A stretch of DNA of 64,000 bases from Chitinophaga pinensis (lineage in GTDB: Bacteria; Bacteroidota; Bacteroidia; UKL13-3): positions 772,294-836,293 of the forward strand of contig CAMARW010000001.1 of NCBI GenBank assembly GCA_945860865.1. Direction: 5' to 3'. The notes beneath the pieces are model-generated. The model saw nothing but the letters and a program-made list of their open reading frames with translations. It did no database searches and was not told where the DNA came from. This document shows positions 1-64,000 of this stretch, one piece after another. How positions within the stretch are numbered: position 1 is the stretch's first letter; the number at the start of each line of letters is the position of its first letter. The translations under genes and the position numbers were made by a program.

Positions 1-30
1 TCTTTAAAGCCTCGCGATAATAGCTGGGGT

Positions 31-56
31 AAATATTTGCCGACAAATATTTTTCT
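31..56 (+). terminator. hairpin with T-rich tail before dnaG
   Basis: A perfect 9-bp stem (AAATATTTG / CAAATATTT, loop ccga) is followed by a T-rich stretch. It looks like the intrinsic terminator of a gene upstream of the window. It ends just before the dnaG start region, so it could also shape the dnaG leader. Confidence 0.55.
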
Positions 57-74
57 TTGTACCTTCGGCAAGAT

Positions 75-2003
75 TTGATACCGCAAAGTAAAATAGATGA
101 AATAGTAAATGCTGCCCACATTGAAGAGGTGGTGGGTGATTACGTGCGTTTAAAAAAACGGGGCGCCAACCTTACCGGTTTATGTCCGTTCCACAACGAA
201 AAAACGCCTTCGTTTTCTGTTTCGCCTGCCAAAGGAATTTACAAGTGTTTTGGCTGCGGAAAGGCTGGAAACTCCGTTAATTTTATCATGGAGCACGACA
301 GTCTTGGGTATATTGAAGCCTTGCGCAGTTTGGCCGAACGCTATCGCATAGATTGGCCGCAGCAAGAAAATGTAAACATAGACCAAGAGCGGGCCTTGCG
401 CTCTGAAAAAGAAAGTCTGCAAATCTTAAACAACTGGACCGCCGACTATTTTGAATTGCAGCTTTGGGAGAGTGAAGAGGGTAAAAATATTGGACTTTCG
501 TATTTTGAAGAGCGAGGGTTTAGGCAAGATATCATTAGAAAATTTAAGTTAGGATATAGTCACGATAGCTGGGATCATTATACCAACGCCGCAGGGCAGC
601 AGCAATTTAATGCCGAGCTTTTATTGAAGGGTGGTTTGGCCAAACAAAACGATTCGGGTAAATTGTATGATGCCTACCGCGGTAGGGTAATGTTTGTGAT
701 TCATAATAGTTTGGGAAAGGTTATTGCTTTTGCAGGCAGGCAGCTAAAAAAGGATGATAAAAGCGCTAAGTATGTAAACTCTCCCGAAACTTTGCTCTAC
801 CACAAAAGCAATGAGTTGTATGGTTTGTTTTTTGCCAAAAATGCCATTAGACAAAATGATTTTGTTTACTTAGTGGAGGGTTATACCGATGTAATTTCAA
901 TGCACCAAGCTGGTGTAGAGCATGTGGTGGCTTCTAGCGGTACCTCGCTAACAGAGAATCAGATTCGCTTGCTTAAACGCCATACCGATAATGTTACTGT
1001 TTTATACGATGGAGATACTGCCGGTATTAAAGCCAGTTTGCGAGGTATAGATATGTTGTTGGAGCAGGGCATGAATGTGAAAGTGCTTTTGTTTCCAGAT
1101 GGAGAAGACCCAGATAGTTATGCAAAAAAATTAGGTGCTCAGGCATTTCAACAATTTTTGCAGCAAGAAGCGCGCGATTTTATTCTCTTTAAGGTAAAAT
1201 TATTGCTTCAGGATGCTGCACATGATCCTTTGAAAAAAGCGCAGGTAACGCGCGATATTGTTGAGAGCATCAGCAAAATTCCGGATGGAATTAAACGCAT
1301 GGCATTTATCAGAGAATGTGCCACACTGCTAGAAATGAATGAGCCTTTACTCATTGCAGAACTCAACAAAAGTAGGAACGGTTTTTTAACCCAGAAGGAA
1401 AAAGAATGGATTGCTACTGAGCCAAAAGAAATACCCCATAGTGAAGAACTGGCCCAAATTTTGGCTGATGCACCGCGCTTTGAGCAAGAGCATTATATCA
1501 TTAAACTTTTGTTGCAACACGGATATAAACCTTGCGAAGGCTACCAGCATGTAGCAGAATTTATTTTGCACAAAATTGAAACCGATGAAGTGCATTTTGA
1601 ACACGAGATTATGCGCTTATTTTTGAATGAATTTAAACAAATAACGCTGCAAAGTTTGCCCTTTACTACCGAAACTTTTACGCAACATAGCAACCCCATT
1701 ATATCTTCGGCGGCTGCCGGATTATTGGCCGTTATGCATGAGATGAGTGCTAGGTGGGTAAGTAAATATGACATTATTATGGATCATCCAGACGACATGT
1801 TTATGAAAGATATTGCCTCTGGGCTGTTATACTTAGAAAAACATCACCTTAATAAACTGTTGATGCAAGTGCAGCAAGAATTAAAACAAGCCCAAGAAAA
1901 TAAAAAAGACGAAGATTTGAACCTAAATATGGAGGTTTATAAATTACTAAAAGATAAACAACAACAACTTTCGCTTAAAATTGGCGCAGTTGTGCTACAT
2001 TAA
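75..2003 (+). CDS. dnaG: DNA primase DnaG
   Basis: Makes RNA primers for the replisome together with DnaB helicase. An N-terminal CHC2 zinc finger is visible (C37, H40, C58, C61), followed by the primase core with the Toprim motifs EGYTD (about E268) and DGDTAG (about residue 311), then a helicase-binding tail rich in Glu and Gln. The reading frame is open from a TTG at 57, but the family begins with the pattern MIPQxxIDEI, which fits the TTG at 75 (642 residues). No ATG start and no Shine-Dalgarno site are present. It is followed after 5 bp by the next gene, so the two are probably co-transcribed. The function is certain; the start is a choice between two TTG codons. Confidence 0.95.
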   Translation: MIPQSKIDEIVNAAHIEEVVGDYVRLKKRGANLTGLCPFHNEKTPSFSVSPAKGIYKCFGCGKAGNSVNFIMEHDSLGYIEALRSLAERYRIDWPQQENVNIDQERALRSEKESLQILNNWTADYFELQLWESEEGKNIGLSYFEERGFRQDIIRKFKLGYSHDSWDHYTNAAGQQQFNAELLLKGGLAKQNDSGKLYDAYRGRVMFVIHNSLGKVIAFAGRQLKKDDKSAKYVNSPETLLYHKSNELYGLFFAKNAIRQNDFVYLVEGYTDVISMHQAGVEHVVASSGTSLTENQIRLLKRHTDNVTVLYDGDTAGIKASLRGIDMLLEQGMNVKVLLFPDGEDPDSYAKKLGAQAFQQFLQQEARDFILFKVKLLLQDAAHDPLKKAQVTRDIVESISKIPDGIKRMAFIRECATLLEMNEPLLIAELNKSRNGFLTQKEKEWIATEPKEIPHSEELAQILADAPRFEQEHYIIKLLLQHGYKPCEGYQHVAEFILHKIETDEVHFEHEIMRLFLNEFKQITLQSLPFTTETFTQHSNPIISSAAAGLLAVMHEMSARWVSKYDIIMDHPDDMFMKDIASGLLYLEKHHLNKLLMQVQQELKQAQENKKDEDLNLNMEVYKLLKDKQQQLSLKIGAVVLH

Positions 2004-2008
2004 TTGCT

Positions 2009-3211
2009 ATGTCTAAAACCATTGGAATCATCCGTGAGGGAAAACAACCTGCCGATTTAAGAACCCCACTAAGTCCGAAACACTGCGCAGAGCTGCTAAA
2101 ATATTTTCCGGATGTAAAGATTTTGGTTCAGCCAGCGCCTTTTAGGTGTTTTAGCGATGCCCAATACCAAGCAGAGGGCATTACCGTGCAGGAAGATTTG
2201 AGCGAATGCGATATTTTATTGGGGGTAAAAGAGGTGCCAGTAGAAGCATTATTGGCCAATAAAACCTATTTGTTTTTTTCTCATACCATTAAAAAACAAA
2301 TGCATAACCGACCTTTATTGCGGGCTATTTTGGCTAAAAACATTACCTTGGTAGATTATGAAACCCTTACCTGGGAGGCAGGTAATAGAATAATTGGTTT
2401 TGGCAGGTTTGCCGGCATAGTTGGTGCCCATTATGCGTTGTTAATGTTGGGTAAAAAATATGGATATTATACCTTAAAACCTGCTCATGAGCTACCTAAT
2501 TATGAGGCTTTGCTTAGCCAATATGAGGGATTGAAATTACCGCCTGTGCGCATTGTTTTGTGTGGAGATGGCAGGGTAGCACATGGCTGTATGGAGTTTT
2601 TGCGCAAACTAAAAATACTGGAGGTAAGCAGGCAAGAATTTTTAGAGGAAGAGCATAATAAGCCTGTTTTTGTGCACCTGCGTAGCGAAGATTATTATGA
2701 GCGCAAAGATGGTAAAACGTGGGATAAGGCTGATTTTTATAAGCATCCAGATGATTACAAAAGTTGTTTTAAGCCGTATGCAGAGCAAGCCGACATTTTC
2801 TTAAATGCCGTGTTCTGGAAAATGGGTATTGAGCCCTTTTTTACGCAAGAAGAAATGAAAGATAGCGGCTTTAGAATTAAGATTATTTCGGATATTACTT
2901 GCGATGTGCCCGGACCAGTGCCGAGTACTTTGCGCAGTTCTTCTATTGCTGATCCTTTTTATGGATACAATGTTTATACAGAAAAAGAAGTACAACCATT
3001 TTTACCCAATGTAATAGATGTGCAGGCGGTGGCAAACTTACCTTGCGAACTGCCTTATGATGCTAGTATGGCTTTTGGGGAGCAATTGGTGCGCCATGTT
3101 TTGCCTTGTTTATTAGATGAAGATAAAGAGCAAATTATTGCCCACGCAACCATAGCCTCGCAGGGTAAGTTAATGCCCAAGTTTGCCTACTTACAAGATT
3201 TTGTAGACTAA
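2009..3211 (+). CDS. NAD(P)-dependent oxidoreductase, saccharopine/alanine dehydrogenase-like
   Basis: A 400-residue protein of the alanine dehydrogenase / LYS1-type saccharopine dehydrogenase superfamily. Near the N-terminus, GIIREGK and RTPLSP match the substrate-binding part of the family, and FFSHTIKKQ (about residues 90-98) is typical of the saccharopine dehydrogenase branch. A central VLCGDGRVAHG (near residue 185) is the glycine-rich dinucleotide-binding loop, and SDITCD with PSTLRSSSIADPFYG lies near residues 295-320. Bacteroidota carry this protein commonly. Whether it works on saccharopine, lysine or alanine cannot be decided from sequence. It starts 5 bp after dnaG and ends 5 bp from the stop of a convergent glycosyltransferase. 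Confidence 0.8.
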   Translation: MSKTIGIIREGKQPADLRTPLSPKHCAELLKYFPDVKILVQPAPFRCFSDAQYQAEGITVQEDLSECDILLGVKEVPVEALLANKTYLFFSHTIKKQMHNRPLLRAILAKNITLVDYETLTWEAGNRIIGFGRFAGIVGAHYALLMLGKKYGYYTLKPAHELPNYEALLSQYEGLKLPPVRIVLCGDGRVAHGCMEFLRKLKILEVSRQEFLEEEHNKPVFVHLRSEDYYERKDGKTWDKADFYKHPDDYKSCFKPYAEQADIFLNAVFWKMGIEPFFTQEEMKDSGFRIKIISDITCDVPGPVPSTLRSSSIADPFYGYNVYTEKEVQPFLPNVIDVQAVANLPCELPYDASMAFGEQLVRHVLPCLLDEDKEQIIAHATIASQGKLMPKFAYLQDFVD

Positions 3212-3216
3212 AAAAA

Positions 3217-4167
3217 TTACAGTGTTTCCATGCAAAGGAAGTGCTTTTTTGGACAAGCATGGTGACCAATTTTACTGCAGGGTCTGCAGGCAATTTGCGT
3301 ATTTTCTACTATCTGTTGTGTTATTAAATGATTGCCATAATAAGGACTCATACCAAAGGCAGGAACGGTGTTTCCCCAAAATGAAACAATAGGTATTTTT
3401 AAAGCCGCTGCTATGTGCATTAGTCCGGTGTCATTGGTATATAATTGCAAACTTTGTGCTACCACCGAAGCAGATTGGTTGAGGTTTAATTGGCCGCATA
3501 AATTGATGCATTTTTGACCTAATGCTGCTGCAATTATTTGGCCATTTGCTTGGTCTTCTTTGCCACCCAACAGCACTACTAAATGAGGCAATTGCTGTGC
3601 TTTTTCAATGATTTTATGGTTGGGTAGGCGCTTAGTAAAATGCTGTGCACCAATGGCCCAAGTGTTATAAACTTGGTCTTTTGGCTTGAACCCATTCCAG
3701 TTTTCGATGAGGTCTTTTTGGGGGATAAAATAATCTAAACCATTGCCATCATTTTCTATACCCAAAGGTTTTAATGTACTTAAATACCTATCTACAATGT
3801 GCACATTGGGCAAATGATTTATTTTAAGCTGAACCAATAAAAATTTTTCGATATTTAATTTAGGGAAAGCATAGGCTTTTATACCAAGTGCTTTTTTAAT
3901 GAAAAAGGTTCTTAAGTTGTGGTGTAAATCTATAATTAGATCAAATTTTTCTGCTCGCAAATCTATGCCCTTAATCAAAGGGTGTTTATTGAGCACATGC
4001 ACTTTATCTATATATGGATTGCTTTCTAGAATGCTTACGTAAGAAGATTTGGTAAGGTAATGAATGCTACAATGCGGCATTTGTTTTTTTAAACAACGTA
4101 TTACCGGTGTAGTTAAAACAATATCTCCAATAGAACTAAAACGCAGAATAAGAATCTTTTTTATCAT
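3217..4167 (-). CDS. glycosyltransferase family 9 (heptosyltransferase-like)
   Basis: A 316-residue GT9 enzyme, the family that adds heptose or similar sugars to the lipopolysaccharide core at the inner face of the cytoplasmic membrane. It begins with the family pattern ILILRFSSIGDIVLTTPV, has the donor-binding region TNDTGLMHIAAALKIPIVSFWG, and ends in the cysteine-rich tail common in GT9 (CRPC...ACP...C). The frame is open from a TTG at 4185, but ATG at 4167 gives the usual MIKKILIL start. That TTG lies inside a consensus -7 box (TATATTTG on the minus strand, 4183-4190), which supports the shorter start. A second, more divergent GT9 gene lies at 13518. Confidence 0.88.
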   Translation of the reverse strand: MIKKILILRFSSIGDIVLTTPVIRCLKKQMPHCSIHYLTKSSYVSILESNPYIDKVHVLNKHPLIKGIDLRAEKFDLIIDLHHNLRTFFIKKALGIKAYAFPKLNIEKFLLVQLKINHLPNVHIVDRYLSTLKPLGIENDGNGLDYFIPQKDLIENWNGFKPKDQVYNTWAIGAQHFTKRLPNHKIIEKAQQLPHLVVLLGGKEDQANGQIIAAALGQKCINLCGQLNLNQSASVVAQSLQLYTNDTGLMHIAAALKIPIVSFWGNTVPAFGMSPYYGNHLITQQIVENTQIACRPCSKIGHHACPKKHFLCMETL

Positions 4168-4224
4168 CCTAAATAAATTATTCAAATATAGCTTTCAAAT
4201 TTATTTTATTCCTTGTAAAAACTA

Positions 4225-5064
4225 TTATAGTTCTCCCTTGCGCAGCACTAGGAGTGGTATTTTTGGGGCTAAAACCATTTGCTGTGCATTACTTCCAATC
4301 ATCAAGTTATCAAACCAGCTGTGCTCACCGCTTACCATAACCAATAATTGAGTACTGGCAGATTCAATTTGATTTTTAAGATTCTCTGCTACCGATAAAT
4401 GAATGGTGCCGCGCTTAATAGAGAGCTTTACATTTTTATATGGTTGCGTGGCTAAAAGAGTTTTAGCATCTATCATTAATTGCTCACTTTCTGGTCCGGC
4501 ATAATCAAAATACAAAATTTCTAAAGCGGCATGAAACACCTCTGCAAAGGGGGTTAAAACACCTAATTCTTCCGTTAAATCATGTAAATCTGAGGCATAT
4601 ACCAAATGGTAAATAGGTTCAAACCGATAGGTTGCTGGCACTGCAATAACAGGCAAAGAGGCATTGGCTATATATTGGGAAGTATTGCTCCCTAAAAACA
4701 TTTTTTTGATACCACTAGCGCCGTGGGTACCCATAATAACCATATCACATTGGTTATTTTTGGCACAAAATGAAATGCCAACATGCACTAAGTTTTGTTG
4801 ATCAACGATGGGTGTTACCTTTACTAAATCTGGATTTAAATTATTTTCTATTAAGAGTTTATTGTAACTACTTAGTAATAAACCCTCTTCTTGTTTTTCG
4901 TCGAGATAATAATTTTCGTAGGGGATATCTGAGATAGGAATTACGCTTGGCATGGCGTGGTAAAGCAAAATTGAGCTGCCGGTATGTTGTGCAAATTGGA
5001 AAGCATACAAGGTGGCATTTTTTGCTTCTTGGGAATAGTCGGTTGGAACCAATATTTTTAACAT
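4225..5064 (-). CDS. universal stress protein, tandem UspA domains
   Basis: A 279-residue cytosolic protein with two UspA domains. The first (about 1-140) starts with ILVPTDYSQEAKNA and has the ATP-binding loop GTHGASGIKK with downstream GSNTSQYIA. The second (about 145-279) keeps only a degenerate form (MVSGEHSWFDNLMIGSNAQQM), so probably one site binds nucleotide. Tandem Usp proteins of this size are common in Bacteroidota and are linked to stress survival, but the substrate or partner is unknown. It is transcribed alone, about 80 bp downstream of the rnhA stop. Confidence 0.88.
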   Translation of the reverse strand: MLKILVPTDYSQEAKNATLYAFQFAQHTGSSILLYHAMPSVIPISDIPYENYYLDEKQEEGLLLSSYNKLLIENNLNPDLVKVTPIVDQQNLVHVGISFCAKNNQCDMVIMGTHGASGIKKMFLGSNTSQYIANASLPVIAVPATYRFEPIYHLVYASDLHDLTEELGVLTPFAEVFHAALEILYFDYAGPESEQLMIDAKTLLATQPYKNVKLSIKRGTIHLSVAENLKNQIESASTQLLVMVSGEHSWFDNLMIGSNAQQMVLAPKIPLLVLRKGEL

Positions 5065-5147
5065 AAAGCCTGCAATTAAGTTGCACTAACGAAGGTAGTT
5101 AATTTCCCTAAAAATGCTAATAAATGCCAATAAAAAACGATTCTATT

Positions 5148-5624
5148 TTAATTAAGTAGATTCGTTTTATTTTGTTCTTGTTCGTAAAAATCATCAACGA
5201 GCAAGTTTTTTCCATCGGCGGCGGTGGTTGCTAACTCGTCGCAACGCTCATTTAAAGGGTGTCCGGCATGACCTTTTATCCATTTAAATTGAATTTTGTG
5301 TTGTGGGTAAAGCACTAAAAACCTGCGCCATAAATCAGCATTTTTTTTGTCTTTAAAGCCAGTTTTTACCCAGTTAAAAACCCATTTTTTTTCTACTGCT
5401 TCGCAAACATATTTACTATCTGTGTAAACGGTAATATCAAGTTGGGGCAATTTCATAGATTCTATGGCCACAATTACGGCCAATAATTCCATTCTATTAT
5501 TGGTTGTTAAACGGTAGCCTGCGCTCAATTCTTTTCTGTGTGGGCCGCTAATTAAAACGGCGCCATAGCCACCATTACCGGGGTTCCCTCTGGCAGATCC
5601 ATCTGTGTAAATGTTTACCTTCAC
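5148..5624 (-). CDS. rnhA: ribonuclease HI
   Basis: Degrades the RNA strand of RNA:DNA hybrids, including primer remnants and R-loops. The four metal-binding acids are in place: D8 (IYTDGS), E46 (NNRMELLA), D69 (VYTDSKYV) and D129 (NERCDELA), with the catalytic-loop histidine at H119 (KGHAGH). At 158 residues it has the size of classical bacterial RNase HI and lacks the N-terminal hybrid-binding domain of some homologues. The start codon is GTG. It is the last gene of a tight minus-strand group, 6 bp after the preceding secreted-protein gene. Confidence 0.95.
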   Translation of the reverse strand: MKVNIYTDGSARGNPGNGGYGAVLISGPHRKELSAGYRLTTNNRMELLAVIVAIESMKLPQLDITVYTDSKYVCEAVEKKWVFNWVKTGFKDKKNADLWRRFLVLYPQHKIQFKWIKGHAGHPLNERCDELATTAADGKNLLVDDFYEQEQNKTNLLN

Positions 5625-5630
5625 GTTAAT

Positions 5631-6059
5631 TTATTCGAAATCTATTTCTCCAAGCTCAAGCGCCTTATCTAACTCAATCCAAATAAGGGTTAGCGGGTAA
5701 GTGGTATAGCACAAAACAACCCTTTTTAATTCCTTTTCCACCTCAAATTCGTGGTAGGCGGCAATGGTATAAGATTGATTACTCATTACGCAGGGAAGGC
5801 GTTTGGCATCAATGCTTTTATCGCTAAAGAATGCTTCCATTAATCCTTCTCCCGTTGCTTTGTTTATGGTTTTGCTTTCGTAGGGTTTGGTTCGGGCATA
5901 AATATCTATGGCAATAAATTCTGTTTGACCCAACTTGCAGGGTTTTATTTTTAATTTTTGACCCACTTCGATAGTTTTTTCAACCACTATTTCCTTATTG
6001 GCTTGGGCAAAAACCGCAGAAGTTGAAATGAATAAAAGCAAACTGAGCAGGTATTTCAT
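5631..6059 (-). CDS. secreted protein of unknown function
   Basis: A 142-residue protein with a clear signal peptide (MKYLLSLLLFISTSAVFAQ, cut after AQ). The mature part is small, soluble-looking and mixed alpha/beta, with two cysteines (PCKLG and LPCVM) and a third in VVLCYTTY; I recognise no family. The frame extends upstream to 6176 inside rfbC, but the ATG at 6059 gives the signal peptide and fits the 11-bp gap to rfbC. It lies between rfbC and rnhA in the same direction, so it is probably part of that transcript. A role in the periplasm is inferred from the signal peptide only. Confidence 0.75.
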   Translation of the reverse strand: MKYLLSLLLFISTSAVFAQANKEIVVEKTIEVGQKLKIKPCKLGQTEFIAIDIYARTKPYESKTINKATGEGLMEAFFSDKSIDAKRLPCVMSNQSYTIAAYHEFEVEKELKRVVLCYTTYPLTLIWIELDKALELGEIDFE

Positions 6060-6070
6060 AGATGGCTTAA

Positions 6071-6613
6071 TTAAAATGGAGAAACAAAATCTTTGAGTAA
6101 GGGCAGTATTTGGTCTTTTTCTGAAACAATGGCATCGCTGGTTTGCCATTTTATGCCAATGGCTGGATCGTTCCATAAAAGGCCACCTTCCGAATTTTTA
6201 TCATACATATTGGTGCATTTGTACAAGAATACAGTATTGTTTTCTAGGGTTTCAAAGCCATGTGCAAAGCCTGGAGGTATCCAGAACATCAATTGATTTT
6301 CTGCACTTAAATCGATGGAGAAATGTTGGCCATAGGTGGGCGAGTTTTTGCGAATATCAACCACTACATCTCTTACAGCACCTGCTACTACACGCACTAA
6401 TTTGCCTTGTTCAAAAGGAGCTGCTTGAAAGTGCAATCCACGAACGGCACCCATTTGCGATAGCGATTGATTATCTTGAACAAAAGGAAGCACAATACCT
6501 GCCGCTTTCATTTTATCTTGGTTATAACTTTCAAAAAAATAACCTCTGCTATCTTTAAATATTTGAGGCTCTATAACCAATAGTCCGTCTATAGGTGTTG
6601 TGGTGATTTTCAA
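6071..6613 (-). CDS. rfbC: dTDP-4-dehydrorhamnose 3,5-epimerase
   Basis: Third enzyme of dTDP-L-rhamnose synthesis: epimerises C3 and C5 of dTDP-4-keto-6-deoxyglucose in the cytoplasm, for surface polysaccharides. The 180-residue RmlC cupin shows DSRGYFFESYN, the catalytic base H61 in VRGLHFQ, the PPGFAHGF segment and Y131 (FLYKCTNMY) as the presumed acid. The start is a TTG (KITTTPIDG). The other three rhamnose genes (rfbA, rfbB, rfbD) are not in this window, so it is separated from its pathway here. It leads a minus-strand group with a secreted protein and rnhA. Confidence 0.93.
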   Translation of the reverse strand: MKITTTPIDGLLVIEPQIFKDSRGYFFESYNQDKMKAAGIVLPFVQDNQSLSQMGAVRGLHFQAAPFEQGKLVRVVAGAVRDVVVDIRKNSPTYGQHFSIDLSAENQLMFWIPPGFAHGFETLENNTVFLYKCTNMYDKNSEGGLLWNDPAIGIKWQTSDAIVSEKDQILPLLKDFVSPF

Positions 6614-6712
6614 AGCATTTTATTTTAGGGCAATTATAAGGAATCGCCCACAAAATTGTTTACTAATATCTTTTAAGTGGATAAAGCATGTTCCTTTTTA
6701 GGAATCTATCTC

Positions 6713-6720
6713 TATTTTTG
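6713..6720 (+). promoter_or_regulatory. -7 box 4 nt before a start codon
   Basis: TATTTTTG matches the Bacteroidota -7 consensus TAnnTTTG and lies 4 nt before the ATG at 6725, which would give a leaderless or nearly leaderless mRNA. I see no good -33 TTTG at the expected distance, so the call is tentative. Confidence 0.45.
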
Positions 6721-6724
6721 TGGC

Positions 6725-7660
6725 ATGGAAAGCGAAGATAAAAAAAACAGAAAGTACCGCCTAATCATTATTTTTCAAACAGTACTCAATATATTGTTGA
6801 TGATGTTATTGGGTTTTTTTACGTTTAATTATTTTAAAACTGATAAAAAATTAGCCTTTAAAGAGGTTGAATTGTTTCAATCAGATTCGGCTCGCGCAGA
6901 ATTAGAAACTGTTTTAAATGAAACCGCATTAGAGCTTACCGAATACAAAGGGAAAAATGCAGAGTTAGATCAATTTTTAAAAGAGAAAAATGATTCATTG
7001 CAATTATTTGCCGAAAGAATAGAGAAGATTTTACGGAGTGGTAACCTAACCAAGCAAGAATTAGAAAAAGCGCAGGACGAATTAGATTTGTTGCGTTACT
7101 ACAAACGAAAGTATATTGGGCAAATAGATTCATTAAACACTGTTATTTTTGCTTTAAATACTGAAAATAAAACCCTAAAAACGGATATAGATAAGCAGAA
7201 GCGGAAAAATGAAAACCTTAATATGGATATTTCAAGGTTAAGCAACAAAGTGGCTATAGGAGCTAAATTGAATGCTGAAAATATTTTTGTAACAGGTGTT
7301 AAATTAAGAACTAATGGCAAAGAAAAAGAAACCATTAGGGTAAGCCAATTGGAGCAACTAAAGCTTACTTTTAAATTAAATGAAAACTATGTAAGCGATC
7401 AGGGCAAAAAAGAGATTTTCCTCAAAATAGTAGGTTCAGATGGTGCTACGGTATATAATCAAGCTGCGGGTTCTGGCACTTTCCAATATCAAAATGAAGA
7501 GTCTTTGTATAGTGCTAAAAAAATGATTGAGTTTAAATCAGAGGCACAAATGGTAAGTATTTATTGGGATAAAGGAAGCCCGTTTGCTAAAGGAAATTAC
7601 AAAGCAGAATTGTATTGCGAAGGTTTCAAAATTGGTGTAACCGAGTTTGAATTGAAATAA
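6725..7660 (+). CDS. membrane-anchored coiled-coil protein
   Basis: A 311-residue protein with a short basic cytoplasmic N-terminus, one membrane helix (IIIFQTVLNILLMMLLGFFTFNYF, about residues 13-36) and then a long periplasmic coiled coil (about 45-170) rich in Glu, Lys and Leu. A compact C-terminal domain of about 130 residues looks beta-rich. I do not recognise a named family; similar helix plus coiled-coil plus small beta domain proteins occur widely in Bacteroidota without known function. The frame is open from 6677, but ATG 6725 removes a non-conserved-looking hydrophobic stretch and fits the -7 box just before it. Confidence 0.75.
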   Translation: MESEDKKNRKYRLIIIFQTVLNILLMMLLGFFTFNYFKTDKKLAFKEVELFQSDSARAELETVLNETALELTEYKGKNAELDQFLKEKNDSLQLFAERIEKILRSGNLTKQELEKAQDELDLLRYYKRKYIGQIDSLNTVIFALNTENKTLKTDIDKQKRKNENLNMDISRLSNKVAIGAKLNAENIFVTGVKLRTNGKEKETIRVSQLEQLKLTFKLNENYVSDQGKKEIFLKIVGSDGATVYNQAAGSGTFQYQNEESLYSAKKMIEFKSEAQMVSIYWDKGSPFAKGNYKAELYCEGFKIGVTEFELK

Positions 7661-7682
7661 GTGTAATTAAATTTTATATTCG
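7652..7682 (+). promoter_or_regulatory. promoter of the small lipoprotein gene
   Basis: TTG (7652-7654), a 20-nt spacer, then TATATTCG (7675-7682), which matches the Bacteroidota -33/-7 pattern with one change in the -7 box. It lies about 40 nt before the ATG at 7724. Confidence 0.5.
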
Positions 7683-7723
7683 CACACCCAATCGAAAAAA
7701 CTAAAATATAAAACATAACAACC

Positions 7724-7930
7724 ATGAAGAAATTATTAATTGCAATGGCTTTTGCTGCTACTTTCAGTGCTTGTCATTATGGAGCAGATGAAGCTGCAAA
7801 AACACTAGAAACGAACGAGCAATACAAATCAGAAAAGGCAGAATATTCTGTTAACAGAGCCAATGTAACAGCCTCAAAAGAAGAAGCTGCTCCCGTTGCA
7901 GATACTACCACTCAAGCTCCAGCTAATTAG
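7724..7930 (+). CDS. small lipoprotein
   Basis: A 68-residue lipoprotein. The signal peptide ends in the lipobox FSAC, with lipidation expected at C17. The remaining 51 residues are hydrophilic, rich in Ala, Glu and Thr, and probably disordered or helical; no family is recognised. It has its own promoter upstream, and its stop codon TAG shares its G with the GTG start of the next gene, so the two genes are translationally coupled. Whether they share a function is not evident. Confidence 0.75.
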   Translation: MKKLLIAMAFAATFSACHYGADEAAKTLETNEQYKSEKAEYSVNRANVTASKEEAAPVADTTTQAPAN

Positions 7931-8403
7931 TGGAACATTCCCTCTCTATTGATACCAGTGTAGGGAAAGAAGAAATATACCTTCAAGTCCTGAACCAATT
8001 AAGAGCATTGGTTCAGGGCGAAGAAGATTTGATAGCCAACTTGGCCAACAGTTGCGCCCTTTTAAAAGAGGCATTTAACTGGTGGTGGGTTGGCTTTTAT
8101 TTGGTTAAAAACCAAGAATTAGTTTTAGGGCCGTTTCAAGGTCCTGTAGCCTGCACCCGCATTGCTTATGGCCGCGGAGTATGCGGCAGTGCTTGGCAGC
8201 AGCAAAAAACCATTATTGTGCCAAATGTACACGATTTTCCGGGTCATATTGCCTGTTCTAGCGCCAGTTTATCTGAGATTGTGGTTCCATTTTTTGGTTC
8301 AAACCAAGAGGTAATTGGCGTATTAGATGTAGATAGCGAGCACCTCAATTATTTTGACGAGATAGATGCAAAATACTTGGAGGCCATTGTTGCTTTCTTT
8401 TAA
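7930..8403 (+). CDS. free methionine-(R)-sulfoxide reductase (GAF domain)
   Basis: A single GAF-domain protein of 157 residues of the fRMsr type, which reduces free L-methionine-R-sulfoxide in the cytoplasm. The three active-site cysteines of the family are present: C75 (GPVACTRI), C85 (GRGVCGSA) and C109 (GHIACSSAS), within the typical blocks LVLGPFQGP and SEIVVP. The start is GTG, overlapping the previous stop by one base. The pairing with a lipoprotein gene is unusual for this enzyme. Assignment rests on the cysteine pattern, which is specific within GAF proteins. Confidence 0.88.
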   Translation: MEHSLSIDTSVGKEEIYLQVLNQLRALVQGEEDLIANLANSCALLKEAFNWWWVGFYLVKNQELVLGPFQGPVACTRIAYGRGVCGSAWQQQKTIIVPNVHDFPGHIACSSASLSEIVVPFFGSNQEVIGVLDVDSEHLNYFDEIDAKYLEAIVAFF

Positions 8404-8463
8404 AATTTAAGTTGCTATAATATAGCGCTTTACCTCAATACATAACTTTCTTAGGCATTAAAA

Positions 8464-8494
8464 TTTGGATACCTAAGAGTTTTAGGTATTTTTG
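8464..8494 (+). promoter_or_regulatory. padR promoter with inverted-repeat operator
   Basis: TTTG (8464-8467), exactly 19 nt, then TATTTTTG (8487-8494): a full match to the Bacteroidota promoter. An exact inverted repeat ATACCTAA-N5-TTAGGTAT (8469-8476 / 8482-8489) fills the spacer and overlaps the -7 box. PadR repressors usually bind such short dyads in their own promoters, so this is a likely autoregulatory operator. The ATG follows the -7 box after 4 nt. Confidence 0.7.
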
Positions 8495-8498
8495 TGCT

Positions 8499-8849
8499 AT
8501 GTATTCATCAGAACTTATAAAAGGCACGTTAAAAACAATCATTTTAAAATTGCTAAAGAACAATGGCAAAATGTATGGTTATGAAATTACACAACGCGTA
8601 AAGGAGTTAACAAACAACAAAATTCAGATTACAGAAGGCGCCCTGTATCCTACTCTTCACTTGCTCGAGAAAGAGGGAGAGGTAGAGGCTGAAACGGAGA
8701 CTATTGGAAAGCGGGTTCGTAAATATTATACGATTACGCCCAAGGGAAAAGTTACAGTAGATTTAAAGGTAAATGAGTTTGTGGATTTTATGAACACCAT
8801 GAAATTTTTGTTAGACTTTGAGTTAGATGTAGGTCATGCAGCTAAGTGA
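8499..8849 (+). CDS. PadR family transcriptional regulator
   Basis: A 116-residue PadR-type regulator. The winged helix-turn-helix spans about residues 8-85 with the family patterns LILKLL, MYGYEIT, ITEGALYPTLHLLEKEG and KRVRKYYTITPKG; the C-terminal helix would form the dimer. It is a member of the short PadR subfamily-1. Its stop overlaps the start of the next gene by 14 bp, so the regulator and the membrane protein are one operon, a common arrangement where PadR controls an adjacent membrane gene. An inverted repeat in the promoter suggests autoregulation. Confidence 0.92.
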   Translation: MYSSELIKGTLKTIILKLLKNNGKMYGYEITQRVKELTNNKIQITEGALYPTLHLLEKEGEVEAETETIGKRVRKYYTITPKGKVTVDLKVNEFVDFMNTMKFLLDFELDVGHAAK

Positions 8850-10017
8850 CGAGCATATAGCATTTATTTTAGATGATATTAAAGCAAAAGGGATTGTTAT
8901 TGAAGATCTGCAAAACAATCTACTAGATCATATTTGCTGTATTGTAGAAAATGAGATGCCAGAAGGGGAAGACTTTTATAAGTTTTATGGGTGCATTATG
9001 CCTCGATTTTTTAAAAAAGATTTAAAGGAGATTGAGGAAGAGACCAACAATTTATTAACTTTTAAAAACTATTACGCTATGAAAAGCACCGTTAAAATTT
9101 CCGGAATAATTTCCGCGTTTCTTATATTAAGTGGTTCTATATTTAAAACAATGCATTGGCCTGGAGCTGGCTTTATGATAATGCTTGGCGGCTTATTGTT
9201 TAGTTTGATTTTTGTGCCCTTGATGATTGTTTTAAAGTTTAAAGACGATGAAACTACAACTGATAAATGGGTATTTACCTTTGGTTTTGTATTGGCTATT
9301 GTAGCGGCATTGGGCATTATTTTTAAAGTATTTCACTGGCCATATGCTAATTTTGGTATGAGGTGGAGTGTAACATTGTTTTTATTTGGCTATATTCCTT
9401 TATATTATTTTACCCGCATTAGAAGGCCCGAAACCAAGTTTAATACCACCATAAATATGGTATTGATGATGGCTTGCGGGGGTATGATGTATGCCTTATT
9501 TAATTTACATCCTAGCACAGGTGTTCAGGAAAGTGTAAATGCTTCATATGATTTTATGCAACAGCATACCATCCAAGTATGCAAGGCAAATGAAGTGCTT
9601 TACGCTAAAAAAGCGTCTTATTTAACCTCCAATCGTTTTGGCCAAAGCTCTATAAATCTATACCAAAAAATAGACTCTATAAAGGCATTTTTAATTGCGT
9701 CTACAGACAAAATTCCTTTAGAAAAAGCCAAGCAAATAAGTTTAAGCGATGTGCAAGGTGTAAACGATAATGCAAGCCTTAGAAACGTATTTGAAAACAG
9801 CTCAAATGAGTTTTCGTTGCAAGCTTTAGAGCGAGAAATTTATGCCTATAATGAATTGGTAGCTGAGCTATTCCCGGGTAACCAAGAGAAATTAATTGCC
9901 ATCAACCAACTACAATTTAGAAACACGATTTTATCTGTAGTATTATACCAATTATCTCAAGTTCAATGGCAGGTAGTTTCGTCGGAAAATAGTTATTTGG
10001 CAGCTTTAAGTGATTAA
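8836..10017 (+). CDS. membrane protein with two GldL-like KxxHWP motifs
   Basis: A 393-residue protein. The N-terminal about 75 residues are soluble and helical; about 80-220 holds five or six membrane helices; about 225-393 is a soluble helical domain. The pattern FKTMHWPGAGF (about residues 103-113) and its repeat FKVFHWPYANF (about 162-172) resemble the K-x-x-H-W-P motif at the start of GldL, the membrane partner of GldM in the gliding/T9SS motor, but the rest of the protein is not GldL. Related PadR-linked membrane proteins with this motif occur in Bacteroidota; their function is not known to me. The start lies inside padR, indicating coupled translation. Confidence 0.78.
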   Translation: MQLSDEHIAFILDDIKAKGIVIEDLQNNLLDHICCIVENEMPEGEDFYKFYGCIMPRFFKKDLKEIEEETNNLLTFKNYYAMKSTVKISGIISAFLILSGSIFKTMHWPGAGFMIMLGGLLFSLIFVPLMIVLKFKDDETTTDKWVFTFGFVLAIVAALGIIFKVFHWPYANFGMRWSVTLFLFGYIPLYYFTRIRRPETKFNTTINMVLMMACGGMMYALFNLHPSTGVQESVNASYDFMQQHTIQVCKANEVLYAKKASYLTSNRFGQSSINLYQKIDSIKAFLIASTDKIPLEKAKQISLSDVQGVNDNASLRNVFENSSNEFSLQALEREIYAYNELVAELFPGNQEKLIAINQLQFRNTILSVVLYQLSQVQWQVVSSENSYLAALSD

Positions 10018-10030
10018 TTAATAAGTACTT

Positions 10031-10057
10031 AAAATAAATTTAAAATCATTTATTTTT
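10031..10057. terminator. AT-only hairpin between convergent genes
   Basis: AAAATAAAT (10031-10039) and ATTTATTTT (10048-10056) form a 9-bp all-AT stem followed by T on the plus strand. It could end transcription from either side. Weak, since such stems arise easily in AT-rich DNA. Confidence 0.3.
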
Positions 10058-10068
10058 GGAGTTTGAAT

Positions 10069-10737
10069 TTAGTTTCTATTTAACTTTACAACCATTCCTA
10101 AGTTTAATAATAGGTAGGCATCTTTATAATATCCAACGCTTGGGAAGTATGTTTCTCTGTTAGAAAAAGCACCGTTATAAATACCCTGAAAGAGTAAGGG
10201 GTTTTGATTTATTTTTTTTCCAAGGTTGAAACCGGTAGAAATGGCAAGGTTTTTTCCTAAATTAATCTGCCAATTAAATTCTAATTCTAAGGCGCTATAT
10301 TCATCTTTTTGTGAATTAACTTCTTTTACTTCTCCCAATAATGGGTCCTTATATATTATAGTTATTGCATTTTCTCCTTGAGCATAAAGGTAATTGGCAA
10401 ACAATAAAAATCTGCTTTTATCTTTCACCTTTCGTGCTAGAAGATATCCTGGTTTAACATAATAAAAGGAAGATTTGAACCGAGTATTAATTTCTATCTG
10501 ATTGAATATGATATTTTTTGGATTCTCATTGAAATTATAATTCTGCCTAAAAGAGCCCTTTACTTGAAAACTTTGAAATCGTTTTCCAATATAAATATAT
10601 CCAATTTCGCTCCACATTACAGGGTCTGTTCTTAGGTTTAAAAGCAGCTGGTGAGTAGTGGGTTTTGCCAATTTATCTTGTGCGCACATCGGATTATAAA
10701 AACCCAAAATTATAAATAGTATGCAAACTACTTTCAT
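10069..10737 (-). CDS. probable outer-membrane beta-barrel protein
   Basis: A 222-residue protein with a signal peptide (cut after the CAQ near residue 20). The mature part is a series of alternating aromatic strands (for example SFYYVKPGYLL, SRFLLFANYLYA, SALELEFNWQI, KDAYLLLNLGMVVKLN), as in small eight- to ten-stranded outer-membrane barrels. No specific family recognised. Its ATG overlaps the TGA of the upstream lipoprotein gene by 4 bp, so the two are made together and may act together at the outer membrane. Confidence 0.72.
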   Translation of the reverse strand: MKVVCILFIILGFYNPMCAQDKLAKPTTHQLLLNLRTDPVMWSEIGYIYIGKRFQSFQVKGSFRQNYNFNENPKNIIFNQIEINTRFKSSFYYVKPGYLLARKVKDKSRFLLFANYLYAQGENAITIIYKDPLLGEVKEVNSQKDEYSALELEFNWQINLGKNLAISTGFNLGKKINQNPLLFQGIYNGAFSNRETYFPSVGYYKDAYLLLNLGMVVKLNRN

Positions 10738-11216
10738 TGAATTAATAGGATAGAGTCTGTTTGAATATATTGATAATTGTATATATCGTTAGGATAACGA
10801 GGGTGACTTGATTTTACCCGCATAACTTGTCCACCTTGAATACTATCTATAACAGGGTCCTCTATTTTAGCTCCTACATCATATTCACTACATTCTCTGT
10901 CGTAATAATAAGTAAATTTTAAATTGGCAATAATTCTAAAAGAGTAGTTATTTTTATCTGTATTTACATGAATTACAGCTGGCTTTTGATGCGGAATGGA
11001 TATTGGGAATTCTCTCTTATTGGGTCTGTAAGTGCCTGGCAAAATATCGTAAGTTAAACTTCTAATGGTGTCTGTGCTATCTCTTAAAAATACAATGCTT
11101 TTATATTCATATTGTAATTGTCTTACATAAGGATCGCCATAACCAGAGCACCTGCTACCGCAACCAGAAGAAATCAGAACTAATAACAATGAAACTGCAA
11201 ATAATAAATATTTCAT
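10734..11216 (-). CDS. lipoprotein of unknown function
   Basis: A 160-residue lipoprotein: signal peptide with lipobox SSGC, lipidation expected at C19, followed by CGSRC, giving a cysteine-rich start. The mature part is beta-rich with one further cysteine (DRECSEYD). I do not recognise a family. It is the first gene of a two-gene operon with an outer-membrane barrel protein (4-bp ATGA overlap). A TATGTTCG sequence on the minus strand (11253-11260) could be its -7 box. Confidence 0.72.
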   Translation of the reverse strand: MKYLLFAVSLLLVLISSGCGSRCSGYGDPYVRQLQYEYKSIVFLRDSTDTIRSLTYDILPGTYRPNKREFPISIPHQKPAVIHVNTDKNNYSFRIIANLKFTYYYDRECSEYDVGAKIEDPVIDSIQGGQVMRVKSSHPRYPNDIYNYQYIQTDSILLIQ

Positions 11217-11348
11217 AGTAATTGAAACACATTTTTTAAAATCCTATTACAACGAACATATACATTTTTCTGATTTTTGTTGCATTTTAAATCTACATAT
11301 CAATAAATTATTCATGTAAATATTTGTATGCAATGATGAATTTAATTT

Positions 11349-11376
11349 TTGGCAATTTTTTCTCATTTTATTTTTG
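11349..11376 (+). promoter_or_regulatory. promoter of the MFS transporter gene
   Basis: TTG (11349-11351, within a run of T), 17 nt, then TATTTTTG (11369-11376), a full -7 consensus. The expected transcript start is about 11383, leaving a leader of roughly 140 nt before the MFS ATG. Confidence 0.55.
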
Positions 11377-11387
11377 CATGCCGCTAA

Positions 11388-11409
11388 TAGCTTTATCTTT
11401 TTAAAGCTA
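11388..11409 (+). promoter_or_regulatory. 5'-end stem-loop in the MFS leader
   Basis: TAGCTTTA and TAAAGCTA form a perfect 8-bp stem with a 6-nt loop, only about five bases after the expected transcript start. It may stabilise the mRNA or form part of an attenuator. It is not followed by a T run, so it is not a simple terminator. Confidence 0.4.
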
Positions 11410-11524
11410 AATACTAAACAAATTTGTAAAGGTTGCAGAAGAAATGCTGATTGCTTGGAGGAGGAAATGCAAAATGAGAGGGTAAATTTGAAATGTAAGT
11501 TTTTTCTATTTACTTTACGGCTGA

Positions 11525-12748
11525 ATGGCGAAGAAGAACAACATAAACCTACTTATAATTGTAGCCGCGTTAGGCTATTTTGTGGATATATATGATTTGA
11601 TTGTTTTTAATGTGGTTAAGAATGAAAGCTTGCAGGCACTAGGTTTTGTGGGCGAGGCATTAAAGACCAACGAAATATATTTGTTTAATTTACAGATGAC
11701 GGGTATGCTTATTGGCGGCATCCTTTGGGGCATTATGGGCGATAAACGCGGAAGGGTTTCTGTTTTGTTTGGTTCTATTATGTTGTATTCTGTAGCCAAT
11801 ATTTGCAATGCTTTTGTAACTACTATAGATCAGTATGCCATTATCCGTTTTATTGCTGGTATTGGTTTGGCAGGAGAGTTGGGTGCTGGTATTACTTTGG
11901 TGGCAGAAAACATGCCTAAAGAAAAGCGGGGTTATGGCACCATGATTATTGTAACCTTTGGGGCTCTAGGTGCGGTTGTTGCTGGTTTGGTTGGTAAAAG
12001 TTTTGGCTGGCAAACCACTTATATTGTGGGTGGTTGTTTAGGATTAGCATTGTTGCTTATGCGCGCTGGGGCTTACGAAAGTGGCATGTATAAAAGCTTG
12101 CAAGCCCATGCACATATACAAAAAGGAAATATACTTACACTGTTTAAAAAGCCTGCTAATTTCTTAAAATACATGGCCTGTATATGCATTGGCTTGCCCA
12201 TTTGGTTTGCCATTGGGGTGCTTATAAACCTTTCTAATAGGTTTGCCGAAGCCCATGGTTTTGTGGGGAAACTAGACATGGCAGATAGTATTATGTTTGC
12301 CTATTTGGGTTTATCTGTAGGCGATTTAGCCAGTGGGTTATTAAGTCAGTTACTGCGCAGTAGAAAGAAAGTGGTGTATTTATACCTGTTTTTATCTTTT
12401 GTGTTAATGTTATTCTTCTTGTATAACACCGAATTTTTGAGTGCGGCCTACTATAAATGGATGTGTTTTGGAATTGGCTTTGCTACTGGATACTGGGCCT
12501 TGTTTGTAACCATTGCTTCCGAACAATTTGGTACCAATATTCGCTCTACGGTAACCAATACAGTGCCTAATTTTGTGCGTGGTGCTGTTGTTCCTATTAC
12601 CTTAAGTTTTGCCAGTTTATCTGTGGGTTACGGGGTTATAAACGCCGCTTTGTGGGTGGGTATAGCTTGCCTCGTTTTGGCCTTTATGGCCACTTGGTAT
12701 ATCAAAGATTCTTTTAGCAAAGACCTCAATTATTTTGAGGTAGATTAA
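11525..12748 (+). CDS. MFS transporter
   Basis: A 407-residue major facilitator with about 12 membrane helices. The loop between helices 2 and 3 has the MFS signature GIMGDKRGRVSV, and a second family-like stretch PKEKRGYG follows helix 4. Helix 1 carries DIYDLIVFN, resembling the acid residues of proton-coupled sugar and aromatic-acid carriers, so organic anion:H+ symport is possible. Substrate cannot be named. Start ATG follows a short TTACGGCTGA stretch without a Shine-Dalgarno site, although a perfect one lies 60 nt upstream in the leader. It stands alone. Confidence 0.88.
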   Translation: MAKKNNINLLIIVAALGYFVDIYDLIVFNVVKNESLQALGFVGEALKTNEIYLFNLQMTGMLIGGILWGIMGDKRGRVSVLFGSIMLYSVANICNAFVTTIDQYAIIRFIAGIGLAGELGAGITLVAENMPKEKRGYGTMIIVTFGALGAVVAGLVGKSFGWQTTYIVGGCLGLALLLMRAGAYESGMYKSLQAHAHIQKGNILTLFKKPANFLKYMACICIGLPIWFAIGVLINLSNRFAEAHGFVGKLDMADSIMFAYLGLSVGDLASGLLSQLLRSRKKVVYLYLFLSFVLMLFFLYNTEFLSAAYYKWMCFGIGFATGYWALFVTIASEQFGTNIRSTVTNTVPNFVRGAVVPITLSFASLSVGYGVINAALWVGIACLVLAFMATWYIKDSFSKDLNYFEVD

Positions 12749-12778
12749 GGGCTACAATACGCGCTTAAGTATCTAACA

Positions 12779-13294
12779 TTAATAAACCAATTTATTTGGC
12801 TTAAAAAAGCCTTTCCATTTTTTGGCGTAAGGTGCAAAATCTTTGCCTGGCCTAGGGTGAATGTAGCCATCAAAAGTAATGAGCCAGGTATTACCTCTGA
12901 TGCGTTTGCCAGTAATTGTTCCATCTGCAAGTTGGCGCGGACCAGCATCTGGGCAAAAGCAGCTGCGGTTGTAAATTACTTTGTGCTTTTCAAAATCGCC
13001 CTCTTTAATGGTAAAGCGGTTTCCTTTGGGTGGGTCTATCTCAAATTCATAGGATTCAAAATACTCATCGTCGGATACCATAGGATACTCTGCAAATTGA
13101 TGCGAAAATTTAAACACCCATTTGATGCCCTTATCATAGGCAATATCAAAGTAAATGCTATCATAAATTTGCTTGCTTATGCTCGAATTATCTTGGTAAA
13201 CAAAGCGTTTTATTTCAGGGTTTTGTTTAGGTTTCTCCTGGGCTTGAACAATAAACGACAACAAAATAAAGAGTATACTAAAGATGTTTTTCAT
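12779..13294 (-). CDS. secreted protein of unknown function
   Basis: A 171-residue protein with a signal peptide (MKNIFSILFILLSFIVQAQ). The mature part is beta-rich, with a CFC motif (SCFCPDAGPRQLADGTITG) about two thirds along and a conserved-looking end (WKGFFKPNKLVY). I know no family name. Because of the signal peptide it should be periplasmic or surface exposed. A TACATTCG sequence (13300-13307, minus strand) lies 5 nt before the ATG and may be its -7 box. The spacer to the divergent glycosyltransferase gene carries a repeat array. Confidence 0.72.
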   Translation of the reverse strand: MKNIFSILFILLSFIVQAQEKPKQNPEIKRFVYQDNSSISKQIYDSIYFDIAYDKGIKWVFKFSHQFAEYPMVSDDEYFESYEFEIDPPKGNRFTIKEGDFEKHKVIYNRSCFCPDAGPRQLADGTITGKRIRGNTWLITFDGYIHPRPGKDFAPYAKKWKGFFKPNKLVY

Positions 13295-13314
13295 GCAAAC
13301 GAATGTAGGGAAAA

Positions 13315-13440
13315 TAATAATTACGAATTACGAATTAAAAATTACGAATTAAAAATCTCTCCAACTCGTAACTCGTAATTCGTAATTCGTAATTTTTAAT
13401 TCGTAATTCGTAATTTTTAATTCGTAATTCGTAATTTTAA
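13315..13440. repeat. ATTACGAATT / AATTCGTAAT inverted-repeat array
   Basis: The 7-nt word AATTCGT and its complement ACGAATT are repeated about a dozen times, with the ACGAATT orientation on the left (13315-13357) and the AATTCGT orientation on the right (13373-13437). The arms can fold into a long imperfect hairpin around TCTCTCCAACTCGTAACTC. A second copy is at 38327. It lies between divergent genes, so it is not simply a terminator. Confidence 0.85.
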
Positions 13441-13517
13441 AAAGGAAACCATAAGTTTGCCTGTTAGGCTGAATGATTGCGTTTAGGTTCGGCCAAAATT
13501 AATGGAGAAATAATTTT

Positions 13518-14594
13518 ATGAGCATAGAATTCAAAGCAGATTGTATACATTTTAAAGGTCATGTGCCCTGCAACCCGCATAAAAAGCATGGTTACCATTG
13601 CGCAGATTGTGTGGCCTATGCGCCCATTTCGAAACGCATTTTAATCATAAAATTGGGAGCTATTGGAGATGTTATTAGAACCACACCTTTGGTTGTAAAG
13701 TATAAAAAGCTGTATCCCAATTGTAAAATTACTTGGCTTACTTGGACGCCAGATATATTGCCAGCCAAAGAAATTGATGAAATATTAAAATGGGATATGA
13801 ATGCTGTTATGTATGCGCAGCAAGGAGCTTGGGATATAGCCATTAACTTGGATAAAGAAAAAGAAGCAGGTGCTTTGTTGAAAGTTTTGGATGCCAAAGA
13901 AAAATACGGATATGTGCTTAAAGACAATGAGATTCAACCAGTAAATGAGTTGGCTTTGCATAAATTTAGTACAGGTATGTTTGATGATGTAAGCAAGGCA
14001 AATACCAAAAGTTACCTGCAAGAAATTTTCGAAATTTGTGGCTTTGAACACCAAGGTGAACCTTATTTAATGGATGTTCATGATGATAAAGGTTACACTT
14101 GGAATTTACCAGAAGGAAAGAAAATTATTGGCTTAAATACGGGTTGTGGTGGCAGGTGGACAACCCGCTTATGGACCATAGAAAAATGGGTGGAATTGGT
14201 AAATTTAATTCATGCTCAAAATACAGATGCTTATGTTTTACTTTTGGGTGGAGAGGCCGAAGATGAGCGTAACAGAGAAATTAAGGATAGAACAGGGGCT
14301 GCTTACTTAGGCTATTTTAGCCTAGCAGAATTTATTAACTTAGTAAATCAGTGCGAGTTAGTGGTTACACAAGTTACGATGGGTATGCACATTACTTTGG
14401 CCTTGGGTAAAAAGATAGTGCTGATGAACAATATTTTTAATCCGCACGAATTTGATTTGTTTGGCAAGGGCGAGATTGTAATGCCCGATAAAGCTTGCAA
14501 ATGTTTCTACCGTGGCTCTTGCTTAGATGGAACTTCCTGCATGGAGGATCTTCCTGCCAGCAAAATACTTACTGCTATAAACAGGCATTTGTAG
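13518..14594 (+). CDS. glycosyltransferase family 9 with N-terminal cysteine cluster
   Basis: A 358-residue GT9 protein. The catalytic part begins at about residue 40 with RILIIKLGAIGDVIRTTPLV and has LNTGCGGRWTTRLW and MGMHITLALGKKIVLMNN as donor- and acceptor-site regions. Before it comes an extension with C9, C18, C28 and C31 plus four histidines (H11, H15, H24, H27), which looks like a metal site. The C-terminus has four more cysteines (C327, C329, C335, C341). C-terminal cysteines are usual in this family, but the N-terminal cluster is not seen in the GT9 at 3217. Probable role in surface glycan synthesis; sugar unknown. Confidence 0.82.
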   Translation: MSIEFKADCIHFKGHVPCNPHKKHGYHCADCVAYAPISKRILIIKLGAIGDVIRTTPLVVKYKKLYPNCKITWLTWTPDILPAKEIDEILKWDMNAVMYAQQGAWDIAINLDKEKEAGALLKVLDAKEKYGYVLKDNEIQPVNELALHKFSTGMFDDVSKANTKSYLQEIFEICGFEHQGEPYLMDVHDDKGYTWNLPEGKKIIGLNTGCGGRWTTRLWTIEKWVELVNLIHAQNTDAYVLLLGGEAEDERNREIKDRTGAAYLGYFSLAEFINLVNQCELVVTQVTMGMHITLALGKKIVLMNNIFNPHEFDLFGKGEIVMPDKACKCFYRGSCLDGTSCMEDLPASKILTAINRHL

Positions 14595-14610
14595 TAATTT
14601 AGAATTTTTT

Positions 14611-14672
14611 GTCGATAGACCATGGTCGATAGTCCATAGACCATAGTCGATTTAAACTATGGACCATGGACT
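14611..14672. repeat. GACCATGG / GTCGATAG palindromic repeat
   Basis: Short words (GTCGATAG, ACCATGG, GTCCATAG) recur in both orientations. AGTCCATAGACCATAG (14631-14646) can pair with CTATGGACCATGGACT (14656-14671) with two mismatches, and GACCATGGTC (14618-14627) is a perfect 10-bp palindrome. It lies between the GT9 stop and lemA. Same design as the repeats at 13315 and 47010 but with different words. Confidence 0.75.
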
Positions 14673-14754
14673 CTTCCTCAAAGACTTTTTGTCAGTGACA
14701 CAAAATTTGGATAAACATTTGTATCTTGCTTAACTCAAACAAACATTTTTAAAC

Positions 14755-15348
14755 ATGAAAAGAAGTAATATTATCCTATTGGTAATTGGAGCAGCTTTGT
14801 TGTTATTGGTATTTAACGGTTGCGGTTCGTACAACAGCATGGTAACAAAACAAGAAGCTACCAGTTCTGGCTGGGCCCAAGTAGAAAACGTTTACCAACG
14901 CAGATCAGATTTGATTCCTAATTTGGTTAATACTGTTAAAGGTGTTGCAAATTTTGAGCAAAAAACCCTTACAGATGTTATTAGTGCGCGCGCAAGTGCT
15001 ACACAAATGAAAGTAGATGCCAGCAAATTAAACCCAGAACAACTGCAAAAATTCCAAGCCTCACAAGGTGAGTTAAGTCAGGCTTTGGGTAGGTTAATGG
15101 TTGTTGCAGAGCAATACCCGCAATTGAAAGCTACTCAAAATTTCCTTGAGCTACAATCGCAATTAGAAGGCACAGAAAATAGAATTGCAGTTGAGCGTGG
15201 TAGGTTTAATGATATCGTTAAAGACTACAATTCTTACATACGTAAATTCCCACAAGTTTTGTTTGCGGGCATGTTTGGCTTCGATAAGAAAGGTTATTTT
15301 GAAGCCGAAAAAGGTGCTGAGAAGGCTCCTGAAGTGAGCTTTGAATAA
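14755..15348 (+). CDS. lemA: LemA family protein
   Basis: A 197-residue LemA protein: an N-terminal membrane segment or lipoprotein signal (NGCGS, possible lipidation at C23) and a helical-bundle domain with the family patterns SGWAQVENVYQRRSDLIPNL, LQSQLEGTENRI, ERGRFNDIVKDYN and FPQVLFAGMFGF. LemA proteins are anchored in the membrane and their role is unclear. Here it leads a lemA-TPM-TPM cluster, a very common arrangement, which suggests one membrane-associated complex. A strong hairpin terminator sits between it and the next gene, so expression may drop after lemA. Confidence 0.95.
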   Translation: MKRSNIILLVIGAALLLLVFNGCGSYNSMVTKQEATSSGWAQVENVYQRRSDLIPNLVNTVKGVANFEQKTLTDVISARASATQMKVDASKLNPEQLQKFQASQGELSQALGRLMVVAEQYPQLKATQNFLELQSQLEGTENRIAVERGRFNDIVKDYNSYIRKFPQVLFAGMFGFDKKGYFEAEKGAEKAPEVSFE

Positions 15349-15362
15349 AAATTGTAATGACA

Positions 15363-15394
15363 GAAAAGGTTGCTTGACGGCAACCTTTTCTTTT
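15363..15394 (+). terminator. intrinsic terminator after lemA
   Basis: GAAAAGGTTGC / GCAACCTTTTC form a perfect 11-bp stem with loop ttgacg, followed by TTTT. It ends 13 nt before the next start in the same direction, so it probably makes lemA more abundant than the two TPM genes. Confidence 0.75.
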
Positions 15395-15406
15395 AAAAGT
15401 TAAGCG

Positions 15407-15850
15407 ATGGCAAAAGCAAATTTTTCAGATAAAGACCAAGCCCAAATTGTGGCTGCAATTCAGTTAGCCGAGAAGGAAACTTCGGGCGAAATTAGGGTGC
15501 ATATAGAATCTAAACTTGCTACCGATCCTGTTGAAAGGGCCAAAGCTGTTTTCTTTGAATTGGGAATGCACCAAACAGTACAAAAAAATGCGGTGCTTAT
15601 TTATTTGGCATACAACGACCACAAATTGGCCATAATTGGCGATTCGGGCATTCATGAAAAAGTGGGTGATAACTTTTGGCAAGCAGAAAAAGACTTGCTG
15701 ATTACTCATTTTAAAAAGAATGAATATGCCCTTGGTTTATCCATAGCCATTGAGCAAGTGGGCGAGAAATTGAAAGCACATTTTCCTTTTCAAAAAGACG
15801 ACAAGAACGAATTAAGTGATACCATTTCTTTTGGAGGACAGCATGACTAA
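15407..15850 (+). CDS. TPM domain protein
   Basis: A 147-residue single TPM (TLP18.3/Psb32/MOLO-1) domain without signal peptide or membrane helix. Family patterns are seen: IVAAIQLAEKETSGEIRVHIE at the start, RAKAVFFELGM, NAVLIYLAYNDHKLAIIGDSGIHEKVG in the middle, and a C-terminal amphipathic helix. Members are thought to act in membrane-protein maintenance or phosphatase-like roles, but the biochemical activity in bacteria is not settled. It overlaps the next TPM gene by 8 bp and follows lemA, so the three form one module. Confidence 0.9.
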   Translation: MAKANFSDKDQAQIVAAIQLAEKETSGEIRVHIESKLATDPVERAKAVFFELGMHQTVQKNAVLIYLAYNDHKLAIIGDSGIHEKVGDNFWQAEKDLLITHFKKNEYALGLSIAIEQVGEKLKAHFPFQKDDKNELSDTISFGGQHD

Positions 15851-16589
15851 AAAAATTATTTCCTTTCTGCTATTCTTTTGGGTGAGTTTGGCGCTTATTG
15901 CCAAAGAAATTCCGGCCAAGCCCAATCCTCCAAGTTTGGTAAACGATTATGTAAACATTCTTAGTGCACCTCAAAATGCTGCCCTTGAGGCTAAACTTAA
16001 GGCATACAGTGATAGCACCTCCACACAAATTGCTGTGGTTATAGAACAAAGTTTGGAAGGCGACGATGATTTTGATTATAGTCAGCGTTTAGCAGAATCT
16101 TGGCAAATAGGGATGGCTGGTAAAAACAATGGCTTACTTATTTATATTGCCATTGGCGATAGGAAAATTAGAATTCAAAACGGTTATGGATTAGAAGGCA
16201 GCATTACCGATGCTTTTTCTAGAAGAATTATAGAAGAAATTATAAAGCCAAACTTTAAGCAGCAAGCTTATTACGAAGGACTAGAGCAAGCAACCACGCT
16301 TATTATGAAGAAGGCTTCGGGTGAGTTTGTAAATGAAGATTTTGGTAAAAAGAAAAAGAATAAAGGAGGCTCACTTAGTACCATTATAGTAATTATTGTT
16401 ATCGTTTTAATCTTTATCTTTTCGGGTAAAGGCGGCGGTAGAGGGGGCAGAGGCATTTTTATGGGTCCTACGCCATTTATGGGGACCTTTGGCAGTGGCG
16501 GATATAGCGGTGGAGGTGGCGGCGGCAGTAGTTTTGGCGGATTTGGCGGTGGTAGTTTTGGTGGTGGTGGCGCCGGCGGAAGCTGGTAG
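15843..16589 (+). CDS. TPM domain protein (YgcG-like) with Gly-rich tail
   Basis: A 248-residue protein. Signal peptide (residues 1-20), a periplasmic TPM domain (about 25-170) with LVNDYVNILS, NGLLIYIAIGDRKIRIQNGYGLEG and FSRRIIEEIIKP, one membrane helix (about 182-200, STIIVIIVIVLIFIF), then a Gly/Ser-rich cytoplasmic or exposed tail ending GGGGAGGSW. This layout is that of the YgcG family. ATG at 15843 is chosen because it gives the signal peptide; the frame is open nine codons further. It overlaps the previous TPM gene by 8 bp. Confidence 0.92.
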   Translation: MTKKIISFLLFFWVSLALIAKEIPAKPNPPSLVNDYVNILSAPQNAALEAKLKAYSDSTSTQIAVVIEQSLEGDDDFDYSQRLAESWQIGMAGKNNGLLIYIAIGDRKIRIQNGYGLEGSITDAFSRRIIEEIIKPNFKQQAYYEGLEQATTLIMKKASGEFVNEDFGKKKKNKGGSLSTIIVIIVIVLIFIFSGKGGGRGGRGIFMGPTPFMGTFGSGGYSGGGGGGSSFGGFGGGSFGGGGAGGSW

Positions 16590-16609
16590 ATTGCTATTCT
16601 AGTCTTAAC

Positions 16610-17899
16610 TTATTTCTTTAACGTATGGTAAGCCCTCAAAAATTCATTTGGGTTTAAACCGTATTGTTTTACGCGGCGGTGTTTGCCCAAATACAAGTAT
16701 TGCGGCAAACTGTTTACGCCTAATTTATTGCTTAATTCTTTGGTGCCAAATACTAGGTTATAATTGGGTAATGCCTCGCTATTAAAAATGCGCAACTCGT
16801 AGCTTTTGCCCACGTATAAAACACAAATAACCTTTAATTTATCGGGGTTTAACTGGGCAATTTGGCGCAATAACATCGTGTCGGAAACAAAGTTTTTAGA
16901 ACTTTTATTGCCAAAATATAGATAAACCTCTTTGCGCTTAAATTTGCTTATTTTAAATGAATTTCCCTTAACAGGGCTTAGCTTTACTTTGGGTACTTTT
17001 TTGCCTATGGCTATGCGGTTAAAGTTTACCTCCTCTTTACTTTCTTGAATATGAATAAATTTACCAGCAGGATCTGCCAAGATAATCTTGTAAAGCTTAT
17101 CATTTTTTTCGAAATAGGTATTTTGTCCATCTTTAGCAAAAGTTACATAGTGGAGCGGGTTGGTGGCATCTAAGATAGAATCTGTAGGGTTTACAAAAAG
17201 CACTTTATCTATGGCTGCATCATTGTATAAGCCATTAGCATTGGCATCCAATAAAGCTATTTTAAAACGCTCTTTCCCTAACATTACCATTCCTTCGCGG
17301 GCAATGTATCTTTGCTCGCGGTAGCAAAACTCATTGGCTATAGATATTCTGTCTTTGTAGGTCATGGCATAATATTCATCCATGTATTTCCTAAACTCAT
17401 ATTTTTGGCCATATGGCCGCGTTCTCGATAATAAGATTTTGATTCTTCCATCCTTATTTTGGGCATTCATAAGCTCCACTTCCAAAGGTTTTTCGTCAAA
17501 ATAGGGTAGACGGTAACTGCTATCGTCGCTAAAATCAAAGTTTTGGTTATGGTCTATATACAAAGTTGGATTCCTTTGGTAAGGGTCGCCCACCAAAACG
17601 CTCACATAGCCTGGGTTATAGTTATTTTTACTACCGCTAAAAAATAAATTTCCGTAAGCAAATTCTTTGTGTTTGCCCGTTTTTTTTATCCTAATAATTT
17701 GAACAGGTCGCGTTCCCTCAAAGTCCATAGAAAGTATGGTATCGCCTTTTACTTTAAATAGGGCAAGGGTAAGTTGGTATTTATCGAACCGATCGTCTTT
17801 GGCATATTGAGCAAGCGGCACCTCAATGGTGTTGTTATTTTGGGCTGAACCCGCCAATGCAAACAAAAAAAAGGCAGGTAAAAAGAAATAGTTCTTCAT
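16610..17899 (-). CDS. secreted protein with cysteine-less thioredoxin-like C-terminus
   Basis: A 429-residue protein with a signal peptide (cut after GSAQ). Residues about 20-305 are beta-rich with calcium-site-like stretches (DHNQNFDFSDD, DANANGLYND). Residues about 315-429 look like a TlpA/thioredoxin fold: a hydrophobic strand KEVYLYFG, then NKSSKNFVSD where CxxC would stand, and the LGVNSLPQYLYL loop with the cis-proline. With no CxxC it cannot be a thiol oxidoreductase, so the domain may bind something instead. Function unknown. TATTTTCG on the minus strand (17906-17913) lies 6 nt before the ATG. Confidence 0.75.
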   Translation of the reverse strand: MKNYFFLPAFFLFALAGSAQNNNTIEVPLAQYAKDDRFDKYQLTLALFKVKGDTILSMDFEGTRPVQIIRIKKTGKHKEFAYGNLFFSGSKNNYNPGYVSVLVGDPYQRNPTLYIDHNQNFDFSDDSSYRLPYFDEKPLEVELMNAQNKDGRIKILLSRTRPYGQKYEFRKYMDEYYAMTYKDRISIANEFCYREQRYIAREGMVMLGKERFKIALLDANANGLYNDAAIDKVLFVNPTDSILDATNPLHYVTFAKDGQNTYFEKNDKLYKIILADPAGKFIHIQESKEEVNFNRIAIGKKVPKVKLSPVKGNSFKISKFKRKEVYLYFGNKSSKNFVSDTMLLRQIAQLNPDKLKVICVLYVGKSYELRIFNSEALPNYNLVFGTKELSNKLGVNSLPQYLYLGKHRRVKQYGLNPNEFLRAYHTLKK

Positions 17900-17944
17900 A
17901 CCTGCCGAAAATACAAATATTTTGTGTTTTACAGATTTATTTTC

Positions 17945-18589
17945 TTAGTGTGAGCCCAAATACTTGGCTACACCTTCTGCGGTTGCGTTCATACCATCTT
18001 TACCTTTTTCCCAATTAGCAGGACAAACTTCTCCTTTTTCTTCGAAGAACTGTAAGGCATCTATAATTCTAATGGCTTCATCTATGCTTCTACCTAAAGG
18101 CATATCGTTTACCACCTGGTGACGAACAACACCTTCTTTGTCTATCAAGAAAAGACCACGGTAAGCCACGGCGCTTTCGCCATTATCACCAATCCACTCT
18201 AATTGCTCTTCATCGTTGTAGGTATATTTTCCGGCCAATACGCCGTAGTTGGTAGCGATAGTTTTATTTATATCGGCTACCAATGGGTAGGCAACACCTT
18301 GAATTCCGCCGTTGTCTTTGGGTGTATTTAACCAAGCCCAATGAGAGAACTTGCTATCTATAGAACAACCTACAACTTGTACATTTCTGTCTTCAAAATC
18401 TTTAATTCTTTCTTGGAAAGCAATAAGTTCTGTAGGACAAACAAATGTAAAATCTAATGGGTAAAAGAAGAACAATACATGCTTCTTGCCCTGGTAATCG
18501 CTTAATGAGAAATTTTCTTCAAATTCTCCACCGTTTACTACGGCATCTGCGCTAAAATGAGGCGCTTTTTTTCCTACTAACATGGTCAT
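17945..18589 (-). CDS. 2-Cys peroxiredoxin
   Basis: A 214-residue typical 2-Cys peroxiredoxin (AhpC/Prx1 group) that reduces H2O2 and organic peroxides in the cytoplasm. The peroxidatic cysteine is C51 in FTFVCPTE and the resolving cysteine C189 in GEVCPANW. The C-terminal tail continues past the resolving site, as in peroxide-sensitive Prx. ATG at 18589 is used; a second in-frame ATG two codons on is equally possible. A good promoter lies on the minus strand at 18705-18736, leaving a leader of about 110 nt. The electron donor is not encoded nearby. Confidence 0.93.
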   Translation of the reverse strand: MTMLVGKKAPHFSADAVVNGGEFEENFSLSDYQGKKHVLFFFYPLDFTFVCPTELIAFQERIKDFEDRNVQVVGCSIDSKFSHWAWLNTPKDNGGIQGVAYPLVADINKTIATNYGVLAGKYTYNDEEQLEWIGDNGESAVAYRGLFLIDKEGVVRHQVVNDMPLGRSIDEAIRIIDALQFFEEKGEVCPANWEKGKDGMNATAEGVAKYLGSH

Positions 18590-18704
18590 AATTTATTTAT
18601 TTTGTTTTAATTTTTTGGCTTTTGCCTGGTATACTTTTGAAAGTAATAATCTACTACTACATTCTATGCTCGATACTACTGATTTTATTGTGAGTAATAA
18701 GGTA

Positions 18705-18736
18705 CGAAAGTAAATCTAGCAGCTTTTAAATGCAAA
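18705..18736 (-). promoter_or_regulatory. peroxiredoxin promoter
   Basis: On the minus strand: TTTG (18733-18736), 20 nt, then TACTTTCG (18705-18712), a one-mismatch -7 box. The predicted leader to the peroxiredoxin ATG is about 110 nt. Confidence 0.5.
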
Positions 18737-18780
18737 TTTTTATTTACCTTGGATGCCTTTAATAGATAAAATAACATACC

Positions 18781-18960
18781 ATGGCTGTTTCGTCAACTGT
18801 ATGTGTTTTGGTTCAAACCCGATATGTTTTTGAAATAGAATCGCTGCTGGCTTTAGGGGCAGATTAAGTTATTCCCGAAAAATTTGAAACATCCATTGAA
18901 ATATTCTCCCGGGTATTAAACAATTACCTTAATCCTGTTGATGAAATTGAGCATATTAGC
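18781..18960 (+). pseudogene. remnant of a KefB-like cation:proton antiporter
   Basis: Read on the plus strand, about 60 codons give VLVQTRYVFEIESLLALGAD, a stop, then VIPEKFETSIEIFSRVL and NNYLNPVDEIEHI. This is the pattern of the end of the TrkA-N domain of KefB-type monovalent cation:proton antiporters (RTRYxxEIE...LGADEVIPEEFETSVEIFxRVL...YLxPxDEIE). The usual GAA after GAD is TAA here (18865-18867), and upstream of 18781 the frame is closed by stops, so only the fossil of the C-terminal part remains. It abuts the queA stop codon. Confidence 0.75.
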
Positions 18961-20179
18961 AATTTACATATAAAATACTGCTATCACCAAAGCTCAAAAA
19001 TCGGTAGTTATTATCTAATGCATGTTGGTAAACAGCTTTCCAATTATCTCCAATAAGCGCAGCAACCAGAAGCAATAAAGTACTTTGCGGTTGGTGGAAA
19101 TTGGTTATAATAGCCTTGGGCGTTCTTAGCTTGTAGCCCGGCGCAATCAATAATTGGGTTGAACCAAATAAAATCTTCTGCGGCTGCTTTTCTAAATATT
19201 TTATTAGCGCCAGAAAAGCATCTTCGCAAGAGATATCTTGTTTTAATTCGTAGGGTTCCCACTGGTTTAGTTTAAAATGGTAGGCATCTTCACAATCCAA
19301 AATGATTTTCACACCGTACCAATATAAACTCTCTAAACTTCTGAGCGAGGTAGTGCCAACCGGAACAATATCTTTCTTTTGTACCAAAGCTTCATGCAAT
19401 GCAATGAGCGCAACTAAATCCATTTCTATATGCTCACGGTGCATTTCATGGTCTGCCATTTGAGCCGCTTTAACAGGTAAAAACGTGCCCGCACCTACAT
19501 GCAAAGTAAGCTCTGTGCCTCCAATGGCATTTTGCTGCAAAGCATCAAACGTGCGCTGTGTAAAATGCAATCCTGCCGTAGGCGCAGCTACCGAACCATC
19601 TGTTTTAGCATAGGTTGTTTGGTATTGCGTTTCGTCTTTTTTTTCTGCCTCTCGGTTCAAATAAGGAGGTATGGGCAGTTTTCCGCTTGCGCTTAATATG
19701 TCGCCAAAAAAAATAGCATCTTGGTTCCAAGTAAACCTAATGTGAGCAAATTGTCCCTCTAGCGATAGCAATGTTGCGCAAAGTTCAAAGGTTAATCCGT
19801 TTACTTCAACTGGCTGAACCAATACGCCCGATTTCCAGCGCTTGGCATTGCCCAGCATACATTTCCACTCGCTTACACCCCCTTTGCCAAAAGCTAATGG
19901 GTAGTTTCCATCCTTGGGTTCAAGACAGAATAGCTCTATTTTGGCCCCGGTTTCTTTATTAAAATTTAAACGCGCATGAACCACTTTGGTGTTATTAAAA
20001 ACCAAGTGCGTGTTTTTAGATAGCAAGTTTGGGAGTTCGGCAAAAATATGATCGCTTATTTCCCCGTTTTTAAAATGAAGCAACTTGCTTTCGTCTCTGT
20101 TTTCGAGCGGGTACTTAGCTATCTTTTCTGCAGAAAGGTTATAGGTGAAATCAAGGATGGATATAGATTTTGGGTGCAT
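18956..20179 (-). CDS. queA: tRNA preQ1(34) S-adenosylmethionine ribosyltransferase-isomerase
   Basis: QueA transfers the ribosyl part of S-adenosylmethionine to preQ1 in tRNA to make epoxyqueuosine. At 407 residues it has the Bacteroidota length. Visible blocks are KIAKYPLENRDESKLL, HLVFNNTKVVHARL, APTAGLHFT, LHVGAGTFLPVKA, HEMHREHIEM, VGTTSLRSLESL and the end FHQPQSTLLLLVAALIG with YRFLSFGDSS. It follows the enoyl-CoA hydratase gene by 18 bp on the same strand. No preQ1 riboswitch is seen. The C-terminus is intact although a pseudogene abuts it. Confidence 0.95.
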   Translation of the reverse strand: MHPKSISILDFTYNLSAEKIAKYPLENRDESKLLHFKNGEISDHIFAELPNLLSKNTHLVFNNTKVVHARLNFNKETGAKIELFCLEPKDGNYPLAFGKGGVSEWKCMLGNAKRWKSGVLVQPVEVNGLTFELCATLLSLEGQFAHIRFTWNQDAIFFGDILSASGKLPIPPYLNREAEKKDETQYQTTYAKTDGSVAAPTAGLHFTQRTFDALQQNAIGGTELTLHVGAGTFLPVKAAQMADHEMHREHIEMDLVALIALHEALVQKKDIVPVGTTSLRSLESLYWYGVKIILDCEDAYHFKLNQWEPYELKQDISCEDAFLALIKYLEKQPQKILFGSTQLLIAPGYKLRTPKAIITNFHQPQSTLLLLVAALIGDNWKAVYQHALDNNYRFLSFGDSSILYVNC

Positions 20180-20197
20180 AAAAACTATTCAGAATAA

Positions 20198-20977
20198 TTA
20201 ATTGCCTTTAAAATCAGGTCTTCTTTTTTCAACAAAAGCACTCATGCCTTCTTTTTGGTCGTTGCTAGCAAAAGTCATGTAGAAGTTTTTACGCTCAAAA
20301 AACAGTCCTTCTTGCAGTCCAGATTCAAAAGCTTTGTTTACACTTTCCTTGGCCAATCTAATGGCAATTGGACTCATTAATGCAATTTCTTTAGCTAGTT
20401 TTACGGCTTCATCTAAATACAGTTCTTCTGGAACTACACGGTTTACCAAACCCATATTTTTGGCTTCTTCTGCGCCAATAAACTTGCCGGTAAGTACCAT
20501 TTCCATGGCATTTACTTTGCCCACAGCGCGGGTTAATCGTTGGGTGCCACCGGCGCCGGGCATAATACCTATTTTTATTTCGGGCTGACCAAATTTAGCG
20601 GTTTCAGAGGCAATAATCATGTCGCAGGTCATGGCTAACTCGCAACCACCACCCAAAGCAAATCCCGAAACGGCTGCAATTATTGGTTTTTTGGTTTTTC
20701 TAATTTGGTCCCAAGTTTCAAATTGGTCTATTTTCAATAAATCTATTGGGCCTTTACTTTCCATTTGTTTGATATCGGCACCAGCTGCAAAGGCTTGTTG
20801 GTTGCCAGTAATAATGATGCATCTCACTTCATCTTGTTCATCGAGCTGAGCCAAAGCTTTCTTTAACTCGAGCATTAATTGGAGGTTTAGCGCATTAAGT
20901 TCTTTGGGTCTGTTTAATTGAACAAGGGCAATATGAGGTGCGTAAGCAGCTTGCACAAGGATAAATTCAAATTCCAT
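20198..20977 (-). CDS. enoyl-CoA hydratase/isomerase family protein
   Basis: A 259-residue crotonase-fold protein, most likely hydrating short-chain enoyl-CoA in beta-oxidation or butanoate metabolism. The oxyanion-hole parts are AFAAGADIKQM (about residues 63-73) and SGFALGGGCELAMTCD (about 103-118); the catalytic glutamates are in GGGCELA and GQPEIKIGIMPGAGGTQRL. Both glutamates are present, which favours hydratase over isomerase. ATG at 20977 is preferred over the TTG at 20998. It is upstream of queA on the same strand. Confidence 0.92.
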   Translation of the reverse strand: MEFEFILVQAAYAPHIALVQLNRPKELNALNLQLMLELKKALAQLDEQDEVRCIIITGNQQAFAAGADIKQMESKGPIDLLKIDQFETWDQIRKTKKPIIAAVSGFALGGGCELAMTCDMIIASETAKFGQPEIKIGIMPGAGGTQRLTRAVGKVNAMEMVLTGKFIGAEEAKNMGLVNRVVPEELYLDEAVKLAKEIALMSPIAIRLAKESVNKAFESGLQEGLFFERKNFYMTFASNDQKEGMSAFVEKRRPDFKGN

Positions 20978-21170
20978 GGTTAGTTTAATTTTAAGCAAAG
21001 CAAATTAATTTTAGCTCAACTGCCAAGTTCTCAAAATAATTAACCATATTGCAGCCCCGTTTCTAGGGTAGGCTTATAGATATTTTATTGAAAATAAAGC
21101 GTTTAATAATTCTCTGGTGTTTTTAAAATTGTACTATTTTAAAAATACTTGGAAAACTTTTTTAAAACTA

Positions 21171-21200
21171 TTGTTTTTTATTAAAAAAGCCTCATATTTG
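21171..21200 (+). promoter_or_regulatory. promoter of the rpmB operon
   Basis: TTG (21171-21173), 19 nt, then CATATTTG (21193-21200), a one-mismatch -7 box, placed 26 nt before the rpmB ATG. The surrounding A/T tracts are typical of strong promoters. Confidence 0.55.
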
Positions 21201-21226
21201 CAGTCCTTTTTGAAGAAAATATTGTC

Positions 21227-21457
21227 ATGAGAGTATGTGATTTAACCGGTAAGCGCCCAATGGTGGGTAATAATGTGTCTCACTCAAACCGTAAGACTAA
21301 ACGTCGCTTTTACCCAAATTTGCAGGAGAAGAAGTTCTTCATACCTGAAGAAGACCGCTGGATAACCTTGAAGGTTTCAACCAAAGCGATCAAAACCATT
21401 AATAAGAGAGGCATCACTGCCGTTTTAAACGAATATATCCGTAACGGTAAAATTTAA
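21227..21457 (+). CDS. rpmB: 50S ribosomal protein L28
   Basis: A 76-residue bL28 of the large subunit. It begins MRVCDLTGKRPMVGNNVSHSN, with the family's KTKRRFYPNLQ and the basic core, and has the usual Bacteroidota length. First gene of rpmB-rpmG-DUF4295, ended by a terminator before ftsY. The order rpmB-rpmG is normal for the phylum. Confidence 0.97.
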   Translation: MRVCDLTGKRPMVGNNVSHSNRKTKRRFYPNLQEKKFFIPEEDRWITLKVSTKAIKTINKRGITAVLNEYIRNGKI

Positions 21458-21470
21458 GGAGAAATAAGTA

Positions 21471-21653
21471 ATGGCAAGAAAAGGCAATAGAGTACAGGTA
21501 ATATTAGAGTGTACTGAACATAAAACTTCAGGTTTGGCAGGTACTTCCAGATACATCACTACCAAAAATCGCAAGAATACAACGGAACGTATTGAATTAA
21601 AAAAATACAATCCTATCATGAAGCGCGTAACTGTTCACAAAGAAATTAAATAA
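21471..21653 (+). CDS. rpmG: 50S ribosomal protein L33
   Basis: A 60-residue bL33 ([41 protein letters not shown]). It is the C- form: only one cysteine, no zinc ribbon, which means it does not depend on zinc. The gap of 13 bp from rpmB contains AAGGAGAA placed 6 nt before the ATG, a real Shine-Dalgarno-like site, uncommon in this genome. Confidence 0.97.
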
Positions 21654-21660
21654 TTAAGTC

Positions 21661-21813
21661 ATGGCTAAGAAAGTAGTTGCAACATTAAAAACCGCTGGAG
21701 CAGGTAAAGATTTTGCTAAGGCATACAGAGCTGTTAAAACAGCCAAAGGTTCTTATTCGTTTAAATCAGAGATTATTCCAAACGATGAAGTGAAAACTCA
21801 CTTCAAGAAATAA
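21661..21813 (+). CDS. DUF4295 family protein (probable ribosomal protein bL38)
   Basis: A 50-residue, very basic protein (MAKKVVATLKTAGAGKDFAK... ends DEVKTHFKK) starting 7 bp after rpmG. It is the DUF4295 family, restricted to Bacteroidota and always next to rpmG. I recall that the Flavobacterium johnsoniae ribosome structure revealed a novel large-subunit protein, bL38; I think it is this family but cannot check. The short length makes it easy to miss. The operon ends after it with an intrinsic terminator. Confidence 0.9.
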   Translation: MAKKVVATLKTAGAGKDFAKAYRAVKTAKGSYSFKSEIIPNDEVKTHFKK

Positions 21814-21837
21814 TATTTTGAATTTACACATTCAATT

Positions 21838-21868
21838 AAGCATTCTGTTCTTGCAGAGTGCTTTTTTT
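21838..21868 (+). terminator. intrinsic terminator of the rpmB-rpmG-DUF4295 operon
   Basis: AAGCATTCTG / CAGAGTGCTT form a 10-bp stem (one G-T pair) with loop ttcttg, followed by seven T. ftsY begins 22 nt further on, so it needs read-through or its own promoter. Confidence 0.8.
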
Positions 21869-21890
21869 GTTTAATACTAACAGTAAAATC

Positions 21891-22847
21891 ATGGGTATTT
21901 TTAATTTTTTTAGCAAAGAAAAAAAAGACAAGCTCGACCAAGGTTTAGAAAAAACTAAAAGTAGTTTGTTTGATAAATTAAGTAAAGCTATAGTTGGCAA
22001 AAGCACTGTAAACGATGCCTTCTTGGATGATTTGGAAGAAATTTTAGTAAGCAGTGATGTGGGAATTGAAACTACGCTAAAAATAATAGAACGCCTGCAA
22101 AAGCGTGTAGCCATTGATAAATATATAAATATTTCTGATCTTAACACACTACTCAAAGAAGAGGTTAGTAAGTTGTTGGAGGAAAATAAATCGGATATTC
22201 CCATTGATTTTAATGATTTAAAAGGGGTAAAACCTTATGTTGTAATGGTTGTTGGCGTAAATGGTGTGGGTAAAACAACTACCATAGGCAAAATGGCCAA
22301 CCAATATAAAAAGGCTGGCAAAAAAGTGGTTCTTGGAGCTGCTGATACTTTTAGAGCCGCCGCTGTTGAGCAGCTTAAAATTTGGGGAACCCGTAATGAT
22401 GTGCCTGTTATTTCACATGGCATGAATACAGACCCTGCCTCGGTGGCGTTTGATACCGTTCAGAAAGCAATAGAAATGGATGCTGATGTGGTAATTATTG
22501 ACACTGCGGGTAGGCTCCATAATAAAATTGGTTTAATGGATGAGCTTAGTAAAATAAGAAGAGTGATGCAAAAAGTAATTCCAACCGCACCCAATGAGGT
22601 GCTTCTGGTCTTAGATGCCAGCACCGGCCAAAATGCTTTTGAGCAAGCTAAGCATTTTACAGCAGCAACAGAGGTAAATGCCCTTGCCCTTACCAAGTTG
22701 GATGGAACCGCTAAGGGAGGCGTGGTAATTGGTGTGGCCGATCAGTTTAAAATTCCAGTGAAGTATATTGGTGTAGGCGAAGGCATAGATGATTTGCAGT
22801 TATTTGACAAACAAGAATTTGTAGATTCTTTATTTAAAAGTGAATAG
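21891..22847 (+). CDS. ftsY: signal recognition particle receptor FtsY
   Basis: A 318-residue SRP receptor GTPase that docks ribosome-SRP complexes at the membrane. It has a short N-terminus (MGIFNFFSKEKKDKL, an amphipathic membrane-binding helix, no long acidic A domain), the N domain helices, then the G domain: G1 GVNGVGKTTTIGKMA, DTFRAAAVEQL, DTAGRLH and TKLDGTAKGG. The frame is open from 21858, but ATG 21891 gives the normal start. rimO follows with 2 bp between. Confidence 0.96.
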   Translation: MGIFNFFSKEKKDKLDQGLEKTKSSLFDKLSKAIVGKSTVNDAFLDDLEEILVSSDVGIETTLKIIERLQKRVAIDKYINISDLNTLLKEEVSKLLEENKSDIPIDFNDLKGVKPYVVMVVGVNGVGKTTTIGKMANQYKKAGKKVVLGAADTFRAAAVEQLKIWGTRNDVPVISHGMNTDPASVAFDTVQKAIEMDADVVIIDTAGRLHNKIGLMDELSKIRRVMQKVIPTAPNEVLLVLDASTGQNAFEQAKHFTAATEVNALALTKLDGTAKGGVVIGVADQFKIPVKYIGVGEGIDDLQLFDKQEFVDSLFKSE

Positions 22848-22849
22848 TA

Positions 22850-24163
22850 TTGAAAACTAAAACATTAAGAAAAGATAAGGTAAATATTATAACCTTAGGC
22901 TGTTCAAAAAATATTGTAGACAGCGAGGAGTTATATAGCCAGTTAAAGGCTAATAATTTTGTGGTAGAGCATGAGTCGGATCAAGATGATGCCAATATTG
23001 TTATTATAAACACCTGTGGTTTTATTGATAATGCCAAAGAGGAAAGTATTAATACCATAGTGCGCTGGGCCGAGGCAAAACAGGCAGGTGAAATTGAAAA
23101 ATTATACGTTACGGGCTGTCTCTCGCAGCGCTATATGCCCGATTTGCAGAAAGAAATTCCGGAAGTAGACCAGTATTTTGGCACTACGCATTTGCCACAA
23201 TTACTACAAACCCTTGGGGCAGATTACATGCATGAGCTTATAGGTGAGCGTTTAACTACCACGCCTGCTCATTATGCTTATCTTAAAATTTCGGAAGGTT
23301 GCGATAGGCCTTGCTCTTTCTGCGCTATTCCTATTATGCGTGGTAAACATGTTTCGAAATCTTTTGAACAAATTGAAGCAGAAGTAAAAGGTTTAGTAAA
23401 AAACGGCACAAAGGAAATTTTACTCATTGCACAAGACAGTACTTTTTATGGCCTCGATTTATATGGAGAGCGTAAATTGGCAGAATTATTAAGGCGAATT
23501 TCAGACATTCCGGGTGTAGAATGGATACGTTTACACTATGCTTACCCATCTCAATTCCCATTAGATGCGCTAGAAGTAATGGCTGAACGCGATAATATTT
23601 GCAAATACATTGATATTCCGTTGCAACATGTGAGCGATAGCATGCTCAAAATTATGCGTAGAGGTATTACCAGCCAACGTACCGAAGAATTGGTTCAAAC
23701 CATTAGAGAAAAAGTGCCAGGTATTGCCATACGTACTACTTTAATTGCCGGCCACCCTGGCGAAACCGAGCAGGATTTTAAGGATTTATGCGATTTTGTA
23801 TTGCGCAATAAATTTGATCGCTTAGGTATTTTCACCTACTCTCATGAGGAAGGAACCCATGCTGGTACCTTAGACGATGATGTGCCACAAGAAGTTAAGG
23901 AAGAACGTGCAGCCATTGTAATGGAATTGCAGCAAGAAATTAGCACGCAAATAAATAAAACGCGCATTGGCAAAACACTCAAAGTTTTGTTTGATAGAAA
24001 AGAAGGGGGCTATTACATTGGCCGAACCGAATTTGATAGTCCGGAAGTAGACAATGAGGTTTTGGTTTCTGCCAAAGATAATTATGTGCGCATAGGTGAT
24101 TTTGCCAATGTGCTAATTGAATCTTCAGAAGATTTTGATTTGTATGGGAAGATTGTAAAATAG
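22850..24163 (+). CDS. rimO: ribosomal protein S12 methylthiotransferase RimO
   Basis: A radical-SAM enzyme that adds a methylthio group to an Asp of ribosomal protein S12 (its target rpsL is also in this window, at 57058). 437 residues. The N-terminal MTTase domain has the [4Fe-4S] cysteines C18, C56 and C90; the radical-SAM cluster is C151, C155 and C158 (GCDRPCSFCA); a C-terminal TRAM domain follows (about 375-437). Start is TTG, two bases after ftsY. bshC begins 1 bp after its stop, so ftsY-rimO-bshC form one transcript. Confidence 0.96.
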   Translation: MKTKTLRKDKVNIITLGCSKNIVDSEELYSQLKANNFVVEHESDQDDANIVIINTCGFIDNAKEESINTIVRWAEAKQAGEIEKLYVTGCLSQRYMPDLQKEIPEVDQYFGTTHLPQLLQTLGADYMHELIGERLTTTPAHYAYLKISEGCDRPCSFCAIPIMRGKHVSKSFEQIEAEVKGLVKNGTKEILLIAQDSTFYGLDLYGERKLAELLRRISDIPGVEWIRLHYAYPSQFPLDALEVMAERDNICKYIDIPLQHVSDSMLKIMRRGITSQRTEELVQTIREKVPGIAIRTTLIAGHPGETEQDFKDLCDFVLRNKFDRLGIFTYSHEEGTHAGTLDDDVPQEVKEERAAIVMELQQEISTQINKTRIGKTLKVLFDRKEGGYYIGRTEFDSPEVDNEVLVSAKDNYVRIGDFANVLIESSEDFDLYGKIVK

Positions 24164-24164
24164 A

Positions 24165-25769
24165 ATGGAAATTGTTGACCAGATAGTTCTTGAGAATTCA
24201 TCTTTTGTGCCTCTAATTGTAAAAGATTATTTGCAAAAGGATACCTATTTAAAAGATTTTGTAAGTCAATGGCACGAAACAAATGGGCTTGAAAAGGCCA
24301 TTCAAAATAAGGTTTTTGATAGCTCTAAAAGGCAGCTACTCGTGCAACATCTGCGCACGCAATACCAAACAGCGGGCATAACTTTGGCCGAAAACAGTTT
24401 GGTTCAAACCAACCTAAACGCCTTGCTGGGTTTACAAACTTTTACCATAACTACCGGGCACCAACTGAGTTTATTTGGCGGCACTTTATTTATGAGTTAT
24501 AAAATTTTAAGTGCCATTAAACTGGCTTTAGAATTGAATAATCGGTTTCCACAAAACCAATTTGTGCCTGTTTTGTGGCTAGCTTCGGAGGATCATGATT
24601 TTGATGAGATTAAAACGAGCCACCTTTTTGGGAAAAATATTACTTGGACAAAAGATAGTGAATCAATGGCTACAGGTAAAATATCTTTGCAAGATATTGC
24701 CGAAACAGTAGACGCCATTGGACAATTGTTGGGTGATAAAGAGCAGGCTAGTTTTTGGTTCAACCAGATACGAGAGGCATATTTACGAGAGGGTAATTTG
24801 GGCGAAGCCACTTTGCGTTTTTACCACCAATTATTTGAGGCTTTTGGTTTGCTTATTCTTGACCCTAATGCAAAAGAGTTAAAGAAAGCATTGATTCCGG
24901 TGATGAAAGCAGATTTGCTTAGGCAAGAAACTTTTGCTGTGCAGCAGGTTTCGGATAAGGTTTTGGAAACCCGCTATAAATTGCAGATAAATGCCAGGCC
25001 CTGCAATTTTTTTTATATAGATGAGCGCTCGGTGCGCAAAATGATTAAGAAAAATGATGCGGGTGGTTTTTCTTGGGGCGATACGGATAAACATTGGTCG
25101 GCCCAAGAAATGGAGGATATGATTAACCAATACCCCGAGCGATTTAGCCCAAATGTAAATGTGAGGCCTGTTTATCAGGAGATGATTTTGCCTAACTTAG
25201 CTTATTTTGGTGGTCCGGCAGAGGTAGCTTATTGGTTGCAATTAAAGTCCGTTTTTGATCATTTTCAAGTAACTTTTCCCCTAGTAGGATTGCGGTATAT
25301 GAATGTAATAGTGCCACAAAATTTGCAGGATAAAGTGGTGAAACTGGGTTTAACTTTAGCTGATTTGCTGCTTTCGGAAAGTGCTTTAACTGAAAAATAC
25401 CTAAAGCAAGTGCAGGGGATTTCTATTTCAGAAAAATTTGAGTCTATTTTAAATAGTATGCAAGATTTGGTAGATAATGCCAAGCAATTGGATGTAAATT
25501 TAGGCAAAGAGATGCTTGAATTTAAACTGCAGAGTAAAGAATTTTTTAAGGGAAAATCGGGTGCATTTAAAAAAGCTGCAGCATTGCAAGAAGAAGCGCA
25601 ATTAGAGAAGTTATTAAAATTGCGTGCTAGGTTGTTTCCAAGCGGAATTCTTCAAGAGCGCATAGAAACTTTAATGCAGCAAGAAGCATCATTAAACAAA
25701 GCTATTTTAGAAAGCCTGCTGCAACAAGTGCAGGTGTTTTCTGGCAAAATGGATATTACTTTAAGTTAA
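24165..25769 (+). CDS. bshC: bacillithiol biosynthesis cysteine-adding enzyme BshC
   Basis: Catalyses the last step of bacillithiol synthesis, adding cysteine to glucosaminyl-malate. 534 residues. Blocks typical of BshC are TTGHQLSLFGGTLFMSYKILSAIKLA (start of the nucleotide-like Rossmann part), FVPVLWLASEDHDFDEI, and YFGGPAEVAYWLQLKSVF; a coiled-coil insertion is seen near residues 400-500. BshA and BshB are not in the window. Its 3' end overlaps the convergent methyltransferase gene by 9 bp. Confidence 0.93.
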   Translation: MEIVDQIVLENSSFVPLIVKDYLQKDTYLKDFVSQWHETNGLEKAIQNKVFDSSKRQLLVQHLRTQYQTAGITLAENSLVQTNLNALLGLQTFTITTGHQLSLFGGTLFMSYKILSAIKLALELNNRFPQNQFVPVLWLASEDHDFDEIKTSHLFGKNITWTKDSESMATGKISLQDIAETVDAIGQLLGDKEQASFWFNQIREAYLREGNLGEATLRFYHQLFEAFGLLILDPNAKELKKALIPVMKADLLRQETFAVQQVSDKVLETRYKLQINARPCNFFYIDERSVRKMIKKNDAGGFSWGDTDKHWSAQEMEDMINQYPERFSPNVNVRPVYQEMILPNLAYFGGPAEVAYWLQLKSVFDHFQVTFPLVGLRYMNVIVPQNLQDKVVKLGLTLADLLLSESALTEKYLKQVQGISISEKFESILNSMQDLVDNAKQLDVNLGKEMLEFKLQSKEFFKGKSGAFKKAAALQEEAQLEKLLKLRARLFPSGILQERIETLMQQEASLNKAILESLLQQVQVFSGKMDITLS

Positions 25770-26312
25770 TTTTTCTTGGTGGAGCAGTTGGTTTACCAAA
25801 TGCCAAATAACAATGCCAGAAGAAACCGACACATTGAGAGAATGTTTGGTGCCAAATTGCGGAATTTCTATACAGCCATCCGCTAAATCTATAAGCTCTT
25901 GTTGCACCCCAGCTACCTCGTTTCCAAGAATTAAAGCAATAGGTAAATTGTTTGTAATATCAAATGATTCTAAACTTAGGCTTTTACTAGCTTGTTCAAC
26001 CGCGTATATTTTTATGCCTTGTTTTTTTAAGTTTTGAACCAAGGAAATTGCATTTTCTTGGTATTCCCAATCAACAGTTTCGGTGGCTCCAAGAGCAGTC
26101 TTTAATATTTCTTTGTTGGGTGGAATGGCGGATTGGCCTGTAATAAAAATTTTTTTTAATTTAAAAGCATCCGAAGTTCGAAATATTGAACCAATGTTAT
26201 TACCGCTTCGAAGTTGGTCTAAAATAATGTAGATATCGAATTTATCGGTTAGCTTAAAGTTTTCGGCATTTAAACGATTTAACTGGGCATTGGTAGTCTT
26301 TAAAAAACTCAT
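25761..26312 (-). CDS. SpoU/TrmH family RNA methyltransferase
   Basis: A 183-residue SPOUT enzyme that 2'-O-methylates ribose in tRNA or rRNA. The three SPOUT motifs are present: NIGSIFRTSDAF, ALILGNEVAGV and IPQFGTKHSLNVSVSSGIVIW, the last forming the deep trefoil knot that binds S-adenosylmethionine. It lacks the N-terminal substrate-binding domain of TrmH or RlmB, so the target nucleotide is unknown. It overlaps bshC on the opposite strand by 9 bp. Confidence 0.9.
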   Translation of the reverse strand: MSFLKTTNAQLNRLNAENFKLTDKFDIYIILDQLRSGNNIGSIFRTSDAFKLKKIFITGQSAIPPNKEILKTALGATETVDWEYQENAISLVQNLKKQGIKIYAVEQASKSLSLESFDITNNLPIALILGNEVAGVQQELIDLADGCIEIPQFGTKHSLNVSVSSGIVIWHLVNQLLHQEKLT

Positions 26313-26748
26313 GGTAGATTGGAAAGTTTAGGTGGTTTAGCCTGGCAAGTAACAAATTCTTGATGCTATAATAAGAAAATTTTTTACCAAATTAAACAAA
26401 AATTATCGAAAATGAGTTATTGTTATTTCAAGCAAAATAGCCTTAAAGTTTTTTTATATCCTATTAAAACTTGGGTTTAATTTTAACTTATTTGCGCTAT
26501 ACAGAGTAGTAAGTGCGGCTTAGTTATCCAGGCATCTTTGTTCTTTGTGAGGGCTAAATTGTATGGATTTTACACTGGTGCTGTTAGGTATTCTCTTAAT
26601 ACAAGGTGGCCTTAAAAGAAGTTTAACTAGACTCTTGGCTGTATATATACAATACACAGTAGCTTGTAGATAACTGAACTATAGAAATTATATAGTTCTC
26701 GTACAATGGATTATCTTAGCAGATATTTTACGGCAAAGAATTCATTGT
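26313..26748. other. intergenic region with several inverted repeats
   Basis: No gene found on either strand. Just before the OmpA gene lie three short dyads: GTATT/AATAC with a 5-nt loop (around 26590), the palindrome TGTATATATACA (26640-26651) and the hairpin GAACTATA / TATAGTTC (26676-26698). They could belong to a structured leader or to a regulator site of the OmpA gene. Confidence 0.5.
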
Positions 26749-28254
26749 ATGAGGACTATTTTTTTTGTGAGTGTTTTTGTTTTGGTAGCAAGTGTATCAT
26801 TTGCACAAAAGTTGCCTAAGGCCCCAGAAAAGGGTGGGGCAGGTAAGCTTGCCAAGCCTGATGTTTCTGTATTAGACGAGACATCTGCTGCAGCGCTAAA
26901 GGCGAAGAAGGAAAAAGCCTCTGATACCATGAATATTATTCCGCCTGCTTTGTATAGCCGTTTTTCCATTGGCGGCAATTTTGGAATAGCCATAGGCGCT
27001 TCAGATATACCCGCAGATGCTATCTCTCCTGGCTTTGGTGCCTACGCAAAAGTTTCGTTAAACCACATAATGGGCATTAGGCTGCAATACCTTCAGGGTA
27101 AAATATCGGGAGCTAATACGCGCTCAAATGCAAGAGAAAATGTTTACTTTTCGAGTAATATTAACAACCTTTCTTTACAAGCTATTTTTAATTTAGGTAC
27201 TATAGATTATCGTCAGAGTTTTCCGAGAAACAACTTTTACTTTGGTGTTGGATTAAGCAGGTTAACTTATAATTCTTCTAAAGATACTTTTAATGCAATA
27301 ACCAATAATAGAGATAACGTTGCTAGTTTATCTAATACCAGTTTATCGGTTCCATTGTTGTTTGGATTTAAAAGAAAAGTAAGTAAGAATATAGATATTG
27401 GGTTTGAGTTTGATTATTTTATTGGCTCAAATGATGATATTGATGTTTCCAATATTGTGAGCACTTTGCCCGATGGGAATGGTTATTTTATGGTGAATGT
27501 TTCCTATAATTTAACGTCTAAAAACAAACCTAATCATCTAGATTGGAGCAATCCAATTGATAAAATTTACCGCGATCTTAAGGATGCCAAAGACCAAGCA
27601 GAGGCCATGAAGGTAGACACAGATAAAGACGGTATTCCAGATTATTTAGACCAAGAACCCAATACACCAGAGGGATACAAGGTTAACAATAAAGGGGTAA
27701 CTTTAGATAGTGATGAAGATGGTATACCAGATTCTATAGATCCAGATCCTTATGGTTTTAGTAAGTCGTTAGGTTTGTATTTTCCTGATGCCAATGATGG
27801 AAAAGAGGGTGAAGGGAATATTTACCGTTTAAATGATTCTATTCCAAAAACTGATTTTGTAACCATTTCTAAAAGTGGTTTTGGTTTGCCAACTATTGTT
27901 TTTCCTCCAAACCATTTTACGGTTCATGTAGAACAATACAGCTTATTGCAACAAATAGCCAGAATTTTAATGGTAGACACTTCTGCATCACTTGTTATTA
28001 TTGGTCATTCTGATAATGATAATCCTAATTTAACTCAACTAACCCTGGCAGAGCGCAGAGCACTAGAAGTGAAAAGAAGATTGTATAAGGTGTTTGAAAT
28101 TGAAGAACACAGGATGTTAGTTTTCTCTCACAAAGATGCTTATGTAACAAAATACAAAATGAGCACAGAAGGTTTAGATAGAAAAGTAGAATTTAGAATT
28201 ATTCGTCCAATACAAAAACGTCAACCGCGTATTGATAAAGAACAATTGAAATAA
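26749..28254 (+). CDS. OmpA family outer-membrane protein with TSP3-type repeats
   Basis: A 501-residue protein. Signal peptide (residues 1-19), a linker, an outer-membrane beta-barrel (about 60-255), two calcium-binding thrombospondin type 3 repeats (DTDKDGIPDYLD and DSDEDGIPDSIDPDP, about 285-330), and a C-terminal OmpA peptidoglycan-binding domain (about 385-495) with LVIIGHSDNDNPN, AERRALEVKRRL and RKVEFRI. This anchors the outer membrane to the cell wall and is typical of Bacteroidota. It ends 1 bp before the stop of convergent mtgA. No partner genes. Confidence 0.9.
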   Translation: MRTIFFVSVFVLVASVSFAQKLPKAPEKGGAGKLAKPDVSVLDETSAAALKAKKEKASDTMNIIPPALYSRFSIGGNFGIAIGASDIPADAISPGFGAYAKVSLNHIMGIRLQYLQGKISGANTRSNARENVYFSSNINNLSLQAIFNLGTIDYRQSFPRNNFYFGVGLSRLTYNSSKDTFNAITNNRDNVASLSNTSLSVPLLFGFKRKVSKNIDIGFEFDYFIGSNDDIDVSNIVSTLPDGNGYFMVNVSYNLTSKNKPNHLDWSNPIDKIYRDLKDAKDQAEAMKVDTDKDGIPDYLDQEPNTPEGYKVNNKGVTLDSDEDGIPDSIDPDPYGFSKSLGLYFPDANDGKEGEGNIYRLNDSIPKTDFVTISKSGFGLPTIVFPPNHFTVHVEQYSLLQQIARILMVDTSASLVIIGHSDNDNPNLTQLTLAERRALEVKRRLYKVFEIEEHRMLVFSHKDAYVTKYKMSTEGLDRKVEFRIIRPIQKRQPRIDKEQLK

Positions 28255-28255
28255 G

Positions 28256-29035
28256 CTATTTATTATTCTTTTTCATTTCCCAAGGCAGTGGTCCAATGCG
28301 GTACATGTAACGCGCTATAATTTGTTGTTTTTTCTTAATGTACCTAGAAGGTTTATTGGCTGTCCATCTTCGTGGATTAGGATAACATGCGGCTATAGCT
28401 GCTGCTTCTTGGGCTGTTAGTTTGTTGGCTGATTTATTAAAATAAAATAAAGCCGCTGCTTCTGCCCCGTAAACTCCTTTCCCCATCTCAATAATATTAA
28501 GGTAAACCTCCAAAATTCGCTTCTTGGTCCACAATAATTCTATAGCGATGGTAATGTATACTTCAAGGCCTTTTCTAATCCAGCTTCTATTGGGGGTAAA
28601 GAATAAATTCTTGGCAGTTTGCTGACTAATAGTACTAGCGCCTCGAGGTTTTTTACCTTTATCAAAACTTTTTTTTACTGAATCGATAATTTGTTCGAAA
28701 TCAAATCCATAATGGTTGAAGAATTTAGGATCTTCAGAGGTAACACTGGCCAAGCAGATATTTTTACCCAAACTTTCTATGCTTTCCCAGTCCTTTTTTA
28801 AGCGTATTGGATCTTCGCCGAAGGTCTGCTCAAACAAGCGTTTAACAGGCAAAGGGGTTATGGGCACTGGCACAACCCTGTATATAATTATCATAAATAA
28901 ACTTATTTGAAATGCAAGTATGCAAATCTTCCATAAGAATATTTTGAGTTGTTCTAATTTTTTTCCAATCGCTTTAGCTGTTTTTCCCATGATAATGTTT
29001 ACAATTTTAAGCAAGTATTTTAGATAATCCTTCAT
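28256..29035 (-). CDS. mtgA: monofunctional peptidoglycan transglycosylase
   Basis: A 259-residue GT51 enzyme that polymerises lipid II into glycan chains at the outer face of the cytoplasmic membrane. One membrane helix near residues 33-52, then the catalytic domain with TSEDPKFFNHYGFD (general-base Glu in SED), RGASTISQQTAKNLF (motif 2), KKRILEVYLNIIEMGKGVYGAEAAALFYF and AAIAACYPNPRRW. No transpeptidase domain, so it is MtgA rather than a class A PBP. A second in-frame ATG at residue 16 could be the start. Confidence 0.93.
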   Translation of the reverse strand: MKDYLKYLLKIVNIIMGKTAKAIGKKLEQLKIFLWKICILAFQISLFMIIIYRVVPVPITPLPVKRLFEQTFGEDPIRLKKDWESIESLGKNICLASVTSEDPKFFNHYGFDFEQIIDSVKKSFDKGKKPRGASTISQQTAKNLFFTPNRSWIRKGLEVYITIAIELLWTKKRILEVYLNIIEMGKGVYGAEAAALFYFNKSANKLTAQEAAAIAACYPNPRRWTANKPSRYIKKKQQIIARYMYRIGPLPWEMKKNNK

Positions 29036-29150
29036 TTTTTTAAAGCTTTTACTGATAAATTTATTTTGCTAATAGTTCAATTTATCTTCATAAAATGGGA
29101 ACTAAACCCCTTTTCTTTTGTTAATTTGAAGATTAATTCCTTCGCACCTC

Positions 29151-30455
29151 ATGCAATCTTTTAAAATAAAAATGTTTTTGAGCCTTAGCCTTTTTGTTAT
29201 ACTGCTGGATCTCTATTTATGGCAAGCCATTAAAGTGCTAATTAAAAAACATCCTATATGGTATCAAAAAACCATAAAATGGGTTTATTGGTCTCTCCCT
29301 GTATTGATAGTTACGGCCTTTTTTCTGCTTCAATTTAACAGCGCTTTGGCCTCAAATCGTTTGGTTCGAACCTATTTAATGGGATTCTTTTTTGTTATTT
29401 ATGGGTCTAAGCTAATAGCTTTCTTATTTATCGTTGTAGATGATATTAAGCGCTTATTTATTTGGTTTTGGCATGGAATTGAGCGTAAAGTTTTACAGCA
29501 AAAGAAGCAAGCTGAGGAAGAAGAAATGGAGGAATCTCTTGTGTCTAATGAAAAGAAGATTACCCGTTCTCAGTTTATTGCGCGTGCAGGTTTGGTAGCA
29601 GGTGCCGTACCTTTTGTAATGCTCTCCCGCGGATTGTATTCTGGTGCTTATAATTACCAAGTTCGCAGGGTGAACCTAGTTTTACCCAATTTGCCTGAAG
29701 CTTTTGATGGCCTTAAAGTATTACAGATTTCGGATGTGCATACGGGTAGTTTCTTTGATAAAGATGCCGTTTATAAAGGCATCCAATTAATAAAAGAACA
29801 GAAGGCACATGTAGCGGTATTTACAGGTGATTTTGTAAATAATAAAACAGATGAGGCTTATGAATGGGCTGATATGTTTAGCGAAATTAAAGCGCCTATG
29901 GGCGTGTATTCTATTTTAGGTAATCACGATTATGGCGATTATGTAACCGATTGGAAAAGTGCAGAAGAAAAGGCCAAAAATTTAACAAATTTATATGATG
30001 TGCACAAAAATATGGGCTGGAACTTATTGCGCAATGAGCATGTTTTACTTGAAAAAGAAAACAAGAGAATTGGTTTATTGGGCGTAGAAAATTGGGGTGA
30101 TCGGGGCCGTTTTCAGCGCTTCGGAGATATTGATAAAGCTAAAGTGGGCATGCCCAATGTGCCAGTAAAAATATTGCTTTCGCATGATCCTAGCCATTTT
30201 GATACGATTGTTTCTAAACAACATCCAGATATCGATTTAACGCTTTCTGGACATACGCATGGTTTTCAATTTGGGGTTGAATTTGGACATTTTAAATGGA
30301 GTCCTTCTCAATACATATACCCACATTGGGCCGACTTATATAAAATAGAAAAACAAATGCTTTATGTAAACCGGGGATTTGGGTTTCTTGGGTACCCGGG
30401 TAGGGTTGGTATTTTACCCGAAATAACCGTGTTTACGCTTAATAGAATGGCCTAG
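29151..30455 (+). CDS. metallophosphoesterase, membrane-bound
   Basis: A 434-residue protein: three membrane helices (about 8-26, 45-63, 76-98), a cytoplasmic coiled stretch (about 115-140), a further membrane stretch (about 145-160), then a calcineurin-like phosphoesterase domain (about 180-430). The metal ligands appear in order: QISDVHTG, FTGDFVNN, LGNHDYGD, SHDP and SGHTHGFQ. Such YkuE-like enzymes act on the periplasmic side on lipid or nucleotide substrates; the substrate here is not known. It overlaps the 3' end of nadE by 4 bp. Confidence 0.88.
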   Translation: MQSFKIKMFLSLSLFVILLDLYLWQAIKVLIKKHPIWYQKTIKWVYWSLPVLIVTAFFLLQFNSALASNRLVRTYLMGFFFVIYGSKLIAFLFIVVDDIKRLFIWFWHGIERKVLQQKKQAEEEEMEESLVSNEKKITRSQFIARAGLVAGAVPFVMLSRGLYSGAYNYQVRRVNLVLPNLPEAFDGLKVLQISDVHTGSFFDKDAVYKGIQLIKEQKAHVAVFTGDFVNNKTDEAYEWADMFSEIKAPMGVYSILGNHDYGDYVTDWKSAEEKAKNLTNLYDVHKNMGWNLLRNEHVLLEKENKRIGLLGVENWGDRGRFQRFGDIDKAKVGMPNVPVKILLSHDPSHFDTIVSKQHPDIDLTLSGHTHGFQFGVEFGHFKWSPSQYIYPHWADLYKIEKQMLYVNRGFGFLGYPGRVGILPEITVFTLNRMA

Positions 30456-32104
30456 CTTAAATATTTTCCGGAGATGGGAACACGCCTGCCCGGACCAAAT
30501 GCTTTTTTTGATAAGCGAAGTACGGGAGGAGCTTGCCAACGCTTCCATTCGTTCATATTTACCATACGCAAAATACGCTGCACCAAGGCGGGTTCAAAAC
30601 CCGCTTGTATAATTTGAGCAGGACCATTTTCTTCTTCAATATAGTGGTGCAAAATGGCGTCTAGCACTTCATAAGGTGGAAGGCTATCGCTGTCTTTTTG
30701 ATCGGGACGTAATTCTGCGGATGGGGCTTTGGTTAAAATTTGGGTGGGGATAATTTCTGATGTGCGGTTTATGTATTCGCAAAGCTCGTAGATTTCTGTT
30801 TTGTATAAATCGCCAATAACAGATAAGCCACCACACATATCACCGTAAAGCGTTCCATATCCCACAGCAAGCTCACTTTTGTTGCTGGTGTTAAGTAAAA
30901 TATGTCCAAATTTATTGGCTAAGCCCATCAAGAGCACACCGCGTGTTCTGCTTTGCAAATTTTCTTCTGCTAAGCCAAACGGACTATCTTTGTATAGGGG
31001 GTTTAGTGTTTCTAAAAAAGATTGGAAAGTATCTTCAATGGGCAATACATCATGTTTTATGCCTAAATTTTGAACCAATTTTAAACTGTCGGAAATAGAA
31101 TGATCAGAACTATATTGACTTGGCATTAAAATAGCCCAAACATGCTGGCTACCTAGTGCTTTAACGGCCAAATAACTTACCAAAGCAGAATCTACTCCGC
31201 CAGATAAACCTAAAATGGCTTGTTTAAAACCTAATTTTTCAAAGTATTGTTTAATGCCTAATACCAGTGCATTTTCAATATCTTGGTATTTGTTTCTAGG
31301 CGCTTCTTGGTTTTGGTTCGAACCAAATATTTGAAGTAATTGGGCTGATTTTTGTATTTCAAAGCTTTGCGAATCTTCAGAAAAATAAGCTAATTCCTTT
31401 ATGATATTTCCACTTGCATCTGTTGCACATGAACCACCATCGAAGATTAAATGCGTTTGTGCCCCAACGTGGTTTACGTAAAATATTGGTAATTTATAGA
31501 AGGAGGCATTGCTTTTTAAAACACTTTGCCTCGCTGTAATTTGTGTTTTTGAATAAGGTGAAGCTGCAATATTTATTATAAAATCGGGGGCTTTTTTAAT
31601 AAGTTCATCCATCGGACTAACAGGATACATTGGGTTTTCCACTATATTCCATAGGTCTTCACAAATTGTTAAGGCAATTTTGAAACCCTTAAAGTTAATA
31701 ATTTCAAAATTTCTATTGGGTTCAAAATACCTGTATTCATCAAAAATATCATAGTTAGGCAGCAGCGTTTTATCTGTTATGTGCGCTACTTTTCCATCTG
31801 CTAAAAAGTAAGCTGAATTAAAAAGTAGCTTTCCTTTGCTAATTGTATTCTTGCGAGGTGAACCAACAACAGCTGCTATGCCAACACAATTTTCTGCTAT
31901 TTGGAGTATGCTCTCTGTAGCTTGATGAATGAAATCATCGAAGGCTAGAAAATCTCGCGGTGGATAGCCACAAGTAGCTAGCTCTGAAAATATAATTAGT
32001 TCTGAGCCATTATCTTTTGCAGCTTTAATGGCCGCTATTATTTTGGCTGTATTATCGGCAAAATTGCCTGTATGAAAACTTAATTGAGAAAGGGTTATCT
32101 TCAC
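30452..32104 (-). CDS. nadE: NAD+ synthetase (glutamine-hydrolysing)
   Basis: Last step of NAD synthesis: amidates nicotinate-adenine dinucleotide using glutamine. 550 residues with a nitrilase-type glutaminase domain (about 1-265; Glu in IIFSELATCGYPP, Cys in ALTICEDLW) and an ATP-pyrophosphatase synthetase domain (SGGVDSALV near 295, LLNTSNKSELAVGYGTLYGDMCGG near 400). The frame is open from a TTG at 32131, but GTG 32104 gives the expected VKITLSQL start and avoids overlap with the gene at 32115. nadE beside gldB is common in Bacteroidota. Confidence 0.94.
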   Translation of the reverse strand: MKITLSQLSFHTGNFADNTAKIIAAIKAAKDNGSELIIFSELATCGYPPRDFLAFDDFIHQATESILQIAENCVGIAAVVGSPRKNTISKGKLLFNSAYFLADGKVAHITDKTLLPNYDIFDEYRYFEPNRNFEIINFKGFKIALTICEDLWNIVENPMYPVSPMDELIKKAPDFIINIAASPYSKTQITARQSVLKSNASFYKLPIFYVNHVGAQTHLIFDGGSCATDASGNIIKELAYFSEDSQSFEIQKSAQLLQIFGSNQNQEAPRNKYQDIENALVLGIKQYFEKLGFKQAILGLSGGVDSALVSYLAVKALGSQHVWAILMPSQYSSDHSISDSLKLVQNLGIKHDVLPIEDTFQSFLETLNPLYKDSPFGLAEENLQSRTRGVLLMGLANKFGHILLNTSNKSELAVGYGTLYGDMCGGLSVIGDLYKTEIYELCEYINRTSEIIPTQILTKAPSAELRPDQKDSDSLPPYEVLDAILHHYIEEENGPAQIIQAGFEPALVQRILRMVNMNEWKRWQAPPVLRLSKKAFGPGRRVPISGKYLS

Positions 32105-32114
32105 TGAAAATAAG

Positions 32115-32837
32115 TTAGAATATAAAACCAATATTTAAACCAATACCATTATTATTGGCAGTCCATTTATTTTCGCTCAACAAATCTGTTAAACCCATAT
32201 GATAGCGAATGCCTAACTCTATTCTAGAGCTATTTTGAAGGTGAAAATTTACACCTCCCCCAAACATTAATCCTGCCCTAACCTTATTGGCTGTTATAGC
32301 GTAACTATCTTCATTTTTTGTGCTTTTTAGTTCAAATACATCTTCTTCATCTGGCTCTGCGAAATTGATATTTTCTTTATTATAACTATTAGAATTTACA
32401 TCACCTTTTTGTTTAAGCAGCAACCCAAAAGATGCACCAAACTCGCCGTAAAACGACCTGTTTTCCTCCCTTACCGTGTGCATTTTAATAAAGAAAGGAA
32501 TATCAATGTATTGCAAATTATAGGTAATGCTAAAATTGCTGAGGGTATCGTTGATGCCATGATGCCTTACCACAACATTTTCTGCTTTTACTTGCGCACC
32601 AATATTTTGCAAGTTTATTTCGAATCCAAGTGCATATTTGGCTCCAATATTATAATTTATTTTAGCTCCAAAGCCAAAAGAAGGAGAGGCGCTACCATTG
32701 CTAATAGCTTTATTGCTTGGTGATATCCAGCTAATAAAAGGAGTGGTTCCTAAACCAAATTCAATTTTACTTTCTTGGGCAATTAAGTTGCCTCCAAATA
32801 ATATGAGTATGAATGCCGAAAATAATTTTTGTTTCAT
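32115..32837 (-). CDS. outer-membrane beta-barrel protein
   Basis: A 240-residue porin-family protein: signal peptide (MKQKLFSAFILILFGGNLIAQ) and a barrel of eight or so strands (for example SFGFGAKINYNIGAKYALGFEINLQNIGA, SFYGEFGASFGLLLK, VRAGLMFGGGVNFHL) ending in GLNIGFIF, the terminal Phe usual for barrels. The frame is open from 32897, but ATG 32837 gives the signal peptide. It is 10 bp upstream of nadE on the same strand. It has a perfect TTTG-N20-TAAATTTG promoter. No specific function assigned. Confidence 0.82.
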   Translation of the reverse strand: MKQKLFSAFILILFGGNLIAQESKIEFGLGTTPFISWISPSNKAISNGSASPSFGFGAKINYNIGAKYALGFEINLQNIGAQVKAENVVVRHHGINDTLSNFSITYNLQYIDIPFFIKMHTVREENRSFYGEFGASFGLLLKQKGDVNSNSYNKENINFAEPDEEDVFELKSTKNEDSYAITANKVRAGLMFGGGVNFHLQNSSRIELGIRYHMGLTDLLSENKWTANNNGIGLNIGFIF

Positions 32838-32857
32838 AATATGAATTGATTTGATTT

Positions 32858-32889
32858 CAAATTTAGTTGCAAATGCAGATATTGCCAAA
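32858..32889 (-). promoter_or_regulatory. promoter of the beta-barrel gene and nadE
   Basis: On the minus strand: TTTG (32886-32889), 20 nt, then TAAATTTG (32858-32865), a full consensus match 20 nt before the ATG at 32837. Confidence 0.65.
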
Positions 32890-32922
32890 AGTTTCATTAC
32901 AAAATTAGCCTAATAAATTAAT

Positions 32923-33921
32923 ATGTTAAGATTATTTAAACTGAGTTTTTTCTCCCTGCTGGTATCGTTTTTATTTTCTCATTGCGCTACAGAAAAATCT
33001 CCTGTTCAATTATTGCGATTTGATCAAGATCTATTCAATAAACAATCACTACAATCTGCCAATCATTATTTAAAATTGCAACAGAAGTACGGGCCATTTT
33101 ACGAAACTTTTGCAGTAAAAATGCTCAATATTAGTGAAGAAGAAAGGCCTTATGCTTACAAACCTTCCTTAGATAAGTTTGTAAATTTTCCTAGTATACA
33201 GCAATTAAAAAAGGAGGTAGATAGTGTATTTCCTAATTTAAATAATTTGGAGGCTGATTTAGAAAGATCAATGGATATTTATCAAGATGAGTTTCCTAAA
33301 GAAAAGATTCCTGCTTTTGTTACTTTTATATCAGAGTTTGGATTTGCACATGCCAATTTAGATACGGTTGTGGCTATTGGATTAGATATGTATTTAGGTG
33401 CTAATTATGGTTTATACCCTGCTTTAGATTTCCCAGAATTTATGGTAGAAAAATTGCGCAAGGAATATATGCTTGCCAATACACTTAAATCTCTGGCTAT
33501 TGGCAAGTATGAACACCAATTAAGAGATAAGCGTTTTTTAGCCATGATGCTTTTTGAAGGTAAAATGAGGTATTTTATAAAAACCCTCGCGCCCCAAATA
33601 CCTGATTCAATTATTTTTGGCTATTCCAAAAATCAACTGCAATGGGCAAATGAAAACGAAGCCATGATATGGGCACATTTGCTCGAGTCTAAAATGCTCT
33701 TCAACCAAGATCCCTCCGTATACATGCGCTATTTTAATGATGGTCCGTTTACCATTGCCAATGGTGTGCCGCAATCATCTGCTCCTGCCATTGGCGTTTA
33801 TGCAGGATATAAAATTATAGCCCAATTTATGGAACTAAATGGCAGGCAAAGTTTAAAAGATTTAATGGAAAATCAATCATGGGATAAAATCCTGAAAGAA
33901 AGTAAATACCGTCCCAAATAA
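32923..33921 (+). CDS. gldB: gliding motility lipoprotein GldB
   Basis: A 332-residue lipoprotein with lipobox FSHC (lipidation at about C21), matching GldB: LLRFDQDLFN after the signal, then YGPFYETFAVKMLNI, FVTFISEFGFAHANL, VAIGLDMYLGANYGLYPA and ANGVPQSSAPAIGVYAGYKIIAQFME. GldB is needed for gliding and the T9SS in Flavobacterium johnsoniae, where gldC follows it. Here a MOSC gene follows instead and gldC is not in the window. Neighbour nadE matches the known context. Confidence 0.93.
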   Translation: MLRLFKLSFFSLLVSFLFSHCATEKSPVQLLRFDQDLFNKQSLQSANHYLKLQQKYGPFYETFAVKMLNISEEERPYAYKPSLDKFVNFPSIQQLKKEVDSVFPNLNNLEADLERSMDIYQDEFPKEKIPAFVTFISEFGFAHANLDTVVAIGLDMYLGANYGLYPALDFPEFMVEKLRKEYMLANTLKSLAIGKYEHQLRDKRFLAMMLFEGKMRYFIKTLAPQIPDSIIFGYSKNQLQWANENEAMIWAHLLESKMLFNQDPSVYMRYFNDGPFTIANGVPQSSAPAIGVYAGYKIIAQFMELNGRQSLKDLMENQSWDKILKESKYRPK

Positions 33922-33924
33922 GGT

Positions 33925-34749
33925 ATGGAAATATTCGTTTCACAATTATTCATCTATCCCGTTAAAGGATTACCTGGTATAACTAAAACCGAATCTGAAC
34001 TCACGCCCCGTGGTTTAAAATATGATAGGCGATGGATGTTGGTGGATGAAAATAATCGCTTTCTATCTCAAAGGGGCTTGCCTATATTAACTCAGTTTAA
34101 TGTTAGTGAAACACCAAACGGATTTAAAATTACAGCTCCCAATAAAGTTTCATATATAGATATCCCTTATCAAATTGATGGGGCAAGCCAATTGGTAATT
34201 ATATGGGAGGATACTTGTAATGCTTTACATTTTTCTGAAGCGATAGATAGTTGGTTTACGCAAATAATTGGAATAACTTGCCGTTTGGTTTTTATGCCAG
34301 AACAAAGTTTAAGAACTATTACTGAACCAAAAGTTCCAGTAAATTCTTTGGTTAGTTTTGCAGATGCTTTCCCGCTTTTAATAATTGGTGAGGCTTCTTT
34401 AACATACCTCAACAAGCTTCTGCTTGAACCTATGCAATTGAATCGGTTCAGACCAAATTTGGTGTTGGATGGCACGGTGGCTTTTGAGGAAGATACCTTT
34501 CTTGAATTTACAATAGGTAACAATAGTTTTATAGCACCCAAGCCTTGCGCCCGCTGCGCTGTACCAACTATTAACCAGCAAACCGGAGAAGCAGGAGCAG
34601 AGCCGCTAAAAACATTGAGCACATTTAGGAAAAAAGAAAACAAAATATACTTCGGCGAAAATGCACTTTGCACAGCTGGCTTCCAAAAAATTGCCCTCGG
34701 AAACACCATCAAAATACTATCACGCAAGAAATCAAAGTTTGATAGTTAG
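33925..34749 (+). CDS. MOSC domain-containing protein
   Basis: A 274-residue protein of the mARC/YcbX type: N-terminal beta-barrel (about 1-115, LFIYPVKGLPG... GLKYDRRWMLVD) and MOSC sulfur-carrier domain (about 125-270) with LNRFRPNLVLDG and the cysteine motif APKPCARCAVPTINQQTG, where the second cysteine would bind the molybdenum cofactor. Members reduce N-hydroxylated compounds. No C-terminal ferredoxin domain is attached, so electrons come from a separate protein. It starts 3 bp after gldB, so likely the same transcript. Confidence 0.88.
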   Translation: MEIFVSQLFIYPVKGLPGITKTESELTPRGLKYDRRWMLVDENNRFLSQRGLPILTQFNVSETPNGFKITAPNKVSYIDIPYQIDGASQLVIIWEDTCNALHFSEAIDSWFTQIIGITCRLVFMPEQSLRTITEPKVPVNSLVSFADAFPLLIIGEASLTYLNKLLLEPMQLNRFRPNLVLDGTVAFEEDTFLEFTIGNNSFIAPKPCARCAVPTINQQTGEAGAEPLKTLSTFRKKENKIYFGENALCTAGFQKIALGNTIKILSRKKSKFDS

Positions 34750-34782
34750 TCGTTGGTTTTTAGTTAAAATGACCAACAACTA
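34742..34782. repeat. GTTAGTNGTTGGT inverted repeat between convergent genes
   Basis: GTTAGTCGTTGGT (34745-34757) can pair with ACCAACAACTAAC with one mismatch, and TTAGTT/AACTAA words recur beside it. It spans the MOSC stop codon and the spacer to the gcvP stop, so it may act as a two-way terminator. It belongs in design with the other word-repeat hairpins of this window. Confidence 0.55.
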
Positions 34783-34792
34783 ACCCCAACTA

Positions 34793-37651
34793 CTAATTCT
34801 GATATGCCTCAATAGGTAAACAAGCGCAAATTAGATTTCTATCACCATGCGTATTATTTACTCTACCTACCGTTGGCCAAAATTTGGCACTTCTTACGTA
34901 TGGTAATGGATAAGCCGCTTCGTTTCTGGTATAAGCGTGGTTCCATTCTTCTGCTATAACCATTGAAGCAGTATGCGGTGCATTTTTTAACACATTATCT
35001 GCCTTATCAGCTTGGCCATTTTCAATAGTGTTTATCTCGTTTTTAATGGCAATCATGGCATCACAAAAGCGATCAAGTTCTGTTTTAGGTTCGCTTTCTG
35101 TAGGTTCAATCATAATGGTGCCTGCCACAGGAAAACTCATAGTTGGTGCGTGAAAACCATAATCCATTAAACGTTTGGCAATGTCTTCTGCCTCTATGCC
35201 TGTGGCGCCTTTAAACACACGGGTATCTAAAATCATTTCGTGTGCACAACGGCCTTTACTGCCTGTGTACATAATTTGATAATCGTTCTCTAAACGTGCT
35301 TTAATATAATTAGCATTTAAGATGGCATATTTGGTGGCATTTTCTAATCCTTCTGTACCCATCATGCGGATGTAAGCATAAGATATTAATAGGATAGAAG
35401 CGCTTCCCCATGGTGCTGCAGAAATAGCTGTCATAGATTTTTCTCCACCACCCATATCTACTACTGAATGTCCAGGTAAAAATGGAACTAAATGTGCCGC
35501 AACTCCAATTGGTCCCATGCCTGGTCCGCCACCACCATGTGGGATACAGAATGTTTTATGCAAGTTTAAGTGACAAACATCGGCACCAATATTGGCCGGA
35601 CTAGTTAATCCAACTTGAGCATTCATGTTGGCGCCATCCATATAAACCTGACCACCATTTTCGTGAATGAGGCCACAAATTTCATGGATTTCTTCTTCAA
35701 AAACACCGTAAGTTGATGGGTAAGTAACCATTAAGCAAGCTAAATTATCTTTGTGCTCTAAGGCTTTTGCTCTTAAATCTTCGATATCTACGTAACCATT
35801 TTCAAGGGTTTTGGTTACAATTACTTTCATGCCTGCCATAACTGCACTGGCAGGGTTTGTTCCATGTGCAGAAGATGGAATTAAAGCGATATTTCTATGC
35901 GCTTGACCAATACTTTTAAGGTATTCGCGGATTACCATTAAGCCTGCATATTCTCCTTGTGCACCTGCGTTAGGTTGCAAGCTTATGCCGGCAAATCCGG
36001 TAACTTCTTTGAGTGCATGGGTTAATTCTTCAAAAATTTGGGTATAACCAGTGGCTTGATTTCTTGGAATAAACGGGTGCAATTGTCCAAATCCAGGCAT
36101 TGTAACCGGAATCATTTCTGCCGTTGCATTTAGTTTCATAGTACAAGAACCCAAAGCAATCATAGAATGGCAAAGCGATAAATCTTTTGATTCTAATAAT
36201 TTAATATAACGCAACATTTCATGTTCGCTGTGGTATGAATTAAATACCGGATGGGTCATGTAACTAGATTTACGCATGTTCATAACTGGGGCATTTAAGT
36301 TTACACTTTCTGCCTGCGTTTTTTGAATGGTTTTTCCAGTTAAAATGCTCGCCAAAGTATTAACATCAGCCAAGCTATGCGTTTCGTCTATTGATACTTT
36401 AATGTGCTTGTCGTTTACTTTAGCTATATTTATTTCGTGCGATAAACAATTAGCAACCACTTCATCTGCATTATTTACAGCTATTGTAATGGTATCAAAA
36501 TAATGTTTAGTTACAACAGTTAATCCGTTTTCGTTAAGTGCTTCAGCTAAAGTTTGGGTTAAACCATGCACCCTGCCCGCAATACCTTGAAGGCCTTTCG
36601 GACCATGGTAAACACCGTACATGCTCGCCATAATAGATAATAAAACTTGGGCTGTGCAAATGTTCGAAGTGGCTTTTTCACGTTTGATGTGTTGTTCGCG
36701 GGTTTGTAAAGCCATACGCAAAGCGCGGTTGCCCTGACTATCAATTGAAACGCCAATTAGTCTTCCTGGCATTTGACGCTTGTATGTATCTTTGGTGGCA
36801 AAAAATCCAGCATGTGGACCGCCATAACCCATTGGTACACCAAAGCGCTGTGCTGAACCAACTACCACATCTGCGCCCCATTCGCCTGGAGGAGTTAACA
36901 AGGTTAAGCTTAATAAATCGGCAGCTACTGCAACCAATACATTTTGCTCAATGGCCTTCGCCATAAACTCGCTGTAGTCAAAAATATTACCATCGCCGGC
37001 TGGATATTGAACCAAAGCGCCAAAGAAAGAATCATCTAAGGTAACGGTATTGTGGTCGCCAATTACTAGCTCAACACCAATAGGCTCAGTACGTGTTTTT
37101 AATACATCAATTGTTTGTGGAAAAACCAATTCAGAAACAAAAAATTTGTGTGCATTGGCCTTTTTAGTTTCTGCATATAACATATGCATGGCTTCTGCCG
37201 CTGCCGTTCCCTCATCTAAAAGAGAAGCATTGGCTATTTCCATGCCGGTAAGCTCAATAATCATTGTTTGATAATTAAGCAATGCCTCTAAACGACCTTG
37301 AGCAATTTCTGCTTGATAGGGCGTATAAGCAGTGTACCAGCCTGGGTTTTCAAAAATATTTCTTAATACAACATTAGGCGTGTGGTTGCCATAGTAACCT
37401 TGCCCTAAATAATTCTTATAAATTTTATTTTTTGAAGCAACTAAATTTAGCATTGAAAGAAGTTCTGCCTCGGTTAAGGCTTCTGGCAATTCCATGCGCT
37501 TTTTTAAGCGTATGTGTGCTGGAATTGTTTCCTCAATTAATTGGTCTAAACTGGCTACACCAATGGTTTTCAACATAACGGCAGTATCATTTGCCATTGG
37601 AGAGTTGTGACGGAATGTAAATGCGTCGCGGTGGTTTGCTTTAATTTGCAT
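34793..37651 (-). CDS. gcvP: glycine dehydrogenase (decarboxylating), P protein
   Basis: P protein of the glycine cleavage system: PLP-dependent decarboxylation of glycine and transfer of the aminomethyl group to lipoyl H protein. At 952 residues it is the fused single-chain form, with two PLP-transferase halves. Markers are RHNSPMAN at the N-terminus, [44 protein letters not shown] and the PLP lysine in [22 protein letters not shown]. gcvT and gcvH are not nearby. A promoter is seen at 37687-37715; I see no glycine riboswitch. Confidence 0.97.
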
Positions 37652-37686
37652 ATATATAAGTTTAATCTAATGCTTGTTAGGAGAGG

Positions 37687-37715
37687 CAAATTTATCTTTT
37701 TCGGAGGTTTTACAA
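37687..37715 (-). promoter_or_regulatory. gcvP promoter
   Basis: On the minus strand: TTG (37713-37715), 18 nt, then TAAATTTG (37687-37694), a full -7 match, 35 nt before the gcvP ATG. Confidence 0.6.
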
Positions 37716-37821
37716 GTAATTTTTTTTTGATATTTCGTTGATTTTTATCTGCATTGATTATGAGATAATTAAATTAATTATTGCGTCATTTTTTTAGGAA
37801 CTAAAAATTTTGAAAAACCAA

Positions 37822-37852
37822 TTTGCAAAAATGAGGTTTTGACGTAAATTGG
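37822..37852 (+). promoter_or_regulatory. promoter of the DUF2147 gene, leaderless type
   Basis: TTTG (37822-37825), 19 nt, then TAAATTGG (37845-37852), one mismatch to TAnnTTTG. The ATG follows after 4 nt, so the transcript should start at or very near the start codon. Confidence 0.55.
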
Positions 37853-37856
37853 AACC

Positions 37857-38321
37857 ATGAAAAAAAACATATTATTAATTGCTGGAATTTTAATCTCCAG
37901 CCTAACATTTTTTGCCTCAGCCCAGTCGGTTCAGTCAGATGATATCGCCGGACTATGGGAAACAGGAAGCGGCAAAGCCCGCGTTAATATTATTAAATCG
38001 GGTAATTACTTTTATGGCAGAATAGTTTGGTTAAAAGAACCCTTAAATGAGCAAGGAAAGCCAAAAGTTGACAAAAACAATCCTGATGAAACCAAGAGAA
38101 GTACCCCGCTTTTAGGCTACCGCATGCTAAGTAGCTTCGAATACAAAGGCGATAACCTTTGGGAAGATGGCACTATTTACGACCCAGAAAGTGGCAGTAC
38201 TTATAGCTGTAAAATAACCATGGATGATAAAAATACCATGAATATTAGAGGTTTTATTGGCATTGCCGCCTTCGGTAGAACCGATGTGTGGAAACGCTTA
38301 CAAATGAAAAAGAAGAAGTAA
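37857..38321 (+). CDS. DUF2147 domain-containing protein
   Basis: A 154-residue secreted protein with a signal peptide (cut after ASAQ, residue 23) and a single DUF2147 domain: DIAGLWETGSGKARVNIIKSGNYFYGRIVWL, LLGYRMLSSFEYKGDNLWEDGTIYDPESGSTYSCKI, and the end RGFIGIAAFGRTDVWKR. The family is a small beta-barrel with lipocalin-like shape, periplasmic, and its ligand is unknown. It stands alone; a repeat hairpin begins 5 bp after its stop. Confidence 0.92.
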   Translation: MKKNILLIAGILISSLTFFASAQSVQSDDIAGLWETGSGKARVNIIKSGNYFYGRIVWLKEPLNEQGKPKVDKNNPDETKRSTPLLGYRMLSSFEYKGDNLWEDGTIYDPESGSTYSCKITMDDKNTMNIRGFIGIAAFGRTDVWKRLQMKKKK

Positions 38322-38325
38322 AAAA

Positions 38326-38399
38326 AATTACGAATTACGAATTACGAATTACGATTATCGAATTCGTAATTTTTAATTCGTAATTCGTAATTAAAATTA
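38326..38399. repeat. ATTACGAATT / AATTCGTAAT inverted repeat, second copy
   Basis: Same word set as the array at 13315: ACGAATT repeats on the left, AATTCGT repeats on the right, meeting near ATTATCGAATTCG. It fills the whole space between two convergent genes and could form a long hairpin that stops transcription from both sides. The TTA of the next gene's stop codon overlaps its right end. Confidence 0.85.
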
Positions 38400-39503
38400 A
38401 GGGCTAACAAGATTTAAGCTAAATTGAAAATATAAGGGGTTGCTTATTTTATTCTCCATGTAATAAGGCTTGTCTGAACCTATAATTCTTAAGATATCTG
38501 TTTGGTCTAAATCAAAGCTGTAATTAATTCGGTAACCAGCTTGTAACGACAACCAAACAAAGCCAGATAAGGCAAATTCATACGTAATTCTAGGTCTAAT
38601 TTCTGATCTACGTAATTCTAAATTATTGAAATAAGGGTTTTCGGTTCTATTTATCATTGCATAACTCTGACCTTCTAACTCATAGCCAAAAAACAAAATA
38701 TTTCTTGGATTAAAAGTTCTTCTCAAAGCAGCTCTAGCAGGGAAGATAGATTCTACTCCCCACTTCTTATTCTGGAATGTGTGATTAAATAAAATCAAAG
38801 GAATATACCCCAATGCACCAGGTCTGTAGGTTCTAGAAATACCAAAGGCTAGAATGGAATAATCGTTTCTTTTCTTTCCAAAAAATACGGCTGCCGAATA
38901 TTTAGGTTGGGTTAAATACTCGCCCAATTTGCTATCGTTTAAAGTAAAATCTCCATTGGCATCTGCACTTACAAATCCTAAAATAAAATGCTTCTCGTTT
39001 AATGGTTTAAAAATAGTAGAGTTAAGTCCTACAGTGGTTAAGCCGCGTTGGGATAGGGCATCGCTAATGTGGTGATTAGTATTTGCAGTTGAGGGTTCTC
39101 TGGTTATATTATATCCGGTGCGCCAATAGTTTCCTCCTAGTGTAATTAATAATTTGGTATTAGATATAATGGGGTAATTTACCAACAACCTCAAGCCCGC
39201 TGCACTTTGAATAGTGGCACTTGAGTTTCCATAAATCATTGGGTCGCCAGCTTTAAAATTATCAGGATTATGGCTCGTTTCTAGGCTGTGTTTTCCTTGG
39301 TAATCGTAGCCAATGGAAATGAGCTTATTTGGACTAATACCCAAAACTTTGTTGGTGCAATATCTTTTTGTTCCTTCTGGCGTTTCTGCATCGGCAAAGG
39401 CGCTAAAGTCTATTACTTCTTCTACAATGCTGTCTTTTTGGGCATAGACATTGCCAAAGCAAAAAGCAAGAAAACTTGTGATTATCAGTAGTTTTTTTCT
39501 CAT
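38397..39503 (-). CDS. outer-membrane beta-barrel protein, DUF6268-like
   Basis: A 368-residue protein with a signal peptide (cut after VYAQ). The mature protein is a beta-barrel with many alternating aromatic strands (AGLRLLVNYPII, KLLITLGGNYWRTGYN, SAAVFFGKKRNDYSILAFGI, NILFFGYELEG, FVWLSLQAGYRINYSFD) and ends ISNPLYFQFSLNLVSP. I think it belongs with the putative barrel family DUF6268, but this is from memory of the pattern. Substrate unknown. Its stop lies in the repeat hairpin shared with the convergent DUF2147 gene. Confidence 0.72.
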   Translation of the reverse strand: MRKKLLIITSFLAFCFGNVYAQKDSIVEEVIDFSAFADAETPEGTKRYCTNKVLGISPNKLISIGYDYQGKHSLETSHNPDNFKAGDPMIYGNSSATIQSAAGLRLLVNYPIISNTKLLITLGGNYWRTGYNITREPSTANTNHHISDALSQRGLTTVGLNSTIFKPLNEKHFILGFVSADANGDFTLNDSKLGEYLTQPKYSAAVFFGKKRNDYSILAFGISRTYRPGALGYIPLILFNHTFQNKKWGVESIFPARAALRRTFNPRNILFFGYELEGQSYAMINRTENPYFNNLELRRSEIRPRITYEFALSGFVWLSLQAGYRINYSFDLDQTDILRIIGSDKPYYMENKISNPLYFQFSLNLVSP

Positions 39504-39577
39504 AAAATAACTTGTGTTTTTTTAACAAATAAAGTACATAAATTTAAAAACACAAGTGCCTGTCTTAAGAAATACAA

Positions 39578-40134
39578 TTATTTCATTTTATTTATTTCTT
39601 CTTCCGTTAATCCTGTTAAGATAACTATGTCGTGAATACTTAAGCCCATTTCCTTGGCTTTTCTAGCTGTTTCTGTTTTTCCTTCTTCAATACCTTTCAA
39701 TTTCCCTTCTTCAATACCTTCTAATTTACCATCATCAAATGCGGTATCAATTACGTTTTTTAAATCGCGGTAATGTTTTAAGCTTTCTTCGTACGCATCC
39801 ATTTGTGTCTGATTAAAGCCTGCAAGTTCTGCTTTTTGAAATGCATTTTCAAATACACTGTCCATAAAAATTTGAGGAATAGACTGAAAATCTTCCAAAT
39901 GCTTAATAAAAAAGAGCCATTTATCCATATTGGTTTTGAGCTTATGCTCTTCTAATTTAAAATTAGGCATTTCTAAATAGATATAGGTGAGCTTATCATA
40001 AAAGATATTTCCGTTTTGGTTCTTTAATTTGATGGTATGTAATACCTCACTTTTTCTGCTTGCTCTCTTATTGGAAAAGTGGAGTAAAAAACAGTTCTCT
40101 CTTTAAAATAATTTTGCTTTGATTTGGCATTTTT
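39578..40134 (-). pseudogene. decayed Rpn/PD-(D/E)XK family transposase gene
   Basis: A 130-residue frame from the ATG at 39970 matches only the C-terminal half of Rpn-type (PDDEXK_2) nucleases: MDKWLFFIKHLEDFQ, AGFNQTQMDAYEESLKHYRDLKNVIDTAFDDG, and the repeated EGxxxGIEEGK tail. In the same frame upstream, without a start codon, one reads RTVFYSTFPIRASRK joined to VLHTIKLKNQNGNIFYDKLTYIYLEMP. In intact members about 30 residues with nuclease residues lie between STFPI and the HTIKL part; here they are missing. The N-terminal catalytic part is also absent (stop at 40135-40137). So it is a gene fossil with an internal deletion. Confidence 0.75.
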
Positions 40135-40231
40135 TTAAAAACAAATATATGAAGGTTCGTGCTAATTTTATTTCTAAACCAGTTAAGATATTCGGGTAAA
40201 TAAGATTTAATTTGAGGCAAAAAATAAAGCT

Positions 40232-40537
40232 ATGTTCGATAAATTAGGAGCTGCCAAGGAAATGGCAGAAACAGTAAAAGCAAAGTTAGAAACCATTACC
40301 GTTATGGGTGAGGCTGGATCTGGAAAAGTAAGGGTTAGTGCCAACGGAAATCGAAAAATTCAAGGGGTGCAAATTTCAGATGAATTGTTGAACCCAGAAA
40401 ATAAAGAAGAACTAGAAGACCTGCTTACGGTGGCAATAAACCGAGCCATGGCCACTGCAGAAAATGTTTCTGAAAGTGAAATGCGCGCCATGATGAGCAG
40501 CATGATGCCTGGCTTAGGCAATTTATTTGGTAAATAA
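40232..40537 (+). CDS. YbaB/EbfC family nucleoid-associated protein
   Basis: A 101-residue DNA-binding protein of the YbaB/EbfC family, forming dimers with a tweezer shape. Family patterns: AAKEMAETVKAKLETITV, SGKVRVSANGNRKIQGVQISDELL, EELEDLLTVAINRAMATAE, and a Met-rich C-terminus ending PGLGNLFGK. In many bacteria it lies between dnaX and recR; here it is alone between a transposase fossil and a T9SS gene. Its stop codon lies in a symmetric terminator hairpin. Confidence 0.93.
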   Translation: MFDKLGAAKEMAETVKAKLETITVMGEAGSGKVRVSANGNRKIQGVQISDELLNPENKEELEDLLTVAINRAMATAENVSESEMRAMMSSMMPGLGNLFGK

Positions 40538-40556
40538 GCGGGCTTGCCCGCTTATT
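40533..40556. terminator. symmetric bidirectional terminator
   Basis: A perfect 24-bp palindromic arrangement, AATAAGCGGGC-TT-GCCCGCTTATT, contains the TAA stop of ebfC in one arm and the TAA stop of the convergent T9SS protein gene in the other. GC-rich core in an AT-rich context with A/T flanks on both sides fits a two-way intrinsic terminator. Confidence 0.85.
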
Positions 40557-41298
40557 GTACTATGAATTTTTTGCTAACTATCTCTGAGCCTTTTTGGATG
40601 CGAATAATGTAAATCCCTGCATCAAAGCCTGCCAATGAAACATGCGAAACTTCATGTTTCTGTAATTGGCCTGTTTCCATGGTTTTACCTTGTATGTTTT
40701 GAATCATAAATTGGGCTTCACCGCTCAACTCTGGCACATATACTTGCAGCTCTTCTTTGGCCGGATTTGGAAACAATATTGGTCCGCTGCCCAGGCTAAT
40801 TTCTGCTTGGCTATTTAATCCACTTACAATAATGCTATACCTTGCATTGGTATCGCTGGCGTTCTGACTAATTGGAACCGGTCCTAAAAAGGCTGTTGCC
40901 CTTACGGTAATTAAAACCAATAATGGGTAAATACCAACTTGTGCCTGGGTAGGAGTGCCCGTTAAAGTAGCACAGCCCGCAGTTCCACCAACGATTTTAC
41001 ATTCTGCATTATGGCAAGAATACGTAAAGCCATCAGGCATGCCTTTAACTCCTGTAATCCATAAGGTGTCAATTTTGGCATCTAAGTTTGTGCCTAATTG
41101 GGGCACAAAAACGTTGGTGTCTTTAGTAATAAAATACTTTATTTCTTGTGTGTACAATTTGCCTGCAAAAGCAGTATCTAGCGCTGCTGGCAAGGTAGCT
41201 GTAGTTTTTAAGTTAGGATCTGGTGTACATTGCGCAGATAAATTATTGCTAAAACTAATGGCGCAAATCATTAATATTGAAAGTAAACTTTTTTTCAT
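40552..41298 (-). CDS. T9SS type A sorting domain-containing protein
   Basis: A 248-residue secreted protein with a signal peptide (cut after LSAQ). The middle (about 25-160) is beta-rich with four cysteines in CHNAECKIVGGTAGCATLTGTP and an N-terminal CTPDP, probably an Ig-like domain. The last 75 residues (FPNPAKEELQVYVPEL... GIYIIRIQKGSEIVSKKFIVQ) form a type A CTD, which sends the protein across the outer membrane by the T9SS and attaches it to the surface. Its start codon is only 14 bp from that of the divergent TonB receptor. Confidence 0.9.
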   Translation of the reverse strand: MKKSLLSILMICAISFSNNLSAQCTPDPNLKTTATLPAALDTAFAGKLYTQEIKYFITKDTNVFVPQLGTNLDAKIDTLWITGVKGMPDGFTYSCHNAECKIVGGTAGCATLTGTPTQAQVGIYPLLVLITVRATAFLGPVPISQNASDTNARYSIIVSGLNSQAEISLGSGPILFPNPAKEELQVYVPELSGEAQFMIQNIQGKTMETGQLQKHEVSHVSLAGFDAGIYIIRIQKGSEIVSKKFIVQ

Positions 41299-41312
41299 AA
41301 ATTTTTATTTGA

Positions 41313-43601
41313 ATGGCAAGATATAAAATATTATCGAATTGTTTTTTGTGGCTCATTTTATTTTCACTTCCTAGCAGTGCCCAAAATATTGTTATCAATG
41401 GTTTAGTTTTAGATAAAACCAATAACGAGCCTTTAATAGGAGCTATAATTAAATTAAATAAAACAGTGGCTATCTCTAACGAAAAGGGAGAATTTAAGCT
41501 GTTGATTCTCGCTTCAGATACTAATAACCAACTTCATGTTAGGTTTGTTGGCTATCAGGATTATACCCAAACAATTCCCTTTGGCTCGAACCAAAACGTG
41601 ATAAAAGTTTTTTTAAAACCGAACGAAAATCTACTCAACCAAACTATAATTAGTGCCGGTAAATACGAGCAATCTGTAAAGCGAATGGTGGTTTCTACAG
41701 AGGTAATTAAACCTTACCTTATTCAAAATAGAAATACTACCATGATGGATAAATTACTCGACCAAATTCCAAGCGTGAGTGTAATTGATGGACAAATAAA
41801 CATTAGAGGTGGAAGCGGTTGGACCTATGGCGCTGGATCACGTGTGATGCTTTTGGTGGATGATATGCCTTTTTTAACGGGAGATGCTGGCCAGGTAAAA
41901 TGGAATTTTGTGCCTATAGAAAATGTAAAACAAGTAGAAGTGGTTAAAGGCGCCTCTTCGGTTTTATATGGTTCTAGCGCTTTAAGTGGCATTGTGCATT
42001 TGCGCACAGAAATGGCCACAGATAAGCCCATTACAAGAATTTCTGTTTTCTCTGGAGTATACAGCAAGCCTAACAGAGAAAGTTTAATTTGGAATAACGA
42101 CCCCCAAATGCAAAATGGTTTAAGCATTTTTTATACAGCTAAAAAGAATCAATTTACCTATGCTATTTCGGGTAATTATTTTAAGGATAATGGCTATAGG
42201 CAAGGCGAAAGCGACCACCGCTTGCGCGTGAATACAAACCTCAAATGGCAGGCTAAAAATAGGGTGCAGTATGGCTTAAATATGGGCGCACTCATTTCTA
42301 ATGGGGGCGCTTTCTTACTCTGGGATAGCTACCAGAAGGGACATAATATTTTAAACGGACAAACAACCAAAACGCTATCGACAAACTTTTATGCCGACCC
42401 TCAAATGAGTTTTTATACCGGTGCTTTTAAACATAATATTAGAGGTAGGTTTATGTATATTTCTAATGATATTACCAATGCTGATCCAAATGTTAATCAA
42501 GATAATTCTTCAAGAAACACCTACACCGAATACAATGTGCAACGATTTATTACATCGTTAAATTTAGCTGTTACAGGTGGTTTTGCTAGTAATTTAAGCT
42601 TTTCTAATTCGCCTTTATACCAGGGCGTTCAGGAGAGTAGAAACCATGCTGCCTTTTTACAATTGGATCAAACCATTGCCAAAAGATTAACCTTAAATGC
42701 GGGGGCTCGGTGGGAATATTTTAAAATGAATGAAAGCAGCGAGAGCAAGCCCGTTTACAGAGCTGGAGCAAACTACGAAGTTGCTAAGGCTACTTTTGTA
42801 CGCGCTAGTTTTGGACAAGGTTACAGGTTTCCATCTATTGCAGAGCGATACATTGAAACAAGTGTGGGCATTTTAAACATTTTTCCTAATCCTACCTTGG
42901 GCTCAGAAACTGGATGGAATGCCGAAATTGGTCTTAAACAAGGTTTTTCTTTTAGTGGCGTAAAAGGCTTTGTAGATGCGGCCTATTTTCATACGCAATA
43001 TCAAAATATGATCGATTTTAATTTTGGTGTTTGGCGAAAAACAACTAATCCTTTAAACGGACTTGGCTTTAAAACCCTAAATATTGGCGAAACACGCATA
43101 ACTGGACTCGATTTTAGTTTAAATGCAGAGGGTAAATTGGGTAAATTCACAGTTCAAACTATTATGGGATATACATACACCAATCCCATTATGTTGGATA
43201 TCGATAAGCCTTTTGCAAGCGATTCGTTTGGTATTGTTTATACTTTTAGAAGCACCCGCAGCGATAGTAGCAATGTGTTAAAATATAGGTTCAAGCACCT
43301 CTTTAAATGGGATCTACAAGTGGGGTACAAAAAGTGGCAGTTGGGTTATAGTGTAAGGTATAATAGTGCCATGGATAATATAGATAGGGTTTTCCTAGAT
43401 ATTGTAGCTGGCATGCCAGAAGCCCGATTAGCCAATAATAATGGTAACACCGTTATGGATGCGCGCTTAGCTTATCAAATTACTGCTAAAATGAAAATAG
43501 CTCTTGTAATTAGTAATCTGCTTAATGCAGAAATAATGACCAGGCCAGCAGATATTCGTCCGCCACGCCTGAGCATTATTCAGTTTAATTATAGCTTTTA
43601 A
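41313..43601 (+). CDS. TonB-dependent receptor
   Basis: A 762-residue outer-membrane receptor. Signal peptide (1-23), a carboxypeptidase-regulatory-like domain (about 25-108: INGLVLDKTNNEPLIGAIIKL), plug domain (about 125-235: LLDQIPSVSVIDGQINIRGGSGW, MLLVDDMPFL, VEVVKGASSVLYGSSALSGIVHLRT), and a 22-stranded barrel ending in FNYSF. It imports a substrate with energy from TonB-ExbBD; no SusD partner is present, so a metal chelate, cobalamin or similar is more likely than a glycan, but this is a guess. It overlaps the convergent ferredoxin gene by 4 bp. Confidence 0.93.
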   Translation: MARYKILSNCFLWLILFSLPSSAQNIVINGLVLDKTNNEPLIGAIIKLNKTVAISNEKGEFKLLILASDTNNQLHVRFVGYQDYTQTIPFGSNQNVIKVFLKPNENLLNQTIISAGKYEQSVKRMVVSTEVIKPYLIQNRNTTMMDKLLDQIPSVSVIDGQINIRGGSGWTYGAGSRVMLLVDDMPFLTGDAGQVKWNFVPIENVKQVEVVKGASSVLYGSSALSGIVHLRTEMATDKPITRISVFSGVYSKPNRESLIWNNDPQMQNGLSIFYTAKKNQFTYAISGNYFKDNGYRQGESDHRLRVNTNLKWQAKNRVQYGLNMGALISNGGAFLLWDSYQKGHNILNGQTTKTLSTNFYADPQMSFYTGAFKHNIRGRFMYISNDITNADPNVNQDNSSRNTYTEYNVQRFITSLNLAVTGGFASNLSFSNSPLYQGVQESRNHAAFLQLDQTIAKRLTLNAGARWEYFKMNESSESKPVYRAGANYEVAKATFVRASFGQGYRFPSIAERYIETSVGILNIFPNPTLGSETGWNAEIGLKQGFSFSGVKGFVDAAYFHTQYQNMIDFNFGVWRKTTNPLNGLGFKTLNIGETRITGLDFSLNAEGKLGKFTVQTIMGYTYTNPIMLDIDKPFASDSFGIVYTFRSTRSDSSNVLKYRFKHLFKWDLQVGYKKWQLGYSVRYNSAMDNIDRVFLDIVAGMPEARLANNNGNTVMDARLAYQITAKMKIALVISNLLNAEIMTRPADIRPPRLSIIQFNYSF

Positions 43602-43909
43602 GCCTCCCAAATAAGTTCTAAATCTGCTAGTACTTCTTTGTTGGTAACATGACTCTCAACAATGCGCTCTACATCCGAAACCTGAACGTTTTTGTAGTAT
43701 GTGCCCTCGGGGTATATAACCAAAGCAGGGCCATATTTACAAGCATCTAAACAGCCCGATTTTTGTGCGCGTACTTTGCCATTTAGGCCTTTTACTTTTA
43801 ATACTTCTCTAAATTTTTCTAGTATTTCTAAGCCTCTTTGCTCCCCGCAGCATGCTTTGCCTTCTGGTTTTTGATTGGCGCAAATAAAAATGTGATGATC
43901 GTATCTCAT
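43598..43909 (-). CDS. thioredoxin-like [2Fe-2S] ferredoxin
   Basis: A 103-residue protein of the thioredoxin-fold ferredoxin family. Cysteines at C10 (IFICAN), C20/C21 (KACCGE), C53 (KSGCLDAC) and C57 give the CX9-10C...CX3C layout of the family, with the end YGPALVIYPEGTYY. It carries electrons in the cytoplasm; the partner is unknown. Gene order after it is a DUF2279 gene with a gap of 26 bp upstream on the same strand. Confidence 0.9.
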   Translation of the reverse strand: MRYDHHIFICANQKPEGKACCGEQRGLEILEKFREVLKVKGLNGKVRAQKSGCLDACKYGPALVIYPEGTYYKNVQVSDVERIVESHVTNKEVLADLELIWEA

Positions 43910-43935
43910 ATAATTTGTTGTTTGTTTAAGGTGTT

Positions 43936-44859
43936 TTAATTTAATAATAAAGGATGAAATTTCCAGTCAGATTGATTCGTTTGTTTCATACCCGGTGCAG
44001 GAAAATGGATATAATCAATGGATTTTAAAATGATTTTTGTGGTTTTATTCTTGGTGGCAATATTGCTTAAATTGAAATCTAAGCCAAATAAATACTCTCT
44101 TTGCATATTTAAATTTTGACCAACCCCTTTAGCAATTTCGGTAAAATTATTGATGCCATATCCTAAACCTAAATTGAGGTATTTGGGCCAGAATTTCTTT
44201 GCACTGCGGGGTAAAAGGCCATTTATATCTGCGGTAACCCAATAGATATGTCCGTCGTAATCACTCGTAAGCGACCACCCTTTAAATTGGTTAATAAAAT
44301 GATAATTGCTGGGGTAATAACTAAACTTACAATTAAAATACTGCAAATAAGGAACTTTTCTTTGGGCAACCGCATAGGCAATACCAATGCTATTGGCCAA
44401 TAAATCTTGTGGCGAAAACGCAAAATCAGAATAGCCATCTCCAATTTCTATACTCAAAGCCCAAGCAAAAGGAAGCGCAATACTTACCCATTCGCTGGTA
44501 CTTTCTTTAAAATCGGCCCATTTCATTAGTTCATACAGTAAATTACTATACATATAACTAACGTAAAAATGGCCCACTTTGTCAATTCCTAAGCTGTAAT
44601 TATTAAAGCCGCCATCGCTGCGCATAGAAAAGGGTTTGTAATTGTGTTTCCACCACCAGTTATATTCTAAGTAGAAACTGGCTGCTTGCTGCGCTATAAG
44701 TCCGCCAATTACCCGTTTTTGAGCAATACTTAATTTATTATTTGGCCCAACTAAACTGTCTTCAAACTGTATGTTGATTGGGCAATACAAGCTGTCAGCA
44801 TAGGTTTCGGTTCGAACCAAAACTTGCAGCAAAAGAAAGAGCGTGAGCAGTTTTTTCAT
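43936..44859 (-). CDS. DUF2279 family protein
   Basis: A 307-residue envelope protein with a signal peptide (MKKLLTLFLLLQVLVRTETYA). It has the DUF2279 features: WWWKHNYKPF, GIDKVGHFYVSYMYSNLLYELMKWADF (membrane-like helices with the conserved KxGHF), SIEIGDGYSDFAFSPQDLLANSIGIAYA, then a C-terminal beta-rich part (FWPKYLNLGLGYGINNF, LFGLDFNLSN). TTG at 44862 precedes the ATG; ATG 44859 overlaps the TGA of the upstream gene by one base, so the two proteins are made together. Function unknown; probably outer membrane. Confidence 0.85.
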   Translation of the reverse strand: MKKLLTLFLLLQVLVRTETYADSLYCPINIQFEDSLVGPNNKLSIAQKRVIGGLIAQQAASFYLEYNWWWKHNYKPFSMRSDGGFNNYSLGIDKVGHFYVSYMYSNLLYELMKWADFKESTSEWVSIALPFAWALSIEIGDGYSDFAFSPQDLLANSIGIAYAVAQRKVPYLQYFNCKFSYYPSNYHFINQFKGWSLTSDYDGHIYWVTADINGLLPRSAKKFWPKYLNLGLGYGINNFTEIAKGVGQNLNMQREYLFGLDFNLSNIATKNKTTKIILKSIDYIHFPAPGMKQTNQSDWKFHPLLLN

Positions 44860-45668
44860 CAATACTCAAAGTATATGCCTGCCTGAAAAAAGTTTCGTTG
44901 CATAGGGTGAAATGAACCTCGCTCATCTGTGCCCTGCCCATAATTTAAAGCTATTCTAACGGCATGTTCTAAGTTGTCTTTAAAAGCATAGCCTACTTGT
45001 ATGTTTAAATTGTGGGCGTAGTTTAACTCTTCTCTAAATTTAATATCTCCGGCATAAAATAAGGGAGCAAGATCTTTCTGCTTAAACGGATAATGCACCA
45101 TGCCTATTTGCCATAAGGCCTTGTTAGAAATGTTGGTGCTAGTTTTAAAATTATAGTTGTAACTTAAACCAGCATAAGCTAACATTCCCCGATTTTTACT
45201 TTGGTAAATGCCCATTATTTGATGGTAATCTTTGGCGTAGTTCTGGTAAATGGCCAAGTTTTTTGCAATGGCATCGTCGCTCAGGTGCTGACTACTATGT
45301 CCGGTGCCCAAGCGCAATATAAACGGCGAGTTAAAAGAGAAGTCTGCATAAACATCGGCAAAATAATCTGAGTTAAGAACAGCGCCAGCTTGGTTCAGCC
45401 TAAGCAGTGTCAAATGTGTACTTCCTGCGGCATTAAGTTGTGCTTGGAAATGGCCTTTTTGTATGTTTAGAAGTGGAAAAATATTGCCCATGCTTATGGC
45501 GTAACTACTTTCATCTCCGTTTTTTAAAAAGCTTACGCGGTGGGCGCGGGCATCAGCCGTAAAAATAGATACTGTTTTTTTATCTGGCAAACCCTTAAAG
45601 CTAAATTGTGTGCTATCGGTAGAATTGCCAAACCTGCTAAATGCAAGTAGTAGAATAATTGTTTTCAT
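44859..45668 (-). CDS. DUF1207-like outer-membrane protein
   Basis: A 269-residue protein with a short hydrophobic N-terminus (MKTIILLLAFSRFGNS, a weak signal peptide) and a beta-barrel-like body. The pattern FTADARAHRVSFLKN ... NSDYFADVYADFSFNSPFILRLGTGHSSQHLSDD resembles DUF1207 barrels (ADPR..., NADY..., HxSSHLGDE). It ends in the aromatic strand FQAGIYFEY. A TTG-N20-TATAATTG promoter-like sequence lies upstream (45680-45710, minus strand). It is coupled to the DUF2279 gene by a one-base overlap. Confidence 0.7.
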   Translation of the reverse strand: MKTIILLLAFSRFGNSTDSTQFSFKGLPDKKTVSIFTADARAHRVSFLKNGDESSYAISMGNIFPLLNIQKGHFQAQLNAAGSTHLTLLRLNQAGAVLNSDYFADVYADFSFNSPFILRLGTGHSSQHLSDDAIAKNLAIYQNYAKDYHQIMGIYQSKNRGMLAYAGLSYNYNFKTSTNISNKALWQIGMVHYPFKQKDLAPLFYAGDIKFREELNYAHNLNIQVGYAFKDNLEHAVRIALNYGQGTDERGSFHPMQRNFFQAGIYFEY

Positions 45669-45679
45669 TACGGTATGTG

Positions 45680-45710
45680 CAATTATAAATCTTTAATTAA
45701 GCATTAGCAA
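45680..45710 (-). promoter_or_regulatory. promoter of the DUF1207-DUF2279 operon
   Basis: On the minus strand: TTG (45708-45710), 20 nt, then TATAATTG (45680-45687), one mismatch to TAnnTTTG, 11 nt before the ATG at 45668. Confidence 0.45.
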
Positions 45711-45717
45711 TTATTCT

Positions 45718-46986
45718 TCATTCATAATTTCCCAGCGCATGCAGCATGGCACTAGCTTTTAATAAGCACTCCTCATATTCTTGTTCTGCATCGCTATCAA
45801 AGGTTATGGCAGAGCCTACTTCAAAGCTTACGTATTGGGTTGCTGCATTGTATTGTATACTGCGAATAACCACATTAAAGTCAAAATCTTCGTTGGGGGC
45901 AAAATATCCCACGGCTCCGCTGTACAAGCCTCTTTTTGTTGTTTCGTATTGCTCAATAAGTTTCATAGCCATTACCTTGGGTGCACCTGTCATGCTGCCC
46001 ATTGGAAATGCATTTTCAATGGCTTCTACTGGGTTTATGCCATCTATAATTGTGCTAGAAACCGTAGATATCATTTGATGTACTTGCTTAAAACTATAAA
46101 TGCCAAAAAGCTCATCTACTGCAACGCTTCCTACCTCGCTGCTTTTGGCCAAATCGTTTCTAACCAAATCCACAATCATGAGGTTTTCTGCCCGTTCTTT
46201 TTCCGAGTTTAATAAAGCTGTTTTAAGTGCCTCATCTGCGTCCTTGTCTTTGGCTCTCCTTACCGTTCCTTTAATGGGCTGCGAGTATAGTTTGTTTAAA
46301 GATTTCTTTAAAAATCTTTCCGGACTAGCAGATAACAAATACCTATTTTGGTGTTTAATAAAACAAGCAAATGGTGTGGGCGAAATGGCTTGCAAGGCAA
46401 GGTAAGTTTCTAGTGGCTCTATGTGGGTGTTGCTGGCAAAAAATTCTACACAGTAATTTAATTCGTAAACATCGCCTTGCACAATGTGTGTTTGTATTTT
46501 TTTCACCGTTTCAATATACTGTTCTTTACTCACTTTTGCCTGCATTTTCACGGGCTTTTGCTCCTTAGGCGCATAAACAGTTTGTTTAATCGCCTCCATT
46601 ATTTGGTCGCCGTTCTCACTCATAACCATCAACTGGCCTTGTGTATCTATGAGTATAATATGCAAGGGCGCAAACAAAAATAAGGGTGCAAAATTAATAC
46701 CGTCCTCATGCTGCGATTGCAATTGCTCAATTTGGTTTTTTAAATCGTAGCTCAAATACCCAAACAAAGGTGTTTGTCCGGCATGCTTATCTACAAATGC
46801 CTTAAACTTCTCCCAATCATTTTGGCCCGAACCTACCAATTCGTCTATACTTCCAACGGCTAAGGCAAATTCTATTTCTTGCAACTGCTTAGCATTTTCA
46901 ATATTATTATTATCTAAAATACAAATCGTATCAAATTGCTGTGCCCACGCTACTGCCTTCTTCTTAAAAACCTCCTGTTCTTCCAT
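45718..46986 (-). CDS. pabB: aminodeoxychorismate synthase component I
   Basis: Makes 4-amino-4-deoxychorismate from chorismate for folate synthesis. 422 residues, chorismate-binding domain about 160-418. The motif SQPIKGTVRRAKD has the lysine that marks PabB (TrpE has Ala there). Other blocks are YELNYCVEFFA, FACFIKHQNRYLLSASPERFL, ENLMIVDLVRNDL, and NAFPMGSMTGAPKVMAMKLIEQYE with FEVGSAITFDSDAEQEYEECLLKA. No glutaminase domain is fused and pabA is not in the window. It is transcribed in the same direction as the two genes upstream. Confidence 0.92.
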   Translation of the reverse strand: MEEQEVFKKKAVAWAQQFDTICILDNNNIENAKQLQEIEFALAVGSIDELVGSGQNDWEKFKAFVDKHAGQTPLFGYLSYDLKNQIEQLQSQHEDGINFAPLFLFAPLHIILIDTQGQLMVMSENGDQIMEAIKQTVYAPKEQKPVKMQAKVSKEQYIETVKKIQTHIVQGDVYELNYCVEFFASNTHIEPLETYLALQAISPTPFACFIKHQNRYLLSASPERFLKKSLNKLYSQPIKGTVRRAKDKDADEALKTALLNSEKERAENLMIVDLVRNDLAKSSEVGSVAVDELFGIYSFKQVHQMISTVSSTIIDGINPVEAIENAFPMGSMTGAPKVMAMKLIEQYETTKRGLYSGAVGYFAPNEDFDFNVVIRSIQYNAATQYVSFEVGSAITFDSDAEQEYEECLLKASAMLHALGNYE

Positions 46987-47009
46987 ATCCCAATTAAATT
47001 GTATAAAAG

Positions 47010-47096
47010 TTAACTACAAAGTAACAAAGGAACTAAGAAAGAAACTAGGAAAACATATTCCCTTCGTTTCTTAGTTCCTTCGTAGTTAAACGCTTT
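47010..47096. repeat. inverted repeat with GAACTAAGAAA / TTTCTTAGTTC arms
   Basis: The left arm (47010-47045: TTAACTAC..., GGAACTAAGAAAG) pairs with the right arm (47064-47092: GTTTCTTAGTTCC, CGTAGTTAA) around a 20-nt loop. The right half encodes the last residues of the membrane-protein gene, including its stop at 47045. Same style as the other word-repeat hairpins but with its own words. Confidence 0.75.
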
Positions 47097-48043
47097 TGTG
47101 CAAAAATGAGCAGAAACATAAATATATACCCATGCCAAATTATTCTGCCATCTGCCACGGTTGTTAAAAAACTAAAAACATATAAAGCAAAAACACCAAA
47201 CAAGCCTCCCAAAGCAGCAAAGTGTATATTGCTATTTAAGAAGTTTGCTTTGTTTTTTATAAGGGCTCTCGTTAACAAGACTCCGGGCAAACCTAAACTA
47301 AGCAAAAACGAAAGCAGGGTATGTGGTCTTTGTAAATTGTTTTGCGCTGCACCCCAATTAAATTGCAAAGGTTTAAAACGCATTTCGCCTGGCGTAAGCG
47401 GCGCATATAATTGGATAAGATAGTGCAAGAAAAAAAATAGGATCAGACCAAAGAATAATACTGTTAAATGGCGGTATTGCTTTTCTTTAATTGTCCAAGC
47501 CATGGCAAACGGAAACAAAACGATGCTGGTTTCTTTGGCCAGCAATCCCAATAAAACCACTAAGCTAAATACTACATATTTTTTCTGAAGCCAAGCATAT
47601 ACGCCCATTGATACAAATAGAATGGCTCCTGCATCTACGTAACTTATACACGTGTAATAAAAAGTGGGGAAAGAAAATATGCCTATGAAAACCGCCCACC
47701 AGCGCTGTTTTGGATCTACTCCAATGTGTTTTAAAATAGCATATAAAAAGTATAAACTTAGGGCAATGCAAAAGAAGTTTATGAGGTTCAAACTGGTATC
47801 GGGTGCAAAGGGTAGGGGAGCCGCTAACAAGGGCAATAAAAAGCGGCAATTGCTCATGGGCCTGATGGGGGCGGCAGGTGTTTCTCCCCTAAAATATTGC
47901 ACATAAGCGTTAAAATATTGTGCATCCCAAGGTGTTTGTTGAACCCAAGTTTGGTTGCCATTAAAACGGGGCAAGCAAACTAAAATTAAGCTTACAAAGG
48001 CCACTGCCAAAAGTATTTTTTCTGAACCTAATTTAAGCTTCAT
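47045..48043 (-). CDS. polytopic membrane protein
   Basis: A 332-residue protein with about nine membrane helices and a first extracytoplasmic loop (about 28-80) containing QTPWDAQYFNAYVQYFRGE and PIRPMSNCRFLLPLL. The layout (helix, long periplasmic loop with an acidic residue, many helices) recalls GT-C glycosyltransferases or DUF2029-type mannosyltransferases, but no clear motif confirms it. The C-terminal TTKELRNEGNMFS is encoded by an inverted repeat, so the natural end may have been replaced. Its start overlaps the 3' end of uvrC by 11 bp. Confidence 0.7.
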   Translation of the reverse strand: MKLKLGSEKILLAVAFVSLILVCLPRFNGNQTWVQQTPWDAQYFNAYVQYFRGETPAAPIRPMSNCRFLLPLLAAPLPFAPDTSLNLINFFCIALSLYFLYAILKHIGVDPKQRWWAVFIGIFSFPTFYYTCISYVDAGAILFVSMGVYAWLQKKYVVFSLVVLLGLLAKETSIVLFPFAMAWTIKEKQYRHLTVLFFGLILFFFLHYLIQLYAPLTPGEMRFKPLQFNWGAAQNNLQRPHTLLSFLLSLGLPGVLLTRALIKNKANFLNSNIHFAALGGLFGVFALYVFSFLTTVADGRIIWHGYIFMFLLIFAQKRLTTKELRNEGNMFS

Positions 48044-49841
48044 CTTGCGGGTGAAAATGATTGTAAACTATTTTGGCCTTGGCTGCTCCAATTATTTTTT
48101 CTAAACTTTGTAGGCTACTTTCTTTTATTTTTTTAACACTTTTTAAACTCTGTAATAATAGATCTCTATTGGCCGAACCAATGCCTTTGATGCTGGATAA
48201 ATCGCTAACGAGTGTATTTTTACTACGCCTATTTCTGTGGTGTGTAATGCCAAAACGGTGAGCCTCATCGCGCAATTGTTGGATGATTTTTAAGGTCTCC
48301 GATTTCTTATCTAAGTACAACGGAAATTCATCTTCAGGGTAATATAATTCTTCTAACCTTTTAGCAATGCCAATAATCGGTATTTGGCCATATAAATTTA
48401 GTTCTTTTAAGCTCTCTACAGCCGAGCTTAATTGCCCCTTTCCGCCATCTACAATAATGAGATTTGGCAGGGTTTCATTGTTTTCTAACAAGCCCCTATA
48501 CCGTCTAAAAACAACTTCGCGCATGGTGGCAAAATCATCTGGACCAACAACTGTTTTGGGCATAAAATGGCGGTAATCTTTTTTGCTTGGCTTAGCATCT
48601 TTAAAAACCACGCAGGCCGAAACCGGATTGGTGCCTTGCAGGTTAGAGTTATCAAAACATTCTATGTGTTTGGGTAAATCTTTTAACCGCAGGTCTTTTT
48701 GCATCTGACTTAATATCCTATCTACTTTTAAATCGGGGTTTAATAATTCATACTGCGTAAGTTTATCGCGCTTGTAATACATGGCATTCTTCATCGACAA
48801 ATCGAGCAATTTCTTTTTGTCGCCCAACTTTGGAACAGTAATTACTAAGCCAGAATCTTCCCAATCTAGCGCTATAGGAACAATGATTTCATTGGATCGA
48901 GATTGATATTTTTCGCGCACTTCGGCAATGGCTAAACTTAGCAATTCTTCGTCGGTTTCATCCAGCTTTTTCTTGAGTTCAAAAGTTTGCGTTTGCACAA
49001 TTATACCATTCGAAACCTTAAGATAATTACTAAACGCAAATCGCTCATCGCTTACAATACTAAACACATCTACATCATGCTTAATATCGTTTACAATGGT
49101 AGATTTACTCTGGTAATTCTCTAGCAAAGTTAATTTCTGTTTGAACCTATCGGCTGTTTCAAAAGCTAAATTATCGGCGGCTGCCAGCATTTGCTCTCTG
49201 AGTTCGGCGCGCAATTCTGTTAAATTTCCTTTGAGTATTTTCTTTACAGCTAAAATGGTTTGGTGGTAATCTTCCTCTGTTTGCTTGCCAACGCAGGGTG
49301 CCATGCAATTGCCTATATCAAATTCTAAGCAGGCTTTAAATTTTTTGTTGGCAATGTTTTCTTTGCTTAGGTTGTAATTACAATTTCTGAGCGGAAACCC
49401 TGCTCGTATAAGCTCTAACAAGGTGTATTTTAAATAGCTATTGGCATAGGGGCCATAATATTCGCTGCCGTCTCTTTCTAGCGTTCGGGTAGAAACAACC
49501 CTCGGGAAACGCTCGTTTTTTATACAAATAGAGGCATAGGTTTTGTCGTCTTTTAATAATATGTTAAACCTAGGCTTGTATTGCTTTATAAGCACGTTCT
49601 CTAACAAGAGTGCGTCCATTTCTGTTTCAACCAAGGTATATTGAATGGCTGCAATTCTGCTCACCAAAATGGCCGTTTTTTTATTATCGAAATGTTTATT
49701 TACAAAGTAACTGGTAACTCTTTTCTTTAAGCTTTTTGCTTTGCCAATGTAAATAATCTGTTGCTGGTCGTCTAGGTATTTATATACACCCGGCGAATCT
49801 GGTAAACCTTTTATAGTATCTTTTAAATGCAGAAATGGCAT
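48033..49841 (-). CDS. uvrC: excinuclease ABC subunit C
   Basis: Makes both incisions in nucleotide excision repair. 602 residues: GIY-YIG domain (LPDSPGVYKYLDD, IIYIGKAKSLKKRV, about 10-90), UVR motif (about 200-235), RNase-H-like domain with ECFDNSNLQGTNPVSA and IIVDGGKGQL (Asp ligands), and C-terminal helix-hairpin-helix (SSIKGIGSANRDLLLQSL). ATG 49841 is preferred over the TTG at 49847, which lies inside a full -7 box (TATGTTTG, 49845-49852, minus strand) only 3 nt before the ATG, suggesting a leaderless mRNA. Confidence 0.96.
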   Translation of the reverse strand: MPFLHLKDTIKGLPDSPGVYKYLDDQQQIIYIGKAKSLKKRVTSYFVNKHFDNKKTAILVSRIAAIQYTLVETEMDALLLENVLIKQYKPRFNILLKDDKTYASICIKNERFPRVVSTRTLERDGSEYYGPYANSYLKYTLLELIRAGFPLRNCNYNLSKENIANKKFKACLEFDIGNCMAPCVGKQTEEDYHQTILAVKKILKGNLTELRAELREQMLAAADNLAFETADRFKQKLTLLENYQSKSTIVNDIKHDVDVFSIVSDERFAFSNYLKVSNGIIVQTQTFELKKKLDETDEELLSLAIAEVREKYQSRSNEIIVPIALDWEDSGLVITVPKLGDKKKLLDLSMKNAMYYKRDKLTQYELLNPDLKVDRILSQMQKDLRLKDLPKHIECFDNSNLQGTNPVSACVVFKDAKPSKKDYRHFMPKTVVGPDDFATMREVVFRRYRGLLENNETLPNLIIVDGGKGQLSSAVESLKELNLYGQIPIIGIAKRLEELYYPEDEFPLYLDKKSETLKIIQQLRDEAHRFGITHHRNRRSKNTLVSDLSSIKGIGSANRDLLLQSLKSVKKIKESSLQSLEKIIGAAKAKIVYNHFHPQDEA

Positions 49842-49844
49842 AAG

Positions 49845-49852
49845 CAAACATA
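49845..49852 (-). promoter_or_regulatory. uvrC -7 box, 3 nt before the start
   Basis: TATGTTTG on the minus strand matches TAnnTTTG and ends 3 nt before the ATG. No -33 TTG at the standard distance is seen. Confidence 0.4.
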
Positions 49853-50124
49853 AGTTTTAATTCAGCTAAAATTTTAATGCTGCAAAATTTTGACTTTTTT
49901 AATCCAATATTAATGGCAATTTCATGTTTAATTAAAACAAGATTAAAAAAAATCAAAAAATTAATGAATTGATTAATTATTACTTACAGACTTTTTATAA
50001 AAAAACGCAAAAAAACAGTAAAATTTTCGCGGCCAATAAAAAAAATATCTCAAAAATATATACTTTAGCCGACACAAATAAATTTAAAGTTATTATAAAA
50101 TAAAAAACAAAACAAATCTATATT

Positions 50125-53100
50125 ATGAATAAACAACTACAAAAAGTCAGAATGATGACGATGCTAATGTTAATGGCATTGTTTTCTAGCTGGGCCGTGG
50201 CGCAAAACATTGCACCATCTGCCGTGGCAACTGGAGGGCCAGCGTGTAACACCGGTGCCTGCTCTACACTGAACGACCTCAATTTTGGTACATGTGGCAC
50301 GCAACAAATGTGGCTTACTAGTAATGCTACTAACCCTGGGGCAACTGTGCACATTACCTTTACTTGGTCAACCACTAGAATTATCGAAAAGATAACTATT
50401 CATGCTGGTGGAGCAGGTACGCGTTATTTAACTGGTGGTACTGTTCAAATTTTTAACGGCACAAGTTGGGTAAACCACCAGCCGTTTACTCAGCCTAACA
50501 CCTCTTTATGTAATTACGACATCAATTTTCCAACTGTTGCTTGTTCAGCAGTTCGTATTATTGACATGACAGTTGGTGGAACCCAAACATCCAATGTAAA
50601 TTTCCGTGAGGTTGAAATTTGGCAAGGTTCTTTATCAAACGATGATATTGGTGTTGCTGCTATTGATTCTCCTGGTTTGTTTTGTGGTGGTCCGCAAAAC
50701 ATTGTTGCTAGGGTTCAAAATTTTGGTATCAACCAAGTAACTGGTTTTAATGTACATTGGCAGTTAGGTGGTGTTGCACAAACTACTATTCCTTCCACTG
50801 CATTCTTAGATACTATTGGCGGTGCTAATCCTAATTTTGCAAGAATTACACTTGCAACAGGTGTTACTTTTCCTAGTGGTGTTTTAACTTCTATTAAAGC
50901 ATGGACATCTGCTCCAAATGCAAGTACGGATACCATTAATATTAATGATACTGTTTTTGTATTAAAAACACCTTCTATTTCTGGAACTTACACCATTAAT
51001 CCTGCAGGAACGGGTACATCAAACTTTACATCTTTTAACGCGGCTATTAATGCTATGTTAGCAGGTGGTATTTGTGGACCAATGCATTTTACAGTTGCTG
51101 CCGGTACATACAACAACCAAGTAATTGTTCCAAACATTCCGGGAGCCTCTCACATTAACACCATTACTTTTGATGGGGTTAATTCTGATTCATGTATTAT
51201 AACAGGTTCTTATTCAAATCAAGGTACTGTTATCATGAATGCCGCTAGGTATGTAACTTTTAAGAACTTTAGGGTTAATAATAATGCTGCCGGAGTTTGC
51301 GCTGGTATTGCATTAACTGGTGCTTACAACAAAATAACGTTGTATAATAACAGAGTATCTTTACCACCTCAGGTAGGTACATCGTCTTCTGGATATTGTA
51401 TTATTGCTACAGGTACTGCCAATGGTGGTGGAGTTTCTGCTCATCCGGGAGATTCTCTTGTTGTGGATAGTAATTTTCTTACTGGTGGAGCCTATGGTAT
51501 TACTATTTATGGTGCAACCAATGCAGCCGCAAATAGAGGTATTCGTGTAGTTAACAATAAATTGGAAAACATCAATTATATGGGTATGTATATTTTATAT
51601 AACTACAATCCAATTGATGTAATTAAAAATGATGTTACTATTAATGGCCAGAATTATGGATACTACGGAATTTACTTTTTAAGTAATTCACATTCTAATA
51701 CAACTGTTGGGCATAGAATTATTGGAAATAATGTTAAAAACTGGAGTTACTGCGGATTCTATATTACCACACCAGTATTAAGTTCAACAGGTGCTGTAAC
51801 TAAAATGTATAATAATGCTGCTCAAGGTGTTGTTTCAGGTTATACTACAAGTCAATATGGTGTTTATTATACTACACCTGCAAATGCTGTTTCAGAGATT
51901 TATCACAATACTATTGTTATGAATAGCTCTTCAACTAGTACCATCGCTTCTTGTTTTTATAATACTGGTTCTGCCAATATATTAATTAAAAATAATATTT
52001 TCTATTATGCAGGTGGTGTTGGTGTTCCGGTATATTCAGCAACTGCTGTTACAGGTAATAAAATTAATTATAATATCTATTACAACGGTGCCAACCCAAC
52101 TACAGGAAATGCTATTTATAATAGTGGCGCATATTGGAATAGAACCAACTTTAATACCAATGCTCGTGGTGGAGACTCTTCGTTCTTTACCAATCCTTCT
52201 TTCTTGAGTAGATTACCTGTACCAGGTAACCTTGCTTTGGCAGATGGTTGCGATGGCTATGGTGTAAACTTATCTGCTGATGTGCCTGCAGATATTACTG
52301 GTACACCGCGTGCTACTTTACCAAATATTGGTGCTTACGAGTTTGCAGGTAGTGTAGCTAATAACTTACGTTTGGTTTCTTTATTAACGCCTACTATTCC
52401 GTTAACAGCGGGTACACAAGATTTACGTTTCTTGGTTAAGAACATTGGTAACAACAGTATAACTAGCTACAATGCATCATACAAAAATGGTATTAGTACA
52501 ACAGTTACTATACCAAGATCGGTAAGTATGGGCGTATGTGCAACAGATACTGCTACTTTTACAGGTACTAACCAAGTAACTATTGGTACTGTTAATCAAT
52601 TAACCATGTATACAGATGGTCCAAATGCATCTCCAGATGCTAATCCAAGCAACGATACTTTGAGAACATCTTTGTTTACACCATTAAGTGGAACTTATAC
52701 GGTAGGTGGTACAACACCAGATTTCCCTAATGTAATTGCTGCTGCTGCTGGTTTACAGTTTGGGGTATCTGGTCCGGTAACTTTTGATATTCGTCCAGGT
52801 ACATACACCGGTCAGGTAGTAGTGAATGGCCCAATTATTGGAGCCAGCGATTCTACTCGTGTTACTTTTGAAGGTAATAATAGTGCTAATCGCACTGTTG
52901 AGGCGAATATAGCTGGTCCAACTTTCTTAATTAACCAAGCTAGTTTTGTTACAGTACAAAATTTAAAGATTATTAATTCAGCCAATGCAGGTCAATTCTC
53001 TGGTATTGGAGTAGTGGGAACAAGTATAAACTCTAATGCAAGTAAGGTTTGGCTTAGAAAAAATGTGGTAGAAGTGCCAGTTTTATCTAGTACAGCTTCT

Positions 53101-56100
53101 AATGGATATGGTATCATTTTTACAGGTACTGTGGGCGCTACAAGTGTTGCAGCATTGCGCTCAGACTCTTGTATTATAGACAGTAATAGTATTACTGGTG
53201 GTGGATACGGACTTGTGTTTTATGGCGCTACAAATGCACTATACAACAGGGGCTTAGTGTTCAGAGGAAATAAAGTTATTAAAGCCAATTACATGGGTGG
53301 TTACATTTTGTATAATAACAATCCTATAGATTTTATTGGAAATGAAATAGATGTGCAAGGTCAAAATTACGGTTATTATGGACTGTATTACTTGAATAAT
53401 ACTTCAGCACATCCAACTATTCCAACAAGATTCAACAACAATAAAGTAACAGGTTTCTCATACTATGGTGCTTTTTTAACGCTTCCTGTTTCTTTATCTA
53501 CAGCTGCACCGATGGAGTTTTATAACAACATGTTCAACAGTCAGCCTGATGGATATACGCCAACGCAAAATTCTGCTTACTTAACTTTAGGAGCCAATAC
53601 AATTGCTAAAATTTACCATAATACTTCGGTTGTAAATACAGGTAATACCTCTGCAACATCAAGTGCATTATGGATCTCTGGTTCAGCCAATGCAGAAGTT
53701 AAGAACAATATATTTGCATACTATGGTGGCCTTGGTGTACCTTTTTATACTGCTACCGCAATTACAGGTAATAAAGTTAATTACAACAATTACTATAATG
53801 GTTCTAATCCAACTACAGGTAATTTATTGTTTAATAATGGCAACTGGAATGCAACCAACTACTTAACCAATGCTAGGGGTGGAGATACTTCATATAATTA
53901 TGCTCCTATTTTTGCTGCTAGATTGCCTATGCCAGGTAATTTGCGTTTAACCAGTGCTTGTGCGCAAAGAGGTTTTGATTTAACTGCGTCTGTTCCTGCC
54001 GATATTGATAACCAGCTTCGCAATCTTCCACCACAAATTGGTGCTGATGAGAATGCTTCTGGTGCAATTGATATGGCTATGGATTTAATTCATTCGCCTT
54101 CTTTCCCTATCGATTCTGGTTGGCAAGATGTAGTAGTGCGTGTTAGAAACAACGGTTCTACTACCATTACTTCAATGAATGTTAGCTACAAAATGAATAG
54201 TGCTACTGCTGTAACACAAGCTTGGACTGGCTCTTTAGCACCATGCGATACTGCCTTAGTTACTTTCTCTGGTATTCAACAATTATATGTTCCATTTAAT
54301 GTTGGTAACACTTTAAAAGTTTATACTAGCAATCCTAATGCAGGTGTAGATGGTAACAACTTAAACGATACCATGATTGTAGATGTAGCTACTCCGTTAA
54401 ATGGTAACTATACCATTGGAAACGTAGCAGGTGATTATCCTTCATTCAATGCAGCTGTGAATGCATTAACCATTCGCGGTGTTGGTGGTCCGGTTACTTT
54501 TAATGTAAGAACAGGTACTTATACAGAGTCTGTGTTTTTAAACGGTATTACCGGTGCAAATGCCATCCGTAACATTGTATTTAAGTCAATGGCTAATAAC
54601 CGCGATTCTGTTACTTTAGCGCACAATTCTGTGGCAGGTAATGGATTTGTTATAGGTTTTGGTCCAAATGCAAGCTACATTACTTTTAAAGATTTAACCA
54701 TCCGTCAATTGTACAACGCTGGTTCTGGAACACCATACATCGTAAGATACAATGGTAATGCTAGTTACGATTCTTTAATCAACTGTAATGTATTGCATCC
54801 TTATGTAAGTTTCTCAACTACCGGTTATGGTTATTCAATTTATGGAACTGGTTTAACAGGTATTGGTAATGGTTTCGTTAATAATACCATTAGAGGTTCA
54901 TATTACGGTGTTTACTGGTATGGTTCTACGGTTAATGGTGGAATTAGAAATACTACTTTTGATAAGAATACTTTCGATTCAGCATATTATTCTTCTTTCT
55001 ATTATATATGGTACAATAGTTTCTTAACCTTTAAGAATAATAATGTAAACGTGGTTAACTTAGGAAATGGTACAAGTTATACTTACTTATACTACATAGA
55101 TTCTACTACTATATTTACAGGTAATAAATTTAACTATACCATTCCTTGTTATGTTTACCAGTATTACCACCGCCACAATAACGTGAGCCCACGTTCATTA
55201 ATGGCAAACAATACCTTTGTAGGACCAGCTTTCTACCATGGCTTTGGTAACACTATTCAAAACTTAGATTTTATGAATAACAGTTACTCTACCGGTAGTC
55301 AATATTTCTATGTTGCTAACTCAGGTTTTACTGGAGTTAAGTTCAGAAACAATATTTTCATGAGTGCTACACCAACTTCTTGTTATTGGTCTGCTGTTCC
55401 TGTATCTCCAGGAGTAAATACAGATTACAACAATTTCTGGTCTACTGCTAGTACGAGTGCAATTTTTGCTACTGCTACTCATAATCTAACTACTTTCCGT
55501 TTGGCTAATCCAACTCAGGAACGTAATTCGGTTCAAGCTAACCCTGGTTTTATGAGCGCTACCAATGTAATGCCTAACCCTGCTAGTGCAGATGTTTGGA
55601 ATACTAACGGTCGTGGAGAAATACAAGCTGAGGTGCCAGCAGACATGAACAATGTTGTTCGTCCTGCTACAGTTGCGGATGGTGTGCCAGATTTAGGCGC
55701 ATACGAAGTAACACCTACCAGTGTTCCAAACAATATGGTAATTACACCTGCTGCTCCGGTTGCTGGTGGAACCCAAGTAATGTTATCTGGCTTAGATACT
55801 GTAATGACAATTAGTTGGGATGCTTTCTCTACAGCACCAGCCAGTATTTCTGCTAAATTATATACAGGTGTTAAAGCGCCATTATTAGGAACTGCAACTG
55901 GTTATACTAATTTCTATGTAGATGTAAATGCACCTGCTGGTTTGTATAACTATAATGCTAAATTATATTACAACCCATCTTGGATAGGTACAGTGCCTAG
56001 CGAAAGTGTATTAAAAATGTCTGTTAAGGCTCCTACAGCTGCTTGGTTAAATCTATTAGGTACTGCTAGTACCGTAGATTCTACCTTAAAGCTAGTGGTT

Positions 56101-56715
56101 GCTAACTCACCATTATCTGATATGCCTGCTATTTTCACTGGAACAGATGAAAACAATCCTCTACCAGTAGAGTTGATTAAGTTTGTAGGTTCTAAAGTAG
56201 ATTTAGCTGCTGCATTAAATTGGGCAACTGCTACAGAAAAGAACAGCAGTCATTTTGAAGTAGAGCGTTCGTTTGATGCTAATAACTTCAAAGGTATTGG
56301 TAAAGTAAAATCTAATGGAAACAGCGCAAGCGTTAAAAATTATGCTTTCACAGATGAGCAAGCATTTATTAATAATGAGGCAGTTGTTTACTACCGTTTA
56401 AAAATGATTGATCGTGATGGTTCGTTTGAGTATTCAAACACCATTAGCATCAACAACAACGATGAAGAAGTTACTTTGGCAGATGTGAAAGTATTCCCTA
56501 ATCCGTTCAACAACGATTTGTATATCGATTACAAAGCAGCTTCTAACGAAACTGTGGAGTTAAGAGATATGAGCGGACGTGTAATCTTTACCCAAACTTT
56601 AAACAGTGCGGATATGGTTCACCAGTTAAATATTCCTAGTAGCTTAGATAAAGGAATCTACATTTTAACCTTTAGTAGCAACAGCGCTAAATCGGTAAAA
56701 GTGGTTAGAAACTAA
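50125..56715 (+). CDS. giant T9SS-secreted protein with three beta-helix modules
   Basis: A 2196-residue protein. Signal peptide 1-27; F5/8 type C (discoidin-like) domain about 28-170; then three modules, each a CARDB-like Ig domain (about 172-282, 748-852, 1314-1424) followed by a right-handed parallel beta-helix (about 283-747, 853-1313, 1424-1865) starting with GTYT/GNYT and ending with a proline-IGAxE or LGAYE block. Next an Ig-like region (about 1866-2010), a region about 2012-2110 (PLPVELIKF..., common before CTDs) and the type A T9SS sorting domain (about 2121-2196; VFPNPFNNDLYI, KGIYILTF). Modules 1 and 2 are also alike at the DNA level. Probably a surface adhesin or glycan-binding protein. 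AT-rich leader of 277 nt; strong terminator after it. Confidence 0.9.
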   Translation: MNKQLQKVRMMTMLMLMALFSSWAVAQNIAPSAVATGGPACNTGACSTLNDLNFGTCGTQQMWLTSNATNPGATVHITFTWSTTRIIEKITIHAGGAGTRYLTGGTVQIFNGTSWVNHQPFTQPNTSLCNYDINFPTVACSAVRIIDMTVGGTQTSNVNFREVEIWQGSLSNDDIGVAAIDSPGLFCGGPQNIVARVQNFGINQVTGFNVHWQLGGVAQTTIPSTAFLDTIGGANPNFARITLATGVTFPSGVLTSIKAWTSAPNASTDTININDTVFVLKTPSISGTYTINPAGTGTSNFTSFNAAINAMLAGGICGPMHFTVAAGTYNNQVIVPNIPGASHINTITFDGVNSDSCIITGSYSNQGTVIMNAARYVTFKNFRVNNNAAGVCAGIALTGAYNKITLYNNRVSLPPQVGTSSSGYCIIATGTANGGGVSAHPGDSLVVDSNFLTGGAYGITIYGATNAAANRGIRVVNNKLENINYMGMYILYNYNPIDVIKNDVTINGQNYGYYGIYFLSNSHSNTTVGHRIIGNNVKNWSYCGFYITTPVLSSTGAVTKMYNNAAQGVVSGYTTSQYGVYYTTPANAVSEIYHNTIVMNSSSTSTIASCFYNTGSANILIKNNIFYYAGGVGVPVYSATAVTGNKINYNIYYNGANPTTGNAIYNSGAYWNRTNFNTNARGGDSSFFTNPSFLSRLPVPGNLALADGCDGYGVNLSADVPADITGTPRATLPNIGAYEFAGSVANNLRLVSLLTPTIPLTAGTQDLRFLVKNIGNNSITSYNASYKNGISTTVTIPRSVSMGVCATDTATFTGTNQVTIGTVNQLTMYTDGPNASPDANPSNDTLRTSLFTPLSGTYTVGGTTPDFPNVIAAAAGLQFGVSGPVTFDIRPGTYTGQVVVNGPIIGASDSTRVTFEGNNSANRTVEANIAGPTFLINQASFVTVQNLKIINSANAGQFSGIGVVGTSINSNASKVWLRKNVVEVPVLSSTASNGYGIIFTGTVGATSVAALRSDSCIIDSNSITGGGYGLVFYGATNALYNRGLVFRGNKVIKANYMGGYILYNNNPIDFIGNEIDVQGQNYGYYGLYYLNNTSAHPTIPTRFNNNKVTGFSYYGAFLTLPVSLSTAAPMEFYNNMFNSQPDGYTPTQNSAYLTLGANTIAKIYHNTSVVNTGNTSATSSALWISGSANAEVKNNIFAYYGGLGVPFYTATAITGNKVNYNNYYNGSNPTTGNLLFNNGNWNATNYLTNARGGDTSYNYAPIFAARLPMPGNLRLTSACAQRGFDLTASVPADIDNQLRNLPPQIGADENASGAIDMAMDLIHSPSFPIDSGWQDVVVRVRNNGSTTITSMNVSYKMNSATAVTQAWTGSLAPCDTALVTFSGIQQLYVPFNVGNTLKVYTSNPNAGVDGNNLNDTMIVDVATPLNGNYTIGNVAGDYPSFNAAVNALTIRGVGGPVTFNVRTGTYTESVFLNGITGANAIRNIVFKSMANNRDSVTLAHNSVAGNGFVIGFGPNASYITFKDLTIRQLYNAGSGTPYIVRYNGNASYDSLINCNVLHPYVSFSTTGYGYSIYGTGLTGIGNGFVNNTIRGSYYGVYWYGSTVNGGIRNTTFDKNTFDSAYYSSFYYIWYNSFLTFKNNNVNVVNLGNGTSYTYLYYIDSTTIFTGNKFNYTIPCYVYQYYHRHNNVSPRSLMANNTFVGPAFYHGFGNTIQNLDFMNNSYSTGSQYFYVANSGFTGVKFRNNIFMSATPTSCYWSAVPVSPGVNTDYNNFWSTASTSAIFATATHNLTTFRLANPTQERNSVQANPGFMSATNVMPNPASADVWNTNGRGEIQAEVPADMNNVVRPATVADGVPDLGAYEVTPTSVPNNMVITPAAPVAGGTQVMLSGLDTVMTISWDAFSTAPASISAKLYTGVKAPLLGTATGYTNFYVDVNAPAGLYNYNAKLYYNPSWIGTVPSESVLKMSVKAPTAAWLNLLGTASTVDSTLKLVVANSPLSDMPAIFTGTDENNPLPVELIKFVGSKVDLAAALNWATATEKNSSHFEVERSFDANNFKGIGKVKSNGNSASVKNYAFTDEQAFINNEAVVYYRLKMIDRDGSFEYSNTISINNNDEEVTLADVKVFPNPFNNDLYIDYKAASNETVELRDMSGRVIFTQTLNSADMVHQLNIPSSLDKGIYILTFSSNSAKSVKVVRN

Positions 56716-56732
56716 TATTTAAAGTTTAATTT

Positions 56733-56770
56733 AAAATGGCCTGCAAAGAAATTTGCAGGCCATTTTTTTT
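56733..56770 (+). terminator. intrinsic terminator of the giant T9SS gene
   Basis: AAAATGGCCTGCAAA / TTTGCAGGCCATTTT form a perfect 15-bp stem with a GAAA tetraloop, followed by a long T run. One of the strongest terminators in the window. Confidence 0.92.
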
Positions 56771-57057
56771 GTTTATTTATCTGCAAATCTGTGTTTTATG
56801 TTTCGGTTCGAACCGAATAAAAAGAAGTATTTTAAAACTATTTTTGGTAAATGTTTGGATAATAAATAAATATAGTCTACGTTTGCAGCCCCCTAAAGGG
56901 GATTTCACGGTAAAGACTGATGGTTAATTGTTAGCATAATAACCCGCTCAGCATTGGATATTTTAAATATTTTTTGTTGCGTACTTGCATAGCTAACTTC
57001 AATCACCTACTTTTGCCGTCCCAAATTTTTGACAATTATTGCGTATAACAAGAAGAT
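56771..57057. other. intergenic region before the str operon
   Basis: No gene found. It contains a perfect 16-bp palindrome TTCGGTTCGAACCGAA (56802-56817), the GC-rich dyad CCCCCTAAAGGGG (56889-56901) and the rpsL promoter (56985-57015). Confidence 0.55.
56985..57015 (+). promoter_or_regulatory. promoter of the str/S10 operon
   Basis: TTG (56985-56987), 20 nt, then TACTTTTG (57008-57015), a full -7 consensus, 42 nt before the rpsL ATG. It fits a strong ribosomal promoter. Confidence 0.65.
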
Positions 57058-57468
57058 ATGCCTACTATTCAACAACTGGTTCGTAAGGGCCGCAACGACG
57101 TTTCAACCAAGAGCAAATCACCAGCTCTTGACTCTTGTCCTCAACGTAGAGGTGTTTGTACACGTGTTTACACTACAACACCAAAGAAGCCTAACTCGGC
57201 GATGCGTAAGGTAGCTCGTGTTCGTTTAACCAACGGAAATGAGATCAATGCCTACATCCCAGGTGAAGGTCACAATTTACAAGAACACTCTATCGTGTTA
57301 GTAAGAGGTGGAAGAGTAAAAGATTTACCGGGTGTTCGTTACCATATTGTTCGTGGTGCATTAGATACTGCCGGTGTTGCTGGTCGTAACCAAAGACGCT
57401 CGAAATACGGTACTAAGAAGCCTAAAGCTGGTCAGCCAGCGGTTGATCCAAAAGCAAAAAAGAAATAA
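57058..57468 (+). CDS. rpsL: 30S ribosomal protein S12
   Basis: A 136-residue uS12 of the decoding centre. [12 protein letters not shown], the [18 protein letters not shown] loop (site of streptomycin-resistance changes, with wild-type lysines), and [20 protein letters not shown] around the Asp that RimO modifies. The C-terminus is extended by a Lys/Ala/Pro tail ([17 protein letters not shown]). First gene of the operon. Confidence 0.98.
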
Positions 57469-57493
57469 TTACCAAGCGTAAGCAAATAATCAG

Positions 57494-57964
57494 ATGAGAA
57501 AAGCAAGAGCTAAAAAGCATATTTTGTTACCTGACCCAAAGTTCAATGATGTACTGGTAACCCGCTTTGTAAATAACATGATGTTGCAAGGTAAGAAAGC
57601 CACCGCTTATGGTGTGTTTTATGCGGCATTAGATAAAGTTGAAGCCAAAGCTCAAGAGCGTGGCCTAGATGTTTGGAAGAAAGCATTAAATAATGTAATG
57701 CCTTCTGTAGAAGTAAAATCTCGCCGTGTAGGTGGAGCTACTTTTCAAATTCCAATGGAAGTTCCTGCAGATCGTAAGGTTGCAGTAGGAATGAAATGGT
57801 TAATTAAATATTCACGTAACCGTGGCGAAAAAACCATGGCAGATAAATTAGCAAATGAAATTTTAGCTGCGTCTAAAAATGAAGGTGCATCTGTTAAAAA
57901 GCGTGAAGACACACACAAGATGGCTGATGCAAATAAAGCTTTCTCACATTTCAAAATTAGCTAA
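57494..57964 (+). CDS. rpsG: 30S ribosomal protein S7
   Basis: A 156-residue uS7, the assembly starter of the small-subunit head. It begins MRKARAKKHILLPDPKFNDVLVTRFVNNMM and has the family's VKSRRVGGATFQIPMEV and the C-terminal KKREDTHKMADANKAFSHFK. Normal length for Bacteroidota. 25 bp after rpsL and 20 bp before fusA. Confidence 0.98.
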   Translation: MRKARAKKHILLPDPKFNDVLVTRFVNNMMLQGKKATAYGVFYAALDKVEAKAQERGLDVWKKALNNVMPSVEVKSRRVGGATFQIPMEVPADRKVAVGMKWLIKYSRNRGEKTMADKLANEILAASKNEGASVKKREDTHKMADANKAFSHFKIS

Positions 57965-57984
57965 TTAAATAGAGGAATCATATA

Positions 57985-60090
57985 ATGGCCCGCGACCTTA
58001 GATATACAAGAAACATCGGTATTGCTGCTCACATTGATGCAGGTAAGACTACGACAACTGAGCGTATTCTTTATTATGCTGGTGTAAATCACAAAATTGG
58101 TGAAGTACATGATGGTGCTTCTACTATGGATTGGATGGTGCAAGAGGCAGAACGTGGTATCACCATTACTTCTGCTGCTACTACAGTTAACTGGAAATAC
58201 CGCGATCAACAATACCATATTAATATTATTGATACTCCTGGTCACGTAGATTTTACTGTTGAGGTAAATCGTTCGTTACGTGTATTAGATGGTTTAGTTT
58301 TCTTATTCTCTGCCGTTGATGGTGTTGAGCCACAATCTGAGACTAACTGGAGATTAGCCAACAATTATAACGTTGCTCGTTTGGGCTTCGTAAACAAAAT
58401 GGACCGTTCTGGTGCCGATTTCTTAAATGTTGTAAAGCAAGTTAGAGAAATGTTAGGTAGCCATGCTGTTCCTTTACAATTACCTATCGGCGCTGAAGAT
58501 GGTTTCAAAGGTGTTGTTGATTTAATCAACTTCCGTGGAATGATCTGGAATGAGCATGATAAAGGTATGACTTACGAAACCATCGATATTCCTGCAGATA
58601 TGATCGAGGAAGCAACAGAATGGAGAGAGAAATTACTAGAAGCTGTTTCTGAATACGATGATAAGTTGATGGAGAAATTTTTTGATGATCCAACAACCAT
58701 TACAGAAAGAGAAATATTAGACGCTTTACGGAAAGCTGTTATTGATATGAAAATCGTTCCAATGTTGTGCGGTTCTTCATTCAAAAACAAAGGTGTTCAA
58801 ACCATGCTAGATTTAGTAATGGAATTGCTACCTAGTCCAATGGATAAAGAAGGTGTAATTGGAACTAATCCTGATACGGGTGCTGAAATTTTACGTAAGC
58901 CTAGTGTTAATGAGCCTTTTACTGCCTTAGCATTCAAAATTGCAACAGATCCTTTCGTTGGTCGTTTAGCTTTCATGCGTGCTTATGCTGGTAAATTAGA
59001 TGCTGGTTCATATGTATTAAACACTCGTAGCGGAAACAAAGAGCGTATTTCACGTATCTTCCAAATGCATGCCAATAAGCAAAACCCAATTGAAGCTTTA
59101 GAAGCTGGTGATATTGGAGCAGCGGTTGGCTTTAAAGATATCAAAACAGGTGATACTTTGTGTGCTGAAAAGTTCCCAATAGTATTAGAAGCGATGGACT
59201 TCCCAGATCCAGTAATTGGATTAGCGGTTGAACCTAAGACGCAAGCAGATTCTGATAAGTTAGGTATGGCTTTAGCTAAATTAGCTGAAGAAGATCCAAC
59301 TTTCAAAGTGCATACCGACGAAGATTCAGGTCAAACTGTAATCTCAGGAATGGGAGAGTTACACTTAGAGATTATCGTTGACCGTTTGAAGCGTGAATTC
59401 AAGGTTGAAATTAACCAAGGTGCTCCACAAGTATCTTATAAAGAAACAATTACTTCGCCAGTATCTCACCGTGAGGTATACAAAAAGCAGTCTGGTGGTC
59501 GTGGTAAGTTTGCCGATATCCAATTTGAATTAATTCCTGGATCAGCAGATAAGCCAGGCTTAGAATTTGTAAACGAGATTGTGGGTGGTTCAATTCCTAA
59601 GGAATTTATTCCTTCAGTAGAAAAAGGGTTTAAAGCTGCCATGCAAAATGGTGTTTTAGCTGGATTTGCTGTAGAAAGTTTAAAAGTTCGTTTGTTTGAT
59701 GGTTCATTCCACGCAGTGGATTCAGATTCATTATCTTTCGAAATTGCCGCTAAGATAGCATTTAAAGAAGCCGCTAGAAAAGCTAGTCCAGTATTACTAG
59801 AGCCTATCATGAAAATGGAGGTAATAACTCCAGAAGAAAATATGGGTGATGTAATAGGTGACTTAAATAAGAGAAGAGGACAATTAGAAGGAATGGATAG
59901 CAGAGCTGGTGCACAAGTTGTTAAAGCAAAAGTTCCATTAGCAGAAATGTTCGGATATGTTACTCAATTAAGAACTTTGTCGTCTGGACGTGCAACCAGC
60001 ACAATGGAATTCAGTCATTATGCTGAAGCTCCTAGAAATGTACAAGAAGAAGTATTAGCCAAAGTTAACGGAAAAGGTTCAAAAGCATAA
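57985..60090 (+). CDS. fusA: elongation factor G
   Basis: Translocase of the ribosome, 701 residues. G1 [15 protein letters not shown]2 [11 protein letters not shown]3 DTPGHVDFT and G4 NKMDRSG are intact, followed by domains II-V ending in [21 protein letters not shown]. It is the translation-type EF-G, as expected from its place in the str operon. GAGGAA upstream of the ATG is a possible Shine-Dalgarno site. No tuf gene follows, which is normal in this phylum. Confidence 0.98.
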
Positions 60091-60094
60091 TATC

Positions 60095-60403
60095 ATGGTT
60101 AGCCAAAGAATAAGGATTAAATTAAAATCGTTCGATCATAACTTAGTTGATAAGTCAGCTGAGAAGATCGTAAGAACTGTTAAGGCAACAGGGGCCGTTG
60201 TTAGTGGACCCATTCCCTTGCCTACTCACAAGAAGATATACACAGTTCTACGTTCACCGCACGTAAACAAAAAAGCGAGAGAACAATTCCAATTGTGCTC
60301 ATACAAAAGATTGTTAGATATTTATAGTTCAACCGCAAAAACTGTCGATGCTTTAATGAAGCTTGAGTTGCCTAGCGGAGTTGATGTTGAAATTAAAGTT
60401 TGA
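60095..60403 (+). CDS. rpsJ: 30S ribosomal protein S10
   Basis: A 102-residue uS10, also NusE in antitermination. It has [50 protein letters not shown] and the C-terminal [11 protein letters not shown]. It follows fusA by 4 bp. Confidence 0.98.
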
Positions 60404-60414
60404 TAGGAGAAACT

Positions 60415-61032
60415 ATGTCAGGTTTAATAGGAAAAAAATTAGGAATGACCAGCGTCTTCGATGCTAGCGGTAAGCAAATTCCTTGCACCGTAATCGAAGT
60501 TGGCCCTTGTGTAGTTACACAAGTGAAAACATCAGAAACTGATGGGTACAATGCTGTTCAGATAGCGTATGGAGATGCGAAAGAAAAGAACACTCCCGCT
60601 GCGTTACAAGGTATTTTCAAGAAAGCAAATACTGGTTCAAAGTCGAAAATAGTAGAATTTAAAGGTTTTCAGCAAACTTTATCAGTTGGCCAAACTTTAA
60701 CAGTTGATCTATTTGAAGCTGGTGAATTTGTAGATGTAGTTGGTACCAGTAAGGGTAAGGGTTTCCAAGGTGTTGTGAAACGTCACAACTTCCAGGGAGT
60801 AGGTATGCAAACACACGGTCAGCACAATCGTTTACGTGCTCCGGGTTCTATTGGTGCCTCATCAGATCCTTCAAGGGTATTCAAAGGTATGCGTATGGCT
60901 GGTAGAACTGGTGGTACACGTATTAAGCAAACCAATCTTGAAATATTAAAAGTTCACAAAGATCAAAACTTATTGGTTATTAAGGGATGCGTTCCTGGCC
61001 ATAAAGGTTCAATCGTATTGATAGAGAAGTAA
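60415..61032 (+). CDS. rplC: 50S ribosomal protein L3
   Basis: A 205-residue uL3. [15 protein letters not shown] start, [37 protein letters not shown] (peptidyl-transferase-proximal loop) and [13 protein letters not shown] end. The frame is open from a TTG at 60400, but ATG 60415 is right: it gives the family start and is preceded by TAGGAGAA, a real Shine-Dalgarno-like site. Confidence 0.98.
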
Positions 61033-61033
61033 C

Positions 61034-61666
61034 ATGGAATTAGCAGTATTAAATACCAGCGGATCAGCCACAGGCAGAAAAGTTACCTTAAATGATGACG
61101 TTTTTGGGATTGATCCAAATGATCACGCTATTTATTTAGATGTGAAGCAATATTTGGCTAACCAGCGTCAAGGTACTCACTCGTCTAAAGAGAAAAGTAC
61201 CGTAAGCGGTTCAACCAAGAAATTACACAGACAAAAAGGTACTGGTGGATCTCGTAAGGGTTCAATCAAATCAGGTACTTTTGTTGGTGGAGCTAGAATA
61301 CACGGGCCACGTCCGCGTGATTATAGTTTCAAGCTTAATAAAAAGTTAAAGCAATTAGCTCGTAAGAGTGCGTTAGCTTATAAAGCCAAGGAAAATAACA
61401 TCGCAGTACTTGAAGTATTTGCAATGGAAGATCCTAAAACTAAGAATTATATGACTATCTTAAATAGTTTAGACCTTACCAATAGCAAAACGTTATTAGT
61501 ATTGGCAGACTATAATGAGAATATTTATAAGTCGGGTAGAAACTTGCCTAAAGCGAAAGTAATGGCAGCTAAGGATTTAAACACTTATGATATTTTGCAT
61601 GCAGATAAGGTAATTCTTATTGAGAATTCAGTGGAAGTTATTGAGAACATTTTAAATAAGGCGTAA
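61034..61666 (+). CDS. rplD: 50S ribosomal protein L4
   Basis: A 210-residue uL4 with the exit-tunnel loop (TKKLHRQKGTGGSRKGSIKSGTFVGG, GPRPRDYSFKLNKKLKQLARKSAL) and a C-terminal globular part ending VIENILNKA. One base after rplC. In E. coli L4 regulates its own operon; this leader shows nothing comparable that I can see. Confidence 0.98.
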   Translation: MELAVLNTSGSATGRKVTLNDDVFGIDPNDHAIYLDVKQYLANQRQGTHSSKEKSTVSGSTKKLHRQKGTGGSRKGSIKSGTFVGGARIHGPRPRDYSFKLNKKLKQLARKSALAYKAKENNIAVLEVFAMEDPKTKNYMTILNSLDLTNSKTLLVLADYNENIYKSGRNLPKAKVMAAKDLNTYDILHADKVILIENSVEVIENILNKA

Positions 61667-61667
61667 G

Positions 61668-61958
61668 ATGACAATTTTAAAGAAGCCTTTAGTAACAGAG
61701 AAATTTACAGCTATCAGCGAGAAGCTGAATAAGGTAAGTTTCATCGTAGCAAAAACTGCTACCAAAACAGAAATTAAAAAAGCTGTTGAAGATGCATATA
61801 GTGTGAATGTTACCAATGTAAACACTATGATATATGCAGGTAAATCAAAAGCCAGATTTACCAAAAGAGGTCACTTCTCCGGACGTAAACCATCTTTCAA
61901 GAAGGCTGTAATTACTTTACAAGAGGGTCAGAAAATTGACTTCTTCCAAAATATCTAA
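61668..61958 (+). CDS. rplW: 50S ribosomal protein L23
   Basis: A 96-residue uL23 at the tunnel exit, where trigger factor and SRP dock. [16 protein letters not shown] start, [30 protein letters not shown] core and a basic loop. Starts 1 bp after rplD. Confidence 0.97.
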
Positions 61959-61966
61959 GAAAGACA

Positions 61967-62797
61967 ATGGGAATCAGGAAATTTAAACCAGTAACACCGG
62001 GTACGCGCTTCAGGGCTCAAAATACCTATGAAGAGTTAACGCCGGATTATAAAGTAGAGAAATCGTTAATTGTGAGTTTAAAAAACTCTGGTGGACGTAA
62101 TAACTCGGGTAAGATGACCATGCGCTATATTGGTGGTGGAAGTCGTAAATTATACCGTGTTATTGATTTCAAACGTAACAAATTTGGTGTTGAAGCTATT
62201 GTAGATTCAATCCAGTATGATCCAAATCGTTCTTGCTTTATTGCCTTATTAAAGTACGCAGATGGAGAAAAGCGTTATATTTTAGCTCCAAAAGGTGTTG
62301 AAGCTGGTCAAACTTTAATTAGTGGAACAGGCATCGCTCCAGAAATTGGAAACGCATTACCTTTATCAGAAATACCTTTGGGTACTACTATTCACAATAT
62401 TGAAATTCACCCAGGTAAAGGCGGTCAAATTGCTCGCTCTGCTGGAACAGCTGCTCAATTATTAAACCGTGATGGTAAATATGCAACAGTTAAAATGGTA
62501 TCTGGTGAAACCCGTCAAATTTTGGTTACTTGCTATGCAACTGTTGGACAAGTATCAAATCCAGATCACATGAATGAGGTTAAGGGTAAAGCTGGTGCAA
62601 ACCGTTGGATCGGTAGAAGACCACGTACTCGTCCAGTAGCAATGAATCCTGTGGATCACCCAATGGGTGGTGGTGAAGGTAGAGCTTCAGGCGGTCACCC
62701 ACGTTCACGTAAAGGGTTAAAATCTAAAGGGTACAAAACTCGTACTCCTAAGAAATATTCGAATTCATTTATCATCGAAAGTCGTAAGAAGAAATAA
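61967..62797 (+). CDS. rplB: 50S ribosomal protein L2
   Basis: A 276-residue uL2. [13 protein letters not shown] start, [24 protein letters not shown], and the conserved [15 protein letters not shown] with the histidine near the peptidyl-transferase centre. Eight bases after rplW. Length normal. Confidence 0.98.
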
Positions 62798-62803
62798 CGA
62801 GAT

Positions 62804-63064
62804 ATGGCGCGTTCATTAAAAAAAGGTCCGTTTGTAGAAGTTAAACTTGAGAAAAAAGTTTTCGCTATGAACGATAATAAGAAAAAATCAGTAATTAAAA
62901 CCTGGAGTCGCAGGTCAATGATTACTCCTGATTTTGTTGGTCATACTTTTGCGGTTCATAACGGAAGTAAATTTATTCCTGTTTATGTTACTGAAAATAT
63001 GGTAGGCCATAAGTTGGGCGAGTTCGCTCCAACTCGTACATTTAAGTCGCATCCTGTTAAGTAA
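62804..63064 (+). CDS. rpsS: 30S ribosomal protein S19
   Basis: An 86-residue uS19 of the small-subunit head: [41 protein letters not shown] and [17 protein letters not shown]. Six bases after rplB. Confidence 0.98.
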
Positions 63065-63072
63065 TAATAAGA

Positions 63073-63459
63073 ATGGAAGCAGTAGCTAAATTAAATAATT
63101 GCCCAACCTCTCCTCGTAAAATGAGGTTATTGGCCGATTTGATCCGCGGTAAGCGCGTTGAAGATGCTTTTAATATTTTGGTATTCAATGCTAAGAAAGA
63201 AAACTCTCTTCGTTTAGAGAAGTTACTTCGCTCAGCAATTGCCAATTGGGAGCAGAAAAATGAGGGTAGTAGAGCAGAAGAAAGCGAATTAGTTATAAAA
63301 ACTATTTTTGTAGATGGTGGTGCTATGGTAAAAAGAATCCGCCCTGCACCTCAAGGTAGAGCTCATCGTATTCGCAAGCGCTCTAACCACGTTACGTTAA
63401 TCGTGGATAGTAAAGTTGCGACGAAGGAAGTTAGTAAAGAAACAATAGAAAACGCATAA
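63073..63459 (+). CDS. rplV: 50S ribosomal protein L22
   Basis: A 128-residue uL22 lining the exit tunnel: [28 protein letters not shown] and the beta-hairpin [22 protein letters not shown]. The C-terminus ends in a short Lys/Glu tail. Eight bases after rpsS. Confidence 0.98.
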
Positions 63460-63469
63460 ATTAATCAGA

Positions 63470-64000
63470 ATGGGACAAAAGGTTAATCCAATAGGTTTAC
63501 GCTTAGGAATTATCAGAGGCTGGGAGTCTAACTGGTATGGTGGTAAAAATTTTGCTGAGAAGCTTATCGAAGATGAGAATATCAGAAAATATTTGAATGC
63601 ACGTATCACAAAAGGTGGTATTGCAAAAATTATCATCGAGCGTACTATTAAGCGCGTAATTATAACAATTCACACATCACGTCCAGGAATCGTGATTGGT
63701 AAAGCTGGTTCAGAAGTTGATAAAATCAAAGAAGAGGTTAAGAAATTAACCAAGAAGGATGTAGCTATCAACATTTTTGAAATAAAGCGTCCTGAATTAG
63801 ATGCTACTTTAGTTGGTGAGTCTATAGCTAATCAGATAGTTGCTCGTGTTTCTTACAAGCGTGCTGTTAAAATGGCTATTGCTTCAACAATGAGAATGGG
63901 TGCTGAAGGTATAAAAGTTATGGTATCAGGTCGTTTGGGTGGTGCTGAGATGGCTCGTTCTGAGTCTTTCAAAGAGGGTAGAACGCCACTACATACCTTG
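63470..64000 (+). CDS. rpsC: 30S ribosomal protein S3 (partial)
   Basis: First 177 residues of uS3, cut by the window end. [25 protein letters not shown] start, the KH domain with [16 protein letters not shown] (mRNA helicase and entry site), and the start of the C-terminal domain ([29 protein letters not shown]). The ATG is 11 bp after the rplV stop. Confidence 0.97.

Follow-up and report, generated by a model that had tools for sequence, protein, structure and literature searches.

In three Bacteroidota with mapped transcription starts, a minority of the messengers carry little or no leader: leaderless mRNAs amount to 5.5% in Flavobacterium psychrophilum (PMC9723704), mRNAs with a leader of at most 10 nt to 13% in F. 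johnsoniae (PMC6847099), and those with a 5′ UTR below 10 nt to 3.7% in Bacteroides thetaiotaomicron (PMC7366714). The promoter geometry has also been described: the -7 element of F. johnsoniae lies 4-5 nt from the transcription start (PMC6847099) and the -7 box of F. psychrophilum occupies positions -12 to -5 (PMC9723704). Concerning translation, it is known that the anti-Shine-Dalgarno (ASD) sequence is hidden in F. johnsoniae (PMC9976891), and published transcriptomes as well as gene-start programs assume AT-rich, non-Shine-Dalgarno (non-SD) leaders in Bacteroidota, the programs assigning AT-rich, non-SD ribosome-binding sites to the FCB group (PMC9581028). In a survey of 953 genomes, limited to Pribnow-like boxes as the authors state, only one genome among the 37 of Bacteroidetes/Chlorobi was reported to have leaderless genes (Zheng et al., 2011; PMC3160421).

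The window analyzed here, a stretch of 64,000 nt, belongs to a Bacteroidota genome of 2.59 Mb in 13 contigs. Six of its genes had been proposed to share a -7 box located 3-6 nt before the ATG, and when the positions were rechecked the claimed spacing was found at all six. In front of the DUF2147 gene (37857..38321, plus strand; PF09917, E 7e-35), which is predicted to be leaderless, a -33 element TTTG (37822..37825, plus strand) stands 19 nt before the -7 box TAAATTGG (37845..37852, plus strand), separated from the ATG by the spacer AACC. One and the same octamer, TATTTTTG, lies 4 nt upstream of two other plus-strand genes. At 8487..8494 it precedes the ATG of a PadR-family regulator (8499..8849; PF03551, E 9e-21); 8487, originally given as the position of padR, is where the box begins, the ATG itself being at 8499. 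At 6713..6720 it precedes the gene for a 311-aa protein without Pfam match (6725..7660). On the minus strand, a position check places TATGTTTG (49845..49852) 3 nt upstream of the ATG of uvrC (48033..49841, start at 49841; GIY-YIG, and UvrC_RNaseH_dom with E 6.1e-54). Also on this strand, TACATTCG (13300..13307) lies 5 nt from the ATG of a 171-aa protein (12779..13294), and TATTTTCG (17906..17913), in a 45-nt intergenic gap, 6 nt from that of a 429-aa protein (16610..17899), both proteins presenting a signal-peptide-like N-terminus and no Pfam match. Five of the six boxes match TAnnTTYG; the exception is that of DUF2147, which ends in TTGG, and the proposal of a shared geometry is upheld for the spacing at all six genes and for the motif at five. 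The posterior for a leaderless geometry comes close to certainty at 6725, is practically the same for padR and marginally lower at 13294; for the off-consensus DUF2147 box it is distinctly more modest, still on the favorable side.

Elsewhere in the window, a minus-strand gene (32115-32897) has an ATG at 32897, with TAATTTTG 2 nt upstream, as an alternative to the start picked by the gene finder at 32837, for which the box lies 20 nt upstream. The window also holds intergenic, palindrome-like arrays in which the unit ATTACGA occurs in either orientation (13320-13435 and 38327-38391); 37 arrays with at least two units were counted in the 1.26 Mb read.

Beyond these loci, gene starts were predicted in 61 stretches of the genome (1.264 Mb, about half of it) by a dicodon model blind to upstream signals, and those genes whose ATG is preceded by 60 nt or more of intergenic DNA, 516 in number, were taken as promoter-proximal; d stands for the number of nucleotides between the -7 box and the start codon. 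A raw genome-wide count of TAnnTTYG-N2-7-ATG was rejected as uninformative, since its matches are mostly intragenic and the reversed-pattern control is unmatched in composition. Based on these predicted starts from half of the genome, the histogram of box-to-start distances is not flat. The strict motif TAnnTTTG occurs at d=2-7 in front of 30 of the 516 genes (5.8%), compared with 12 at 8-13 nt, 20 at 14-19 nt and 29 at 20-25 nt. The distances are bimodal: the tallest single bin is d=4 (13 genes), and after a dip a second maximum, of leadered type, follows at 20-25 nt. Column-preserving shuffles, 200 in number, give a mean of 2.2 at d=2-7 and never more than 7, and the mean for ten motifs with permuted letters is 1.9; around non-start ATGs (n=43,059) the box distances are roughly flat. 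The strict box is less frequent, yet not absent, before genes whose gap to the preceding gene on the same strand is shorter than 25 nt (6/207). The promoter element is enriched at the distance that puts +1 on the start codon; indeed, given the box-to-start distances mapped in Flavobacterium, d=4 would therefore place +1 on the A of the ATG.

We then fitted a one-site motif model that took TA..TTTG as its seed and was free to move; it learned T-A-n-n-T-T-T/C-G, that is, the Bacteroidota -7 box TAnnTTTG. By this model about 64 of the 516 genes have their box at d=2-7 (12.5% of the promoter-proximal genes and 18% of the detected promoters), 149 at d=14-31 and 65 at d=32-49, and shuffled upstreams yield 0.3-0.7 genes at d=2-7. 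The 5.8% of the strict motif and the 12.5% of the model bracket the true share only roughly. The original prediction had considered leaderless starts as possibly a main initiation mode, and this did not hold: about 18% of the detected promoters lie at 2-7 nt, as against about 60% at 14-49 nt. Because the model puts most detected promoters at these larger distances, the main mode would be a short leader, and mRNAs predicted to be short-leadered dominate in this genome. Leaderless or near-leaderless initiation appears to be a real but minority mode, concerning about an eighth of the genes that have a promoter of their own. As for the idea that the mRNAs begin at or next to the ATG, a recurrent and conserved box geometry agrees with it, the 5′ ends themselves being inferred from sequence, as are the approximately 24% of detected promoters that would yield leaders below 10 nt. 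With a score threshold, boxes are scarcer before operon-internal genes, at 6 of 226 versus 37 of 567 in this genome (p = 0.036) and at 1 of 214 versus 21 of 479 in three other genomes (p = 0.004). An EM fit made separately for operon-internal genes (0.3 genes) was discarded as not comparable, and strict counts and fixed-threshold scores were used.

The leaderless set, which includes lepA, pth, iPGM, the prolyl- and tyrosyl-tRNA synthetases, lptE and transporters, also differs from the leadered one in its start regions. The A fraction at -14 to -3 is 0.22 in leaderless and 0.51 in leadered genes; the A-rich translation signal of leader type is missing upstream of the leaderless starts. Downstream of the ATG, in turn, A-richness is equal in both sets. 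Moreover, 24 of 47 leaderless genes have a C at position -1, versus 110 of 469 others (p = 1.6e-4), in keeping with a pyrimidine-A start site at a fixed position and transcription beginning exactly on the A; this preference was absent in the three other genomes sampled (G062, G355 and G164). Leadered promoters show a preference for TTG 18-21 nt upstream, which is weak in leaderless ones, and the -33 TTTG at about 19 nt, conserved for DUF2147, shows just a weak enrichment across the leaderless set.

SD-like motifs occur in 3 of the 516 promoter-proximal genes, and an exact-pattern search of the assembly for the 16S 3′ end, GGATCACCTCCTTTCT, found no match. Operon-internal starts of this genome present a mild SD-like excess (14/207, versus 3-7 further upstream), and promoter-proximal starts show none. 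In G164, a genome of family f25, SD-like motifs are over-represented (18/95 operon-internal and 11/110 promoter-proximal genes), and a leaderless peak exists too.

Conservation in orthologues is clearest for uvrC. Among 29 same-family loci with a readable start, 28 carry TAnnTTYG 3-9 nt upstream of it, the chance of a box further upstream being 2.3% per interval examined. The aligned starts are concordant across the family, and the 40 nt upstream of the box mostly show 0.25-0.5 identity per column (21 non-redundant sequences, compared pairwise); the box columns are identical partly because the box served as the alignment anchor. The arrangement is also present in families f2, f4, f5 and f7 of the window's class, in f25, in f17 and in one f24 genome (families are given by code), and the nearest named UvrC relatives are from uncultured Bacteroidota/Sphingobacteriales MAGs. 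For lepA, the geometry was found in 48 of 198 genomes of the window's class, 184 of which show the lepA core, with 12 genomes, five of them from one genus, at the control spacing of 10-14 nt. Most lepA matches lie at d=6-7, corresponding to a leader of 2-3 nt, not zero. In a draw across the phylum, the lepA pattern recurred in 14 genomes of the same class, in 3 of 9 from f25 and in 1 of 16 from f17; it was absent from all 35 f24 and all 64 f18 genomes of that draw. At the level of upstream sequence, the predicted leaderless arrangement is conserved in orthologues of uvrC and lepA. A more general concordance could not be drawn from the promoter-proximal orthologue pairs shared with G062, G355 and G164, which are too few (31, 14 and 10).

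For DUF2147, the box in the four closest relatives is TAAATTGT; the -33 TTTG and TAAATTG are identical, with the same N19, and the spacer is 47-58% and the upstream sequence 26-42% identical. Distant homologues have a box-like sequence about 20-25 nt upstream, that is, a leadered arrangement. This promoter seems to have moved between leaderless and leadered states. It is apparently leaderless in the five closest species and leadered in more distant ones.

Across 296 genomes of the phylum, TAnnTTTG-NNNC-ATG (d=4) was counted against the same pattern with a 12-nt spacing (d=12). The window's class has 1942 occurrences at d=4 versus 888 at d=12, with d=4 higher in 70 of 73 genomes, and f25 has 175 versus 18. 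The corresponding counts are 318 versus 374 in f24, 167 versus 194 in f17 and 169 versus 241 in f18. Besides the window's class, one further family with good sampling, f25, has the d=4 excess, and by these spacing counts it is absent in the two large families f24 and f18. Since these two belong to the same largely SD-less phylum, ASD occlusion alone does not explain the leaderless geometry. In samples of 0.4 Mb each, promoter-proximal genes at d=2-7 amount to 13% in G062 (same family as the window), 15% in G355 (f3) and 15.5% in G164 (f25, 57% G+C). Three individual genomes show a far stronger d=4 excess than that of the window: G178 (44 vs 1), G108 (63 vs 7) and G207 (35 vs 1). It is about an even bet that within Bacteroidota leaderless initiation is a trait of whole clades: one class and a separate family would keep a set of housekeeping genes, uvrC and lepA among them, obligately leaderless or nearly so, an arrangement that would have been lost from large sister families or never been present there.

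Altogether, these data are very probably explained by ordinary sigma-A type promoters whose -7 box stands so near the ATG that the mRNA starts leaderless or near-leaderless. The housekeeping promoter, with its -7 box TAnnTTYG, would adjoin the start codon; transcription would begin on the first base of the ATG or no more than about 3 nt ahead of it, and the ribosome would start on the 5′-terminal AUG of an mRNA devoid of a usable leader, using instead an A-rich leader in most other genes. We infer that the resulting leaderless mRNAs would be translated and that, in line with the mapping in Flavobacterium, RNA polymerase would start 4-5 nt after the box. Against this explanation stand the operon-internal boxes (6/207), the absence of the -1 C preference from the three other genomes, the leadered state of distant DUF2147 homologues and the d=6-7 spacing of lepA.

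Among the alternatives, the one that deserves most attention, while being improbable, is that the promoters are real and the ATGs wrong, translation starting from a downstream codon behind ordinary leaders. Start prediction is indeed uncertain for some genes, several margins being below 1. Nevertheless, a start further downstream would fit poorly or not at all with the N-termini of UvrC, LepA, Pth, iPGM and TyrRS, and the predicted starts of lepA, pth, iPGM, tyrS and uvrC match the known N-termini of these proteins. Furthermore, the concordant uvrC starts, the equal A-richness downstream of the ATG and an excess that peaks at the exact transcription-start distance from the ATGs all speak against misplaced starts.

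Somewhat less probable still is that the TTTG-containing octamer acts in translation, for example as a U-rich S1-type or enhancer site, and not as a promoter. It does adjoin the start codon, and U-rich initiation regions have been proposed for non-SD genes (PMC5397173); however, the same -7 box occurs at 3-7 and at 20-25 nt with one model fitting both, it is rarer before operon-internal genes, and in DUF2147 the -33 TTTG at N19 is conserved together with it. Mere coincidence in an AT-rich genome can hardly be credited. The bare pattern TAnnTTYG-N2-7-ATG is common genome-wide (648 occurrences vs 624 of the reversed pattern), and single cases are for that reason weak evidence, but 30 boxes before true starts versus 2.2 expected, with a flat profile elsewhere, 28 of 29 uvrC loci in the face of a 2.3% chance, and the recurrence of the geometry in a genome of 57% G+C leave little space for it.

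If leaderless initiation is indeed such a clade-level trait, ribosomes that ignore SD sequences would coexist with two distinct initiation routes whose balance differs between clades. Moreover, should at least a tenth of the transcription units be leaderless in a clade-specific manner, a second class would have to be added to models of SD-independent initiation, to expression vectors and to the prediction of starts, and uvrC and lepA would constitute natural test genes for the acceptance of a 5′-terminal AUG by these ribosomes.

The existence of leaderless mRNAs in Bacteroidota was already known. What would be new is a sequence-level case for them in unstudied clades, with a higher estimated share and conserved genes; in the literature we found no description of a leaderless uvrC in Bacteroidota, nor any report of specific genes keeping such an arrangement across genera or families. 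The leaderless genes of Actinobacteria and Deinococcus-Thermus, more abundant at 19-39% of genes, are likewise marked by a promoter element roughly 10 nt before the start codon, which in their case is a sigma-70 Pribnow-like box (PMC3160421). With respect to the Bacteroidota sigma-A promoter (TTTG at -33, TAnnTTTG at -7), the box found here is the same and differs just in its distance from the start codon. The F. psychrophilum SM5 class, TAnnTTGY (PMC9723704), is matched by TAAATTGT of the four closest DUF2147 relatives and not by the window's own box, which ends in GG. Like the three mapped Bacteroidota, the genome studied here combines the -7 box TAnnTTTG with a minority of leaderless or very short-leadered genes; its share, about 18% of detected promoters at d=2-7, compares with 4-13% in those species, the former being a sequence-only estimate and the latter start-site mapping, two different methods. 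Unlike what is described for them, here specific genes retain the arrangement across genera and families.
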